From contig JACWEQ010000003.1 of NCBI GenBank assembly GCA_014653365.1, forward strand, positions 58,501 to 122,500: a DNA stretch of 64,000 bases, in the 5' to 3' direction. The translations under genes and the position numbers were made by a program. Positions 1 through 64,000 of this stretch are shown here, piece after piece. The DNA comes from Pelagibacterales bacterium SAG-MED49. GTDB taxonomy: Bacteria; Pseudomonadota; Alphaproteobacteria; Pelagibacterales; Pelagibacteraceae. The notes under the pieces were generated by a model. That model was not told the DNA's origin, ran no database searches, and saw nothing but the letters and a program-made list of their open reading frames with translations. Each line of letters opens with the position of its first letter. Position 1 is the stretch's first letter.

Positions 1-1
1 A

Positions 2-1624
2 GATATTTCATCAAATGAAATAACAGGGGCCACAGCTGAGAGCAATATTTATAATATGCAAGCTGATAAAAAAAAAAATTCAATAAAACTTGACCAAGAA
101 CTTGCATCAAAAAAAATTAAAATTGTGGGGCTATATGATCCTGCAGATTATGGATTAAGTATGGATATGTGGTCAAATTCAGATGGCCAAATATTAAAAA
201 AACTTTTTAAAAATATAGATAACTTTGATCTTTCAAGCGATGCGTCCGAAATTCTTAATATTGCATTACTGACCAATACTTATTATCCAAACAAAAATAT
301 TACAGAAGAAGAGTTTTTAAAATTTAAATCAAATTGGATGATTAAAGAATCTAATCTTGAATTAATAGAACAATTTCTTATTAAGAATCAAGCCACTAAT
401 CTGCATCCTGAGTTAATGAAATATGTGGTGGATGAATATTTATCTCAATCAGATGTAAAGAAATCATGTGAAATTTTTTCAAAAATTAAAGAACCCTTGG
501 AAAATGAATATTTAACTAAATTTAATTTATATTGTTTAATTAATTATGGAAAAAATGAAGAAGCTCAACTTATTTTAGATTTACAAAAAGAATTAGGTTT
601 TAAAGATGATTATTTTGAAAATAAAATCAATTATTTATTTGGGTATGTGGATGAAGATAATAAAGAGATATCAGAAAGCTCTATTTTAGATTTTCACTTA
701 GCTCATAGAATAAATCCTGAATTTGAATTTGAACCAAAAAAAGAGACGCCCAAATTAATTTGGAAATATTTAGCAGCTTCTAATTTGTTATTTAATATTC
801 AAGATATTGAAATTACTGATATAGATAAAATTTCAACGATTGAAAAAGCTACACATGATAAAAATTATAATGAAAAAGAACTATTAGAGTTTTATAAGAA
901 ATTTCAATTTAATATAAATCAATTATTGAATGCTAAACAATCTTATAAATCTTTAGCTTCAATTGAGGGAAAAGCTTTGATTTATCAAAGAATACTTTTG
1001 GCAGAAGAACCAAAACTAAAAATTGAATTGATTAAAATTTTAAAAGAGATTTTTGAATCTGAAGGTATTGGTAATGCTTTCGACGTAGAATTAAAAAATT
1101 TTTTAAAACAGATAGATATAGAAGATGTGCCATCTAATTTTACAACTTTTTATAATGAACACAAAAATGATAAAGAAATTATTAATAAAAAAATTAAATA
1201 TAATAATAAAATATTACATCAATCTAAATTAGTAAACTATTTTAAAGGTGATTACTCCAAATCTAAAATTGAAGAAGATCTTAATAAATATTTAATAAAG
1301 ATTAAAAAAAATAAAAAGTATTTTTTATCAAAAAAAGACATAATTTTTCTTGAAGCATTAAAATCAGATGGAATTCAAATTGCTAAAAGATATGATGATC
1401 TTTACAAAATTAATCAATCTGAAATGCCAGCAGATATTCAGGCTATGATTGATAACAAGGAAATAGGAGCAGCATTATTGAGAGTTATTGAAGTCATAGG
1501 CCCAGAACGAATTGAAGATATTGATGAAGATACAGTCTATTTTATAATTAATACATTGAACCAGCTAAATGTAGACTCTATTAGAAATAAACTTCTACTA
1601 AAAGTTCTTCCTTTAAAAGTTTAG
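2..1624 (+). CDS. Conserved hypothetical protein, 5' end beyond window (frame open from base 2)
   Basis: ORF 56..1624; the same frame is open upstream to the window edge (DISSNEITGATAESNIYN-M), so the true start is probably outside the window. Confidence 0.6.
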   Translation, partial: DISSNEITGATAESNIYNMQADKKKNSIKLDQELASKKIKIVGLYDPADYGLSMDMWSNSDGQILKKLFKNIDNFDLSSDASEILNIALLTNTYYPNKNITEEEFLKFKSNWMIKESNLELIEQFLIKNQATNLHPELMKYVVDEYLSQSDVKKSCEIFSKIKEPLENEYLTKFNLYCLINYGKNEEAQLILDLQKELGFKDDYFENKINYLFGYVDEDNKEISESSILDFHLAHRINPEFEFEPKKETPKLIWKYLAASNLLFNIQDIEITDIDKISTIEKATHDKNYNEKELLEFYKKFQFNINQLLNAKQSYKSLASIEGKALIYQRILLAEEPKLKIELIKILKEIFESEGIGNAFDVELKNFLKQIDIEDVPSNFTTFYNEHKNDKEIINKKIKYNNKILHQSKLVNYFKGDYSKSKIEEDLNKYLIKIKKNKKYFLSKKDIIFLEALKSDGIQIAKRYDDLYKINQSEMPADIQAMIDNKEIGAALLRVIEVIGPERIEDIDEDTVYFIINTLNQLNVDSIRNKLLLKVLPLKV

Positions 1625-1649
1625 AAATTATAATAAAATAATTAACTCA

Positions 1650-2168
1650 ATGACTGTTAAAACAATTATAACCGAACCTAATAAATTACTTAGACAAGTA
1701 TCTAAATCTGTTGATCGTGTTGGGAAAGATGAGCAAAAATTAATGGATGACATGCTAGACACTATGTATGACGCAAATGGTATTGGTCTTGCAGCAATAC
1801 AAATAGGAACTCCAAAAAGAATTATAGTAATGGATATTAGTAAAAAAGAAGGGAAAAAAGAACCAAGGTATTTTGTGAATCCTATAATTAAAAATAAAGA
1901 CCCTTCAAAAGCCACATACGAAGAGGGATGTTTGTCAGTCCCTAATCAATTTGCTGAAATTGATAGACCTAGTAAATGTGACGTAGAGTATTTAGATTAT
2001 AATGGAGAAAAGCAATTATTAAAAGCAGATGGTTTGCTTGCAACTTGTATACAACATGAAATGGATCATTTAGAAGGGATACTTTTTATTGACTATCTAT
2101 CAAAATTAAAAAAATCAATGATAATTAAAAAATTATCAAAATTAAAATCAAATACAGCAATTCTTTAA
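1650..2168 (+). CDS. def: Peptide deformylase
   Basis: GIGLAAIQIG, EGCLSVP and QHEMDHLEG motifs; followed by fmt. Confidence 0.97.
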   Translation: MTVKTIITEPNKLLRQVSKSVDRVGKDEQKLMDDMLDTMYDANGIGLAAIQIGTPKRIIVMDISKKEGKKEPRYFVNPIIKNKDPSKATYEEGCLSVPNQFAEIDRPSKCDVEYLDYNGEKQLLKADGLLATCIQHEMDHLEGILFIDYLSKLKKSMIIKKLSKLKSNTAIL

Positions 2169-2171
2169 TTA

Positions 2172-3095
2172 ATGCCAAAAAAGATTGTCTTTATGGGTAC
2201 TCCAATGTTTGCTGTCCCAATTTTAAAATCTTTATATCAAAATGGTTATCCTATTTCAGATGTGTATACACAGCCGCCACAAAAATCTCAAAGAGGTCAG
2301 CGAATTAATAAATCACCCATACAAGGTATTGCTGAAACTTTAAATTTAGAATTTAGAACTCCAAAATCATTAAAAAATAATAATGAAGAATTTGAATACT
2401 TTAAAAGTATAAATGCAGATCTTGCAGTAGTTGTTGCTTATGGACAAATTATTCCAAAAGAATTTTTAAACTTAACTAAAAATGGTTTCATTAATATTCA
2501 TGCTTCTATACTTCCAGCTTGGAGGGGAGCAGCACCAATACAACGATCCATAATGAATCTGGATAAAGAAACAGGCATAACTATTATGAAAATAGCTGAG
2601 GAACTAGATACGGGCCCAATATGTAATACTTATAAAATAAATTTAGAAAATAATTTAAATGCACAAGATATTTCTGAACAACTTTCTTTATTAGCTGCTG
2701 AAAAAATATTAAACAATATTGATAACATATTAGATGATAAAGCAAAATTTATTGATCAAAATCATGCACAGGCAACGTACGCTTCAAAAATACAAAAATT
2801 AGAAGGTAGGATTGACTGGGATGAAAATGCTTTAAATATTATAGGTAAGATAAATGGTTTGTACCCAGTGCCTGGTGCTTTTTTTATTTTTAAAGGTGAA
2901 AGATATAAAATATTGAAAGCAGATATTGGTAACGGAATTGGAAACCCAGGTGAAGTTGTCTCTGATTATTTAGAAGTTGCCTGTGGAAACGGACAATCTA
3001 TTAAAATTAAAGAAATACAAAAACAAGGAAAAAAGCCCCAAAACATAGGGGAATTTATGCATGGTTCACAGATCAAAAAAGGTTCATTAATTTAA
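2172..3095 (+). CDS. fmt: Methionyl-tRNA formyltransferase
   Basis: FMGTPMFAVPIL, NIHASILPAWRGAAPIQRSI; adjacent to def. Confidence 0.97.
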   Translation: MPKKIVFMGTPMFAVPILKSLYQNGYPISDVYTQPPQKSQRGQRINKSPIQGIAETLNLEFRTPKSLKNNNEEFEYFKSINADLAVVVAYGQIIPKEFLNLTKNGFINIHASILPAWRGAAPIQRSIMNLDKETGITIMKIAEELDTGPICNTYKINLENNLNAQDISEQLSLLAAEKILNNIDNILDDKAKFIDQNHAQATYASKIQKLEGRIDWDENALNIIGKINGLYPVPGAFFIFKGERYKILKADIGNGIGNPGEVVSDYLEVACGNGQSIKIKEIQKQGKKPQNIGEFMHGSQIKKGSLI

Positions 3096-3836
3096 ATGTT
3101 CAGATATCAATTACTTATTGAATATGTGGGTACAAATTTTAGAGGTTGGCAAATTCAAAAGAAAGGCTCAACAATACAAGGTCTTATACAAGAAAAACTT
3201 ACAAAGCTTTTAAAAGAAAAAATAATTTTGAATGGCTCAGGAAGAACTGATACCGGTGTTCATGCAATTGCACAATCTGCTCACTTTGATTGTAAAAATA
3301 AAATAATAGACTTAATAAAATTTTTAAAATCTATAAATCATTTTTTAAATGAAGATGGTATCGCAATCACTAAAGTTAAAAAAAGAAGTAGTAAATTTCA
3401 TTCTAGATTTTCTGCAAAACAACGAATTTATAAATATATAATTTTTAATCAGATAAGTGCCCCTGTAATTGAAAAAAAAAGAGGTTGGCATGTTAGAAAA
3501 CAGTTAGACATAGATTTAATTAAAAAAGGTGCAAAAAAATTAATAGGTACACATGACTATTCTGTTTTTAGAGCATCAAGCTGTCACGCTAAAAGTCCAA
3601 TTAAAACAATTAAATCGATAAAAATTAAATCATCTAAAAATAAAATTGAAATAGAATTTAATTCACAATCTTTTTTACAACAACAAGTTAGATCTATGGT
3701 TGGTTGTTTAAAATATTTAGGAGAAAAAAAATGGGATTTAAAAATGTTTGAGAAAGTATTTAAGTCTAAAAAAAGAATATTATGTGCACCACCAGCACCC
3801 CCTGAAGGACTTTTTTTATCGAGAATAATTTATTAA
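3096..3836 (+). CDS. truA: tRNA pseudouridine(38-40) synthase
   Basis: YVGTNFRGWQIQ, GSGRTDTGVHAIAQ. Confidence 0.96.
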   Translation: MFRYQLLIEYVGTNFRGWQIQKKGSTIQGLIQEKLTKLLKEKIILNGSGRTDTGVHAIAQSAHFDCKNKIIDLIKFLKSINHFLNEDGIAITKVKKRSSKFHSRFSAKQRIYKYIIFNQISAPVIEKKRGWHVRKQLDIDLIKKGAKKLIGTHDYSVFRASSCHAKSPIKTIKSIKIKSSKNKIEIEFNSQSFLQQQVRSMVGCLKYLGEKKWDLKMFEKVFKSKKRILCAPPAPPEGLFLSRIIY

Positions 3837-4306
3837 TTATTGTTATTGCTCATTGCAAATTTTTTATTAATTCGCCATCTAGACTCTGCTCTGACAATAT
3901 AACCACAACAATTTTTAGATTTACACTTACATACAAATTGTTTGTAATTTTCATCATAACCAAATCCATAATCACAAGTAAGCTCTTCACCTTTTTTTAT
4001 GTCCTTGATTGCCTTAACCCACAGTTTTAATCCTTTACCATCATAGTCACAATTATTGCTACATGAATGATTAATTAATCTTGCAGTGTTCCATGAAAAG
4101 TCACCATCTAAATCGTATCTTTTATTGACTGTAAATAGATAAATGGGCTTACTATTATCGTATTTATCTGACTCTTCTGTTTGTTTTTTAGTGATAAGTT
4201 TTCCTATATAGTCAATTATCTTTGTACCTTCTTTAATATCTTTTGTTGCATAAAGTCCTCTACCTTTTTTATCGATGTTAGACTTTTTAATTCTATATAG
4301 CTTCAT
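3833..4306 (-). CDS. SET domain protein (protein-lysine methyltransferase-like)
   Basis: GRGLYATKDIKEGT, RLINHSCSNNC, GEELTCDYGF, and a post-SET-like CKCKSKNC. Confidence 0.9.
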   Translation of the reverse strand: MKLYRIKKSNIDKKGRGLYATKDIKEGTKIIDYIGKLITKKQTEESDKYDNSKPIYLFTVNKRYDLDGDFSWNTARLINHSCSNNCDYDGKGLKLWVKAIKDIKKGEELTCDYGFGYDENYKQFVCKCKSKNCCGYIVRAESRWRINKKFAMSNNNN

Positions 4307-4336
4307 ATGAATTTTTTAGAGTGTATATGATAATTA

Positions 4337-5266
4337 TCAATTAAATTCTATTAGAGCATCAACATGTCGTTGAGTACTATCTTGAAGAGCTTTTAGATCG
4401 TATCCACCTTCAAGAATTGAAACTACATTTCCATTACAAAATGATTTTACAACATCCAAAGTTCTTTTGGTTAATTGATAAAAATCCTCTGAGTTTAACC
4501 TAAGTTGCGCTAATGGATCATCAATATGGGCATCAAAACCTGCAGAAAACAACAAAAATTCAGGTTTGAATTCTTTTAATTTTTTTAAAACATGCTCATA
4601 TGCATTTAGGTATTCCTCAGCAGTTGTGCCTGCTTCAAGTGGAATATTAAAAATATTATTAAACTTACCTTTTTCTTTTTCTGATCCAGAACCAGGGTAG
4701 TAAGGATATTGGTGGGTTGAAATATATAAAACTTTTTCATTATTATAGAAAATATCCTGAGTTCCATTTCCATGGTGAACATCAAAATCAATAATTGCAA
4801 CTTTATTATATTTATACTTTTCAATTAAGTAATTAGCTCCAACAGCAACATTATTGTAAATACAAAATCCCATGGCCTTATCTTTTTCAGCATGATGTCC
4901 TGGTGGTCTAACAGCACAAAAAGCATTTTTAAAATCTTTATTTTGTACACCATCTATTGCAGTAATTATTGAGCCTACAGCATCTTTGGTAGCATCTTTG
5001 CTTCCAGGAGAAACAACCGTATCTCCATCAAGAAAAACTAAACCATTTTTTGGAAATGATTTACTTACTAGATCTATATATTCAGAAGAATGTGTATTAA
5101 TTAAAAAAGATTGATCAAACTTTGTTGGTTTTTTCCATATTAAATTTTTATTATCTAATCTTTTAAAGTTATCAATAACCGCAGTAACTCTATCAATTTT
5201 TTCTGGGTGTCCTTCGCCTGTATTATGATTTTGATAAGTATCTGAAGTAATTAAGCCAGTTTTCAC
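4337..5266 (-). CDS. Histone deacetylase-family amidohydrolase (HDAC/AcuC/APAH-like)
   Basis: RPPGHHAEKDKAMGFCIYNN, IDFDVHHGNGTQDIFY, SAGFDAHIDDPLA, LEGGYD. Confidence 0.95.
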   Translation of the reverse strand: MKTGLITSDTYQNHNTGEGHPEKIDRVTAVIDNFKRLDNKNLIWKKPTKFDQSFLINTHSSEYIDLVSKSFPKNGLVFLDGDTVVSPGSKDATKDAVGSIITAIDGVQNKDFKNAFCAVRPPGHHAEKDKAMGFCIYNNVAVGANYLIEKYKYNKVAIIDFDVHHGNGTQDIFYNNEKVLYISTHQYPYYPGSGSEKEKGKFNNIFNIPLEAGTTAEEYLNAYEHVLKKLKEFKPEFLLFSAGFDAHIDDPLAQLRLNSEDFYQLTKRTLDVVKSFCNGNVVSILEGGYDLKALQDSTQRHVDALIEFN

Positions 5267-6420
5267 TTAAAATAATTCTTTAGTATAATTGAATAAATTA
5301 AAGTTAATTTTTTTAAATCAGATAAAGATACAGCTTCATCAACTTTATGCATAGTTTTACCAACTAACCCAAATTCTAGGCAAGGTGCTATTTTTCTAAT
5401 AAATCTTGCATCAGAAGTTCCACCAGTTGTTGAAAGTTTAGGTTTAATTTTTGTGACTTTTTTAATTATATCTTGGATCATATAAGTAGTGTTATTGGGC
5501 TTAGTAAGAAAAGCCTCTCCAGAAATACTATAATCAATTTTAAATTTTGATTTATTTTTTTTACTTATATTTTTTATAATTTTATTAATTTTCTTTTTAA
5601 TAGAATTTGAAGAATGTTTATTATTAAATCTTATATTGAATTTAGCATTTGCTAATCCAGGTATTACATTATCTGCAAAGTTATCAATATTGATTTTAGT
5701 AATTTCAAGATTTGTTGGTTGAAAATCTTTTGTACCATTATCAAATTTAATTTCTTTTAATTCTTTAAGTATTTGAACTAATGCTGTTGAAGGATTGTTT
5801 GCTCTATTAGGGTATGCAACATGTCCTTGAATACCAATTATAGATAATCTTCCAGTCATACTTCCTCTTCGACCTATCTTAATCATTTCACCCAACTTAT
5901 TTGGGTTAGTAGGTTCTCCAACTAAGCAAAAATCTATCTTTTCTTTTTTCTTTTTTAAATATTCAACTACTTTTTTTGTGCCATTAATTGCAACTCCTTC
6001 TTCATCACCAGTGATCAAAAGGCTGACAGAACCGTTAAAATCTCTTTTATTTGCAACAAAACTACTGACTGCTGAAACAAATGCAGCAATTGAACTCTTC
6101 ATATCATTAGCACCCCTTCCAATTAAATATCCTTTCTTAACGGATGGTTTAAATGGATTTACTGTCCAATCTTTTAAATTTCCTGCGGGGACAACATCAA
6201 GGTGACCTGCATAACAAAAATTTGGTCCTTTATTACCAAGTCTTGCATAAAGATTTTTTACTGGCTTACTATCTTTTTCTCTAAATTCCAAAATTTTAGT
6301 TTTAAATCCAAGAGTTTTAAGTTTTTTCTCTAAGAACTTCATTATTCCAGCATCAACAGGTGTTACTGTTGGAAATTTAATTAGTTCTTTAGCTAATTGA
6401 AGTTCATTTATGGTAGCCAT
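5263..6420 (-). CDS. dapE: Succinyl-diaminopimelate desuccinylase
   Basis: M20 peptidase motifs (YAGHLDVVPAG, GRGANDMKSSIAAF, TGDEEG, GGTSDARF); next to dapD. Confidence 0.95.
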   Translation of the reverse strand: MATINELQLAKELIKFPTVTPVDAGIMKFLEKKLKTLGFKTKILEFREKDSKPVKNLYARLGNKGPNFCYAGHLDVVPAGNLKDWTVNPFKPSVKKGYLIGRGANDMKSSIAAFVSAVSSFVANKRDFNGSVSLLITGDEEGVAINGTKKVVEYLKKKKEKIDFCLVGEPTNPNKLGEMIKIGRRGSMTGRLSIIGIQGHVAYPNRANNPSTALVQILKELKEIKFDNGTKDFQPTNLEITKINIDNFADNVIPGLANAKFNIRFNNKHSSNSIKKKINKIIKNISKKNKSKFKIDYSISGEAFLTKPNNTTYMIQDIIKKVTKIKPKLSTTGGTSDARFIRKIAPCLEFGLVGKTMHKVDEAVSLSDLKKLTLIYSIILKNYFK

Positions 6421-6427
6421 TGTAAAT

Positions 6428-7258
6428 CTATTCTCTTAATAAATCGTTAACAGAAGTTTTAGATCTTGTTTTTTCATCAACTTGTTTGATGATTACAGCA
6501 CAATATAACGAAGGAGCAGAAGCGTTATTTCTATCAGGTAACGATCCAGGTACAACAACAGAATAAGGAGGAATTTTTCCATAAGTAATTTCTCCAGTGT
6601 TTCTATTTACTATCTTAGTAGATTGTCCAATATACATTCCCATACTTAAAACAGACCCTTCTCCAACAATAACACCTTCAACAACTTCTGACATAGCTCC
6701 TATAAAGCAGTTGTCCTCAATTATTGTTGGCAATGCTTGAGCGGGTTCTAATACTCCACCAATTCCACTTCCTGCAGAAATATGACAATTTTTTCCTATT
6801 TGGCAGCAACTACCAGCACGACTAAAAGTATCCATCATAGTACTTTCATCAATATATGCTCCAATATTTACATAGCATGGCATAAGTACTGCATTTTTTC
6901 CTACAAACGATCCTTTTCTAACAGGAGAATTTGGTACCATTCTAAATCCTGCCTTTTCATGATCTTCTTTAGTCCAACCAGCCGTTTTACCTTTTAACAA
7001 GTGTGCTTTGTCATACCAACTGCTGTATGGTCCATTTAAATTTTCCATTGGGTATATTCTAAAACTAAGCATAATAGCTTTTTTAATATGTTGATGAGTA
7101 ACCCATTCACCATTTATTTTTTCCGCAACTCTTACTTTACCGCTGTCTAAATCATCGATCATTTGATTGATGGTATCTTTTAAACTTTGGTCAGAATCTT
7201 GATTTACATTATCTTTATTTTCCCATGCTTCATTTATAATCTTTTCTATATTGCTCAT
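6428..7258 (-). CDS. dapD: 2,3,4,5-tetrahydropyridine-2,6-dicarboxylate N-succinyltransferase
   Basis: Left-handed beta-helix hexapeptide pattern, MPCYVNIGAYIDESTMMDTF, CCQIGKNCHISAGSGIGGVLEP. Confidence 0.96.
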   Translation of the reverse strand: MSNIEKIINEAWENKDNVNQDSDQSLKDTINQMIDDLDSGKVRVAEKINGEWVTHQHIKKAIMLSFRIYPMENLNGPYSSWYDKAHLLKGKTAGWTKEDHEKAGFRMVPNSPVRKGSFVGKNAVLMPCYVNIGAYIDESTMMDTFSRAGSCCQIGKNCHISAGSGIGGVLEPAQALPTIIEDNCFIGAMSEVVEGVIVGEGSVLSMGMYIGQSTKIVNRNTGEITYGKIPPYSVVVPGSLPDRNNASAPSLYCAVIIKQVDEKTRSKTSVNDLLRE

Positions 7259-7279
7259 ATTTTTTTTTAGATAGTTAAT

Positions 7280-7951
7280 TTAATTACTCTTTAATATATT
7301 AATTTCTTGTAAAAAAGAAGGCAAGTTCTTAATCTTATAATCTATATATGGCTTGTCAGAGTCTTTTTTTGCAAATGTCTCTTCATTTTCTAACCAACAA
7401 GTTTTCATCCCTAAATTTTTAGCTTGTTCCAAGTTATGAGCAATATCTTCAATTAAAATTGACTGATTTGGATTTATATCAAATTTTTTTATTAATTTTT
7501 CATACGGATCTAAATGAGGTTTTGGAGTAAAGTTGGCATCTACAATATCAAAAGCCCCATCAAATAAGCCATCTATTCCTAATTGTTTAGTAACATTTTC
7601 AACATGTGCGTGGGAACCATTAGTAAAGATGATTTTTTTTTCTTTAATTTTAATTAGCTCTTCTCGTAACTTTAAATCTTTTGGCAACCAACTAATATCT
7701 ATATCGTGAACAAATTCTAAAAAGTCATGTGGATCTATTCCATCCTGTTTCATTAAACCAGATAAAGTTGTGCCATATTCATAAAAATATTTTTTTTGTA
7801 TTTCCTTTGCTTTAACCAAATCCACATTCATTTTTTCAGATATAAAAGCACTCATTTTCTTATCTACTTCAGAGAAAACTTTTGTTTGACCGCTATAAAG
7901 AGTGTTATCTAGGTCAAATATCCAATATTTTATGTTTATTAATTCTTTCAT
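7280..7951 (-). CDS. HAD-superfamily pyrimidine 5'-nucleotidase-like hydrolase
   Basis: WIFDLDNTLYSG, FTNGS, LIEDIAHNLEQAKNLGM. Confidence 0.85.
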   Translation of the reverse strand: MKELINIKYWIFDLDNTLYSGQTKVFSEVDKKMSAFISEKMNVDLVKAKEIQKKYFYEYGTTLSGLMKQDGIDPHDFLEFVHDIDISWLPKDLKLREELIKIKEKKIIFTNGSHAHVENVTKQLGIDGLFDGAFDIVDANFTPKPHLDPYEKLIKKFDINPNQSILIEDIAHNLEQAKNLGMKTCWLENEETFAKKDSDKPYIDYKIKNLPSFLQEINILKSN

Positions 7952-8814
7952 TGTCTAATTAAAGTTCCCGAACCTTTGTCAGATAATAGTTCAAAAAGTA
8001 TTGAGTGGTTTTTTCGACCATCAATAATAACAACTCCTTTAACACCATTACTAGCAACATCTAGACAATTGTTTATTTTGGGTATCATTCCTTCAGTAAC
8101 TGTCTCATTATTTATTAAATCTTGAATAGATTGAGAATTAATTTCAGGAATTAATTTATTATTATCATCCAAAACACCTTCAACATCACTCATAATTATT
8201 AATCGTCTGGCTTCAATTTTTTTTGCAATTGATCCTGCGGCCGTGTCAGCATTTATGTTATATGTTTGATTGCTTTCATCTAAACCCAATGGAGCTATAA
8301 CAGGGACTTTTTTTTCGTCCACAATTTTATCTATGATTGTTTTGTTAATTTCAGTAGGAGTTCCAACAAAGCCAAGATCAGTACTTTCTTGAATTACTGT
8401 AATAATATTATTTTGCTTAGAACTAATAGTCTGACTATTACAGGCTTGTTGTTGTAGGGCTTCTATTATTTCTTTATTAAAATTTATTAATACTTCCTCA
8501 ACTACTTCAATAGTTTCTTTGTTTGTAACCCTCAGCCCTTTAACAAATTCACTTTTAATACCTGTTTCATTTAATTTATTACTAATTCTTTTTCCACCTC
8601 CATGAACTATAATTGGAATAAACCCAAGTTTATTTAATACTGATATATCTTTAATAAAAATATCAAATAGGTTTTTATCAACTAAAACACTACCTCCACA
8701 TTTAATGACAATGTATTCATCGTTATATTTATCTAAATATTTTTTAACCTCATCAATTGACGGACCATTAGATGGTAGGATTTTTTTTAACTCTTCTTCT
8801 TTGATCTCCAACAT
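7948..8814 (-). CDS. argB: Acetylglutamate kinase
   Basis: VIKCGGSVL, VHGGGKRI, NADTAAGSIA. Confidence 0.95.
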   Translation of the reverse strand: MLEIKEEELKKILPSNGPSIDEVKKYLDKYNDEYIVIKCGGSVLVDKNLFDIFIKDISVLNKLGFIPIIVHGGGKRISNKLNETGIKSEFVKGLRVTNKETIEVVEEVLINFNKEIIEALQQQACNSQTISSKQNNIITVIQESTDLGFVGTPTEINKTIIDKIVDEKKVPVIAPLGLDESNQTYNINADTAAGSIAKKIEARRLIIMSDVEGVLDDNNKLIPEINSQSIQDLINNETVTEGMIPKINNCLDVASNGVKGVVIIDGRKNHSILFELLSDKGSGTLIRQ

Positions 8815-10493
8815 TAAGTTGTTGTTGTCTTGATGGTAGTTCGCTTCATTATGAATACTTGTTGAGCCATAGTTAAAATATTATTAACTGTCCAGTAGAT
8901 TACTAGTCCTGCAGGGAATGGAGCTAAAATTATTGTAAGGAAAAGTGGGAAGAACATAAATATTTTTGCTTGCATTGGATCAGTTGGAGCTGGATTTAAT
9001 TTTTGTTGAATAAACATTGAAACTCCCATTGCAATAGGCCATGCACCAATCATTAAAAAAGAAGGTACGTCATATGGCAATAGACCAAACAAGTTAAACA
9101 ATGAAGTTGGGTCTCTTTCTGATAAATCTTGAATCCAACCATAAAAAGGCATTTGTCTCATTTCAATGGTTACAAATAAAACTTTATATAAAGCAAAGAA
9201 TACGGGTATCTGAACCAATATAGGTAAGCAACCTGACATTGGATTAACTTTCTCTTTTTTATAAAGAGCCATCATTTCTTGCTGTAGTTTCATTTTATCT
9301 TCTTTATGAAGATCTTTAAGTCTTACCATTTCAGGCTGTAGAGCTTTCATTTTTGCCATGCTCCTAAATGAAAAGTTTGCAAGAGGAAAAAATGCTAGTC
9401 GAATACAAATTGTAATTGCAATGATCGCCAGTCCATAATTTCCAAGCAATTTAAAGAAGTAATCTATCCCATAAAATAAAGGTTTAGTGATAAAATATAA
9501 AAAACCCCAATCAATCGCCAAATCAAATTTATCTATATTTAAAGACTCAGCATATCCGTCAATTACCTCAACTCTTTTTGCTGCAACAATTATTTGCATT
9601 TCATCTTCTATGGTAGAGTTTTCTTTTAGTGCGAGTGGCTCCGTTCCTACAAAGTTTGCTCGAAATTTATCTTTGTAGTCAAATGTAGTTTTAAATTCCT
9701 TACCTTTTGGAGGTATTAATGAAGTGATCCAAAATTTATCAGAAATTCCAAGCCATCCTTTTTGTGAGGTTCTTGAAAATTTTTCTTCTTGGATGTCATC
9801 ATAATCTTTTTCGATTAACTCGTCGTCTAATGTTGCCAGAAGCCCTTCGTGAAGGATGTAAAAATTTGATATATCAGGAATTTGTTTTCTAATTATTTGT
9901 CCATATGAATAAAAATCATATTCATTATTTGTTGAATTGACTACTCTTTGTTTGATTGTAAACAGAAATTTATCATCTAAAGCTATTTCTTTTTCAAAAG
10001 TAATTCCTTGGTCATTGGTCCATGACAATTTAACTGGAGATTGATCCGTTAATCTGCTGTTCCCTGATACAGTCCAAACAGAGTTTGAATTTGGAATATC
10101 AATATTCTTATCAGTTGTTATAAATCCACTCTCTATTAGGTACCCATCTTTAGAATTTCTTGGTGATAAAAGTTTTACTTTCTCATCACTTTCTAAGGCA
10201 ATATTATATTCTTTAAACGTTAAGTCATCGATTGCAGCACCTTTTAGAGATATAGAGCCAACTATACTCTGATTTTCAAATTGAATTCTTTTACTTTGTC
10301 CTAATGCTTCTTCTCTTGAAATTTCAGTTATATTTTCTTTTTGATCTAAGCTTGGCGCATCAGTGCTTTGTTCAGTTTTATTTTTTTCTGCTAAATTTTC
10401 TTTAGTTATTGGTGGAGGAGCAAAATATAGACTATATAGTATTATAACAGCTGCTGATAAAGAGATGGCTGCAATGACATTTCGAGTATCCAT
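8814..10493 (-). CDS. yidC: Membrane protein insertase YidC
   Basis: N-terminal TM, periplasmic domain, C-terminal Oxa1 domain (NYGLAIIAITICIRL, MSGCLPILVQIPVFFALYKVL). Confidence 0.97.
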   Translation of the reverse strand: MDTRNVIAAISLSAAVIILYSLYFAPPPITKENLAEKNKTEQSTDAPSLDQKENITEISREEALGQSKRIQFENQSIVGSISLKGAAIDDLTFKEYNIALESDEKVKLLSPRNSKDGYLIESGFITTDKNIDIPNSNSVWTVSGNSRLTDQSPVKLSWTNDQGITFEKEIALDDKFLFTIKQRVVNSTNNEYDFYSYGQIIRKQIPDISNFYILHEGLLATLDDELIEKDYDDIQEEKFSRTSQKGWLGISDKFWITSLIPPKGKEFKTTFDYKDKFRANFVGTEPLALKENSTIEDEMQIIVAAKRVEVIDGYAESLNIDKFDLAIDWGFLYFITKPLFYGIDYFFKLLGNYGLAIIAITICIRLAFFPLANFSFRSMAKMKALQPEMVRLKDLHKEDKMKLQQEMMALYKKEKVNPMSGCLPILVQIPVFFALYKVLFVTIEMRQMPFYGWIQDLSERDPTSLFNLFGLLPYDVPSFLMIGAWPIAMGVSMFIQQKLNPAPTDPMQAKIFMFFPLFLTIILAPFPAGLVIYWTVNNILTMAQQVFIMKRTTIKTTTT

Positions 10494-10744
10494 TATTTTT
10501 TAGCTTTTATCTCTTTTTTAACTGGGTCAAATCCATCGCCACCTCCTAAAAATTTAATTGGATGGCACGATAAAATTCTTTTTAAGCTAACATAAGTCCC
10601 TTTGATTAAACCAAATTCTTTTAAAGCATCAATACTGTATTCTGAGCATGTAGGTAAATATCTGCAAGATTGTCCAAGCAAAGGACTGATAACAAATTTA
10701 TATCCTTTAATTAATTTAATTAAAATACTTGTAAAAATGTTCAT
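10493..10744 (-). CDS. yidD: Membrane protein insertion efficiency factor YidD
   Basis: GYKFVISPLLGQSCRYLPTCSEYSIDA. Confidence 0.95.
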   Translation of the reverse strand: MNIFTSILIKLIKGYKFVISPLLGQSCRYLPTCSEYSIDALKEFGLIKGTYVSLKRILSCHPIKFLGGGDGFDPVKKEIKAKK

Positions 10745-11085
10745 TATTTAATTTTTTCTAAATCCTGAAATAAGGTTTCTTTTATATTTGTGTATTCATT
10801 GTTTAGCATAGTTGACTTGGCAATAACAAGATATGAATAGTTAAATTTTAATGATACTTTTTTAACCGCATCATTAACAATATTTCTTAACCTTCTTTTA
10901 ATTTTATTTCTTTTAACCGCATTTCCAATTTTTTTCTTAGTTACAAAGCTTATATTCAATTTGTTAATATCTTTATTTGCTAAGCTTCCAAAAAAAATTG
11001 TAACATATTTGTTAGAGATTTTTTTTTGTTTTAATAGATTTTTGAATTCCTCGTTTTTTGAAAGAGCAAGTATTTTGCTTTTCAT
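10744..11085 (-). CDS. rnpA: Ribonuclease P protein component
   Basis: VTKKKIGNAVKRNKIKRRLRN; between rpmH and yidD. Confidence 0.93.
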   Translation of the reverse strand: MKSKILALSKNEEFKNLLKQKKISNKYVTIFFGSLANKDINKLNISFVTKKKIGNAVKRNKIKRRLRNIVNDAVKKVSLKFNYSYLVIAKSTMLNNEYTNIKETLFQDLEKIK

Positions 11086-11089
11086 TTAT

Positions 11090-11230
11090 CTAAACAGAGA
11101 CAGTTAACGATTTTCTTCCTCTTGCTCTTCTTCTAGCCAAAAGTTTTTGTCCACCCTTAGTTTTCATTTTCGATCTAAAGCCATGTTTTCTAGCTCTTTT
11201 AACGTTAGATGGTTGGTATGTTCGTTTCAT
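11090..11230 (-). CDS. rpmH: 50S ribosomal protein L34 (46 aa; not in the supplied ORF track)
   Basis: Reverse-complement translation [46 protein letters not shown]. Confidence 0.97.
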
Positions 11231-11322
11231 AAATGTGGTTAATTTTTAATTAAATTTCGCCCTTTATAGTAATTAAATATATAAATAGCAAATAGAAGAT
11301 TTTATAAATAGCATTAGATTTA

Positions 11323-12045
11323 ATGGAAAAAGCTAAAAAAATTAAAATATTTATAGGGTTATTTTATCTTGTAGCTATTTGCTTGTTTTTATATTTTTTC
11401 TTTTCAAAATTTAGTCTTCAAGATCTTACCTCTTACGATTTCATCAGAGAAAATAGGTCTTACTTTTTTGAACTTAAAAATTCTAATTTATTTTTAATAT
11501 CAATAATTTTTTTATTATTAACTATTTTATGGGTATTTCCATTTTTAGGATTTGGATCTCCTGTGGCTTTACTAGGTGGATTTATTTTTGGAAAATGGAT
11601 AGGTACTTTTATTGTTGTCTTAGGATTAAGCATTGGTGCAACTTTTTTATATGTGTTTGGTAATTACTTTTTAAAAGATTTAATTAGAGAAAAATTTTTA
11701 AATAGATTTAAATCTCTCGAGATTAAATTTAAAAAATCAGAATTTACTTTTTTATTAATCTATCGTTTTATAGGAGGAATACCCTGGCAGCTGAGTTGTC
11801 TTATACCTACTCTTTTTAATGTAAGAGCAAAAAACTTTTTCTTTGCATCATTAATTGGGATTATCCCTCAGATTTTTTTAGCAGTTTCTATTGGTAGTGG
11901 ATTAGAAAAAATAATTGATCAAAATTCAGAAATTCCTAGCATAACAGATATAATTTTTTCTGCAGATATATATGTTCCAATTTTAGCTTTTTTTGGATTG
12001 ATTTTAATAACAATTATTTTAAGAAAATTATTCTACAAAAATTAA
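11323..12045 (+). CDS. TVP38/TMEM64 (VTT/DedA-like) membrane protein
   Basis: Multiple TM segments, FGSPVALLGGFIFGKWIGT, RFIGGIPWQLSCLIPTLFNV. Confidence 0.8.
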   Translation: MEKAKKIKIFIGLFYLVAICLFLYFFFSKFSLQDLTSYDFIRENRSYFFELKNSNLFLISIIFLLLTILWVFPFLGFGSPVALLGGFIFGKWIGTFIVVLGLSIGATFLYVFGNYFLKDLIREKFLNRFKSLEIKFKKSEFTFLLIYRFIGGIPWQLSCLIPTLFNVRAKNFFFASLIGIIPQIFLAVSIGSGLEKIIDQNSEIPSITDIIFSADIYVPILAFFGLILITIILRKLFYKN

Positions 12046-12049
12046 TTTT

Positions 12050-12123
12050 TGGTGCTCCCACCCTGTACTGACCAGGAAATTAGTCATTACCAATGACTTG
12101 ATATACCATTTATCTATAGGAGC
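12050..12123 (-). tRNA. tRNA-Thr (anticodon GGT), atypical T-loop
   Basis: Minus strand folds as a 74-nt cloverleaf: GCTCCTA TA GATA-AATGGTA-TATC A AGTCA-TTGGTAA-TGACT AATT TCCTG-GTCAGTA-CAGGG TGGGAGC A CCA. Seven-bp acceptor stem, encoded CCA, G1-C72/C2-G71, anticodon GGT. Confidence 0.85.
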
Positions 12124-12222
12124 TAATAAACAAATTATATTTTATTGATAATAAAGCATTTTTTTCAAAATATTGCCTTAATTTTTTAGGTAATATGATT
12201 TATATCTACATCAGGAAATTTT

Positions 12223-12423
12223 ATGGGAATTCATTACGATTATAAATCTACTAAAGGTAATAAGCTTATGGAAAAGCAAGCTAAGAGAGAAAAGAAGCTT
12301 GCTGAAAAAAAAGCTAAGCGCATAGCAAAAGAAGGGCCAATAGAGGAAGAGGTAAAACCAAAAACTTTAGACACCTCTAAGCCAATTACTTTAGACTTTC
12401 TTACAAATCCAGATAAAGAATGA
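12223..12423 (+). CDS. Small conserved hypothetical, Lys-rich
   Basis: 66-aa ORF, stop overlaps the next ORF's start (ATGA). Confidence 0.6.
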   Translation: MGIHYDYKSTKGNKLMEKQAKREKKLAEKKAKRIAKEGPIEEEVKPKTLDTSKPITLDFLTNPDKE

Positions 12424-12521
12424 ATTCAAAAGATAAAAATGAGCGTCTAAGCTTAGCGCTGAGAAAAAATTTAAAGAAAAGAAAACTTTTTCAAAAAAAA
12501 ACAAAAAAGAAAAATAAATAA
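12420..12521 (+). CDS. 33-aa basic protein ([16 protein letters not shown]-), similar to short alphaproteobacterial murA-neighbourhood ORFs
   Basis: ATG 12420, stop 12519..12521 overlaps the dcd ATG (TAATG); [33 protein letters not shown]. Confidence 0.5.
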
Positions 12522-13075
12522 TGTCAGTTCTTTCAGATAAGTGGATTAGAAAAATGTCAAAAGAACAGGGTATGATTACTCCATTTGAGGAAAAACAAGT
12601 TAGAGGCAACAGTATTTCATATGGGCTATCTTCTTTTGGTTACGATGCTAGAGTATCTGAAGAATTTAAAATTTTTACCAATGTAAACTCTGAAATAGTT
12701 GATCCTAAAAATTTTAAACCAACAAATTTTGTAACTAAAAATGTTTTAGAGTGTATTATTCCACCTAATTCTTTTGTATTAGCTAGAACAGTTGAAAAGT
12801 TTAAAATACCAGATGATGTATTGGTTATTTGTCTGGGTAAATCCACTTATGCAAGATGTGGAATTATAGTTAATGTAACACCTTTAGAGCCCGGATGGGA
12901 AGGTTACGTAACATTAGAATTTTCAAACACAACACCATTGCCTGCAAAAATTTATGCAAATGAAGGTGTTGCACAATTTATTTTTTTAAAGGGAAATGAA
13001 AAACCAGAAGTGACTTATGCTGATAGAAATGGAAAATACATGGGTCAAACTGGGGTAACTTTACCCAAAGTTTAA
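12521..13075 (+). CDS. dcd: dCTP deaminase
   Basis: [46 protein letters not shown]. Confidence 0.96.
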
Positions 13076-13077
13076 TC

Positions 13078-14331
13078 ATGCAAAAACTGGAAGTCTTTGG
13101 AGCTAATAAGCTCAAAGGGCAAATAAAAATATCAGGTTCAAAAAATGCTTCTTTGCCTATCTTGGCAGCAACCTTGCTATCAAGTAAAAAAATTTTTTTA
13201 AATAATTTACCAAATGTTAAAGATATTGAGACAATGATTAATTTACTGCAATCATTAGGATCAAAAATAAAATCTAATAAGCAAAAATTAATCATTGATA
13301 ATTCTAAACAATATAAAAAAATTGCCTCATACAGTTTGGTAAAAACAATGAGGGCAGGAATTTTGGTTCTTGGCCCTTTACTTGCAAAGTTTGGTAGTGC
13401 AAAAGTTTCACTACCAGGAGGATGTGCAATTGGCACAAGGCCAGTAGATATTCATTTAAAAGCACTATCAAAACTTGGCGTTAAATATAAAATTATTGAA
13501 GGCTATGTACATGCTACAGCCCCTAAAGGTTTAATTGGTTCTAAAATTCGATTTTCAAAAATTTCAGTTGGAGCTACAGAAAATTTAATTATTGCAGCAA
13601 GTCTAGCAAAAGGTACTACTATTTTAAGTAATTGTGCAATTGAACCTGAAATAAAAGATTTGGTTAATTTTTTAATTAAAGCTGGGTGTAATATAAAGTG
13701 GATTGCAAAACGTTCACTAAAAATTATAGGAGTAAATAAAATTAATGAAACAACCTATCCAATTATGTTTGATCGAATTGAGGCCGGTACTTATTTGGTC
13801 GCAGCAGCTGTTACCGAGGGGAATTTAAAAATTAAAAATGTTATACCAAGTATTATTCAAACTGAAATCAACACTCTTAAAAAAATAGGTGCTAAAATTA
13901 GTACAAAAAAAGATGAAATTCATATTATTGGAAATAAAAAGATCAATGGTATGAATATAAAAACGGCACCTTACCCAGGTTTTCCAACAGATCTACAAGC
14001 ACAGATCATGGTATTGTTGTGTAAAGCAAATAAAAAATCTTTAATAACAGAAGATATTTTTGAAAATAGATTTATGCACGTTGCAGAGTTAAATCGAATG
14101 GGTGCTCAAATCTCAACCAATGGTAATAAGGCTATAATTGAAGGAAATATAAAATTTGCAGCAGCAGAACTAATGGCAACTGACCTAAGAGCTTCGGTTT
14201 CATTAATTCTTGCGGCATTAACTGCAAAAGGTAAATCAGTTATAAATAGAATTTATCATCTAGATCGTGGATATGAGAGTATAGAGAAAAAATTAAAAAA
14301 AGTTGGTGCAAAAATTAGAAGAGTAAATTAA
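13078..14331 (+). CDS. murA: UDP-N-acetylglucosamine 1-carboxyvinyltransferase
   Basis: GANKLKGQIKISGSKNASLPILAATLL, LPGGCAIGTRPVDIHL, YPGFPTDLQAQIM. Confidence 0.97.
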   Translation: MQKLEVFGANKLKGQIKISGSKNASLPILAATLLSSKKIFLNNLPNVKDIETMINLLQSLGSKIKSNKQKLIIDNSKQYKKIASYSLVKTMRAGILVLGPLLAKFGSAKVSLPGGCAIGTRPVDIHLKALSKLGVKYKIIEGYVHATAPKGLIGSKIRFSKISVGATENLIIAASLAKGTTILSNCAIEPEIKDLVNFLIKAGCNIKWIAKRSLKIIGVNKINETTYPIMFDRIEAGTYLVAAAVTEGNLKIKNVIPSIIQTEINTLKKIGAKISTKKDEIHIIGNKKINGMNIKTAPYPGFPTDLQAQIMVLLCKANKKSLITEDIFENRFMHVAELNRMGAQISTNGNKAIIEGNIKFAAAELMATDLRASVSLILAALTAKGKSVINRIYHLDRGYESIEKKLKKVGAKIRRVN

Positions 14332-14732
14332 TGGATAAGAAGTATTTAGCACAAATAATTGCAACAGATAATGAGGGTTTGCAAATGATTTCAGCATGCA
14401 CTGCTGGTGCAAAAGTTAAAGTAGCAGATATCAAATACCTTGCGTCCAATAAAGTTTTTTTAATATCAATTGAACGAACTAAAATTGAAACAGACCAAGA
14501 AGATAAAAAAATTAATAGTGTCTGCAGGTTTGATTTTGTTGACAAAGTAAAGTCTAAAAATATTGATCAAAAAAACGATGATTTAGCTTTAGATTTAATT
14601 GCCATAGATTATTTAAAAAATAAAGATGATTATGAAATTAACTTAATTTTTGATAATAATGCCTACATTGCTTTGACTACCGAAACAATTGAAGTAAGAC
14701 TAGAAGATCAAAATGAAATTAAAGAGCAATGA
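14331..14732 (+). CDS. DUF2948 family protein
   Basis: Sequence character and position between murA and hisD, a conserved alphaproteobacterial arrangement. Confidence 0.75.
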   Translation: MDKKYLAQIIATDNEGLQMISACTAGAKVKVADIKYLASNKVFLISIERTKIETDQEDKKINSVCRFDFVDKVKSKNIDQKNDDLALDLIAIDYLKNKDDYEINLIFDNNAYIALTTETIEVRLEDQNEIKEQ

Positions 14733-16012
14733 AGATATTAAATAGTAATAACAGAAATTTTAATAAAGCTTTAGATAATTTGCTCTTACAAAGAAAAAGA
14801 AAGGTTCAATCTAATTCAGTTTCTGTTTCAAGTATTATTAAAGACGTTAAGAAAAATGGAGACAAAGCTATTTTAAAATATGAAAAAAAATTCAATCAAA
14901 ACAAAACTATCGTACCCACCTCTAATCAAATTTCAAAATCAATTAAGTCTCTTGATAAAAAAGTTAAAAATGCAATTGATCTTGCATATACAAGAATACA
15001 TAAATTTCATTCTCTTCAAAAATTTAAGAATATTTCATATACAGATAAACTAAAGAACAGATTAGAATATAAATATGTTCCAATAGAATCGGTTGCAATA
15101 TATGTGCCTGGTTCTTCTGCATCATACCCATCAAGTGTTTTAATGAATGCAATTCCCGCAATTGTTGCAGGAGTTAAAAGAATTGTAATGATTAATCCTG
15201 GGTTTAAAGGAAAACAAAATCCAGCAGTTTTATATGCTGCTCGTAAATGTAAAATTAAAGAAATTTATTCAATTGGAGGTCCATCCGCTATTGCAGCAGT
15301 AGCTTATGGCACTAAAAAAATTAATAAAGTTAATAAAATTGTAGGTCCTGGCAACGCTTATGTTGCAGCAGCTAAAAAAGAAGTTTTTGGTGATGTTGGA
15401 ATTGAAGGAATGACTGCAGGACCTTCTGAAGTAACCATAGTATGTGATAAATTTTCAAATCCAGAATGGGTTGCAAGCGACTTAATTGGTCAAGCAGAGC
15501 ATGATAATCTTGCTCAGTGCATTTTAATTTCTAAAGATAAATCATTAATAGAAAAAGTTAAAATTGAAATATTTAAACAATTAAAAAATATTTCAAGACA
15601 ATCGGTTGCTAAAAAAAGTTTAATGAGTAATGGAATTTTAATGCATATCGGCTCTGATAAAAGAATAATTGAGATGGTTAATAAAATTGCACCAGAGCAT
15701 TTAGAGCTTAATGTTAAAAATTATAAATCATTTATTCCAAAAATTAAAAATTCAGGATCTATTTGCTTAGGAAAATATGCTGTTATGGCAATGACTGATT
15801 ATAATGTTGGTTCAAACCATATACTACCTACTAACGGTTCAGCAAAATATTCAAGTGGAGTAAGCGTTAATGAATTCTATAAACGGATTTCCTACATAAA
15901 CTTATCTAAAAAGGGTATTGAAAGTCTTGGACCATCCGTTATAACACTTGCAAATTACGAAGGGTTGGCAGGACATGCACAATCTGTAAAAATAAGATTG
16001 AAAGGAAAATAA
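14729..16012 (+). CDS. hisD: Histidinol dehydrogenase
   Basis: [50 protein letters not shown]. Confidence 0.96.
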
Positions 16013-16013
16013 T

Positions 16014-16232
16014 TTGGCTAAAGAAGAAAATATTTTAGAGCTTAAAGGAAAAGTTTCTGACCTACTTCCAAATGCTATGTTCCGTGTTTTGTTAGAGAAC
16101 GGACACACAGTAACAGCTCATGCTGCAGGAAAACTTCGTAAAAACAGAATTAGAGTACTTCAAGGAGATACAGTCACAGTTTCTGTATCAACATACGATC
16201 TAACAAAAGGTAGAATAATCTTTAGGGGTTAG
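16014..16232 (+). CDS. infA: Translation initiation factor IF-1 (TTG start)
   Basis: [54 protein letters not shown]. Confidence 0.95.
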
Positions 16233-16237
16233 ATTTT

Positions 16238-16312
16238 GCCTCGGTAGCTCAGGAGTAGAGCAGAGCCCTGAAAAGGCTTGTGTCGGAGGTGCGAATCCTT
16301 CCCGAGGCACCA
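16238..16312 (+). tRNA. tRNA-Phe (anticodon GAA)
   Basis: GCCTCGG TA GCTC-AGGAGTA-GAGC A GAGCC-CTGAAAA-GGCTT GTGTC GGAGG-TGCGAAT-CCTTC CCGAGGC A CCA. Confidence 0.93.
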
Positions 16313-16394
16313 CCATCTACTTTTCATCTTGAAATTATTAAAAAATCAAATTAGCTTTATGGAATATTAAACAACATAAGGACTGAGAAATAAG

Positions 16395-16607
16395 ATGAGT
16401 ACACTAACTGGTAAAATTAAATGGTATAATGGTAAAAAAGGATTTGGCTTCATTGAAAGAGATGACAAAGAAAAAGATGCTTTTGTACATGCTTCAGCAG
16501 TAAAAACAGCTGGTATGAGATATCTAAATGAAGGCGATAAACTTGAGTTTTCATTAGAAGACGGCCCCAAAGGTCCTTCTGCAGTTAATTTAAAAAAAAT
16601 AGACTAA
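16395..16607 (+). CDS. Cold-shock domain protein
   Basis: TGKIKWYNGKKGFGFIERDD, DAFVHASAV. Confidence 0.95.
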   Translation: MSTLTGKIKWYNGKKGFGFIERDDKEKDAFVHASAVKTAGMRYLNEGDKLEFSLEDGPKGPSAVNLKKID

Positions 16608-16627
16608 TTTTTTTATAAAAATTTTTT

Positions 16628-16669
16628 AAAGGGCGTTTTATCTATTAAAATAGATATACGTCCTTTTTT
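16628..16669 (+). terminator. Rho-independent terminator of the cold-shock gene
   Basis: AAAGGGCGT-TT-TATCTATT-AA-AATAGATA-T-ACGTCCTTT-TTTA: two stacked inverted repeats followed by T-tract. Confidence 0.8.
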
Positions 16670-16840
16670 ATTTAACCCTTGAATAATCATTATTTTTGTC
16701 TAAAAGACTGCCCATGATTATAAATATTACATTTCGAGAGACTTCAAGAAGCACTCATAGAATTTGTTTCCATAGCCTGTAGGCTATTTATTTATAATAT
16801 AATTTTTAATCCACATAAAAATAATATAAAAACAAGGAAT

Positions 16841-16915
16841 GCCTGGGTGGTGTAACGGTTAGCACGAAAGTTTGTGGAACTTTAAGTTTGAGTTCGATTC
16901 TCAGCCCGGGTACCA
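16841..16915 (+). tRNA. tRNA-His (anticodon GTG)
   Basis: GCCTGGG...AAAGT-TTGTGGA-ACTTT...TGAG-TTCGATT-CTCA...CCCGGGT A CCA; immediately upstream of hisS. Confidence 0.94.
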
Positions 16916-16920
16916 AAAAA

Positions 16921-18315
16921 ATGAATAAAGAAAATAAATTAGTTCCTGGATTACCTTCAGGATTCGAAGATCGTTGGGATAAAAAACTTCTTCTCAAAAA
17001 AAAGCTATTAAATGCTATTGAGAATAATTTTATCAAATTTGGAGCAGAGGCTCTTGAAACTCCCTCGTTCGAAATTAGTGAAAATATAGGATCTTTTCTT
17101 GCAGAAGATGAGGCTAATCCTATGTCTGATGTATTCTCATTTCAAGATGGAGATAAAAGTATTACACTTCGATACGATCTTTCAAGCCCACTAGCAAGAT
17201 TTGTTGCTCAAAATAATCAAGAACTTCCATCTATTTTTAAGCGTTATGCTATTCAAAATGTTTTCAGAAATGAAAAAGCTGGGAATGGAAGATACAGAGA
17301 GTTTATGCAAGCAGATTTCGATATTATTGGAAATGTTGATCCTGCTCAGGCTAATGCTGAACTTTGTAATTTAATATCAAGTACATTGTCAGATTGTGGA
17401 TTAAACAAAGACCAATTTACAATTAATGTTAGTAATAGAAAAATAGTCCAAGGTTTAATTGATGAATTAAAAATTTCTGAAGAAAAACAAATAAAAGTTA
17501 TAAGAGCAATAGATAAACTTGATAAACCTGGATTTGGTTTAAAAGGTGTTGAGGATTTACTTAAAAAAGAAAGAAAAGATCAAAGTGGTGCAATTACTAA
17601 AGGAGCCGATCTATCAAACGAACAAGCTCAACAAATTTTAAATTTCTTAAAAATAAAAGATTTAAATGAATTAAAACAAACTCTAAAAAATCCACTTTCT
17701 CAAGAAGGAATAAGTGAGTTAGAAAATGTATTTGAAGTACTTGGATATGGATCTAATTTAAATCAAGTTAAGACAAATTTTACAATTGTAAGAGGATTAG
17801 CTTACTACTCAGATTTTATTGTAGAGACTAACTTAAATTTTAAAGTCACGAACAATAAAAGAAAAGATGTAGATATTGGAAGCATATGTTCAGGTGGAGC
17901 TTATGCAAAATTAATATCAAGATTTAGAGGAGTTGACATTCCTGGAACTGGAATAAGTTTTGGTGTTGATAGATTATTGTTCGCTCTGATGCAGTTAGAT
18001 CAAATTAAAGTAGAAGATAAAAAGCCAGTTTTAGTCTGTGTGATGGATCAAAAATATTTAAAAAATTATTATGAGATGGTCGATTTATTAAGAGACAATA
18101 ATATTAATGCTGAAGTGTTTCTAAACACTAAAAAAAACCTTGGTAAACAACTTGATTTAGCAAATAAACGTCAGTTATCAGTTGCGATAATTTGTGGGGA
18201 AAACGAATTTAACGATAACACTATTACTATTAAAAATCTTAAAGGTGTTAAGGGTGAAAATAATCAAACAATTCCAAAAGCAGATTTAATTAATGAAGTC
18301 AAAAAACTTATCTGA
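16921..18315 (+). CDS. hisS: Histidyl-tRNA synthetase; start corrected to the ATG at 16921, 5 nt after tRNA-His
   Basis: LRYDLSSPLARFVA, FKRYAIQNVFRNEKAGNGRYREFMQADFDIIG, SGGAYAKLISRFRG; the ORF-track start at 16888 lies inside the tRNA. Confidence 0.93.
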   Translation: MNKENKLVPGLPSGFEDRWDKKLLLKKKLLNAIENNFIKFGAEALETPSFEISENIGSFLAEDEANPMSDVFSFQDGDKSITLRYDLSSPLARFVAQNNQELPSIFKRYAIQNVFRNEKAGNGRYREFMQADFDIIGNVDPAQANAELCNLISSTLSDCGLNKDQFTINVSNRKIVQGLIDELKISEEKQIKVIRAIDKLDKPGFGLKGVEDLLKKERKDQSGAITKGADLSNEQAQQILNFLKIKDLNELKQTLKNPLSQEGISELENVFEVLGYGSNLNQVKTNFTIVRGLAYYSDFIVETNLNFKVTNNKRKDVDIGSICSGGAYAKLISRFRGVDIPGTGISFGVDRLLFALMQLDQIKVEDKKPVLVCVMDQKYLKNYYEMVDLLRDNNINAEVFLNTKKNLGKQLDLANKRQLSVAIICGENEFNDNTITIKNLKGVKGENNQTIPKADLINEVKKLI

Positions 18316-19345
18316 AAATATCCTTAGGACAGTAAGGTCTAAAGGATTTAAGTATATTGATTTACCCTCAGTAATCGAGGCTAATCACATTGTTCAAAGA
18401 TCAGGTGAAAACTTTAAGAAATTTATATTTTCTTTTATCGATCAAAATGGAAGTGAGCTTTGCCTAAGACCAGACTTAACCATTGCATCATGTCTTAGGT
18501 ATTTAGAGAATAACTTAAAGGGAAAAGAAAAAATATTTTATAGTGGTCAGGCTTACAGAAAATCACAAAATAAAAAAGACTCTATAATTAGAGACCAAGT
18601 TGGATTTGAGATTATTGGATCTAAAGATGAAAAGAATGATGATAAAGAAATCATCAATACTTCTTTAAAATCGCTTCAAAATATTAAATATACGACAGGA
18701 ACATTAACAATAGGGAATGTTGAAATCTTTAATTTGTTAATTTCAAAACTAGATATTCCAAAACGTTGGAAACTTAGATTATCAAGACATTTTTGGAGAG
18801 AGAAATATTTTAATGATTTATTAAAAAGATTAGAGACTAATTCAGATGTAGATCCAACCATCGTTGAGATTGATAAGAAACGATATTTTAAAATGTTAAA
18901 AGAAGATCTATCCAAAGTTATCGCAGGAAGATCAATTAATGAAATTTTAAAAAGATTTGATAATAAAATTAGAGATCCAAGAGGAGCAAAAAAAGGTGAA
19001 AATGTATCAAAGATTATTAAAGAGTTTTTAAAAATCAAATGCCCAATTAATAAAGCAGCAAATGAACTTAATAAGTTTTTTAAAAAGAATAAGATTAATT
19101 TAGTAGTTGATCAGAAATATTTTCCAATCTCTGAAAATAAAATTTCAAAATTAAATGTTATGTTCTCAGCTTCATTTGGAAGACAATTAGAATACTACAC
19201 AGGTATGGTATTTAAAATTGATATCAAGTCTAAATCAAAAAATAGAAACATAATTAATGGTGGAAGATATGATAAATTAATTTCAGATCTTGGTGCTAAA
19301 AATCAAGTAGCAGCAGTTGGAGCTGCTTTAAATTTAAATTACTAA
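18293..19345 (+). CDS. hisZ: ATP phosphoribosyltransferase regulatory subunit
   Basis: HisRS-paralogue pattern; directly followed by short-form hisG. Confidence 0.88.
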   Translation: MKSKNLSENILRTVRSKGFKYIDLPSVIEANHIVQRSGENFKKFIFSFIDQNGSELCLRPDLTIASCLRYLENNLKGKEKIFYSGQAYRKSQNKKDSIIRDQVGFEIIGSKDEKNDDKEIINTSLKSLQNIKYTTGTLTIGNVEIFNLLISKLDIPKRWKLRLSRHFWREKYFNDLLKRLETNSDVDPTIVEIDKKRYFKMLKEDLSKVIAGRSINEILKRFDNKIRDPRGAKKGENVSKIIKEFLKIKCPINKAANELNKFFKKNKINLVVDQKYFPISENKISKLNVMFSASFGRQLEYYTGMVFKIDIKSKSKNRNIINGGRYDKLISDLGAKNQVAAVGAALNLNY

Positions 19346-20037
19346 TGAATAAAAATATAATTAATATTGGTATTCCAAGCAAAGGTAGGCTTAGAAAAGA
19401 TATTCTAAAGATATTCAAAAAAAATAAATTAAGTCTAGTTTCTGAAAGAGGAGAAAGAGATTTATTAGGATCAATAAAACAATTAAAAAATATTAAAGTT
19501 TTGTATCTTCATGCTAGAGAAATTGTGGAAAGACTTGGAGATGGCTCATTAGACCTTGGTTTTTCTGGATATGATTTATTAAAAGAGAGTGAAGTAAATA
19601 TTCAAAATAAAATCAATGTATCTAAAAGATATGATTTTGGAAAAGCAACTTTAGTTGTTGCAATTCCTGACTCTTGGATCGATGTTCAAACAGTTGCAGA
19701 TTTAGAGGAAATTGCATTTGAGTTTAAAGATAAAAAGAAGAAAAGATTAAGAGTTGCAACAAAATATCCAAATCTAACTAGAGAGTTTTTATTTTCAAAA
19801 GGGGTTACTCAATTTAAGTTAGTTGGAAGTTTAGGGGCAACAGAAGCTTACCCTTTTACAGGATCAAGTGAAATTATCACCGATATAACATCAACTGGTG
19901 AGACTTTAAAAGCTAACAATCTTCGTATTTTAAAAGATGGAGAAATATTAAAATCAGAGGCTTGTATGATGATATCAAAATCATCTGTAAAAAAATCAGA
20001 AGTTAAGAAACTAGTCAAACTACTTTCTAAAAATTAG
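19345..20037 (+). CDS. hisG: ATP phosphoribosyltransferase, short form
   Basis: IGIPSKGRLRKDIL, LDLGFSGYDLL, VATKYPNLTREF, SGETL-like TSTGETLKANNLR. Confidence 0.95.
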   Translation: MNKNIINIGIPSKGRLRKDILKIFKKNKLSLVSERGERDLLGSIKQLKNIKVLYLHAREIVERLGDGSLDLGFSGYDLLKESEVNIQNKINVSKRYDFGKATLVVAIPDSWIDVQTVADLEEIAFEFKDKKKKRLRVATKYPNLTREFLFSKGVTQFKLVGSLGATEAYPFTGSSEIITDITSTGETLKANNLRILKDGEILKSEACMMISKSSVKKSEVKKLVKLLSKN

Positions 20038-20151
20038 GTCTTTCCAGTAAATTAAAATAATCTTAATAATATCAAGGTTTCTAGCAATTGCATACACTGC
20101 GATTACTGCCCCTATAATAAATATAATTTTTAGTATTAAGAAAAATTCCAT
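20020..20151 (-). CDS. Possible 43-aa single-TM small protein, overlapping hisG 3' end
   Basis: MEFFLILKIIFIIGAVIAVYAIARNLDIIKIILIYWKDLIFRK*; hydrophobic segment then amphipathic tail. No homology evidence. Confidence 0.3.
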   Translation of the reverse strand: MEFFLILKIIFIIGAVIAVYAIARNLDIIKIILIYWKDLIFRK

Positions 20152-20356
20152 AAGTTAAATTTATCTCATTATAAGTAGAGATAAAACTAAAAATGGAATA
20201 ACAAAATAAATATACAAGCAATCATTGATAAATTTTGTAGGAAGTTGACTTTTATTTGGGGCGTTAGAGGTACACACTTCTTCACACTACCTCACACTAG
20301 TTACAGGGATAATTAAAAATAAATCACCTAAAGACTCATCATTTCAAATAACAAAT

Positions 20357-20379
20357 TAGTCCCCAAACTAGAACATTTT
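20357..20379 (+). repeat. Direct repeat A, left copy
   Basis: TAGTCCCCAAACTAGAACATTTT, identical to 22230..22252. Confidence 0.95.
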
Positions 20380-20410
20380 AAGATAAAACAAATCAATGAA
20401 TTTATAAAAT

Positions 20411-22183
20411 TTATATATCTATTTTTGGTAATCTCGACATAATTACTTTGTCTAATTTTTCGAGAACTTTTGAACTAATTGTAAGATCTCTGATAGGAGC
20501 ATTCTTATATTGATCTTTTTCAACTTCTAAATGATAAAGATTTATTATTTTATCTACAATTTTTTCAAATAGTGGCTTAGTTAATTTTTCAAGATATTCT
20601 TCATTATCAACTAGTTTTTTTACATTTATTTTACTTCCATTTTTTTCTAGCTCTTTCATTACTCTTCTATAAAAATGCAAAAAATGATATCTAAACCTTT
20701 TTAAAAATCTATTATCTTCATTAGACTCTGCTTCTTTTGAACATTTGTCTAAAATATCCTCATAAAATACAACTGGCAGTAAAAAAGAGGATATAAATTG
20801 ATTATCTGAGATTATATCCTCTATAGAATTATTAATACCAAAACTTTTTTTGTAGAGACCATTTTCTCCAACTTTCCATAAGTCTTTTGATTTTGAAATC
20901 GGTGTACAAGGTTCTTCCAAGAAGGAATATCTTATTTTAGCCAAATCCTCTAATTTTAGATTATATGTACCTTTTCTTAAAAGTTTATCTCCTCTTTTTC
21001 TAATATAATTTATTTGACCAAGAATTTTAAAATCAACTGTCTTAAATTTATTTAATAAATCTAGTTGAATTTTGTCGTTTGACCTAAAATCAGATAATGT
21101 AATTTTATTTTGTGTATTGTTGTATCTTATTATTTTTTCATTAATACCTTTTTCAGTACCCACTGCTTGGGTTTCTGTAATTCTCAATAAAATTTCAAGT
21201 TTTGGATTGTCATCAATTGCCCTTAAAGCCCCAACAGTTTGAGCGCCATTAATAATTTGAAATTTTTTTGCTTTAATTCGGTTTCCTTTTATTTCTAAAT
21301 CCGTACAAACAGCAGATATTCCATTATTATAATAAAAAAAATTCTCCGGTTCGTCCTCTGCAGTTTTAACAATATCTTTGTTAATTCCTTTTTCTCCCAA
21401 GTAAGTTCTAATATTATAGGCAAATAAACTATCCTTATACTGTCTCAATAAGTCTTCAACAGCATTAGCTTTAAGTGCTGTAACAACAGTAAGTTTTGGA
21501 TCTCTCTTAATAAACATTTGATCTTTTGGAATTGAAAATTCAACTTCATCAGGAATTTTTGCTTCTACACTTTGAGCTTGTGATACTAAATCTTTAAATT
21601 CTGAAAAATCATATAATATACAATCAATTGGTAAATCTTGTTTTTCATATCTTTTATTAGCTTTATCAACTGCAGTTTTTACTCTTTCAGAAGCTGTGCC
21701 TGTAGAAATAAAAATATATTTAAATTGATAGGACTCTTCTTCTATAAGTTTTTTGTAATCTCTTAAATATTCAACTGCTATTTTGTTTCCAAACTTTTTT
21801 ACCCATTTTCTATCGATTAAATTTTCATGATTGCCAAAGAAATTAGTTACCTTTGCCTCATCTACATTTGCACTTTTGCTTTTTTTTGATGTGCCAGTAA
21901 ATTCGCTTTGAATTAGATAAATAACTTTATCATCATTATCTTCTAGGTATATATCTATATTTAAGTCTTTGCTTTCTCCTAGTAATGAATCATGCGGATC
22001 TGTTTCGATATACCTATTATTTTCCTTGTATAGCCTTGCTATCCATATATTAAATGCTCTACTTCTCTCTTTTTGATTATCAATATTTAATCTATTCTCA
22101 TTACAAATTTTTTGAACCTGTTCCCTTAAATATTCTTGAAACTCTTTAACTGAAAATCCTTGTGACATATTAAATTTAATCAA
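20411..22183 (-). CDS. AIPR-family protein (abortive phage infection-like), standalone
   Basis: LFAYNIRTYLGEKGINKDI...EPENFFYYNNGISAVCTDLEIKGNRIKAKKFQIINGAQTVGAL; N-terminal D-IDIYLEDNDDKVIYLIQSEF restriction-like segment. Confidence 0.88.
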   Translation of the reverse strand: MIKFNMSQGFSVKEFQEYLREQVQKICNENRLNIDNQKERSRAFNIWIARLYKENNRYIETDPHDSLLGESKDLNIDIYLEDNDDKVIYLIQSEFTGTSKKSKSANVDEAKVTNFFGNHENLIDRKWVKKFGNKIAVEYLRDYKKLIEEESYQFKYIFISTGTASERVKTAVDKANKRYEKQDLPIDCILYDFSEFKDLVSQAQSVEAKIPDEVEFSIPKDQMFIKRDPKLTVVTALKANAVEDLLRQYKDSLFAYNIRTYLGEKGINKDIVKTAEDEPENFFYYNNGISAVCTDLEIKGNRIKAKKFQIINGAQTVGALRAIDDNPKLEILLRITETQAVGTEKGINEKIIRYNNTQNKITLSDFRSNDKIQLDLLNKFKTVDFKILGQINYIRKRGDKLLRKGTYNLKLEDLAKIRYSFLEEPCTPISKSKDLWKVGENGLYKKSFGINNSIEDIISDNQFISSFLLPVVFYEDILDKCSKEAESNEDNRFLKRFRYHFLHFYRRVMKELEKNGSKINVKKLVDNEEYLEKLTKPLFEKIVDKIINLYHLEVEKDQYKNAPIRDLTISSKVLEKLDKVIMSRLPKIDI

Positions 22184-22229
22184 AGATTATGTCCTCTTTC
22201 AAGTCGTAAACCTAAAATTAGGTGTATAC

Positions 22230-22252
22230 TAGTCCCCAAACTAGAACATTTT
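22230..22252 (+). repeat. Direct repeat A, right copy
   Basis: TAGTCCCCAAACTAGAACATTTT, identical to 20357..20379. Confidence 0.95.
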
Positions 22253-22391
22253 GATATAAATCAAGGTTTTAAAGGTATGAACAAAGAAAACGCAAGTAAA
22301 CTGTGTAAAATGATACAGGAAGCCGGCGATTATTTGGGTGGCCAGAGGTTCACAGTGTAATTGTGAATAAATATTAGTTATAACTATCAAT

Positions 22392-23489
22392 ATGGAAATT
22401 GTTTTACTAATAATTTTAATTTTGCTAACTGGAATAGCTTCAGCAATTCTTTATCTAAATCTAAAATCTAAACCTAAAGATGATAATGAAAATAAGGAAG
22501 CTGAGGAGATTGCGAACTTAAAGAATGAAATACAAAATTTAAAAGACACTCTTAATAATACTATTAATACGTCCCTTGGTTCAATGTCGACTTCATTTAA
22601 TAATTTATCTACTGGGGTCACTAAAGACATGACTGAAGCATTAACTAAAGTAGATGAAAAAGTTGGAAATTTTAACCAACAAGTTCAAATATTAAATAGA
22701 AGCCAAGAGGGAATAACTAAAATTTTAGCTGGGGTTAAAAAGTATGGAACACTTGCCGAGTTTAGTTTGGATGCATTAATTAAAGACTTATTACCTGCTT
22801 CTCAATTCATGACTAACGTTAAGATGAAGGAAGATACTAGTGAAAATGTTGAATTTGCAATTAAGCTTCAAGGTGATGTTCTAGTTCCCGTAGATAGTCA
22901 TTTTCCAGTTGAAAAATTTAAAGCAATTACCGATGGTCATGACGCGCAAGATAAAAGGGCTGTTGCAGATGCTAGAACAAAATTAGCTACAGCTTTCAAA
23001 GCAAAAGCTAAAAGTGTTAATGAAAAATATATCGTTCCACCAAAAACTACAGATTTTGCAATTGTTTATGCGCCAACTGAAAGTTTATATAAGGAGTTAA
23101 CTGAATACCAAGATCCAAGCACTAAAGAATTGTTAACACAAGAACTAATGAAAAAACACAAAGTTGTAATTTGTGGGCCAAACACTCTTTCAGCTTACTT
23201 GCAATCTCTTCACATGGGGTTTCAATCTTTAAAAGTTCAAAAAGGTGCTACAGAAATTTATAATCATTTAAAAACAATAACCTCAAGATTTGGAAAACAT
23301 TTTGAAAACATAGTTTCTTTGAGAAAGAAGCTAGAAGAAGCAATGAGTGTAGTTGATAAGTTTGGAACCGACGCAAGATCAATTACTAGAACTCTTGAAA
23401 GTATTAAAGATCCTGAACAACTTGAAAAAGCTGTCCAAACAGAAAATGTTGAAAAATTTGTTGAGCGTTCAAAACAAGTAAAAAATTAA
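22392..23489 (+). CDS. rmuC: DNA recombination protein RmuC
   Basis: N-terminal TM and coiled coil, then VPVDSHFPVEKF, VICGPNTLSAYLQSLHMGFQSLK. Confidence 0.92.
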   Translation: MEIVLLIILILLTGIASAILYLNLKSKPKDDNENKEAEEIANLKNEIQNLKDTLNNTINTSLGSMSTSFNNLSTGVTKDMTEALTKVDEKVGNFNQQVQILNRSQEGITKILAGVKKYGTLAEFSLDALIKDLLPASQFMTNVKMKEDTSENVEFAIKLQGDVLVPVDSHFPVEKFKAITDGHDAQDKRAVADARTKLATAFKAKAKSVNEKYIVPPKTTDFAIVYAPTESLYKELTEYQDPSTKELLTQELMKKHKVVICGPNTLSAYLQSLHMGFQSLKVQKGATEIYNHLKTITSRFGKHFENIVSLRKKLEEAMSVVDKFGTDARSITRTLESIKDPEQLEKAVQTENVEKFVERSKQVKN

Positions 23490-23526
23490 TTTCTTTTTTT
23501 CTTCAATAACGAATATAAGAAATCTC

Positions 23527-24213
23527 ATGCAGTGGAATAATAAATTTATCTATCCAAAATCGACAAGATCAATTGTAGATGGATCAAGGCATTATTCTGT
23601 AAATGAAGAACGATTGCCATCGGTTACAACAATATTAAAAGCAACTGAATCTGAGGAAAAAAAAGCTTCTCTTCAAGCCTGGAAACAAAGAGTTGGTCAA
23701 AAACAGGCAGAAATTATTACTCGTGAAGCAAGCAGTAGAGGTAGCTCAATGCATGAATACTTAGAAAAATTTTTACTTGGAAAATTAAACTTAGATTTAT
23801 TGGGAGACAATACTAGAGAGCGAATGATGGCAGACCAGATTATTGAAAATGGACTAAGAAATAAGTTAAATGAAATCTGGGGATGCGAAGTAACATTGTA
23901 TTATCCTGGAAAATACGCGGGAGCTGCAGACTGTGTGGGTATCTATGAAGATAAAGAGACGATTATTGATTTTAAACAAAGTAATAAGCCTAAGAAAGAT
24001 GAATGGATTGATGATTACTATTTGCAGTGTGCAGCTTACGCTTTAGCGCACAACACTGTGCATGGCTCAAATATCACTCAAGCTGTTATTTTGTTGTGTA
24101 CAAAAGACAATATGTTTCAGAGATTTTTAATAGATGGTGATAGATTGAAAGAATATCAAAATAAATTTTTAGAAAAAGTTGAACAATTTTACGCACAAAG
24201 GAGAGCAAATTGA
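23527..24213 (+). CDS. PD-(D/E)XK nuclease-superfamily protein (MGME1/Cas4-like exonuclease)
   Basis: RLPSVTTILKAT, RGSSMHEYLEKFLLG, YAGAADCVGIYEDKETIIDFKQSNKPK, YYLQCAAYALAHN. Confidence 0.8.
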   Translation: MQWNNKFIYPKSTRSIVDGSRHYSVNEERLPSVTTILKATESEEKKASLQAWKQRVGQKQAEIITREASSRGSSMHEYLEKFLLGKLNLDLLGDNTRERMMADQIIENGLRNKLNEIWGCEVTLYYPGKYAGAADCVGIYEDKETIIDFKQSNKPKKDEWIDDYYLQCAAYALAHNTVHGSNITQAVILLCTKDNMFQRFLIDGDRLKEYQNKFLEKVEQFYAQRRAN

Positions 24214-25658
24214 ATTACGTAGTATGGGATATTGAAACAGATTCCGCTCAAACAGATTGGGCAACTATTATTGAAATTGGTGGGATTTTACTTGATGAAA
24301 ACTTTAAAGAAAAAGAACGTTTTCAAGCAAGGTGCAGGCTGCCTCAAGATAGAGTTCCAAGCGCTACTGCCCTTTGCATTAATAAATCAAATGTAGATTT
24401 ATTAACTAAAGGTAATTTAAGTCATTATGAAATGTTAACTCAGGTTGAACAAAAATTTAGAGAATGGTCGCCAGCTACTTTTTTAGGTTATTCAAGTATC
24501 AACTTTGATGATGAAGTAATTAGAAAAGAATTTTTTAAATCTCTAAGAAAACCATATTTAACTAATACTGACGGAAATGTAAGGCATGATGCATTAAATA
24601 TTGTCAGAGCAGCATTTGCAATCGATGATGATGTTTTAAAAACAGAGTTAAATCCTAAAGGAAATAAATCAATGAAGCTAGAGTCTTTAGCAAGATTAAA
24701 TGGGTTTGAATCTGCTGGTGCTCACTCTGCATTATTTGATACTGAACTTACTGTTAAGGTTTTAGATTTAATTAAACAAAAACAGCCAACTCTTTGGCAA
24801 GAATATTTTAAAACAAGTAGCAAGGTGATTGTTGAAAACTTGATTAAGCAAGAAAAAATATTTACTCTAAATGAATACTTTTATGGAACAAGTCGTCTGT
24901 ATTTGTGTGCTCCACTTCATCCAAATGCTTGCACGCACCCAATTTATAATTGGGGTCAAGCAATAGATCTTAGAGTTGATGTAGAAGCTATTCAGAAGTT
25001 AAATTATGAAGACTTAAAAAAAGAGATGAAAAAATCTCCAAAATTTTTAAGAACTATTAGATCAAATAAAGCTCCAATAATTTTAGACCAAAGTTTTGGA
25101 ATGAAGGTTGAACCCTATAGTAAATTAGATCCAAACTTGATTAAAAAAAGAGCTGAGTTAGTTAAAACTAACGAAAAGTTTTCTCAGGATATTTGTAATA
25201 TTTTAAGAGAAGCTGCTGAGGAAAAAATGGAAACCTCCTCTCAAGAAGATATAGAACCAGAAGAGTCGATCTATTCTGGAGGAATGGATTATTTAAAAAA
25301 AGATGGATTACTTTTCCAAAAATTTCATCAAGAAGACTGGAAAGGCAAATTTGCAATGATAGATAAATTTAAAGATGAAAGGATGGTAACATTTGCTCAT
25401 AGCCTCATATTTAATGAGGCACCTGAAATTTTACCAAAAGAAGTTCACAAAAAAATTAAACGACGAATAGCTTCAAGAATATTGAGTACTAATAAGGAGA
25501 AATGGTGGACAGTTTCTGCTTTTTACTCTGAATGTGATGAGATTAGAGAAAATGAAGATAAAATGTTTTCATTTAAAACTGTCGATGAAAAGCTTAAATT
25601 TTTAGATGGAATTAATGAATATGTAATGAATCTAGAGCAAAAGTATTCAGACGCATAA
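24210..25658 (+). CDS. sbcB: Exodeoxyribonuclease I (TTG start)
   Basis: WDIETDS DEDD motif, LGYSSINFDDEVIRKEFFKSLRKPY, MKLESLARLNGFESAGAHSALFDTELT. Confidence 0.9.
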   Translation: MNYVVWDIETDSAQTDWATIIEIGGILLDENFKEKERFQARCRLPQDRVPSATALCINKSNVDLLTKGNLSHYEMLTQVEQKFREWSPATFLGYSSINFDDEVIRKEFFKSLRKPYLTNTDGNVRHDALNIVRAAFAIDDDVLKTELNPKGNKSMKLESLARLNGFESAGAHSALFDTELTVKVLDLIKQKQPTLWQEYFKTSSKVIVENLIKQEKIFTLNEYFYGTSRLYLCAPLHPNACTHPIYNWGQAIDLRVDVEAIQKLNYEDLKKEMKKSPKFLRTIRSNKAPIILDQSFGMKVEPYSKLDPNLIKKRAELVKTNEKFSQDICNILREAAEEKMETSSQEDIEPEESIYSGGMDYLKKDGLLFQKFHQEDWKGKFAMIDKFKDERMVTFAHSLIFNEAPEILPKEVHKKIKRRIASRILSTNKEKWWTVSAFYSECDEIRENEDKMFSFKTVDEKLKFLDGINEYVMNLEQKYSDA

Positions 25659-25724
25659 TTTAATAAATCAAAAAAACCTATTTTTGCCCATTGAATAATC
25701 AATTGAATCAATTATATCAGTATT

Positions 25725-26042
25725 ATGCTTAATGATTTTAAAGACGAAGATTTTGATAGTAAAATTAAAAACGAAGATATTTCAGTAATCCAGTTCTCAG
25801 CTGCTTGGTGTGGACCATGTAAAGCTCTTGTGCCGGTAATGACTAAGCTTTCAGATGAATATAAAGATAAAGCTGGTTTCTATTACGCAGACATCGAAGA
25901 TGGTGGAATTAATACTGGAAGTGCTGCAGGAATTAGAGGTGTACCGACTGTTATCATCTACAAAAAAGGTGTTGAAGTAGATAGAAAAGTTGGTGGAGTT
26001 CCTGAAAGCCACATGAAAGAATTTTTAGATAAAAATATCTAA
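25725..26042 (+). CDS. trxA: Thioredoxin
   Basis: WCGPCKALVPVM, RGVPTVIIYKKG. Confidence 0.9.
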   Translation: MLNDFKDEDFDSKIKNEDISVIQFSAAWCGPCKALVPVMTKLSDEYKDKAGFYYADIEDGGINTGSAAGIRGVPTVIIYKKGVEVDRKVGGVPESHMKEFLDKNI

Positions 26043-27307
26043 TTTAAATTCAATACTTCCCCAGCGAGATATAAAGATCCAGTAATTAGGATAATATCGT
26101 TTTCCTTGACCGGAATTGACCTGATAGCGTCCTGTATACTTTCTTGGTAATCGATATTTTTGAAGCTATTTAGCTTATCTTTAAGCTCTTTTCCTTTAAT
26201 GGAGTTTGGTTGATTTGGGATATCTATAGTGGTCAAGGTTTTAACATCTTTAAAGTAACTCATGTATTCATTATGATCTTTATTAGCCATCATTCCTAGG
26301 ATGATGTGCTTATTGCAATTTAAACTTTCTAAATATTCATTTAATACTTTTGCCCCTAAAGGATTATGTGAGCCATCAACAAAAAGTTGATGATCTTTTG
26401 CAAGCTCTTTAAGTTTACCTGATTTAATTTCCTGTAATCTTGCAATACTGTTTATTTTTGTAATTCCTTGTTTGATATGTTCATCTTTTAAATCAAAATC
26501 TTTTATGGTTCTTAATGTTGCAATAGCAGTTGAGATATTTTCTAATTGAAATTGACCATTAACATTAGGCATTGGCAATTTTATTCCACCTAATTGATCC
26601 TCATAATAAAAGAAATCATTTTCTTTCATTGTAAAACTATAATTTTCATTATGAAAAAACTTTTTTGAACTATTATTTGAGATTGTTTTTCTAATACTAT
26701 CTGTAATTTCTTTAGAACTTTGTTTTGCAATTATAATATTTGAATTTAAAAGAGTTGAAGTTTTCTCATAAATAATTTTTTCAACTGTTTGTTCATTTTC
26801 AGGTAACCAATCTAAATGATCAAGGCCAATAGAAGTTACAATACTAGCTAGATTCTTTTTAAGGATATTTGTGGCGTCAAACCTATGAAATAAGCCAGTT
26901 TCTATTAAATTTATATTATCTGGATATTGAGAGGCTTTTAAAAAATAAGCTGCAGTTAGTATCTCAAAAAAAGTAATAGGTTCGTTATTATTAGCACTTT
27001 CAATTTCTTCAAACAAACTTGCTAACTCTTCATCATTAAGTTCTTCATTGTTAAAAACAAATCTTTCATTAATACTTTTGATATGTGGACTAGTGTAGAT
27101 ATTACATTTGATATTTGCCTCTTTTAAAAAAGCAAACATTGCTTGGATAGTTGAATATTTTCCGTTGGTTCCAACAATTGAAATTACTTTAAGTTTATCT
27201 TGAGGGTTTCCTAATTTTTGACAGAGATTTTGAATACGATCTAAACTTAGATCTATTTCTTTAGGATGCAGCTCTTGTAAGCGACTGACTATCTTCTGAA
27301 GTTTCAT
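26039..27307 (-). CDS. folC: Folylpolyglutamate/dihydrofolate synthase
   Basis: IVGTNGKYSTI, TSPHI, SIGLDHLDWLP, DGSHNPLGAKVL; follows accD. Confidence 0.93.
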   Translation of the reverse strand: MKLQKIVSRLQELHPKEIDLSLDRIQNLCQKLGNPQDKLKVISIVGTNGKYSTIQAMFAFLKEANIKCNIYTSPHIKSINERFVFNNEELNDEELASLFEEIESANNNEPITFFEILTAAYFLKASQYPDNINLIETGLFHRFDATNILKKNLASIVTSIGLDHLDWLPENEQTVEKIIYEKTSTLLNSNIIIAKQSSKEITDSIRKTISNNSSKKFFHNENYSFTMKENDFFYYEDQLGGIKLPMPNVNGQFQLENISTAIATLRTIKDFDLKDEHIKQGITKINSIARLQEIKSGKLKELAKDHQLFVDGSHNPLGAKVLNEYLESLNCNKHIILGMMANKDHNEYMSYFKDVKTLTTIDIPNQPNSIKGKELKDKLNSFKNIDYQESIQDAIRSIPVKENDIILITGSLYLAGEVLNLN

Positions 27308-28190
27308 TTTGCTCAGAACTTATAACAGAATTTTGCTTTAACAATATTGATAATAAAGTTCCTATTTTTGACGCTAGATCTTTACGTTCAACAATTAAAT
27401 CAACAAAACCTGTTTTTTCAACATATTCACTTTTCTGAAATCCTTCAGGTAATTCCTCTTTAACTGTTCCTTGAATAACTCTAGCACCTGCAAAAGCTAT
27501 TAATGCACCCGGTTCAGCGATATGAATATCACCAAGCATTGCATAAGATGCTGTAATACCACCTGCTGTTGGATCCGTAATGCATACTAAATAAGGTAAA
27601 CCATTTTTCTTTAATTCATTGATAGCAAGTGTTGTTCTAGTCATTTGAGATAGAGATATTAAACTTTCCATCATTCTCATTCCTCCACCAGCACTGATAC
27701 ACAAAAAAGGAGTTCGGTTTTCAATTGCATGTTGAATTCCATATAAAAAAGCTTCTCCTTCAGCTGCAGCCATTGAAGCTCCCAGAAAGTCAAAATCGGA
27801 TGCAACCGCTGTGATTTTAATATTATTAATAGTTCCACAAGCAACCATCATTCCACATTCCATACCAGTTTTTTTACGAGCAGCTTTTAATCTATCTTTG
27901 TAAGATTTTGAGTCTGTCCAATTTAAAGGATCATCTTTTGGAATAGGTGTTTTAAATATTTCATAATTATTTTTACCAAATAAGATATCAAATCTTTGAC
28001 TTGGTTTAATTCGATGATGTCTATTACAGTCTGGACATACCCATAAATTATTAGCTAAATCTTTTTTTAGTATTGGCCCTTTACAACATGAAGTCCAATC
28101 ACTTTTAGCTATATCTTCCTTAGAAGCTCTCTCATGAAAAGCAGTTTTGATTTTCTCACCTGCCTTAATTATTTTTGTAATCCAGTTCAT
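27261..28190 (-). CDS. accD: Acetyl-CoA carboxylase carboxyltransferase beta subunit
   Basis: Zn-ribbon CCKGPIL...CPDCNRHHRI, SAGGGMRMMESLISLSQM. Confidence 0.96.
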   Translation of the reverse strand: MNWITKIIKAGEKIKTAFHERASKEDIAKSDWTSCCKGPILKKDLANNLWVCPDCNRHHRIKPSQRFDILFGKNNYEIFKTPIPKDDPLNWTDSKSYKDRLKAARKKTGMECGMMVACGTINNIKITAVASDFDFLGASMAAAEGEAFLYGIQHAIENRTPFLCISAGGGMRMMESLISLSQMTRTTLAINELKKNGLPYLVCITDPTAGGITASYAMLGDIHIAEPGALIAFAGARVIQGTVKEELPEGFQKSEYVEKTGFVDLIVERKDLASKIGTLLSILLKQNSVISSEQNETSEDSQSLTRAAS

Positions 28191-28987
28191 ATAATTTTAT
28201 TTTTCAATCTCTTGACGATATTAGTAACATTTGTGACAGCATTTTGTCTTTTGTTAATTGAATTGGAAATTTCCTTACAAATTGCACTTCCAACAACTAA
28301 TCCATCAGCCTTTTTAAGCGATTTTATTGTTTTTTCAGTAATTCCGAATCCAATTACGACATTCTTAGATTTATTTTGATTTTTTATTTTTCTGTATCTT
28401 TCCAATATTTTTTTAGGTGAAACTTTCAATTTCCCCCCAGTTGTTGAAAGCATACTTATATAATAAATCATATCATGAGAATCCTTGATTATTTTTTTTA
28501 ATCTTATCTTAGATGTGGTTGGGGATACTAATTGAATAAAATTAATTCCTTTTTTTTTACATTTAGCAGCAAAATTTTTGTTTTCTGGATAAGGTAAATC
28601 TACAACAATTAATCCATCGACTTTTGATTTTTTACATTTTTCTAAAAATTTATTTTCATTGTATTGAAAAATCATGTTGTAATAGCCCATTAGAATAATA
28701 GGTTTATCTTTTTTTTTGCTTTTAAAATCTTTAGCTATTGAAAATACGTCATTAATTTTAATTCCATTCTTGATAGCGCGATAAGCACTGGTTTGTATTT
28801 GGCCACCGTCTGCAATAGGTGTGTTATGTGGAAAGCCTAATTCACAAATGTCTGCATAATTAGAAATTGATTTTAATATCTCCAAGGATTTTTTTTTTGT
28901 ATTATCTCCAGCTACCGTGTAAGTGAGTAAAGCTGGTCTATTTTCACTTTTAGCATTTTGAAAAGCCCGATTAATTAAAGAACTCAT
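28187..28987 (-). CDS. trpA: Tryptophan synthase alpha chain
   Basis: ELGFPHNTPIADGGQIQ, VVDLPYPE, IGFGITEK. Confidence 0.95.
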   Translation of the reverse strand: MSSLINRAFQNAKSENRPALLTYTVAGDNTKKKSLEILKSISNYADICELGFPHNTPIADGGQIQTSAYRAIKNGIKINDVFSIAKDFKSKKKDKPIILMGYYNMIFQYNENKFLEKCKKSKVDGLIVVDLPYPENKNFAAKCKKKGINFIQLVSPTTSKIRLKKIIKDSHDMIYYISMLSTTGGKLKVSPKKILERYRKIKNQNKSKNVVIGFGITEKTIKSLKKADGLVVGSAICKEISNSINKRQNAVTNVTNIVKRLKNKII

Positions 28988-30216
28988 TATTTTTTACCCA
29001 ATCTTTCTCTTAAAATATCTCTATCCTTTTTTGCATCACCACATGAATTTACAATTATAATTGTATCTTTACTTAATTTAGGGGCAATTTTAATTGCTTC
29101 CGCAAATGCATGACTTGGTTCTAAGCTAGGATTTAAATTTTCAAATTTAGTCACCATTTGATGTGCATTTAATGCTTCTTCATCAGTTGCATATGTATAT
29201 CTTGCTCTTTTAGTATCCTTTAAAAAACAGTGCATAGGGCTAACACCTGGATAATCTAATCCAGCGCTAATCGACTCTGTGTCATTGATTTGTCCTTCAC
29301 TATTTTGACAAAGATAAGATGCTGCTCCATGTAAAATTCCAATTTTTGCATTTCGACTTAATGGTGCCGCATGAAGTTTTGATTTTTGAGGCCCACCAGC
29401 TTCAACACCGATTAACTCAATTTGTTTTTTATCATAATCGATAAATTCACTCCAAAAACCATAAGCAGAGCTTCCCCCACCAACACAGTTAATTAATTTA
29501 ATTTTATTTGGAATTTTTTTAAATTCTGATTTTAATTGTACTTTTAGTTCTCTAGAAATTTGTGCAGTACTCCAACCACAGATTTTAACAAATATATTTG
29601 GGCCCACAGTGCTTCCAACACACATATGAGTGTTATCACAATTGGAAACCCAATATCTCATGCATTCACTGACAGCATCTACAAGTGTTTGACTACCTGA
29701 GTAAACCGGAACTATTTCAGCTCCATTTTTTCTCATTGCATCACAATTAGGCTTTTGTCTTTTAATGTCCTTTGCTCCCATAAAAATTTTACATTTGAGG
29801 CCAAATTTTTTAGCAGCCATACTGAGCATTTTTCCCGCATAACCTGCTCCAGTATCACCAACGATGTATTTCTTACCCATTGCTTTACAGATAAGCGCAT
29901 GAACAGTTGCATTATATATTTTATGTGCTCCTCCATTAGCCTCAGAGACAACTTTTGCCCAAATCTGAGCACCGCCTAAATGATTTGTTAAATTATCAAG
30001 TTTTACAAATGAGGTAGGGGTTCCAATATAGTTTTTGAAGTAAAAATCTCTTTTTTTAAGAAATTTTTTATCTTTTCTTAGTTTTTTAAATTCATTTGTT
30101 AAATCCTCTACAGGTTTTTTTAAAGTCTCAGGAATAAAGCTTCCTCCAAATTTACCACCCCAAAAGCCGTGTTGATCGTGTTGATCAATTAAAGGAATTC
30201 CTTTTTTAAGTTTCAT
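28987..30216 (-). CDS. trpB: Tryptophan synthase beta chain
   Basis: GGAHKIYNATVHALICKAMGKK, GDTGAGYAGKML, VGGGSSAYGFWSEF. Confidence 0.96.
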   Translation of the reverse strand: MKLKKGIPLIDQHDQHGFWGGKFGGSFIPETLKKPVEDLTNEFKKLRKDKKFLKKRDFYFKNYIGTPTSFVKLDNLTNHLGGAQIWAKVVSEANGGAHKIYNATVHALICKAMGKKYIVGDTGAGYAGKMLSMAAKKFGLKCKIFMGAKDIKRQKPNCDAMRKNGAEIVPVYSGSQTLVDAVSECMRYWVSNCDNTHMCVGSTVGPNIFVKICGWSTAQISRELKVQLKSEFKKIPNKIKLINCVGGGSSAYGFWSEFIDYDKKQIELIGVEAGGPQKSKLHAAPLSRNAKIGILHGAASYLCQNSEGQINDTESISAGLDYPGVSPMHCFLKDTKRARYTYATDEEALNAHQMVTKFENLNPSLEPSHAFAEAIKIAPKLSKDTIIIVNSCGDAKKDRDILRERLGKK

Positions 30217-30826
30217 TTTTTACCTTATTTAAAAATATATCTATTTTGGATTTATCTTTTAACCCAGAAGTTTCTAGACCCCCAGATATATCTATAATAT
30301 CTGCTATTTTTTTGTAATTTTCAAGATTATCATCTGCCTGAATATTTCCTGCTAACATTAATGGTTTATTAAACTTTATTTTTTTAATAAGAGCATGGTC
30401 AAAAGCCATGCTTTTTTCATAACCTTTACTATCAAATAAAAAAATATCAGTTATATCAGAAAATGAATGGTATTTTTGAACATCAGTTTCATCTTTTATA
30501 GTTAAAGCAGTGATAATTTTTTTATTATACTTTTGCTTAATTTCTTTTATTTCTTCAGGTGTGCAGTCATAAATTTGATAATAATCAAAAGGAAGATGTT
30601 TAATTTTTTCTAAAATATCTCCATCTGGTTTAACAAGAACTGCTACAAAATTAGATTTTTGTTTATCTACTTTTACTAGTTTGTTTAACTTTTCAATCTC
30701 AACATATCTTGAGCTTTTTTTATAATTACAAATGAAACCAATAAATTGAGGTGGGTAAGGGTGGTTGATAATAAAATTAAGTGTATCGAGATCAGAGACC
30801 CCACAGATTTTAGATCCCTTGATCAT
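30206..30826 (-). CDS. trpF: Phosphoribosylanthranilate isomerase
   Basis: KICGVSDLDTLNF, LAGNIQADDN, DISGGLETSGLKD; next to trpB. Confidence 0.9.
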   Translation of the reverse strand: MIKGSKICGVSDLDTLNFIINHPYPPQFIGFICNYKKSSRYVEIEKLNKLVKVDKQKSNFVAVLVKPDGDILEKIKHLPFDYYQIYDCTPEEIKEIKQKYNKKIITALTIKDETDVQKYHSFSDITDIFLFDSKGYEKSMAFDHALIKKIKFNKPLMLAGNIQADDNLENYKKIADIIDISGGLETSGLKDKSKIDIFLNKVKNET

Positions 30827-31515
30827 TGACGTAAATGATCAATTAATCTTTGAGTATTATTTTTGATATTTCCTTTAATTAAAGATCTACCCATAACAAT
30901 TCCTGAAACTTTATTCTTAAAAGCATCACTAGGGGTCATTACTCTTGACTGATCATTTGCGCTATCACCAGGCAATCTTATTCCAGGAGTTACAATATAT
31001 AAGTTTTTGTATTTTCTTCTTACCATTTTTGCTTCCTGTGCGGAACACACTATACCATCACAACCAGATTTTTTTATAAGACTAGCTTGTTTTAAGACTA
31101 ATTGATCTACCGATTTTGTATGACCTATTTCTTTAAGAGATTTATTATTAAGACTTGTTAGAACTGTTACTCCTAAAACTTTTATACTTTTATTGATTGA
31201 TTTAGTTTTTTTTTTAATAGCTTTAAGCATTTCAAGACCACCATTTGTGTGGACAGTTATATATTTGCATCTTTTTAAATCTTTTAAACTATCTATCGCG
31301 GATAGTGCAGTTTGTGGAATATCATTGATCTTCAGATCTAACCAAAAGTCTTTCTTAAACTTTTCTAAAAATTTTCTTCCATTTTTAGAATAAAAAAACT
31401 GAAGCCCAAATTTTGGAACAATCTTAAGTTTAGTTGTTTGTGTTTGTTTTATTATTTTTTTTATTTCACTTAAATTAGAGGTATCACAAGCAACAAAAAT
31501 GTTTTTATGTTTCAT
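30823..31515 (-). CDS. pyrF: Orotidine 5'-phosphate decarboxylase
   Basis: DLKINDIPQT, TVHTNGG, GIVCSAQEA, VTPGIRLPGDSANDQSRVMTP. Confidence 0.95.
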   Translation of the reverse strand: MKHKNIFVACDTSNLSEIKKIIKQTQTTKLKIVPKFGLQFFYSKNGRKFLEKFKKDFWLDLKINDIPQTALSAIDSLKDLKRCKYITVHTNGGLEMLKAIKKKTKSINKSIKVLGVTVLTSLNNKSLKEIGHTKSVDQLVLKQASLIKKSGCDGIVCSAQEAKMVRRKYKNLYIVTPGIRLPGDSANDQSRVMTPSDAFKNKVSGIVMGRSLIKGNIKNNTQRLIDHLRQ

Positions 31516-31795
31516 CGTTTAATTTTTTAAACAAGTCTTTTGACATTTTAAAGTGAATTATTTTCTTTTCTAGTGTATTAACCTTTTCGCCTGTTTTAGG
31601 GTTTCTTGATATTCTTGCTTTTTGAATGTTTGTTGAAAATACCCCAAAACCCCTAAGCTCAACTCTATCTCCTCTTTTAAGAGCTTGTTTGATTTCACCA
31701 AGGATAATATTGGTAAATTTTTCGAGGTCTTTCTTTAGAAAATTTGGATAATTATCTGAGAGTTGTTTTAAAAGCTTTGATTTTACAATAGCCAA
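31505..31795 (-). CDS. ihfB: Integration host factor subunit beta
   Basis: HU/IHF fold; RGDRVELRGFGVFS, ARISRNPKTGEKV; downstream of rpsA. Confidence 0.93.
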   Translation of the reverse strand: MAIVKSKLLKQLSDNYPNFLKKDLEKFTNIILGEIKQALKRGDRVELRGFGVFSTNIQKARISRNPKTGEKVNTLEKKIIHFKMSKDLFKKLNDET

Positions 31796-31809
31796 TTTAA
31801 ATCTTCTGT

Positions 31810-33537
31810 TTACTCTTTATCTTCTTCTTTTTTCTTTAAATCTTCAGAAAGTGATGAAAAAGGTAAGTTTTTACCAGAACCTTCAGATCCATATTTATCT
31901 AAAGCTTCTTTTTTCTCAATTTCTTCTAATAATTTAATACTTAATATAACTTTTCTTTTATCTAGATCCATATCCGCTATCGCACAATCAAGTTTTTCGC
32001 CACCTGTCCATCTGCTTGGTCTAGCGTCAGCTGCGTTAATTGCAATTGCTGACTTTTTAATTTGAAAATCCATTTTGCATCCCTCAGGTCTAACAGTCAA
32101 ACCTTTGTTGTCAGTAGAAATAACTTTGACAGTAATAGTTTGATTTTTAGATTTGTCATTAAACCAATCAAAAGGATCTGCTTGAGTTTGTCTTAAACCA
32201 ACTCTAATTTTTTGTTCAGATACTTTAATTTCAAGAACCTTAACTTTAATTTTGTCACCTTTTTTGTATTTTTCTAATTCTTCTTCACCATTGTTTAGGT
32301 AAGTTAAATCATTACAGTGTAAAAAAGCATCCACATCTAAGTCTTCTACTTTTACAAATAATGAGTATTCATTTTTATTAACCACTTCACCTTCAACAAT
32401 TGTTCCAACAGGAAATTTTGCTTCAAATGTTTCAAACGGATTATCTTGAGTTAATCTATGTGAAATTGCAACACGTCTTTTTTCTTTATCAATTTCTGTG
32501 ATTATACAATCTATCTCATCACCAACTTTAAACATTTTTTTTGCTGAAATATTTTTTTTAGTCCAGCTAAGCTCACTTGAATGAAGCAAAGTTGTAAGAC
32601 CTGGTTCTAGTTCACAGAATGCTCCAAAATCCATCAGTTTAACTACTTTTACTTTATAAATTTTATTTAATTCATAATTTTCAATATGCTCAAAAGGGTC
32701 AGGTGATAATTGTTTTACTGAACATCCAACCTGTAATTTCTCTTTATCAACTGTAATTACTTTTAAATCATGTTTTTCACCAATATTGAAAACTTCATCT
32801 GGATGATTTACTCTACTATAACTTATCTCCTGAAGGTGGACCAAAACATCTAGCTCGCCGTTAACGTTAAAGAAACATCCAAAAGAACTGTAGCCTTTTA
32901 CTTCAGCACCTTTAATAATATCTCCAACATTATATTTCTCTATAATTTTAGCTTTGTCTTCTTTTTTGAAAGAGGAAATAATTTCTCTTCTTGAAACGCA
33001 GGCATTACCTCTAATTTTATCTAACTTAATTAATGCAAATTTTTGTGGTTCGTTCATTAAGTGACTAATATCTTTTAATGGTTTATCTGAAATTTGTGAT
33101 CCTGGTAAAAACATTAGCGAGCCAGTATCTATGTGTTCAACTATACACCCACCTTTACATTTGGAAGTAATTTTACCCATGATTGGCTCATTATTTTCAT
33201 AAGCTGCAACCAACTTATCCCATCCAGCTATCTTTTGGGCTTTACTAGCAGAAACTAAAACTTCACCATGTTTGTCTTCAATTTTTTCTAATAAAACTTT
33301 AATTGTTTCGCCAACTTTAATTTTATCAGCAAGACCCATGCTTTTAAGTTCGTTAATATCTAATACAGGTTCACTTTTTAAACCCTCAACAAATAGGAAA
33401 ACAAATTTTTCAGTAATTTTGTTAATTTTACCTTCTATGATTTTACCTTCTTCAATTTGGACTTTTGAAAGTTGACTGTTAAGTAGTTTTTCGAATTCTT
33501 GAGATGCTGCGCTTGATAAGTCTTTGTAAATTTCCAT
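31810..33537 (-). CDS. rpsA: 30S ribosomal protein S1
   Basis: Multiple S1 repeats (GAFCELEPGLTTLLHSSELSWTKK etc.). Confidence 0.97.
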   Translation of the reverse strand: MEIYKDLSSAASQEFEKLLNSQLSKVQIEEGKIIEGKINKITEKFVFLFVEGLKSEPVLDINELKSMGLADKIKVGETIKVLLEKIEDKHGEVLVSASKAQKIAGWDKLVAAYENNEPIMGKITSKCKGGCIVEHIDTGSLMFLPGSQISDKPLKDISHLMNEPQKFALIKLDKIRGNACVSRREIISSFKKEDKAKIIEKYNVGDIIKGAEVKGYSSFGCFFNVNGELDVLVHLQEISYSRVNHPDEVFNIGEKHDLKVITVDKEKLQVGCSVKQLSPDPFEHIENYELNKIYKVKVVKLMDFGAFCELEPGLTTLLHSSELSWTKKNISAKKMFKVGDEIDCIITEIDKEKRRVAISHRLTQDNPFETFEAKFPVGTIVEGEVVNKNEYSLFVKVEDLDVDAFLHCNDLTYLNNGEEELEKYKKGDKIKVKVLEIKVSEQKIRVGLRQTQADPFDWFNDKSKNQTITVKVISTDNKGLTVRPEGCKMDFQIKKSAIAINAADARPSRWTGGEKLDCAIADMDLDKRKVILSIKLLEEIEKKEALDKYGSEGSGKNLPFSSLSEDLKKKEEDKE

Positions 33538-34193
33538 TAAATATTAATTTTCCCGTCTATAATTTTTTTTATTTTTAAAAAACACGCTCTTTTAGATAAA
33601 TTTGTGGTGTTTATCAATACCGAATCTTTTGTTTTCTTTAGAGGTGAGATTTTTCTATTATAGTCACTTTTATCACGTTTTTTGATACTTTTAAGGACCT
33701 CTTCATAAGAAATCTTTTTTTTTAACTTTTTTAGCTCTTTATATCTTCTTAATGCCCTTGTTTTTACATTTGCGGTAATAAAAAACTTAAATTCTGCATC
33801 AGGTATAATATTGTAAGTGATGTCCCTACCATCTAAGCATGATCCTTTATAATTTTTAGGAGGGTTATATGCAAAATTTAACTGAAAAGAGTGAACAAGC
33901 ATTCTTGTGCTTTTTACCTTCGATATAATAGATGCTTCTGTACCCACTTCATCTGATAGCAAAGCTTTATCAGCTAAGTCTTTAACTTTCAAAGATTTGA
34001 TTTTTAATTTTATAAAATTTTGACTAAATTTTTTTGGAAATTTTAATTTTAAATAAGCAATCATTCTGTAAATTTTTCCAGTGTCGAGGTAAAATAGATT
34101 ATACTGTTTTGAAATAGCTTTTGCTAATGTGCCAGCTCCAGCCGCAGCCGGTGAGTCAATTGCTATTTTTAAAATATTTTTTCTTTTAATCAT
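33537..34193 (-). CDS. cmk: Cytidylate kinase
   Basis: IAIDSPAAAGAGTLAKAISKQY, LDGRDI; between aroA and rpsA. Confidence 0.93.
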   Translation of the reverse strand: MIKRKNILKIAIDSPAAAGAGTLAKAISKQYNLFYLDTGKIYRMIAYLKLKFPKKFSQNFIKLKIKSLKVKDLADKALLSDEVGTEASIISKVKSTRMLVHSFQLNFAYNPPKNYKGSCLDGRDITYNIIPDAEFKFFITANVKTRALRRYKELKKLKKKISYEEVLKSIKKRDKSDYNRKISPLKKTKDSVLINTTNLSKRACFLKIKKIIDGKINI

Positions 34194-35512
34194 TAATTTT
34201 TTAATTCATTTATAATTTTAAGAAAATTAGGAAATGACGTCTTAATAGAATCTTTATCATAAATATGCCATTCACCTCCAAATGAAAGACTTGCTATTAC
34301 AGAGGTCATAAATACCCTGTGATCTTTTAAGTAATTTTTAATAATTATTTTTTTCCTAATTTCTAAATTAGGATCTCCATAAATCTTAATTGAACTATTA
34401 GTTACAATATTTTTAACACCCATCATGTTGAGAATTTTTGCACCCCATTTAAGTCTTGGACTTTCTTTTTGATTTAATTCAGCTAAATCTTTGAAATAAG
34501 AAATTCCTTTAGCTTTGGCTGCAACTAAAAAAATAACTAGAAATTCATCTATAGCCTCACTATTAAGGTTTGTAGGACAATTAATTGCTTTTAGTTTTTT
34601 ACCACCTTCAATTTTAATATCAGCTAATTTTTCTCCCTTATAGGTTTTTTGATTTTGGAAAATAATATTAACACCCATTTTTTTTAAAATAGAAATAACT
34701 CCTATCCTTGTAGGGTTAATATTTACATCTTTTATAAGTAATTTAGAATTTTTAGACAATGCGGTTAGAATAATAAAAAAAGCACTTGAGCTGATATCTG
34801 ATGGAATTTTATAATCAAATGGTTTTATTTCTTTTACTTTTTTTACTTTGATTAGGTCATAATTTTTTTTATTTTCTACTGTCAAAGGAAGTTTAAGATA
34901 TTTACACATAAGCTCAGTATGGTTTCTTGATTTTTTTGCTTTTATCAAAGTGATACCACTTGTTCTCATACCAGCAAAAATCACAGCACTTTTACATTGT
35001 GCTGAACCTCTATTCTCTAAGTAGGATATTGATCTTAAATTTTTTGACTCATAGATTGTTAAAGGTAAATTTTTTTTATTTTTTAGTTTAAAAACTCCTC
35101 CAAATTTACTTAAAGGGTCTGAAATTCTTTTAAAATCTCTTGTGGATAAACTTTTATCACCAATAAGTTTTATTGGTTTTGTAGTATTAATTAAAAATCC
35201 TAGAATAAGTCTTCCTAATGTTCCTGAATTTTCAGCATTAAGAGTTAGGTTTTTTTTATAATTAAAGCCATTAATACCTTTTCCATAAATTTTACAGAAT
35301 TTATTGTTTGAAATAACTTTAATACCTAATTTTCTTACTGTCTTGATTGCAGCTTTGACATCTTCTGAAATCAATAAGTTTTGAGCTTTAGAATTTCCAC
35401 TTGCTAATGATGCAAATAAAACCCATCTGATACTGATACTTTTATCAGCACTTACAACAATTTTTTTATTAAAGTTTTTTAATTTCTTTTTTATTACTAT
35501 TGAGTTTGTCAT
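34193..35512 (-). CDS. aroA: 3-phosphoshikimate 1-carboxyvinyltransferase
   Basis: ADKSISIRWVLFASLASG, NSGTLGRLILGFL, GDKSLSTRDFKRI. Confidence 0.95.
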   Translation of the reverse strand: MTNSIVIKKKLKNFNKKIVVSADKSISIRWVLFASLASGNSKAQNLLISEDVKAAIKTVRKLGIKVISNNKFCKIYGKGINGFNYKKNLTLNAENSGTLGRLILGFLINTTKPIKLIGDKSLSTRDFKRISDPLSKFGGVFKLKNKKNLPLTIYESKNLRSISYLENRGSAQCKSAVIFAGMRTSGITLIKAKKSRNHTELMCKYLKLPLTVENKKNYDLIKVKKVKEIKPFDYKIPSDISSSAFFIILTALSKNSKLLIKDVNINPTRIGVISILKKMGVNIIFQNQKTYKGEKLADIKIEGGKKLKAINCPTNLNSEAIDEFLVIFLVAAKAKGISYFKDLAELNQKESPRLKWGAKILNMMGVKNIVTNSSIKIYGDPNLEIRKKIIIKNYLKDHRVFMTSVIASLSFGGEWHIYDKDSIKTSFPNFLKIINELKN

Positions 35513-35518
35513 TGAGAC

Positions 35519-36295
35519 TTATTTAAAGCTAAAGCTCTCACCAAAATAGGCATTTTTAGCATTGATATCATTTACCAGTTTTGATGGTGCGTCTTGAGCA
35601 ATAACTTTTCCATTATTTAAAATCATTGCAATATCAACACAAGCAAGTAAGTCTCGAGCTTGGTGATCACAGATGCAGATTGTTATAGTGTTTTCTTGTT
35701 GTAGGTTAACAATAGTTTCTTGTAACATTTTAATTGTTAAAACATCTAGTGCTGCAAAACATTCATCTAATAACAATACTTTTGGTTCGCTTAGGAGTGA
35801 TAAGGCAATCACTAACTTTTTCTTTTGGCCTCCAGATAAAAATTTTGCTTTTATGTCTTTTAAATTATCAAGCTCAAACTTAGAAATTAAATAATTTATT
35901 TTATCATTTCTAAAATTTTTATTCTCAATTACAATCTCGCTTATTGCTTTTAGATTATCATGAAGCGTAAGTTCATTAAAAAAACCTCCATATTGAGGAA
36001 CATAGCCAACTCTAAATTTTTTACTTCTTAAATAAATTGGGTATTCAGTTACATCTTCTCCATTAATTTTAATCTTACCACTTTTGGGACTAATTAACCC
36101 TGTTATCAGATTAAAAATTGTTGATTTACCAACACCATTTGGTCCCAGCATTCCGAAAATTTCCCCCTGATTGATCTTAAAATTTATATTATCTAGAATT
36201 AGCCTATTACCGTAAGCAAGAGAAATATTTTCAAATTCAATTACTGAATTTATATTTTTAAATGATTTAATTCTAAATTTTTTTATGACTGCCAT
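35519..36295 (-). CDS. lptB: LPS export ABC transporter ATP-binding protein
   Basis: Walker A GPNGVGKST, LSGGQKKKLVIALSLL signature, Walker B VLLLDECFAALD; next to lptC/kdsD. Confidence 0.88.
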   Translation of the reverse strand: MAVIKKFRIKSFKNINSVIEFENISLAYGNRLILDNINFKINQGEIFGMLGPNGVGKSTIFNLITGLISPKSGKIKINGEDVTEYPIYLRSKKFRVGYVPQYGGFFNELTLHDNLKAISEIVIENKNFRNDKINYLISKFELDNLKDIKAKFLSGGQKKKLVIALSLLSEPKVLLLDECFAALDVLTIKMLQETIVNLQQENTITICICDHQARDLLACVDIAMILNNGKVIAQDAPSKLVNDINAKNAYFGESFSFK

Positions 36296-36296
36296 T

Positions 36297-36866
36297 TTAA
36301 TCTTTGCTTTTTATATTTACTTTTTTGCTATCTTGAAACATAAAAATTTTTGTATTTTTTGTAGTTATATCAATTTCAATAACATCTGCTTTTAAAATAT
36401 TTTCTAAATTTGTATAAATTACATTTCTTGAGATAATCATTGAATTTCTTTGCATTGAAAAGTCAAGATATTCACCAGTAATTTTATTTTCTAGATAATT
36501 GATTATTACATTTTTTGAAAAAATTGTATCAAAATTGTTAGAATTATATCTGCCATAATCTGAAGTAATTGTTACATTATTTGAATTGGTTAATTTAATA
36601 AAAGCTTTGACATCTGTAAGATAGATTACATTGGGTTTGTCATAATCTATCTCCCCCCGAGATGCGTTTACAGTATAATCATTTCCTTTTGCATCTTTTG
36701 ATGAATAACTGACATTCTCCATAATATTTGATTTATATGAATCTTCATCAGAAATAACTTTCTCTATCGTTGAAATATTTTTTTCTTTGGAATATTTATA
36801 ATATGAAATTATTGAAATTATTGAAATAAATATAGTTATATAAATTATAAGATTTTTTTTTTTCAT
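36297..36866 (-). CDS. lptC: LPS export protein LptC-like
   Basis: N-terminal TM, OstA/LptC-type beta-rich domain, position between kdsD and lptB. Confidence 0.75.
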   Translation of the reverse strand: MKKKNLIIYITIFISIISIISYYKYSKEKNISTIEKVISDEDSYKSNIMENVSYSSKDAKGNDYTVNASRGEIDYDKPNVIYLTDVKAFIKLTNSNNVTITSDYGRYNSNNFDTIFSKNVIINYLENKITGEYLDFSMQRNSMIISRNVIYTNLENILKADVIEIDITTKNTKIFMFQDSKKVNIKSKD

Positions 36867-37835
36867 CTACACAATATCAGAGGCTAGGATATTATGAATG
36901 TGAATTACTCCAATTGTCTTTAATTTATTTCTCTTATTATAAACACTTAATGAGGTAATTTTTTTACTATTCATTATAGTGAGCGCTTTTGCAGCCAACA
37001 TATCTTTATCAACACTTATTGGATTTTTTGTCATAACATCTTTTACTTTTAGTGAATACAGGTCATTTTTCTTTAGTCTAAATCTTCTAATTTGACCATC
37101 TGTTATTATACCTAAGGTTTTTTTATTTTTATTTTGAACGATTAAAAATCCTAGCTTTTTTTTAGTTAATATTTGTAATGCCACCTTCATCTTAATATTT
37201 TCTTGAACGAATGGGATTTTATTACCTTTAACCATAAGGTCTTCAACTATTTTTAATTGAGCACCTAAGCTACCTGCTGGATGAATTTTTTTAAAATCTA
37301 ACTTATCAAATTTCTTATATTGCATAGCCGCAATAGCTAAGGCATCACCAAGAGCAAGCTGAACAGTGGTACTTGATGTGGGAACTATACCCCCTGACTC
37401 TCTTACTTGGGGAATTAATAATTTTATATCTGAAGCTTTATATAAAATAGATTCTTTTTTTGACATAATTCCAATTAATAATATTTTATTTCTATTTGCA
37501 TATTGAATTATATTTTTGAGTTCATTAGTTTGTCCAGAATAGCTTATTAAGATTAAAACATCCTTTTTTTGAATAGAACCCAAATCACCATGAGAAGAGT
37601 CACTAGCAGATAAATTAAACGAAGGTGTTCCAACTGAAGATAGGGTGGCTGCTATCTTAGATGCTATAAGGCCACTTTTGCCAACTCCACAGACAATTAC
37701 TTTAGATTGGCATTTTGCTATCTCGATTACAGCTTTATCAAATGAACCACCAATATTTTTTTTTAATTTTTGTAAGCCTTTAATTTCAAGATCAATTACA
37801 TTTCTAGCAACTTGGGTAAATTTTTTTTTATTCAT
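36867..37835 (-). CDS. kdsD: Arabinose-5-phosphate isomerase (KpsF/GutQ; SIS + 2 CBS)
   Basis: VCGVGKSGLIASKIAATLSSVGTPSF, HGDLGSI, VPTSSTTVQLALGDALA. Confidence 0.92.
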   Translation of the reverse strand: MNKKKFTQVARNVIDLEIKGLQKLKKNIGGSFDKAVIEIAKCQSKVIVCGVGKSGLIASKIAATLSSVGTPSFNLSASDSSHGDLGSIQKKDVLILISYSGQTNELKNIIQYANRNKILLIGIMSKKESILYKASDIKLLIPQVRESGGIVPTSSTTVQLALGDALAIAAMQYKKFDKLDFKKIHPAGSLGAQLKIVEDLMVKGNKIPFVQENIKMKVALQILTKKKLGFLIVQNKNKKTLGIITDGQIRRFRLKKNDLYSLKVKDVMTKNPISVDKDMLAAKALTIMNSKKITSLSVYNKRNKLKTIGVIHIHNILASDIV

Positions 37836-38449
37836 TAGTGTGACCAGATATCTTCTTTAAATAAGGCAAGATCAAGATCAACTCTAGTTTTTAAAAATTT
37901 TATACAATCTTGATAAAGTTCCATTCTATTTTCTCTTTCTAATATTTTGTTAAGTTCGTCATGAATTTTATGCAGATATATTACGTCGTTAGAGCAGTAT
38001 TTCATTTGGTTAGGAGTTAGCTCTCCTCCAAAGTCAGAAGTTTGAAACTGTTTACTAATATCAATATTTGTAAATGCCTTGATTAAAGTTTTCAGAGAAT
38101 GAGAGTCGGTAAATGTTCTTGCAAGTTTAGATTGAATTTTTGTACATTCAACATTTTTAACATCAGTTTTTAAATAATATTTAATATGAGTCAGATCTGC
38201 TCTAGCATAGTGAAAAATCTTTTTAATATTTTCATCACTTAAAATTTTTATTAAATTAGGGGCATTATAAGTTTGTCTATCTAATTGGATTATATGAGCA
38301 TCTGAATTTCCTGAAGATATCTGTATTAAACAAAGTGGATCACGCCTAACATTTAAACCCATAAACTCACCATCTACAGCTAATGAAGTGTTGCCCAATT
38401 TAAAATCATCTGGTAGATCATTTTTGTGCAATTGAATATTAATATTCAT
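37835..38449 (-). CDS. Ribonuclease D-like 3'-5' exonuclease
   Basis: VDGEFMGLN DEDD motif, HYARADLTHI, YCSNDVIYL; no HRDC tail. Confidence 0.85.
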   Translation of the reverse strand: MNINIQLHKNDLPDDFKLGNTSLAVDGEFMGLNVRRDPLCLIQISSGNSDAHIIQLDRQTYNAPNLIKILSDENIKKIFHYARADLTHIKYYLKTDVKNVECTKIQSKLARTFTDSHSLKTLIKAFTNIDISKQFQTSDFGGELTPNQMKYCSNDVIYLHKIHDELNKILERENRMELYQDCIKFLKTRVDLDLALFKEDIWSH

Positions 38450-38475
38450 TTTTAAATATATATAATAGAAATTTT

Positions 38476-39459
38476 ATGAAAGCAAAAAAAGTTCTAATTT
38501 TTGGTGGTAGTGGTCAAATTGGTAGAAACTTAATTAGAAAACTTACCAAGAATAATTATATAGTTACCGTTGTAACAAGAAACATTCATCAAAAAAGTTA
38601 TATAATTAAAACGCAAGCAAATGCTGGTTATATTGATATTGTAGAGGCAAATATTTTTGATGAAAATAAAATAAAAAATTTATTTAAAAAAACAGATATT
38701 TGTATCAATCTAATTGGAATTTTGTTTGAAAAAAAAGGTGGAAATACATTTAAAAATATTCATTCTATTTTTCCATCCTTATTAGCTAAACTTTGTAAAG
38801 AATATAATTTAAAGCATTTTATTCACTTATCAGCTTTAGGAATAAATGATGCAATAGATTCAGACTATGCAAAAAGTAAATTAGAGGGAGAAGCTAATGT
38901 TTTAAAAAATTTTCCACTTGCAACAATTTTAAGACCTTCAATTGTATATTCAGTAGACGATAACTTCACAACTAATTTTATGACCCTTCTAAATAGATTG
39001 CCAATTTTTCCTCTTTACTATGAGGGCAAAACAAAATTTGCACCAATTCATTGCTCAGATTTAACAGATACAATTAATTATGTAATTTCAAAAAATATCT
39101 ACTCTAAAATAATTGAATGTGTAGGACCTGAAATAATATCTTTTAAAGAGTTATTGCAAAAATTATTAAATTTAATTAATAAGAAAAGAATATTAATACC
39201 TTTTCCATTACCGCTAGCTCAATTTTCGGCAAGGTTTTTTGAAATATTGCCAAATCCTTTACTTACTAGAGATCAATTAAGACTACTGAAATATGATAAT
39301 ATTTCATCTGGCAAATATAAAACTAACTCAGAAATGGGAATTCCTAGTGTTAAATTTTTTGACCAAGAAGTTAAAAAATATTGTTATATGTGGAGAGAAG
39401 GTGGCCAATTTTCTACTGAAAAATATACTTCTGAAGATTTGAAAAACAAAGTTAATTAA
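38476..39459 (+). CDS. NAD(P)-binding NDUFA9-like / extended SDR protein
   Basis: IFGGSGQIGRNLIRKL, HLSALGI...SDYAKSKLEGE, LRPSIVYS. Confidence 0.85.
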   Translation: MKAKKVLIFGGSGQIGRNLIRKLTKNNYIVTVVTRNIHQKSYIIKTQANAGYIDIVEANIFDENKIKNLFKKTDICINLIGILFEKKGGNTFKNIHSIFPSLLAKLCKEYNLKHFIHLSALGINDAIDSDYAKSKLEGEANVLKNFPLATILRPSIVYSVDDNFTTNFMTLLNRLPIFPLYYEGKTKFAPIHCSDLTDTINYVISKNIYSKIIECVGPEIISFKELLQKLLNLINKKRILIPFPLPLAQFSARFFEILPNPLLTRDQLRLLKYDNISSGKYKTNSEMGIPSVKFFDQEVKKYCYMWREGGQFSTEKYTSEDLKNKVN

Positions 39460-39465
39460 AAAAAT

Positions 39466-39960
39466 TTAGGCTGACTGTATTTTTTTTTCTATAAATTCTG
39501 AAACTTCTTCTTTTTCTGTGACTTCTTCTTTTTTACCTTTAGGTTGGTATGCATACAAAAGGTGTAATTTGCAGTAAGAAAAATCTTTTAAAGATGATCT
39601 ACCACAGAAATAAAACGACTTTTCATCTGGATGACCTATTGGCCATTTGCAAGAACTTTCGTCAAGCTCTTCTAATTGTTTAGGGTTTTCTGGCTCAAAA
39701 TCTTTTTCAATGATTAAAGATTTAAATTTACTTTTTCTACTTCTTTTAGTTTTATTATTGTTTTCTTCGACAGAATTTTCAAAATTTTGATTTGAAGTGG
39801 CAGTTCTAGTTTTAATTTTTGCTGATAAATTTAATCTATGAGCCTTTCCAATGACTGCATTTCTGCTGATACCACCTATAATCTCAGCGATTTGACTCGC
39901 AGTATTACCCTTTCCCCAAAGTTCTTTTAGTTTTGATACTTTTTCATCGTTCCAGTTCAT
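39466..39960 (-). CDS. gcrA: GcrA-family cell cycle regulator
   Basis: MNWNDEKVSKLKELWGKGNTASQIAEIIGG-ISRNAVIGKAHRL; C-terminal CKWPIGHPDEKSFYFCGRSSLKDFSYCKLH. Confidence 0.92.
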   Translation of the reverse strand: MNWNDEKVSKLKELWGKGNTASQIAEIIGGISRNAVIGKAHRLNLSAKIKTRTATSNQNFENSVEENNNKTKRSRKSKFKSLIIEKDFEPENPKQLEELDESSCKWPIGHPDEKSFYFCGRSSLKDFSYCKLHLLYAYQPKGKKEEVTEKEEVSEFIEKKIQSA

Positions 39961-40132
39961 TATCTATATGTTGTATTATGTTTTCTAAAAATAACAATAT
40001 ACTGATACAAAATGTAAATAAACAAGCAATTTCTTAAGGTTATCAACAAAAATAAGCTTAAATTTGTTTAGATGTATTTTCAATCATAACTTGTATCTAA
40101 TTATTAAAATTTATAAAAACTGACTTAAAATT

Positions 40133-41299
40133 ATGAGCTATTTAACAAAAAATTATAACAGAAAAAAAATTTCTTTTAAAAGGGGGAAAGGTAGCTTCTT
40201 ATATTCTGTTGATGGTAAAAAATATTTAGATTTTGTTCAGGGAATAGCTGTAAACTCATTAGGTCACGCTCATCCTAAATTAGTCAAAACAATTAATGCT
40301 CAATCTAAAAAACTTTGGCATGTTTCAAATGCCTTTGTAATCCCAGAAGGGGAAAAGTTAGCTAAAAAATTAGCTAAAAAAACATTTGCTGATTATGTTA
40401 TGTTTCAAAATAGTGGTGCGGAGGCAACAGAAGCGGCAATAAAAGTCGCAAGAAGATATTTTTATTCAATCGGAAAGCCAAAAAAAAATAGAATTTTATG
40501 TGTAAAAAATTCTTTTCATGGAAGAACACTAGCTGCAATTTATGCTAGTGGATCAAAAAAAATGACAGAGGGATTTGGACCAAAAGTTGGAGGATTTGAT
40601 CATTTTGAATTTGGAGACCACAAATCAATACAAAAAAAAATTACAAAAAATACAGCAGCTATAATGGTTGAAACTATTATGGGTGAAGGTGGTATAAAAG
40701 TAATACCCGATTGGTGTTTAAAAGGATTAAGAAAAATTTGCGATAAAAAAAATATATTATTAATATTAGATGAGGTTCAGTGTGGAGTTGGAAGATCGGG
40801 AGATTTTTTTGCTTTTGAAAAATCTAAAGTAAAGCCTGATATAGTCCCAATTGCAAAAGGGATTGGTGGTGGATTTCCAATTGGAGCAGTTTTAATGAAT
40901 AAAAAAGTTGCAGTGGGCATGACGGCTGGAACACATGGTTCGACTTTTGGTGGCAATCCTTTGGCTATGGCCGTTGGTAATTCAGTAATGGATATTATTG
41001 CTAATAAAAAGTTTTTAAAACATGTTAAAAGTATTTCTAAATATTTTTTAGAAAATCTCAATAAAATTAAAGAAAAATATCCTGGAGTTATAAAAGAGAT
41101 TAGAGGTAGAGGTTTATTGATTGGAATACAGCTTCATACAGATCAAGTTAATTTTATTAAAAAATTGATGGATAATAAATTATTAACTATTAGAGCGGCT
41201 GAAAATGTAGTTAGAATTTTACCACCATTAAATGTTAAGAAAAATGAAATTGATCAAGCTTTAAGATTAATCAAAAAGGTATGCACAGAAGTAAATTAA
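40133..41299 (+). CDS. argD: Acetylornithine aminotransferase
   Basis: NSGAEATEAAIKVAR, FHGRTLAAI, LDEVQCGVGRSG, GTHGSTFGGNPLA; followed by argF. Confidence 0.94.
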   Translation: MSYLTKNYNRKKISFKRGKGSFLYSVDGKKYLDFVQGIAVNSLGHAHPKLVKTINAQSKKLWHVSNAFVIPEGEKLAKKLAKKTFADYVMFQNSGAEATEAAIKVARRYFYSIGKPKKNRILCVKNSFHGRTLAAIYASGSKKMTEGFGPKVGGFDHFEFGDHKSIQKKITKNTAAIMVETIMGEGGIKVIPDWCLKGLRKICDKKNILLILDEVQCGVGRSGDFFAFEKSKVKPDIVPIAKGIGGGFPIGAVLMNKKVAVGMTAGTHGSTFGGNPLAMAVGNSVMDIIANKKFLKHVKSISKYFLENLNKIKEKYPGVIKEIRGRGLLIGIQLHTDQVNFIKKLMDNKLLTIRAAENVVRILPPLNVKKNEIDQALRLIKKVCTEVN

Positions 41300-41300
41300 A

Positions 41301-42230
41301 ATGAATCATTTTATAAATTTAAAAGATGTCCCAGCCAAAGATCTTCAAAAGATTGTTGCTGATGCAAAAAAAAGAAAAAACTTAAGAAAAAAATTAAGCA
41401 CATTAGAGGTTGATAAAGGAGCGCCTTTAAAAGGTAAATTGCTTATACAAATGTTTGAAAAATCAAGTTTGAGAACCAGATTGAGCTTTTATCTAGCAAT
41501 TAAGCAACTTGGAGGAGGAACATTAACCCTTAGATCAAATGAACTTCATCTTGGTCAAGGAGGAGAAAGTATAGCAGATACCGCAAAAATACTTTCAACT
41601 TATGGTGATGGATTTATGTTAAGAACTGATAGTGATCAAAAAGTTGAAAATTTTAGAGATCATTTAACAATCCCAGTAATTAATGGTTTGAGCCCATCCT
41701 CGCATCCAACACAAGTACTTTCAGATGTGTTTACTGTTGAAGAGATAAAGAAAAAAAAAATTTCAAAATTAAACATTTGTTGGATTGGAGACTCTAATAA
41801 TGTTTTAGATAGCTTAATTGCAGCTTCTGTTAAATTTTCTTTTAAATTAAGCATAGGCTGTCCAAAAAAGTTTGAGCCTGGCAAAGAAGTTAGAAACTGG
41901 GTAAAAGCAAATAACAAAAAAATATTCATTTATAATGATCCAAAAAAAGCTGTTAACGGAGCAGATGTGATATTTTCAGATAAAGTTATATCCTTAAATG
42001 ATAAAGTTAATAAAAAAAAAAAAATTGAACAATTTAAAAAATTTAAGATTAATAAAAAATTAATGGGTTATGCAAAGAAAGATTGTATTTTTCTCCACTG
42101 TTTGCCTCGAGGATCTGAAGTAAGTAATGAAGTTTTTTTAGGAAAAAAATCTCATGTTTGGCAACAAGCTCTTAATAGAGTTCATGTCCAAAAAAGTATT
42201 TTATTATATTGTTTCGGAAAATTAAGGTAG
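41301..42230 (+). CDS. argF: Ornithine carbamoyltransferase
   Basis: FEKSSLRTRLSF, HPTQVLSDV, HCLPRGSEV. Confidence 0.94.
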   Translation: MNHFINLKDVPAKDLQKIVADAKKRKNLRKKLSTLEVDKGAPLKGKLLIQMFEKSSLRTRLSFYLAIKQLGGGTLTLRSNELHLGQGGESIADTAKILSTYGDGFMLRTDSDQKVENFRDHLTIPVINGLSPSSHPTQVLSDVFTVEEIKKKKISKLNICWIGDSNNVLDSLIAASVKFSFKLSIGCPKKFEPGKEVRNWVKANNKKIFIYNDPKKAVNGADVIFSDKVISLNDKVNKKKKIEQFKKFKINKKLMGYAKKDCIFLHCLPRGSEVSNEVFLGKKSHVWQQALNRVHVQKSILLYCFGKLR

Positions 42231-42761
42231 TGGTACTGGACTATCAGAATTTTGATTTAAGTATTTAATTACTGAAGCTCTATCTTTTTCTTTTCTTAAT
42301 CCAGCAAATGCCATTTTTGTTCCTTTAATCCATTTAGCAGGTTTAATTAAGTAACCGTTGAGTTCTTCAAAAGTCCACTCTTTATCGAATGATGCTAGGG
42401 CCTTAGAATATTTGTAATCTGTAACAGCACCAGTTTTTCTCCCAACTACATTCCAAAGTGCAGGACCAATGTTGTTTTTTCCACCTTTAATAATTGAGTG
42501 ACATGCAGCACATTTTTTAAAAACTTTTTCACCCGCAGCTACATCGCCCATTGCCATTAATGCAGCTATATCAATTTTTTCTACCACAGCCGTTTCTACA
42601 GATGATGACACAGTTGTAGCTTGCTGCACCTCAACTGCATATCCTGGAGTTTTAGGTTTTTCTACATGAAATATAATATTTGATAGTTTGCCAATACCAA
42701 TTACCAAAAGAGCAACCATCAACACAGCAGCTATAATTTTATTTAATTCAAACGAATCCAT
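42222..42761 (-). CDS. Membrane-anchored c-type cytochrome (CycM-like)
   Basis: N-terminal TM, FKKCAACHSI haem-binding motif, GPALWNVVGRK, KGTKMAFAGL. Confidence 0.9.
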   Translation of the reverse strand: MDSFELNKIIAAVLMVALLVIGIGKLSNIIFHVEKPKTPGYAVEVQQATTVSSSVETAVVEKIDIAALMAMGDVAAGEKVFKKCAACHSIIKGGKNNIGPALWNVVGRKTGAVTDYKYSKALASFDKEWTFEELNGYLIKPAKWIKGTKMAFAGLRKEKDRASVIKYLNQNSDSPVPLP

Positions 42762-42873
42762 TTTTCTAAATATTATTTTGAACGTATAGCATGATAAATT
42801 AAAAAATTACTAAAATTTAGTGTATAATTTTGCCTCTATGTCAATTTAATCGGTATAATAAATTGAAAAATTA

Positions 42874-43605
42874 ATGAAAACATTAACCATCATACCGTCA
42901 AGATTATCAGCCACAAGACTGCCAGGTAAGCCCTTGTTAAAGATAAATGATTTATCAATTATTTCACACGTCTTTAGAAAGGCTCAAGATGCAAATTTAG
43001 GAGAGGTTTTTGTTGCAACTGAGGACCAAGAAATAGTCGATGATGTCACAAATAACGGAGGTAATGCTATTTTAACAAGCAGAGACCACAAAACTGGAAC
43101 TGACAGAATTTATGAAGCATTAAAGAAAATAGACCTTAAAGGTATTGATTTAATAATGAATTTACAAGGTGATGAACCAGCAATAAATATTGAAGACATT
43201 ATTAGTTTAAATAAAAAAATGATTAATAGTAAGTCGAGAATAGGAACTCTTGCGGCAAAAATTAAAGATTTTAAAGATTTAAAAAATGAAAATATTGTAA
43301 AAGTTATAACTGAAAAAAATTTAGATAATGATCAATTTCCAGAGGCAAAGACTTTTATAAGAAATTCTTCAAATAAAGATAACATTTATCATCATATAGG
43401 AATTTATTGTTATTCATCTACAGCTCTTGAGGAATTTGTTAAATTGAGTCAGTCTCAAAATGAAATTAAAAATAGATTAGAGCAATTAAGAGCTTTAGAT
43501 AATGATATTAAAATAAATGTAGCGCTTGCTAAATCAAGTCCAATTGGGGTTGATACTGAAGAAGATTATCTGGCCTTAAAAAAAATTATGGAATATAAAG
43601 TTTAA
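42874..43605 (+). CDS. kdsB: 3-deoxy-manno-octulosonate cytidylyltransferase
   Basis: IIPSRLSATRLPGKPLL, ATEDQEI, SRDHKTGTDRIYEAL, NLQGDEP. Confidence 0.95.
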   Translation: MKTLTIIPSRLSATRLPGKPLLKINDLSIISHVFRKAQDANLGEVFVATEDQEIVDDVTNNGGNAILTSRDHKTGTDRIYEALKKIDLKGIDLIMNLQGDEPAINIEDIISLNKKMINSKSRIGTLAAKIKDFKDLKNENIVKVITEKNLDNDQFPEAKTFIRNSSNKDNIYHHIGIYCYSSTALEEFVKLSQSQNEIKNRLEQLRALDNDIKINVALAKSSPIGVDTEEDYLALKKIMEYKV

Positions 43606-44441
43606 TGAGTAAGATTTATTTTCAAGGTACTTTTGGAGCATATTCTCATTTGGCAGCTTTATTAGTCGACCCAAAAGCAGAGATAATACCTTGCAAAACT
43701 TTTGATGATTGTTTTAATAATGCAGCATTAGAGCCTGAATGTAGAATAATTATTCCAGAGTCAAACAGAATTACAGGAAATATTGGTATTGAATATTTAA
43801 TTTTTAAATACAGATTAAATATTTATATGGAACATTTTCAAAAAATTGAACATAATTTATTAGGTCAATCAGGAGCAAAACTTAGCGATATAAAAGAAGT
43901 GTATTCTCATGCTCAAGGTTTGTCTCAATGTTCAAAATTTATAAAAGATAACAATATAGTAGAACATATTAGAGCAGACACAGCAGGATCTGCAGAGATG
44001 ATTTCAAAGATCAAAGATAAAAAGCAAGCTGCGATAGCCTCTTCATTAAGCGCAGAAATTTATGGATTGGATATTATTAAAAAAAATATTGAAAATGAAA
44101 GTGGAAATTTAACAAGATTTTTAGTTATGGGGAAAAATATTTCTCAACCTGAGTTTGGAAACAAAAAATATATCACTTCTTTTTTATTTAAGCTTAAAAG
44201 TAAGCCAGCTGCTCTTTACCAGTCTCTTGGAGGATTTGCGATTAATGGTGTAAATTTAACAAAGTTGCAAAGTTATCCAGAAAAAAACACATTCGATTCC
44301 TTCTTTTTTTTATGTGATTTAGATGGACATATTGAAGATCCAAAAGTCCAAAAATCTTTAGAAGAGTTAGGTCTTCATTGTGAGGATTTTCACGTCTTAG
44401 GTGTTTTTGAGGCAGATAAATTGAGAGAGAAAAAAAAATAA
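43605..44441 (+). CDS. pheA: Prephenate dehydratase
   Basis: FQGTFGAYSHLAA, SHAQGLSQCSKFI, TAGSAEMIS, ESGNLTRFLVMG, C-terminal ACT region. Confidence 0.93.
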   Translation: MSKIYFQGTFGAYSHLAALLVDPKAEIIPCKTFDDCFNNAALEPECRIIIPESNRITGNIGIEYLIFKYRLNIYMEHFQKIEHNLLGQSGAKLSDIKEVYSHAQGLSQCSKFIKDNNIVEHIRADTAGSAEMISKIKDKKQAAIASSLSAEIYGLDIIKKNIENESGNLTRFLVMGKNISQPEFGNKKYITSFLFKLKSKPAALYQSLGGFAINGVNLTKLQSYPEKNTFDSFFFLCDLDGHIEDPKVQKSLEELGLHCEDFHVLGVFEADKLREKKK

Positions 44442-44448
44442 TCTTTTC

Positions 44449-44478
44449 TTGTAGAATAGAAAATTTAACTGCTATAAT
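44449..44478 (+). promoter_or_regulatory. Putative sigma70-type promoter of the SRP RNA gene
   Basis: TTGTAG - 18 nt - TATAAT just upstream of the SRP RNA 5' end. Confidence 0.6.
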
Positions 44479-44484
44479 AGTTTC

Positions 44485-44568
44485 GGAGGCTAGAGGTGGA
44501 TGCTGCTTGAACCCGACCAGATCTTAACGGAAGCAGTCGTAGAGACAGTTATTCAGGTTCTAGTCTCC
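44485..44568 (+). ncRNA. ffs: Signal recognition particle RNA (4.5S-type)
   Basis: Terminal pairing GGAGGCTAGA/TCTAGTCTCC; domain IV core GACCAGATC...GGAAGCAGTC; upstream of dnaX. Confidence 0.9.
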
Positions 44569-44581
44569 TAAAAATTAAAAA

Positions 44582-46231
44582 ATGAATAATAACTCAAAAG
44601 TACTAGCATTAAAGTATAGACCACAAAGTTTTGATGATCTTATAGGTCAAGAAGTTGTGGTAGAAACTATAACTAATTCAATAAAAGCAAATAAAGTTCC
44701 CAATGCTTATTTGTTCACTGGCATAAGAGGAATTGGCAAAACCACGACTGCAAGAATAGTTGCTAAAGCACTCAATTGTTCAAATGGTATAAAAAATTTA
44801 TGTAAAGAAAATTTATGTGAAAATTGTGAGGCAATAACAAACTCAAGTCATATTGATGTTCTTGAAATGGATGCTGCAAGCAAAACAGGTGTAGATGACG
44901 TTAGAGATTTAATTGAATTTTCAAAATACGGGCCAACTTCAGCAAAATATAAAATATTCATCATAGATGAAGTTCATATGCTAAGTAAACAAGCGTTTAA
45001 TGCATTATTGAAAACACTTGAAGAACCACCTGAATATCTTAAGTTTATTTTTGCAACTACAGAAATTAAAAAAATTCCAATTACTGTTGTGTCGAGATGT
45101 CAAAGATTTGATCTATCTAGAATTAAATCAACAGAATTATTTGAATTTATAAAAAAGATAAAGGATAAAGAAAATGGTAAAGTTTCAGACGATGCTTTAA
45201 AATTAATTATTAAGATATCAGAAGGATCTGTGAGGGATGCCTTATCCTTGTTAGATAGAGCTCTATTAAGTTTAGACGATAATACAGAATTAGATCTAAA
45301 TGCAGCGCAGAAAATTTTTGGTTATTTTGATAAATCTCAATTAATTGATTTATTTCAGTTAATTTTAAATGGTGAAGAAAACAAGGTGATCAATATTTAC
45401 AGAAAAATATATGATCAAGGAGTTGAGCCAAAAGTTTTTATTAATGATTTTTTAGAACTTCTTTATTATTTTAAAAATATCAATTCATTAACTTTAGAAA
45501 GTACTAATTTTTCTCTTAATGATGAGGAGTTTACAAGAATTAAAGATATATCTAGTCAAGTAGATGCAGAAGTTTTAATTCTATTTTGGCAATTTGCAAT
45601 CTCATCGCTTGAAGAATTAGATATTGTGTCTAATCAGCATTTATCAATTGAGATGTTCTTAATAAGATTAATGCATTTAAGTTCTATAAAATCAAAAAAA
45701 ACACATGATTTGAATACGGATGAAAGCTTAGAAAGTGCAGCGGTCCCGAAACAAACTGACATAGAAAATGTTACACAAGCTATAGATCAAATTAAAAATA
45801 TTGCTCAAGAAAAAAAAATTAAACCAGAAATTGAAACAGAAATTAAAGCAATAGATAAAAGTTTAATTAATTCATTTAATGATTTGTTAGATGCCTGTTC
45901 AGAAAAAAAAGAAATCAAATTAAAATATGAGTTAGAAAAAAATGTTAACCTAGTTAAATTTGAGAGGAATAGAATAGAGATTTCTTTCAATGGTAATTTA
46001 GATAAAGATTTTGTTAAAGATTTGTCTGCAAAACTTTTTGAATGGACTGGTGAAAGATGGATAATTACATTTAGTAAATCTAAAGGTGAAATGTCTGTAA
46101 AAGAGAAACAAAAAAATAAAAAAGAAGAATTAATAAATGAAGTTAAAAATTCAGAAATCTATAAAACTATAATAGAAAAGTTCCCAGATGCTGAATTGAC
46201 CGATGTTAAATTAAATAAAAAAGAGGATTAA
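44582..46231 (+). CDS. dnaX: DNA polymerase III subunits gamma/tau
   Basis: YRPQSFDDLIGQE, GIRGIGKTTTARI, IDEVHMLSKQAFNALLKTLEEPP, ISEGSVRDALSLLDRA. Confidence 0.97.
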   Translation: MNNNSKVLALKYRPQSFDDLIGQEVVVETITNSIKANKVPNAYLFTGIRGIGKTTTARIVAKALNCSNGIKNLCKENLCENCEAITNSSHIDVLEMDAASKTGVDDVRDLIEFSKYGPTSAKYKIFIIDEVHMLSKQAFNALLKTLEEPPEYLKFIFATTEIKKIPITVVSRCQRFDLSRIKSTELFEFIKKIKDKENGKVSDDALKLIIKISEGSVRDALSLLDRALLSLDDNTELDLNAAQKIFGYFDKSQLIDLFQLILNGEENKVINIYRKIYDQGVEPKVFINDFLELLYYFKNINSLTLESTNFSLNDEEFTRIKDISSQVDAEVLILFWQFAISSLEELDIVSNQHLSIEMFLIRLMHLSSIKSKKTHDLNTDESLESAAVPKQTDIENVTQAIDQIKNIAQEKKIKPEIETEIKAIDKSLINSFNDLLDACSEKKEIKLKYELEKNVNLVKFERNRIEISFNGNLDKDFVKDLSAKLFEWTGERWIITFSKSKGEMSVKEKQKNKKEELINEVKNSEIYKTIIEKFPDAELTDVKLNKKED

Positions 46232-46232
46232 A

Positions 46233-46550
46233 ATGACTGATTTTACTAAAATTTTAGATAAAGCCAAGGAGCTTGAAACTAAAATGAAAGAAAGCCAAGA
46301 AAAAATCAAAGAGATTAGGGCCGAGGGGGTTTCTGGATCTAATTCAGTTAAAATTATACTAGACGGAGAAGGCGAGATGCAAAACATTAAATTATCTGAT
46401 GATATAATGAAAGAAGATAAAACTATTATAGAAGATTTAATAGTGGCTGCTCACAACAGTGCTAAGTCTCACCTTAAATCAAAGACCACAGAAGAAATTT
46501 CAAAAGCTACAGGAGGTTTTGGAATTCCTGGTTTTAAATGGCCATTGTAA
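46233..46550 (+). CDS. YbaB/EbfC nucleoid-associated protein
   Basis: Position dnaX-ybaB-recR; SKATGGFGIPGFKWPL C-terminus. Confidence 0.92.
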   Translation: MTDFTKILDKAKELETKMKESQEKIKEIRAEGVSGSNSVKIILDGEGEMQNIKLSDDIMKEDKTIIEDLIVAAHNSAKSHLKSKTTEEISKATGGFGIPGFKWPL

Positions 46551-46553
46551 TTG

Positions 46554-47165
46554 ATGCAAAATATTAATGAGATTGAAGAATTAATAAAATTAATATCAAA
46601 ACTTCCTGGTTTAGGCCCAAAGTCAGCAAAAAGAATTGTTTTAAAATTAATTAATAATCGCGATGAACTTGTCAAGCCTATGGCTATTATATTAGATCAA
46701 GTTTATAAAAATGTAACCAGGTGTAGTTCTTGCGGGTCTTTAAAATCAAATTCAAATGGTTGTATGAATTGTGAGGATAAAAAAGAAAGATATACTAAAA
46801 TTTGTATAGTTGAGGATATTGCTGATCAATGGTCAATTGAAAATTCAAATATTTTTCAGGGTTATTTTCATATTTTGGGAGGAACCATTTCCTCTGTCGG
46901 GCAAAGAAAAGAAGATCTTTTAATTAACTCGCTAGTAGAAAGAGTAAATAGAGAAAATATTGAAGAAGTAATATTAGCAACAAGTGCAACTGTTGAAGGG
47001 CAAACTACAGCTTATTACATTCAAGATAGTTTAAAAAATTCAAAAGTGAAAATTACTAAATTAGCCCAAGGTTTACCAGTTGGTGGAGAAATTGAGAGTT
47101 TAGATGATGGAACTTTATTTTCTGCATTTAAAAATAGAGCTAATTTAAATTCTAATTCAGATTAA
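46554..47165 (+). CDS. recR: Recombination protein RecR
   Basis: KLPGLGPKSAKRIVL, Zn motif CSSCGSLKSNSNGCMNC, LGGTISSVGQ; ATG at 46554 preferred over the TTG at 46551. Confidence 0.96.
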   Translation: MQNINEIEELIKLISKLPGLGPKSAKRIVLKLINNRDELVKPMAIILDQVYKNVTRCSSCGSLKSNSNGCMNCEDKKERYTKICIVEDIADQWSIENSNIFQGYFHILGGTISSVGQRKEDLLINSLVERVNRENIEEVILATSATVEGQTTAYYIQDSLKNSKVKITKLAQGLPVGGEIESLDDGTLFSAFKNRANLNSNSD

Positions 47166-49335
47166 GTTTTTTTTTCAATCTATTTTGATGCAATAAAGGT
47201 TCTGTATATCCTGATGGCTGCTCCATACCTTTAAAAACTAAATCACACGCAGTTTTAAAAGCTAAAGATCGATCAAAGTCATCACTCATTTTGATATATT
47301 TTTCATCTCGTTTATTTTGTTCATCAACAATTTTTGCCATATCTTTCATAATTTCAGTTACTTGAATTTTAGTTGTTATTCCATGATGAATCCAGTTAGC
47401 AATATGTTGTGAAGATATTCTAAGTGTTGCTCTATCTTCCATAAGTCCAATATTATTTATGTCTGGAACTTTTGAACATCCAACTCCTTGATCAATCCAT
47501 CTAACCACATAACCCAACAATGTTTGCGCAGAGTTTGAAATTTCTTTATTAATTTCATCAACTGACCAATTTGGTCTATCAGCAACTGGTATTGTTAATA
47601 GATCATCAAGTTTTGCCTGCTCTCTATTTAAAATTTTCTCTTGCTCATCAAAAATATTAATTTCATGATAGTGTAATGCATGCAGTGCAGCAGCTGTAGG
47701 AGAGGGGACCCAAGCACAGTTAGCACCCGCTTTTAAATGGCCAGTTTTTTGTTCCATCATATCTTTCATTTTATCTGGCATTGCCCACATTCCTTTTCCT
47801 ATTTGTGCTTTTCCAGATAACCCACATTTTAAACCAATATCAACGTTGTTATTTTCATAAGCTAAAATCCACTTAGAAGATTTCATATCTCCTTTTTTAA
47901 TCATTGGTCCGGCTTTCATTGATGTGTGCATTTCATCACCAGTTCTATCTAAAAATCCTGTATTGATAAAAAATACTCTATTTTTCAGGGTTCTTATGCA
48001 TTCTTTCAAGTTAACAGATGTTCTTCTTTCTTCATCCATAATTCCTATTTTACAAGTATATTGTTCTAACCCTAAAACTTCTTCAACTTTAGAAAAAATT
48101 AGATTGGTAAATGCTGTTTCATCTGGTCCATGCATTTTAGGTTTCACAATATAAATTGAACCAGTTCTAGAATTATTTTTATTTTTAATATCATGAAGTG
48201 CTGAAGTTGTAGTAATAAAAGCATCCATAATACCTTCGGGTACTTCATCGCCATTACTTAAAATTATTGAAGGATTGGTCATTAAGTGCCCAACATTTCT
48301 TATTAATAAAAGGCTTCTGCCATGTAATTTAAGTCCTTTACCATCTTTTGAAATATAACTTCTGTTTGGATTAAGTTTTCTTTCAAATAATTTACCAGCT
48401 TTTTCAAATTGTGTTTTAAGATTACCCTTCATTAACCCTAACCAGTTTCTATAACAAATAATCTTATCTTCAGCATCTACAGCAGCAACACTATCCTCGT
48501 TGTCACAAATGGTTGACACAGCAGATTCTAGTATTATTTCACTAATTCCAGCGTGATCTTGTTGAGCACTAAAAGCTCTAGGGTCTCTTAAAATCTCTAT
48601 ATGTAAGTTATTATTTTTAAGTATTATGGCAGATGGATTGTCAGCCTCACCTCTATGCCCTATAAATTTTTTTTCATCAATTAAATTAAAACCATCAGCA
48701 CCTTTTAAAATTACTAAATGACCTTCTTTAATAGCAATGCTAGTAATTTTGTGCCAACTTAAATCTTTTAAAGTAAAATATTTATCTAAAAAATCTCTAC
48801 CATATTTAATTACCATTTCACCTCTTAACGGATCATATCTTTCAGATACGCTATCTTCAGACTCTTCAATAACATCAGTTCCGTAAAGACTATCATATAA
48901 ACTCATCCATCTTGCGTTAGCAGCATTAAGAGCATATCTTGCGTTCATAATTGGTACCACCAATTGAGGTCCTGCAATTTTAGTTATTTCATCATCAACA
49001 TTTTTAGTTTCAATTAAAAAATCTGGACCTTCTTCTTTTAAATAATCAATTTCAATCAAAAATTTTTTATATTCATTTAAATTAAATTCGTTACCTTTAT
49101 TTTTTATATGCCACTCATCAATCTTCTTTTGTAAATTTTCTCTAATATTAATTAATTCCTTATTCTTAGGCGCAAGTTCTTTGACTACTTTTTCAAAACC
49201 AATCCAAAATTTTTCAGGTGAAATATTTAGATCTTCCAGTAGTTCTTCACTGATAAATTTTGCTAAATTTTCTGAAACTTTAAGACTGTTAATATTTATA
49301 TATTTTTCTTGCATAGCACCTAATATTTGCCCCAT
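47152..49335 (-). CDS. glcB: Malate synthase G (start may be 49314 rather than 49335)
   Basis: DAEDKIICYRNWLGLMKG, RNVGHLMTNPSI, GPDETAFTNLIF, AGANCAWVPSPTAAALHALHYH. Confidence 0.96.
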   Translation of the reverse strand: MGQILGAMQEKYININSLKVSENLAKFISEELLEDLNISPEKFWIGFEKVVKELAPKNKELINIRENLQKKIDEWHIKNKGNEFNLNEYKKFLIEIDYLKEEGPDFLIETKNVDDEITKIAGPQLVVPIMNARYALNAANARWMSLYDSLYGTDVIEESEDSVSERYDPLRGEMVIKYGRDFLDKYFTLKDLSWHKITSIAIKEGHLVILKGADGFNLIDEKKFIGHRGEADNPSAIILKNNNLHIEILRDPRAFSAQQDHAGISEIILESAVSTICDNEDSVAAVDAEDKIICYRNWLGLMKGNLKTQFEKAGKLFERKLNPNRSYISKDGKGLKLHGRSLLLIRNVGHLMTNPSIILSNGDEVPEGIMDAFITTTSALHDIKNKNNSRTGSIYIVKPKMHGPDETAFTNLIFSKVEEVLGLEQYTCKIGIMDEERRTSVNLKECIRTLKNRVFFINTGFLDRTGDEMHTSMKAGPMIKKGDMKSSKWILAYENNNVDIGLKCGLSGKAQIGKGMWAMPDKMKDMMEQKTGHLKAGANCAWVPSPTAAALHALHYHEINIFDEQEKILNREQAKLDDLLTIPVADRPNWSVDEINKEISNSAQTLLGYVVRWIDQGVGCSKVPDINNIGLMEDRATLRISSQHIANWIHHGITTKIQVTEIMKDMAKIVDEQNKRDEKYIKMSDDFDRSLAFKTACDLVFKGMEQPSGYTEPLLHQNRLKKKLNLN

Positions 49336-49339
49336 CTGT

Positions 49340-49486
49340 ATTTTTGCCTGAGAGTTTTGCTCCTTCGGCGGAAATTAATCTCTTTCCAGAGTGTTATGCT
49401 TTTTGACGGTCCTTTTGCCTGAGAGTTTCCGGGGTGGTTGCTCCTTCGGCGCTAAATATGACAAATTAGTCTCTCCCGACTACTAA
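49340..49486 (-). promoter_or_regulatory. Tandem glycine riboswitch upstream of malate synthase
   Basis: Minus strand has two aptamer signatures CGCCGAAGGAGCAA...AACTCTCAGGCAAAA, joined by a short linker. Confidence 0.95.
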
Positions 49487-49573
49487 TTTCTACTCTTAAT
49501 AAAAATTAAGTCAATCGTTATCATGAGGCAATTTTTCTATTAAACATTTTATTGCCTTTTTTAAAAATTAACT

Positions 49574-50689
49574 ATGCTTTATAAATATAGCATGAAAAAT
49601 TATCTTAATTTTGAGTCAGATATAAAAAATTTAGAGAGTGAGATTGAAAAATTAAAAGATCCATATAACCAAGATGGACTTTCGGAAGTAGATACTCAAA
49701 AAATATCAACCGTTCAAACCGAATTAGATGAGAAGCTAAAAGATATTTATTCTAATCTAGATCCTTGGCAGACGACAATGGTTGCAAGACACGAAGATAG
49801 ACCAAAATCAAAATTTTTTATTGATAACTTATTTGAAGATTTTATTTCTTTGTCTGGTGATCGATATTATGGAGAAGACAAGTCGGTTATTGCAGGTTTT
49901 GCAAAATTTAATGGCAATTCAGTATTAATAATTGGTCAGGAAAAAGGGGAAAACCTAGAAAGCAGAATTGAAAGAAATTTTGGAATGATGAGACCAGAAG
50001 GTTATAGAAAAACAATTAGATTAATGAATTTAGCGAACAAATTTAATATACCTATAATTTCTTTCATCGATACGCCTGGTGCATATCCAGGAGTTGGAGC
50101 TGAAGAAAGAGGACAAGCAGAAGCCATAGCTAAATCAATTGAGTGCTGTATGGAGCTTAAAGTTCCAACCTTAGCAATTATAATTGGTGAAGGAGGCTCA
50201 GGTGGTGCAATAGCATTAGCCTCTTCGAACAAAGTAATTATGTTAGAAAATTCAATTTATTCAGTTATCTCGCCAGAGGGATGTGCAACTATTTTGTGGA
50301 GAGATCCAAAAAAAATGCTTGATGCTGCAAAAGCAATGAAGTTATCAGCGAAAGATTTGTTAGAACTTAAAATTATAGACGAAATAATTCCAGAACCCCT
50401 GGGTGGTGCTCATAGGGATAGAGATTTAATGTTAGATAATTTAAGAAGCTCAATTTCTAAAAATTTAGAATATTTTAATGATTTATCAGCTGATGAAATT
50501 ATGAATGAAAGAAAAAATAAGTTTTTAAAAATTGGAAGAAATAAAGGTTTTGTAAGTAGCCCTGAAAATATAAGTACACTTACAATTAAAGAACAAAATA
50601 TTATAGAAATTTTAAAATCAAAAAAAATAATAATTGGATCAATTGGTCTAGGATTAATTTTACTAATTGTAGCAATTAGTTTGGTGTAA
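49574..50689 (+). CDS. accA: Acetyl-CoA carboxylase carboxyltransferase alpha subunit (ATG at 49592 possibly the real start)
   Basis: FMSL-type core DTPGAYPGVGAEERGQAEAIAKSI, GEGGSGGAIALA; unusual extra C-terminal TM-like tail (IIIGSIGLGLILLIVAISLV). Confidence 0.94.
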   Translation: MLYKYSMKNYLNFESDIKNLESEIEKLKDPYNQDGLSEVDTQKISTVQTELDEKLKDIYSNLDPWQTTMVARHEDRPKSKFFIDNLFEDFISLSGDRYYGEDKSVIAGFAKFNGNSVLIIGQEKGENLESRIERNFGMMRPEGYRKTIRLMNLANKFNIPIISFIDTPGAYPGVGAEERGQAEAIAKSIECCMELKVPTLAIIIGEGGSGGAIALASSNKVIMLENSIYSVISPEGCATILWRDPKKMLDAAKAMKLSAKDLLELKIIDEIIPEPLGGAHRDRDLMLDNLRSSISKNLEYFNDLSADEIMNERKNKFLKIGRNKGFVSSPENISTLTIKEQNIIEILKSKKIIIGSIGLGLILLIVAISLV

Positions 50690-50694
50690 AATCT

Positions 50695-53259
50695 TTATAA
50701 ACCTCCACAACAATTTTTGAATTTTTTACCAGTTGCTTCACATCGATCATTCCTTGAAATTTTTTGGTCTTTTTTAACAATTAAAAGACATTTGGGATCA
50801 TCAGATTTATCGATTGTTTTTGTAGAACTTGAAAGCTGTCTTTCTTGAGTTACAACTTTTAAATTTATTAAAATAGTTACATAATCTAATTTTAGTTTAT
50901 CTAAAAGATTTGAGAATAATTCAAACGCCTCTTTTTTATATTCAATTAAAGGATCTCGTTGTCCATAGGATCTAAGTCCAATTACTTGTCTTAGTTGTTC
51001 TAAGTATTGAATATGAGATTTCCAATTCAAATCTATTGATTGAAGAAATATTCTTTTTTCTATCTCCTTTGCATGATCTTCTCCCAAAAGATTAATTCTC
51101 TCCTGTCTAGACTCTAAAAATTTATTCATAATTTTTTCTTTTATTTCATCATCTTTTGAAGAAATTAATTCTTTAAGTTCAGCCTCACTAAAACTTTTTC
51201 CAATAATTTGTTTAAGACGATTGCTAAATTCATTACTTTTAGGGTTTGATAAGTTCTTTATTTTTAACTTTATAATATCTTGAATTATTTCATTTAAAAA
51301 TTCATCAGAGTAACTAAATATATTTTCACTATTCATTGCATCTTTTCTTTGAGAAAATACAACATGTCTTTGGTCATTTAAAACGTTATCAAATTTGATT
51401 AAAGTTTTTCTAATATCAAAGTTTCTAGCCTCAACTTTTTGTTGAGCTCTCTCAAGTGCTTTATTTATCCATGGATGATCAATGCTCTCCCCATCTTTGA
51501 GTCCTAATTTTTCTAACATTTTATTCATAGACTCAGATCCAAAAATTCTCATTAAATCATCTTCAAGACTTACATAAAATATCGAACTTCCCTCATCACC
51601 TTGTCTCCCAGATCTACCTCTTGCTTGATTATCAACTCTTCGAGACTCCATTCTCTCAGTTCCTATAACAAATAATCCACCTAAAGATTTTATCTTACTT
51701 TTATCAGTTTTAAGTTGATCTTCTGGAATAGAACCTTTTTTTCCACCAAGTTGAATATCCACACCTCTTCCAGAAATACTTGTTGTAATTATTACTGATT
51801 TTTCTTTACCAGCATTTGCAATTATATCTGCTTCATTTTCATGGTTTTTAGCATTTAAAACTAAATGTTTTATATTTTTTTTCTTTAATAAAGCTGAATA
51901 AACCTCAGACTTATTAACACTAGATGTGAAAATTAAAATTGGCTGTTTAGCTTCATGACATTCAATTATTTTATCAATAATAGCATTATTTTTTTCATCT
52001 TCTGTTCTAAAAATTTGATCATTATAATCTTTTCTGATCATTTCATTATTAGTTGGAATTATCACAACGGGTAAATTGTAAATTTCAAAAAATTCTTCAG
52101 ACTCAGTTGCAGCAGTTCCTGTACATCCAGAGATTTTTTTATAAAGTTTAAAATAATTTTGATAAGTTATAGATGCTAAAGTTTGATTTTCAGCTTGAAT
52201 ATTGATTTGTTCTTTTGCTTCTAAAGCTTGATGTAATCCATCACCAAATCTTCTACCTTCAAGTATCCTACCCGTAAGTTCATCTATAATTTTTAAATTT
52301 TCATCCTGGATAATATAGTCTTTACCTTTTTCAAATAGATGATTAGCTCGAAGGGCTTGATTTACATGGTGCACTAAATGTAAATTTTCTGGATCATAGA
52401 AATTATTATTTTTTAAAATTCCAGCATTAGAAAATATTTTTTCTACATTGTTAATCCCATCATTAGTTAAAAGAATACTTTTTTCTTTTTCATCTATTTC
52501 GTAATCTTTATTATTTAATTGTTTTACCAGTTTATCGATAGCAAGATATTGGGCTGTTTTATCTTCAGTTGAACCCGAAATAACTAAGGGCGTTCTAGCT
52601 TCATCAATTAGGCAAGAGTCTATTTCATCAACTATAGAAAATGAATGTTCTCTTTGTACCATATCATTTTCTGAAAATTTCATATTATCTCTTAAGTAAT
52701 CAAATCCAAGCTCACTATTTGTTGCGTAGGTAATATCACAACTATAATTTTTTTTACGCTCAACATCATCCTGATCATTATTAATATAGCCTGAAGACAA
52801 GCCTAAAAGATTATAGATTAGCCCCATTTCAATAGAGTCTCTTTTTGCAAGATAGTCGTTGACTGTTACAATATGAACTCCTTTTTCACAAAGTGCATTT
52901 AAGTAAGCAGCCAATGTAATGGTTAGAGTTTTCCCTTCTCCAGTTCTCATTTCGGCAATTTTCCCTTCATGAAGAGCAACACCTCCAATTATTTGAACAT
53001 CAAAATGTCTTTCATTACGTGTTCTTTTTGAAGCCTCTCTTACTAACGCAAATGCTTCAGGCAAAATATCGTCTAAGGTTTTTCCTTGTTTTAATTTTTC
53101 TTTATATTCAAGTGTTTTTTTTGGAAACTCTAAATCATTAAGATCTTTAAATTCATCTTCTAGCAAATTTATTTTTTTGAGAATTTTACCTATTCTTTCA
53201 AGCTCTTTTTGATTATTAGACTTGATGAATTTTGTAATGAAATTTAATGGGTTAAACAT
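50695..53259 (-). CDS. secA: Preprotein translocase subunit SecA
   Basis: AEMRTGEGKTLTITLAAYLNAL, VNDYLAKRD, GGLFVIGTERMESRRVDNQARGRSGRQGD, C-terminal Zn site CEATGKKFKNCCG. Confidence 0.98.
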   Translation of the reverse strand: MFNPLNFITKFIKSNNQKELERIGKILKKINLLEDEFKDLNDLEFPKKTLEYKEKLKQGKTLDDILPEAFALVREASKRTRNERHFDVQIIGGVALHEGKIAEMRTGEGKTLTITLAAYLNALCEKGVHIVTVNDYLAKRDSIEMGLIYNLLGLSSGYINNDQDDVERKKNYSCDITYATNSELGFDYLRDNMKFSENDMVQREHSFSIVDEIDSCLIDEARTPLVISGSTEDKTAQYLAIDKLVKQLNNKDYEIDEKEKSILLTNDGINNVEKIFSNAGILKNNNFYDPENLHLVHHVNQALRANHLFEKGKDYIIQDENLKIIDELTGRILEGRRFGDGLHQALEAKEQINIQAENQTLASITYQNYFKLYKKISGCTGTAATESEEFFEIYNLPVVIIPTNNEMIRKDYNDQIFRTEDEKNNAIIDKIIECHEAKQPILIFTSSVNKSEVYSALLKKKNIKHLVLNAKNHENEADIIANAGKEKSVIITTSISGRGVDIQLGGKKGSIPEDQLKTDKSKIKSLGGLFVIGTERMESRRVDNQARGRSGRQGDEGSSIFYVSLEDDLMRIFGSESMNKMLEKLGLKDGESIDHPWINKALERAQQKVEARNFDIRKTLIKFDNVLNDQRHVVFSQRKDAMNSENIFSYSDEFLNEIIQDIIKLKIKNLSNPKSNEFSNRLKQIIGKSFSEAELKELISSKDDEIKEKIMNKFLESRQERINLLGEDHAKEIEKRIFLQSIDLNWKSHIQYLEQLRQVIGLRSYGQRDPLIEYKKEAFELFSNLLDKLKLDYVTILINLKVVTQERQLSSSTKTIDKSDDPKCLLIVKKDQKISRNDRCEATGKKFKNCCGGL

Positions 53260-53324
53260 GAGTATTTGATTTATTCTTTACTTATATTGTTTAATATATG
53301 TATTAAATAATTATTTTAAACACT

Positions 53325-54626
53325 ATGGGAATTAATTTATCTAATCTTTTAAATTCAAAATCAAAAAATACCAGAATGATTGATTTTCAAGACTTAGATC
53401 ATATTGAAGGGCTGTCAATTTCTGTTGTTAGTGCAAATCTATATAATGATAGTAGAGACGATTTATCAATGTTCTATTTTAGAGATGGTGCCAATTATGC
53501 CTCTGTTTATACTCAATCAAAAATACTTTCAGAAAATATTAAATGGAATTTGAGTCAAAATAGTAAAAAAATATACTCACTTTTAGTTAATACAAGAAAT
53601 GCGAATGCTTTTACTGGCAAACAAGGCTATGAAAGTCTCAAGAAATTGTCAAACCAAATTTCAACTGGTCTATCTAAAAAACAAGAACAAGATGAAGATA
53701 GTCCTAAAAAAATTTCTCCTAAAGAAATTATGTTTGGATGTACAGGTACTATTGGTGAAAAGTTTCCTTGTGAAAAAATTCTTCATCAAATTCCTAATTT
53801 GATTAATAAAATTAGATATACCCAAAATAAATTTATTTGGATGAAAGCTGCTCTTGGAATTATGACTACAGATACTAAGCCTAAGTTAACAATGGAAAAG
53901 TGCAAAATAGGGAATAAAAATATTAAGATTTATGGAATTGCAAAAGGCTCTGGAATGATACATCCAAATATGGCAACTACTTTGGCTTATATTTTTACAG
54001 ATGCAAAATTATCAAATGATATTTTAAATAAATTATTAAAAAAAAATATTTCAACAACATTTAATGCAATAACATGTGATGGAGATACAAGTACTAATGA
54101 TATGGCAACTATTTTTGCAACTGGAAAAGTAGATAATTCTCAAATTACAAATTTAAATGATAAAAAAATTCAAAATTTTGATAAAGCTTTAAATCAGGTG
54201 TTATTGAATCTAGCTAAGAGGGTGGTTTCAGATGGCGAAGGATCATCTAAGTTTGTCACTATAAATGTTAATAGATGTAAATCAGAGATAGAAGCTAAAC
54301 AGATTGCCTTTTCAATTGCCAACTCGCCTTTAGTAAAAACTGCAATTGCTGGTGAAGATCCCAATTGGGGAAGAATTGTGATGGCAATTGGAAAAGCTGG
54401 ACCTAAAATAAATCTGAAAAAACTATCAATTAAATTTGGTGATTTAAAAATCGTTCAAGATGGTAAGCTACATCAAAATTACAATGAAAAAAAAACTTCT
54501 TTATACATGAAAAATGAAAATATTGATCTTGATATTGAAATTTTTACGGGAACAAAAAGTTTTTCAGTCTATACAATGGATTTTACGAAAAAATATATAG
54601 ATATAAATACAGATTATAGAAGCTAA
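53325..54626 (+). CDS. argJ: Bifunctional glutamate N-acetyltransferase/amino-acid acetyltransferase
   Basis: GSGMIHPNMATTLAYIFTDA, TCDGDTSTNDMATIFATGK, GEDPNWGRIVMAIGKAG. Confidence 0.96.
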   Translation: MGINLSNLLNSKSKNTRMIDFQDLDHIEGLSISVVSANLYNDSRDDLSMFYFRDGANYASVYTQSKILSENIKWNLSQNSKKIYSLLVNTRNANAFTGKQGYESLKKLSNQISTGLSKKQEQDEDSPKKISPKEIMFGCTGTIGEKFPCEKILHQIPNLINKIRYTQNKFIWMKAALGIMTTDTKPKLTMEKCKIGNKNIKIYGIAKGSGMIHPNMATTLAYIFTDAKLSNDILNKLLKKNISTTFNAITCDGDTSTNDMATIFATGKVDNSQITNLNDKKIQNFDKALNQVLLNLAKRVVSDGEGSSKFVTINVNRCKSEIEAKQIAFSIANSPLVKTAIAGEDPNWGRIVMAIGKAGPKINLKKLSIKFGDLKIVQDGKLHQNYNEKKTSLYMKNENIDLDIEIFTGTKSFSVYTMDFTKKYIDINTDYRS

Positions 54627-54665
54627 ATACATTGAAAATTTAATTTTTATTATTAATTATATATT

Positions 54666-55094
54666 ATGATCAAATATAGATTGGCATGTAATGATTGTGA
54701 GCTATCATTTGATAGCTGGTTCGCTTCATCAAAAGAATTTGAAAAATTAAAAAAAAAAAAATTATTAATTTGTTATAATTGTAATTCTTTAAAAGTGGAC
54801 AAAACACTAATGGCTCCAACGTTAATAAATAATAAAAAAAATTTAAATAACAGTATGGAGTTAACCAAATATGAAAACGTAAAAAAAACTATTAAAAATT
54901 ATCAAAAATTTATTAAAGATAATTTTAAGTATGTGGGTGAAAATTTTGCTTATGAAGCACGATCCATACATTATGATAAGAAAAAGAAATCTAAAGGAAT
55001 ATATGGAAATGCCTCCAAAAAAGACCTTAATGAATTAAAAGAAGAGGGGATTGATACTCAAATGATACCCTGGATTGAAGATATAGATAATTAA
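54666..55094 (+). CDS. DUF1178 family protein
   Basis: MIKYRLACNDCELSFDSWFASSKEFEKL, CYNCNS. Confidence 0.88.
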   Translation: MIKYRLACNDCELSFDSWFASSKEFEKLKKKKLLICYNCNSLKVDKTLMAPTLINNKKNLNNSMELTKYENVKKTIKNYQKFIKDNFKYVGENFAYEARSIHYDKKKKSKGIYGNASKKDLNELKEEGIDTQMIPWIEDIDN

Positions 55095-55813
55095 ACTTTT
55101 ATAAATTTTGCAATATAATTTACAGATGTGTCTGTGGACACACTCCATTCATCTTTGATTATATTAAAATTCATTCCATCTAATTTATCTAATTTTAAAT
55201 TATTTTTTAGTAAAATACTTTTAAGATCTTCAGGTGTTACAAACTTTTCCCATTCATGAGTGCCTATTGGAAGCCATCTCAAAATATACTCTGCACCAAT
55301 AATTGCAAAAACATATGACTTTAATGTTTTATTAAGAGTTGCAACAAACATTAGGCCATTTTTTTTAAGCAGTTTTGAACAAGATCTTATAAAAAAATTT
55401 ATATCTTCAACATGTTCAATTATTTCCATATTTAAAATAACATCAAATTTTTTTTTAATTTTAAGTTTTTCAGGAGATGAGCACAGATATTTGATACTAA
55501 GTTTATTTTTTTTTGCGTGTAATTTAGCAATATTAATATTTTTATCAGATGCATCTATACCTGTTACGCTAGCTCCTAATCTTGTCATTGGTTCAGATAG
55601 AAGTCCACCGCCACATCCTATGTCTAATATATTAATTTTTTGTAAAGGTCTTTTTTTAGCTTTTAATTTAAAATTTTGAATAATATTTTCTTTAATATAT
55701 CTTATTCTAATAGGGTTAAATTTATGTAGTGGTTTAAATTTACCATTAGGATCCCACCATTCGGTGGCCATTCTTGAAAATTTTTCTATTTCTTTTTTAT
55801 TTACACTGCTCAT
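55091..55813 (-). CDS. ubiG: 3-demethylubiquinol 3-O-methyltransferase
   Basis: EWWDPNGKFKPLHKFNPIRIRYI, DIGCGGGLLSEPMTRLGASVTGIDAS. Confidence 0.95.
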   Translation of the reverse strand: MSSVNKKEIEKFSRMATEWWDPNGKFKPLHKFNPIRIRYIKENIIQNFKLKAKKRPLQKINILDIGCGGGLLSEPMTRLGASVTGIDASDKNINIAKLHAKKNKLSIKYLCSSPEKLKIKKKFDVILNMEIIEHVEDINFFIRSCSKLLKKNGLMFVATLNKTLKSYVFAIIGAEYILRWLPIGTHEWEKFVTPEDLKSILLKNNLKLDKLDGMNFNIIKDEWSVSTDTSVNYIAKFIKV

Positions 55814-55891
55814 GATAGATAATTAGTTGACATAGCAATTAAGATGTATTTTATCAAATATTAATTAAATTATAATAATTAAATCTGATCA

Positions 55892-57103
55892 ATGAAAACT
55901 GTTGTATTAAAGTTTGGTGGAACTTCTGTTGGTAGTATTGATAGAATCAAAAATGTTTGTAAGATTATTGCTTCGTATAAAAAGAAAAACGTCAAAGTTT
56001 TAGCAATCTCCTCTGCAATGAGCGGTGTTACAAATGATCTCGTTAATAAATCTAAATTGATAAGTAATAATTTTGATAAAGCAGAGTATGACACATTAGT
56101 ATCTACTGGTGAGCAAGCATCTTGTGCTCTAATAGCAGGAAGATTAAAACATATGGGATTTAGATCTAGATCTTGGATGTCATGGCAGTTACCAATATTA
56201 ACAGAAGGCCCTTACTCTGGCGCAAGAATTAGCAAAATAGTTGTAAAAGAATTAAATAAATATTTAAAAAGTGGAGGTATTCCTATTATTACTGGGTTTC
56301 AAGGTGTTAACAGTGAGCTTAGATTAACCACTATTGGTAGAAGTGGTTCAGATGCTTCAGCAATAATGTTGGCTAAATTTATTAAAGCTGAAGAGTGTAT
56401 AATTTATACAGATGTAGATGGAGTTTATACAACTGACCCCAGACAGTATAAAAATGCAAAAAAGATAAAAAAAATATTTTATGATGAAATGTTGGAAATG
56501 GCATCCTTGGGATCAAAAGTTATGCAGCCAACTTCAGTACAAGATGCTAAACTAAATAAAATTGATATTCAGGTTAAATCTTCATTTGTCAAAAAATCTG
56601 GAACATTAATCACTGGCTCCAGTAAAGCTTTTAGTAATCAAATTATTACTGGAATTTCTTCAACAAAAAATGATGCTAAAATTACAATTGTAGGAGTTAA
56701 AGATAGACCTGGTATTGCAGCATCTATTTTTAAACCTTTGTCTCAAAATTTAATTAATGTGGATATGGTTATTCAAAATATTTCATTAAATGGTAAAGAA
56801 ACAGATTTAACATTTACAATTAAATCTGATGATTTAAAAAAAACAGAAAAATTAATTAAACAAAATAAAAAAATATCTTATAAAAAATTATCCTTTGATA
56901 AAGATGTTTCTAAAGTTTCGATAATTGGAGTTGGAATGATAACAACTCCAGGTATTACCTATAGAATGTTTCAAGCTTTAGCTTTAAAAAAAGTAAATAT
57001 TTTAGTAATTTCCACTTCTGAAATTAAAATATCTGTTTTAGTTTCTACAAAGAATGTAAAAAAAGCAATAACCGTTTTACATAAAGAATTTAAATTAGAT
57101 TAA
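55892..57103 (+). CDS. lysC: Aspartate kinase
   Basis: [40 protein letters not shown]-terminal ACT domains. Confidence 0.95.
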
Positions 57104-57105
57104 TA

Positions 57106-58206
57106 ATGAGCGTTAGACCTTTTAGAGATATTAAACGAAAAAAAACTAAAGTAATTAATGTTGGTGATGTAAAAATTGGTGGAGATAATCCAATTTCTGT
57201 TCAGTCAATGACAAATACTCTAACAACAGATGTGAAGGCTACAATTAATCAAATTAATGATATTGTCGAAGAAGGTGCCGATATTGTCAGAGTTTCATGT
57301 CCCGATAAAGATTCTACTGCTGCACTAAAAGAAATAGTTAATCATGTATCTGTACCAATTGTTGCAGATATACATTTTCATTTCAAAAGAGCAGTTGAGG
57401 CAGCAGAAAGTGGAGCAAAATGTTTAAGAATTAATCCAGGAAATATAGGTGATAAAGTAAAAATTCATGAAGTTTTGAGTGCAGCAAAAAATAATGATTG
57501 TTCAATAAGAATAGGAGTTAATGCAGGATCTTTAGAGAGAGATATTTTAGAGAAATTTAAAGAACCTTGTCCAGAAGCTTTAGTTGAAAGTGCGCTAAGA
57601 AATATAAAGATTTTAGAAGATCAAGATTTTTTCAACTTTAAAATAAGTGTAAAATCATCTGATGTTTTTTTATCAATTGCAGCATATCGTCAACTTTCAA
57701 AGGTAACAGACTATCCATTGCATCTTGGAATAACTGAAGCTGGAAGTTTTGTATCTGGGAGTATAAAGTCATCAATAGGTCTAGGATCTTTACTAATGGA
57801 TGGGATTGGAGATACAATAAGAATTTCTTTATCAGATAATCCACCCCAAGAAATTAAAGTTGGAAATGAAATATTAAAATCCCTAGGTTTGAGAAATAGG
57901 GGTGTAAAAATTATATCTTGTCCATCATGCGCAAGACAAGCTTTTCAAGTGATTGATACTGTAAAAATTTTAGAAGATAAGCTGTCTCATATTAAAACTC
58001 CTGTTACACTATCAATTATTGGATGCGTTGTTAATGGCCCAGGAGAAGCGGCAATGACCGACATAGGTATTACTGGGGGAGGAAAAGGTAATAATATGCT
58101 TTATTTATCTGGAGTTCAGAGTGAAAAAGTTCTAACAGATGACATTATAAAAAAAGTCGTTTCAGAAGTTGAAAAAAAAGCTTCTGAATTAGAAAAAAAA
58201 TCATGA
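57106..58206 (+). CDS. ispG: (E)-4-hydroxy-3-methylbut-2-enyl-diphosphate synthase
   Basis: [45 protein letters not shown]. Confidence 0.96.
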
Positions 58207-59276
58207 TCCCTGAAAAAACAATTGAAGAATTGATATTAAAACATTCCACATTAGAAAAAGATCTTTCATCTGGGGATTTAGATAAAAAATTATTTGCTGA
58301 AAAATCTAAAGAATATTCAGATGTCAATGAGATAATAGAAAATGCTAAAAATTATATTTCTTTTAAAAATAATAAAAAAGAAATAGAAAAAATTTTAGAA
58401 GATAGTGCTGGAGATGTAGAGCTTAAAAGTATGGCCGAACTAGAGTTAATAGAATTACAATCTCAACACGAAATAAATGAAAAAAAATTAAAATTGTTTT
58501 TACTTCCAAAAGATGAGGCTGATAAAAAAAATGCAATTATAGAAATTAGAGCTGGAACAGGCGGTCTAGAAGCAAGTTTATTTGCTTCAGATCTTTTTAA
58601 AATGTACGAAAAAGTAAGTCATAAAAAAAAATGGACTCTTGAAGTGATATCCATATCTAGAAGTGATGCGGGGGGCTTAAAAGAAGTTATAGCATCAATT
58701 AAAGGAACCAATATTTATTCCACACTAAAATATGAAAGTGGGGTTCATAGAGTTCAAAGAGTGCCAGATACAGAAACTCAAGGAAGGATTCACACTTCTG
58801 CAGCCACTGTTGCTGTGCTGCCTGAGGCAGAAGAAGTAGATCTTGAGATAAACGACTCGGACTTAAGAATAGATGTTTTTAGAGCTGGTGGCCCAGGAGG
58901 GCAATCAGTTAACACAACAGATAGTGCGGTAAGAATAACACATATTCCAACAGGCATGTCCGTTTCACAACAAGATGAAAAATCTCAACATAAAAATAAG
59001 GCAAAAGGTATGAAAATTTTGAGAGCTAGATTGTATGAATTAGAGCGATCTAGAATTGACCAGGAGAGGTCAAAAGATAGGAAAACTAAAATTGGAACAG
59101 GTGATAGATCTGAAAGAATTAGAACATATAATTTTCCCCAAGGAAGAATTACAGATCATAGAATAAACTTAACACTTCACAGATTAGAAGAGTTTTTAGA
59201 AGGAGAAGCATTTGATGAGATGGTTGAGTCATTAACTTTGCAGGCTCAGGAAGAAAGTTTAAGTAATTTACAATAA
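58203..59276 (+). CDS. prfA: Peptide chain release factor 1
   Basis: [42 protein letters not shown]. Confidence 0.97.
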
Positions 59277-60119
59277 ATGAATATTCAATCAGCTATTATA
59301 GAAGGTGCTACTATACTTAAAAATAAGAGTATAAATTCTGCAAAATTAGATTCTGAAATTTTATTAGCTTCAGTGATTGATAAAGATAGAAAATATTTAA
59401 TTTTAAATAATGATCAAAATATAAAAGAGAAGAATTTAATACACTTCCAAAAACTAATAAACAAACGTTCATTCAGAGAGCCAATTGCTTACCTGACTAA
59501 TAAAAAACATTTTTGGAACTATGAGTTTTTTGTTACTAAAGATACTTTGATACCAAGACCAGATACTGAACTGATAGTAGAGCAAATACTTAAATTAACT
59601 AAATCTAAAACTAAAATGAAAATATTAGATATTGGAGTTGGTTCGGGATGTATTCTTTTAACTATTTTAAAAGAAAGAATAAATTTTTATGGAGTAGGAG
59701 TTGATATCAGTAAAAAATGTTTAAATATAAGTAAAATAAATGCAAAAAATCTTGAAGTGAGTTCAAGAGTAAAATTTTTCAAATCAGATGTTGACAAATT
59801 TGATCTAGGGAAATATGATCTAATTGTTTCTAATCCTCCATATATTAAAAAATTTAATTTAAAATATTTGGACAAAGATGTTATTAATTTTGAGCCAAAA
59901 TTAGCACTTGATGGTGGGTTAGATGGATTATCAGAAATCAGAAAAGTAATAACAAAATCATCTGAGCTGATTAAAAAAAATGGCAAATTTATTTTAGAGA
60001 TTGGTTTTGATCAAAAAAATAAAGTAATTAATTTATTAAAAGATAAAGGTTTTTATATAAATAGTATTTCAAAAGATCTTGCAAAGAATGATCGATGCAT
60101 CGTCAGTACAAAAATATAA
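59277..60119 (+). CDS. prmC: Release factor glutamine methyltransferase
   Basis: PRPDTELIVEQIL, DIGVGSGCILLTIL, SNPPYI; downstream of prfA. Confidence 0.95.
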   Translation: MNIQSAIIEGATILKNKSINSAKLDSEILLASVIDKDRKYLILNNDQNIKEKNLIHFQKLINKRSFREPIAYLTNKKHFWNYEFFVTKDTLIPRPDTELIVEQILKLTKSKTKMKILDIGVGSGCILLTILKERINFYGVGVDISKKCLNISKINAKNLEVSSRVKFFKSDVDKFDLGKYDLIVSNPPYIKKFNLKYLDKDVINFEPKLALDGGLDGLSEIRKVITKSSELIKKNGKFILEIGFDQKNKVINLLKDKGFYINSISKDLAKNDRCIVSTKI

Positions 60120-60131
60120 CTAATCAGACTT

Positions 60132-60584
60132 ATGGTAACATTTAGAAATAACAACAATAATATTAGAAGAAATAATTTCAGAAGAAATGATAGAATTTTT
60201 AAAACTACTGGGGATAGACCAAAATTTAGTTCTAATTATTCAAATAATGAAAACTTTAAAAGAAAAATTCCTGGCAGAAATAATCATAATGCTTCAAAAC
60301 TAATAGAAAAATATAATGATTTAGCAAGAGAAGCATCTTCTAATGGAGATAAAATCTTATCAGAAAATTATCTGCAACATGCAGATCATTTTACGAGAGT
60401 TATGAATGAGCAAGAAGCCTCTAGAAAAGAGAGATTTATAGTAAATAAACCCACAGACAATGAAAATTCTACAGTGGAAAAATCTACTCCAATAAATGAA
60501 GTTTCTAAAGATGAGGTGGTTAAAAAAGCTAAAGTTGCCACAGAGATTAAAAAAACAGTAAAGTCTGAGACTAAAGCTATTTAA
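60132..60584 (+). CDS. DUF4167 family protein
   Basis: Low-complexity Asn/Arg N-terminus, ASKLIEKYNDLAREASSNGDKILSENYLQHADHFTRVMNEQ; downstream of prmC. Confidence 0.85.
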   Translation: MVTFRNNNNNIRRNNFRRNDRIFKTTGDRPKFSSNYSNNENFKRKIPGRNNHNASKLIEKYNDLAREASSNGDKILSENYLQHADHFTRVMNEQEASRKERFIVNKPTDNENSTVEKSTPINEVSKDEVVKKAKVATEIKKTVKSETKAI

Positions 60585-61873
60585 TTTAATCCAATAATTT
60601 TTTCTGATTTTAGAACGTCTAATCTAATTTTATTAGTTTCAAATAACTTTCTTTTATTTCCTTTTAAAATTTTACCAGATGGAAGCTTTAATTTTTGGGA
60701 ATTTACTTTTTTTTTATTAACAATTACTTCATAGTGCAAGTGTGGACCAGTTGATTTTCCTGTAGAACCAACATATCCAATTGTTTGACCCTGTTTAACT
60801 CTTACACCATTTTTAATTCCTCGCGCAAATTTTGACATGTGAGCATAAACTGTTTCATAAGTTGAATTATGTCTAATTTTTATACAGTTACCACCTCCTC
60901 CACACCAGCCAACTTTTTTAATTATTCCATTTCCAGATGCCATAATTGGAGTTCCTTTTGGAGCTGCAAAGTCAGTACCTCTATGCATTTTATTAAATCC
61001 ATCAATTGGATGTTTTCTCATCCCAAAAGATGAGGATAATCTTGCACCATTAATAGGAGTTTTCATTAATGCTTTTTGTACACTTTTACCATTTTTGTCA
61101 TAATGACCTTCGTGATTTTCATCATTAAAATAATATAATGGATTATCTTGACCGCTGAGTTTAAGATTTGCGTAAAGAATTTCACCTGTTTCAATTACCT
61201 TTTTATTCTTATCAATGAACACTTCGTACATAATTTGAAATTTATCTTCATTCCGAATATCTCTTTGAAAATCTACTTGAAAACCATAAATTCTTGCAAA
61301 TTCAATAATAGTATTAGATGGAATATTTTGATCTGTACAGGCCTTATATAAGCTTTGTAAAATTATATTTTCTTTATAAATAATTTTTTTATCTAATTTT
61401 ATAGTTAAAATCTCGTGATTGAATTTTTTATTTTCATAATCTCTTGATAAGTAAATTTTTTCTGTATTTGAAATTTTAAAAACAAATTCTTTTATTTTGT
61501 TATTAGTTTGATCTAATGTAATTTGAATTTTTTGATTTGTATTTAATTTATTAATATTAATTTTATTTAAAAGATTTTCTTTAAGAGTTTTAACTTCTTC
61601 TTTATCAATAGAATAATCACTTAATATCTTGTCAAAAGTTTCACCAGATTTAATTTTATGGTTATATATTTTATATTTGGGTTCTAGGTTATTTATAATT
61701 TTATTCAGAGTTTTTTGAAAATAAATATTATTAATAAAATTATTATATTTTCTAACACTTAAATTTTTTTCATGATTTAAGTATAATGAAATAAGTATCG
61801 TAATTATAAAAAAAAAAATTAATGTTATTACTTTTATGTTTCTTATTAGTGGTAATGTAATTTTTTTTAGCAT
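60581..61873 (-). CDS. M23-family peptidoglycan endopeptidase
   Basis: HRGTDFAAPKGTPIMASGNGIIKKVGWCGGGGNCI, VYAHMSKFARGIKNG, GPHLHYEVIVN. Confidence 0.93.
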   Translation of the reverse strand: MLKKITLPLIRNIKVITLIFFFIITILISLYLNHEKNLSVRKYNNFINNIYFQKTLNKIINNLEPKYKIYNHKIKSGETFDKILSDYSIDKEEVKTLKENLLNKININKLNTNQKIQITLDQTNNKIKEFVFKISNTEKIYLSRDYENKKFNHEILTIKLDKKIIYKENIILQSLYKACTDQNIPSNTIIEFARIYGFQVDFQRDIRNEDKFQIMYEVFIDKNKKVIETGEILYANLKLSGQDNPLYYFNDENHEGHYDKNGKSVQKALMKTPINGARLSSSFGMRKHPIDGFNKMHRGTDFAAPKGTPIMASGNGIIKKVGWCGGGGNCIKIRHNSTYETVYAHMSKFARGIKNGVRVKQGQTIGYVGSTGKSTGPHLHYEVIVNKKKVNSQKLKLPSGKILKGNKRKLFETNKIRLDVLKSEKIIGLN

Positions 61874-62212
61874 TTTAAAATTTATTCATATGAATTATTA
61901 GTTTAGCGATGTAAAAAAATCAAAAAAAACCCAATAAAATCATCAATTTTTGCTATTTTTTTTACTCTTAAATGCTTGATTTCCTTTTATTTTAGCCTAT
62001 AAGCGTCACACTTTCTTATTAAGATTATTGTTTGCTCAATAGATTAGTGAGGATTATTGGGCTTTTTAGGTCCAATTAGTTATTTAAAACGTAAAAATTT
62101 AAGAAGAGAAGTGTGGACGGTTAAGGTTACCAAAATTTGTCGTACACACTTCAACATTATATAAATTTTATTCTTAGAATTTATATAGAAGCTAGTGTGC
62201 GCCGTTTTTAAA

Positions 62213-63686
<1,474 letters not shown>

Positions 63687-63782
63687 AAGGATGAGTGAAA
63701 GTAAAATTTCATTCTAAATAATATACATCGGTAATGTTGACCGTCCTCATTTCTCTTCTTAAAGTAATGTTTCCTTCTTGTA

Positions 63783-63859
63783 GGGCCGGTAGCTCAGTTG
63801 GTTAGAGCACACCCTTGATAAGGGTGGGGTCGAAAGTTCGAGTCTTTCTCGGCCCACCA
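63783..63859 (+). tRNA. tRNA-Ile (anticodon GAT)
   Basis: GGGCCGG...CACCC-TTGATAA-GGGTG...GTTCGAGTC...CGGCCC ACCA in the 16S-23S spacer. Confidence 0.97.
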
Positions 63860-63868
63860 TACTTAACT

Positions 63869-63944
63869 GGGGGATTAGCTCAGCTGGGAGAGCGCCTGAT
63901 TTGCATTCAGGAGGTCAGCGGTTCGATCCCGCTATCCTCCACCA
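63869..63944 (+). tRNA. tRNA-Ala (anticodon TGC)
   Basis: GGGGGAT...anticodon TGC...ATCCTCC ACCA with G3:T70; in the 16S-23S spacer. Confidence 0.97.
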
Positions 63945-64000
63945 GGAAACATTTAGTTATCAAAATTGTGAATAAAAATAATAATTAATATCAATATCTA

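Follow-up and report, generated by a model that had tools for sequence, protein, structure and literature searches.

A lone AIPR gene as the probable cargo of an integrase-less mobile cassette in SAR11

SAR11 genomes are streamlined, yet their defence and surface genes vary. In the 64-kb stretch of DNA analysed here (the window), a lone gene of the AIPR family lies between hisG and rmuC, bracketed by a direct repeat. Is this gene part of a mobile unit, and how would such a unit move? The original prediction described a candidate minimal defence cassette with att-like repeats at its ends. Indeed, the 23-bp repeat, TAGTCCCCAAACTAGAACATTTT, is perfect and occurs at 20357-20379 and 22230-22252, both on the + strand. 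As described, the spacing between copies is 1,873 bp, the AIPR gene, on the minus strand, is the sole long ORF between them, and the left copy lies 31 bp from its stop codon. The 46 bp given for the other side holds for a TTG start at 22183 but becomes 61 bp from the likelier ATG at 22168. Even when up to 3 mismatches are allowed, the window contains no further match (chance expectation, 0.00), and the 1.17-Mb assembly has none either, the 23-mer being confined there to the AIPR cassette; these searches rule out a chance repeat or a genome-wide one. A tRNA or RNA-family fragment was also considered and rejected, with no Rfam family above its cut-off and no tRNA nearby. The inverted repeat said to lie in each copy (CTAGT..ACTAG) is broken in the left one, which reads TTAGT. 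Each copy is better described as two ~12-bp direct sub-repeats, ACTAGTCCCCAA / ACTAGAACATT, a pattern common to sister cassettes, and similarity between the copies extends to 35 bp at 91%. Nor are the 23-mers the outer edge of the unit, since conserved sequence continues ~100 bp leftward and ~85 bp rightward of them.

The protein matches its family clearly (Pfam PF10592, E=5.7e-33, 115.3 bits against a gathering cut-off of 25; PADLOC AbiU, 2e-27), and its relatives come from Pelagibacteraceae records, on which, together with the original prediction, the naming of the host as SAR11 is based. AIPR proteins are often encoded in restriction-modification operons (PMC2292703), but this one stands alone. 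Family name and context suggest that it may act in phage defence. A structure model is mostly confident over the N-terminal ~190 residues. Compared with the PDB, it gave no significant match; the insignificant top matches include restriction-type nucleases, and we therefore do not claim nuclease activity from the model. Several homologs have an IQxK motif; the corresponding stretch (residues ~85-92) has IQSE here, and a homolog at locus L164 has IQTE, so that a catalytic lysine may be missing. We considered other SAR11 homologs as cassette cargo, but those at L164 and L165 are not located in one.

In the window, AIPR is framed by two matching arm pairs (the 23-bp copies), with a conserved left module outside the left pair and a 51-bp core outside the right one (Table 1). 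The cassette encodes AIPR only, and both a recombinase and a replication gene are absent. We set its boundaries by analogy with a sister cassette found at two loci, with empty sites, and with other junctions outside gene X, the small host gene described below. By the same analogy, the exact crossover would fall within the ATTTGG common to both junctions. Within the 64 kb, only one site matches the core better than the left half-site, TAGGAAGTTGACTTTTATTTGG, and 546 kb of control sequence contain no equally good match; the half-site may be a target that naturally resembles the core, or a core that has decayed. Our reading of the 27-aa ORF rests on comparison with full gene X at sister loci.

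Table 1. Features of the proposed cassette, in window coordinates
Feature	Position	Strand	Remarks
Whole integrated cassette (proposed), ~2.1 kb	about 20254..22337	+	ATTTGG at both junctions
Left junction half-site	20215..20258	+	Degenerate core match, 31/44; includes GGAAGTTGAC-TTTTATTTGG
Left module	20260..20347	+	GGCGTTAGAGG, then ~10-bp tandem CACACTA units; from sister left-module alignment
Conserved box AAAGACTCATCATTTCAA of left module	20330-20347	+	From sister left-module alignment
Left arm-site pair (23-bp copy 1) plus AAGATAAAACAA	20356..20391	+	
AIPR cargo	20411..22168	-	585 aa from ATG 22168; TTG 22183 would give 590 aa
Right arm-site pair (23-bp copy 2) plus GATATAAATCAA	22229..22264	+	
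Short ORF, 27 aa, MNKENASKLCKMIQEAGDYLGGQRFTV	22277..22360	+	Truncated gene X start created by element end
51-bp attachment core, right end, ending GGCGATTATTTG	22286..22336	+	From core search of genus genomes

The core is widespread: a search of 300 genus genomes found it in 131, and a reversed control pattern in none. Its sequence is that of codons 1-20 of gene X, whose full copies encode 75 aa and gave no Pfam or NCBIfam match. Core copies are often tandem, with 2-4 direct copies per locus (two or more in about 34 genomes by table count), and keep one orientation throughout the fetched loci. These arrays usually terminate at an intact gene X, commonly beside a glycine-amidinotransferase-like gene (annotation by eye). 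Codons 6-20 of gene X have 13% differing codons at the synonymous level versus 46% in codons 21-40, and low synonymous change is expected of a shared DNA site. We read the target as having possible dyad symmetry (CAGGAAGCTGGC..GACAACTTCCAG). Sister left modules consist of ~10-bp tandem units plus a box, AAAGACTCATCAATTTAA, usually located 136 (or 126) bp past the 44-bp core start and about 115 bp past it in the window. The genome of the window also has, on another contig, a tandem array of three further cassettes (L228; G000 contig C1, ~5.7-11 kb), with arms AGTGTCC, AGAAATG, and CGACAC and differing cargo; an intact gene X is not in view there.

We then compared the arms of 34 two-ended cassettes. 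They vary between cassettes and agree within one: scored over six variable bases, identity between ends is 0.912 versus 0.484 when shuffled (5000 shuffles; shuffled maximum, 0.608), a 91% that describes matching and is no strict probability because kinship of cassettes remains in the shuffle. Agreement is exact in 26 of them. One locus, L095 (7850-11402), has poorly matching arms and contains TypA-like and DEAD-box-helicase-like genes (by eye), unlike the usual cargo. A search of the 300 genomes with the window's own 23-mer gave two-copy matches in G024 and G220 and single matches elsewhere. As the original prediction had anticipated, the repeat (0-1 mismatch) brackets unrelated cargo in those two genomes, with no DNA similarity to the window cargo, and L115, L116, L122, and L214 contain single-copy empty units, in which there is one arm pair but no cargo.

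Such a pattern could also arise if the 23-bp repeats themselves were exchange points, for RecA or a site-specific enzyme, and the outer module were a fixed dock. This would account for the cargo-less units, for different cargo between the same arms in three genomes, and for left and right arms that match, and exchange of this kind could add to movement of whole units. We nevertheless regard it as an unlikely explanation. The first sub-repeat differs between ends in many cassettes, and a Z1-helicase cassette found twice (L053, 9135-11708; L096, 1127-3700) is 97.4% identical with different arms, CGACAC and CGAAAC, changed in concert across three sub-repeats. More directly, one cassette occurs both at gene X (G107) and after purK (G149), with 98.5% identity over 1,843 bp, and it moved whole. 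Its homology stops at ATTTGG junctions outside the repeats, so that the left module and core moved along with the cargo, an Lrp-like regulator (by eye) and a DHDPS-family enzyme.

The purK coding segment is only ~75% alike between the two genomes, and in many other genomes the alignment runs uninterrupted across an empty purK site; for this sister cassette, there are empty and occupied sites with precise ends. Other cassettes are shared between genomes at 97-99.6%, some pairs with a similar neighbourhood too. This last point recalls homologous recombination between conserved flanks, a model that one SAR11 study proposed for its largest variable region (PMC2217521). Islands would then be replaced with no dedicated recombinase, gene conversion would keep the arms alike, and long common flanks such as those of L041 and L098 (90.8% over 10 kb) fit well. 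We find this improbable, more so than exchange at the arms: one unit occupies unrelated loci and its homology ends at a short motif, secondary sites share only ATTTGG and a few nearby bases, and an integrase gene adjoins the same core and arms, as described below. No circular form of a cassette was seen; for the window cassette, the predicted circular junction is GGAAGCCGGCGATTATTTGG joined to GGCGTTAGAGGTACACAC.

At hisG-rmuC, close relatives have a short spacer without a cassette, in line with the proposed insertion. The exact empty site that we predict, GGAAGTTGACTTTTATTTGG joined to GTGGCCAGAGGTTCACAG, was not found in these relatives, whose spacer is shorter and different. The usual target is codon ~20 of gene X; hisG-rmuC is a secondary site and not special.

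The cassettes themselves encode no integrase: tblastn of the integrase and primase described next against all cassettes found neither. The window assembly, which is 89% complete, contains no match to that integrase, and its single PF00589 match is an Xer-like 325-aa gene. Using a degenerate 21-bp half-core pattern, we identified two circular IMG/VR contigs of ~9 kb, L230 and L231, with terminal direct repeats of 29 and 98 bp. In each, the core and the beginning of the left module are flanked by arm pairs and lie next to a tyrosine-integrase gene, whose 5' end contains one of the arm pairs. Cassette ends and these contigs have the core and arm layout in common. The L230 integrase matches a PHROG integrase (E=8e-23) and falls just under the Pfam cut-off; its structure model (pLDDT 32) was unusable. 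L230 also encodes one protein that combines AEP primase and DUF5906 domains and another that is RusA-like, with no capsid family match among ten proteins scanned. The two integrases are 66% identical, with a divergent N-terminus and a conserved C-terminal part, and the arms of the two contigs diverge as the N-termini do. The L231 arm pair is identical, for at least 22 bp, to the arms of a cassette on the chromosome of G208. The AAAGACTCATCA box of the later left module is absent from both contigs, and no satellite was found whose arms are of the window's type (TAGTCCCC/AGAACA). The contigs come from a viral collection in which we found no cassette modules; no viral contig matched the patterns for the left or right module or for the complete core, and a wider integrase search of them returned only L230 and L231 again. 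An Xer/dif-type reading of TTATGCG boxes was set aside after this integrase was discovered.

Lambda-type attachment sites are bipartite, in that arms go with the integrase and the core with the target. Related integrases occur in 6 of the 300 genus genomes. Two such integrase-bearing elements of ~9 kb, L241 (G120; 8972-17800) and L242 (G167; about 3.6-10.2 kb), abut tRNA-Leu-like sequence (tRNA identity by eye), the former flanked by a 30-bp direct repeat, GCCCTCGTGGTGAAATTGGTAGACACAAAG. The G167 element has the same arm style. These tRNA-Leu-like sites and the shared style of arms suggest that arm layout follows the integrase family and the core follows the target. Since the breaks at ATTTGG lie outside the 23-mers and the repeats in the ~9-kb elements are arm pairs on both sides of an attP core, the 23-mers probably do not serve as recombination points. 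The data support the original prediction of a minimal integrated cassette that has att-like ends but lacks an integrase, and the 23-bp repeats are probably integrase arm sites within a larger attachment module.

We propose that AIPR is the cargo of a non-autonomous integrative cassette of a SAR11 type, mobilised in trans by satellite integrases, and give this reading a probability of roughly 0.7. It draws on sequence evidence of several kinds: the architecture, the matched arms, empty and occupied sites, one cassette at two loci, and an integrase gene that adjoins this core and arm layout in viral contigs but is absent from the cassettes. Together, the two cassette ends would make up a bipartite attachment region of the lambda type, each supplying one half. 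Closed into a circle, the region would run from arm sites through ~45 bp to the core, which comprises codons 1-20 of gene X and ends in ATTTGG, and then through the left module to further arm sites. A tyrosine integrase of the L230/L231 family, supplied in trans by a ~9-kb satellite-type element, would act with its C-terminal part on the common core and with its N-terminal part on arms of matching sequence. It would insert the circle at gene X or at look-alikes such as hisG-rmuC, and units would stack as tandem arrays. Virus-like particles may provide transport.

Cassettes might instead be dead remnants, immobile satellites that decayed and lost their integrase and replication genes. In favour, G158 has an eroded satellite with an eroded integrase beside the gene X neighbourhood, and the left half-site in the window is degenerate. 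This is even less probable than flank recombination, given the 98.5% identity at two loci in different genomes, the 97-99.6% among other common cassettes, and a conserved left module that cassettes own and satellites lack. An integron-type array, with an integron integrase and attC-like folded sites, would explain tandem unidirectional arrays of one-to-few-gene units with variable cargo but is largely contradicted and very improbable, because arms match at both cassette ends, the left-module consensus has a fold energy of 0.0 (a hairpin apparent by eye was not borne out), the integrase found with these sites is on a satellite-like element, and an earlier SAR11 study reported no attC sites at the hypervariable regions it described (PMC2217521).

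The cargo of the cassettes varies. Besides AIPR, it comprises restriction systems (type IIG, and an EcoRI-type methylase paired with an HNH restriction enzyme), a helicase with a Z1 domain, ATPase operons that gave no match in PADLOC, numerous small secreted proteins, and enzymes of metabolism. Three loci (L043, 9241-12397; L097, 9069-13549 region; L099) have a common operon plan, with proteins of ~73-76 aa and ~186-220 aa and a large protein. Among the large proteins, a HATPase domain was found in L097 only, and PADLOC gave nothing beyond a weak MzaA match, also in L097; this operon is a candidate undescribed defence system. In many cassettes, among them L041, L047, L056, and L098, the right end carries a truncated secreted-protein gene start, ATGAAAAAACTTTTAGGGATCGTG, followed by TAGGATTTTATAGGAT beside the right arms, and its MKKLLGIV signal sequence also opens many cargo proteins.

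These data suggest a widespread hitchhiking system that swaps defence and surface genes. With defined ends, it offers a concrete, searchable mechanism for SAR11 variation, and it joins three layers: the virus fraction, an integrase-bearing satellite, and an integrase-less cassette. More tentatively, cassettes could be a dedicated family of satellites of satellites, units with their own conserved left module that exploit SAR11 satellite integrases and perhaps packaging, with ~20 arm types as a lock-and-key code for which satellite moves which cassette. If that doubtful idea is true, defence and surface genes spread as single-gene plug-ins within a bacterial group that ranks among the most abundant in the ocean. 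The system offers a natural set of arm/integrase pairs, and the cassettes are worth mining for unknown defence systems, as illustrated by EcoRI-like and type IIG restriction-modification, the Z1 helicase, and an unclassified ATPase operon.

How does this compare with known elements? CIMEs, integrase-less hitchers described for conjugative elements, accrete in tandem at one attachment site, and the cassettes show CIME-like tandem accretion at a single attachment site. Phage satellites (PICIs, PICMIs, and virion-encapsidated integrative mobile elements) are the kind to which L230 and L231 belong, being ~9 kb and circular, with an integrase, a primase, and no capsid match; PICMIs are small marine satellites carrying defence genes (PMC10803314). 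By satellite gene content, an integrase plus replication genes, L230 and L231 qualify and the window cassette does not: it is ~2 kb, lacks both, and has the attachment region alone in common. CALIN arrays and MITEs (PMC11389934) are likewise non-autonomous, kept only by their recombination ends, and thought to be moved in trans, but the cassette ends are a bipartite tyrosine-integrase region with diversified arms, not attC sites or transposon inverted repeats. Tycheposons, as the cassette system, are marine, cargo-carrying, and based on a tyrosine recombinase; they measure 4-200 kb, border tRNA genes, and carry the recombinase (PMC10872708), and the window cassette has none of these size, border, and recombinase traits. 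We found no prior description of such a cassette system in open-licence PMC papers. Its parts are known in kind, namely satellite integrases, non-autonomous hitchers, and tandem accretion; their combination in SAR11, a common core with varied, matching arms around single-system cargo, appears to be new.
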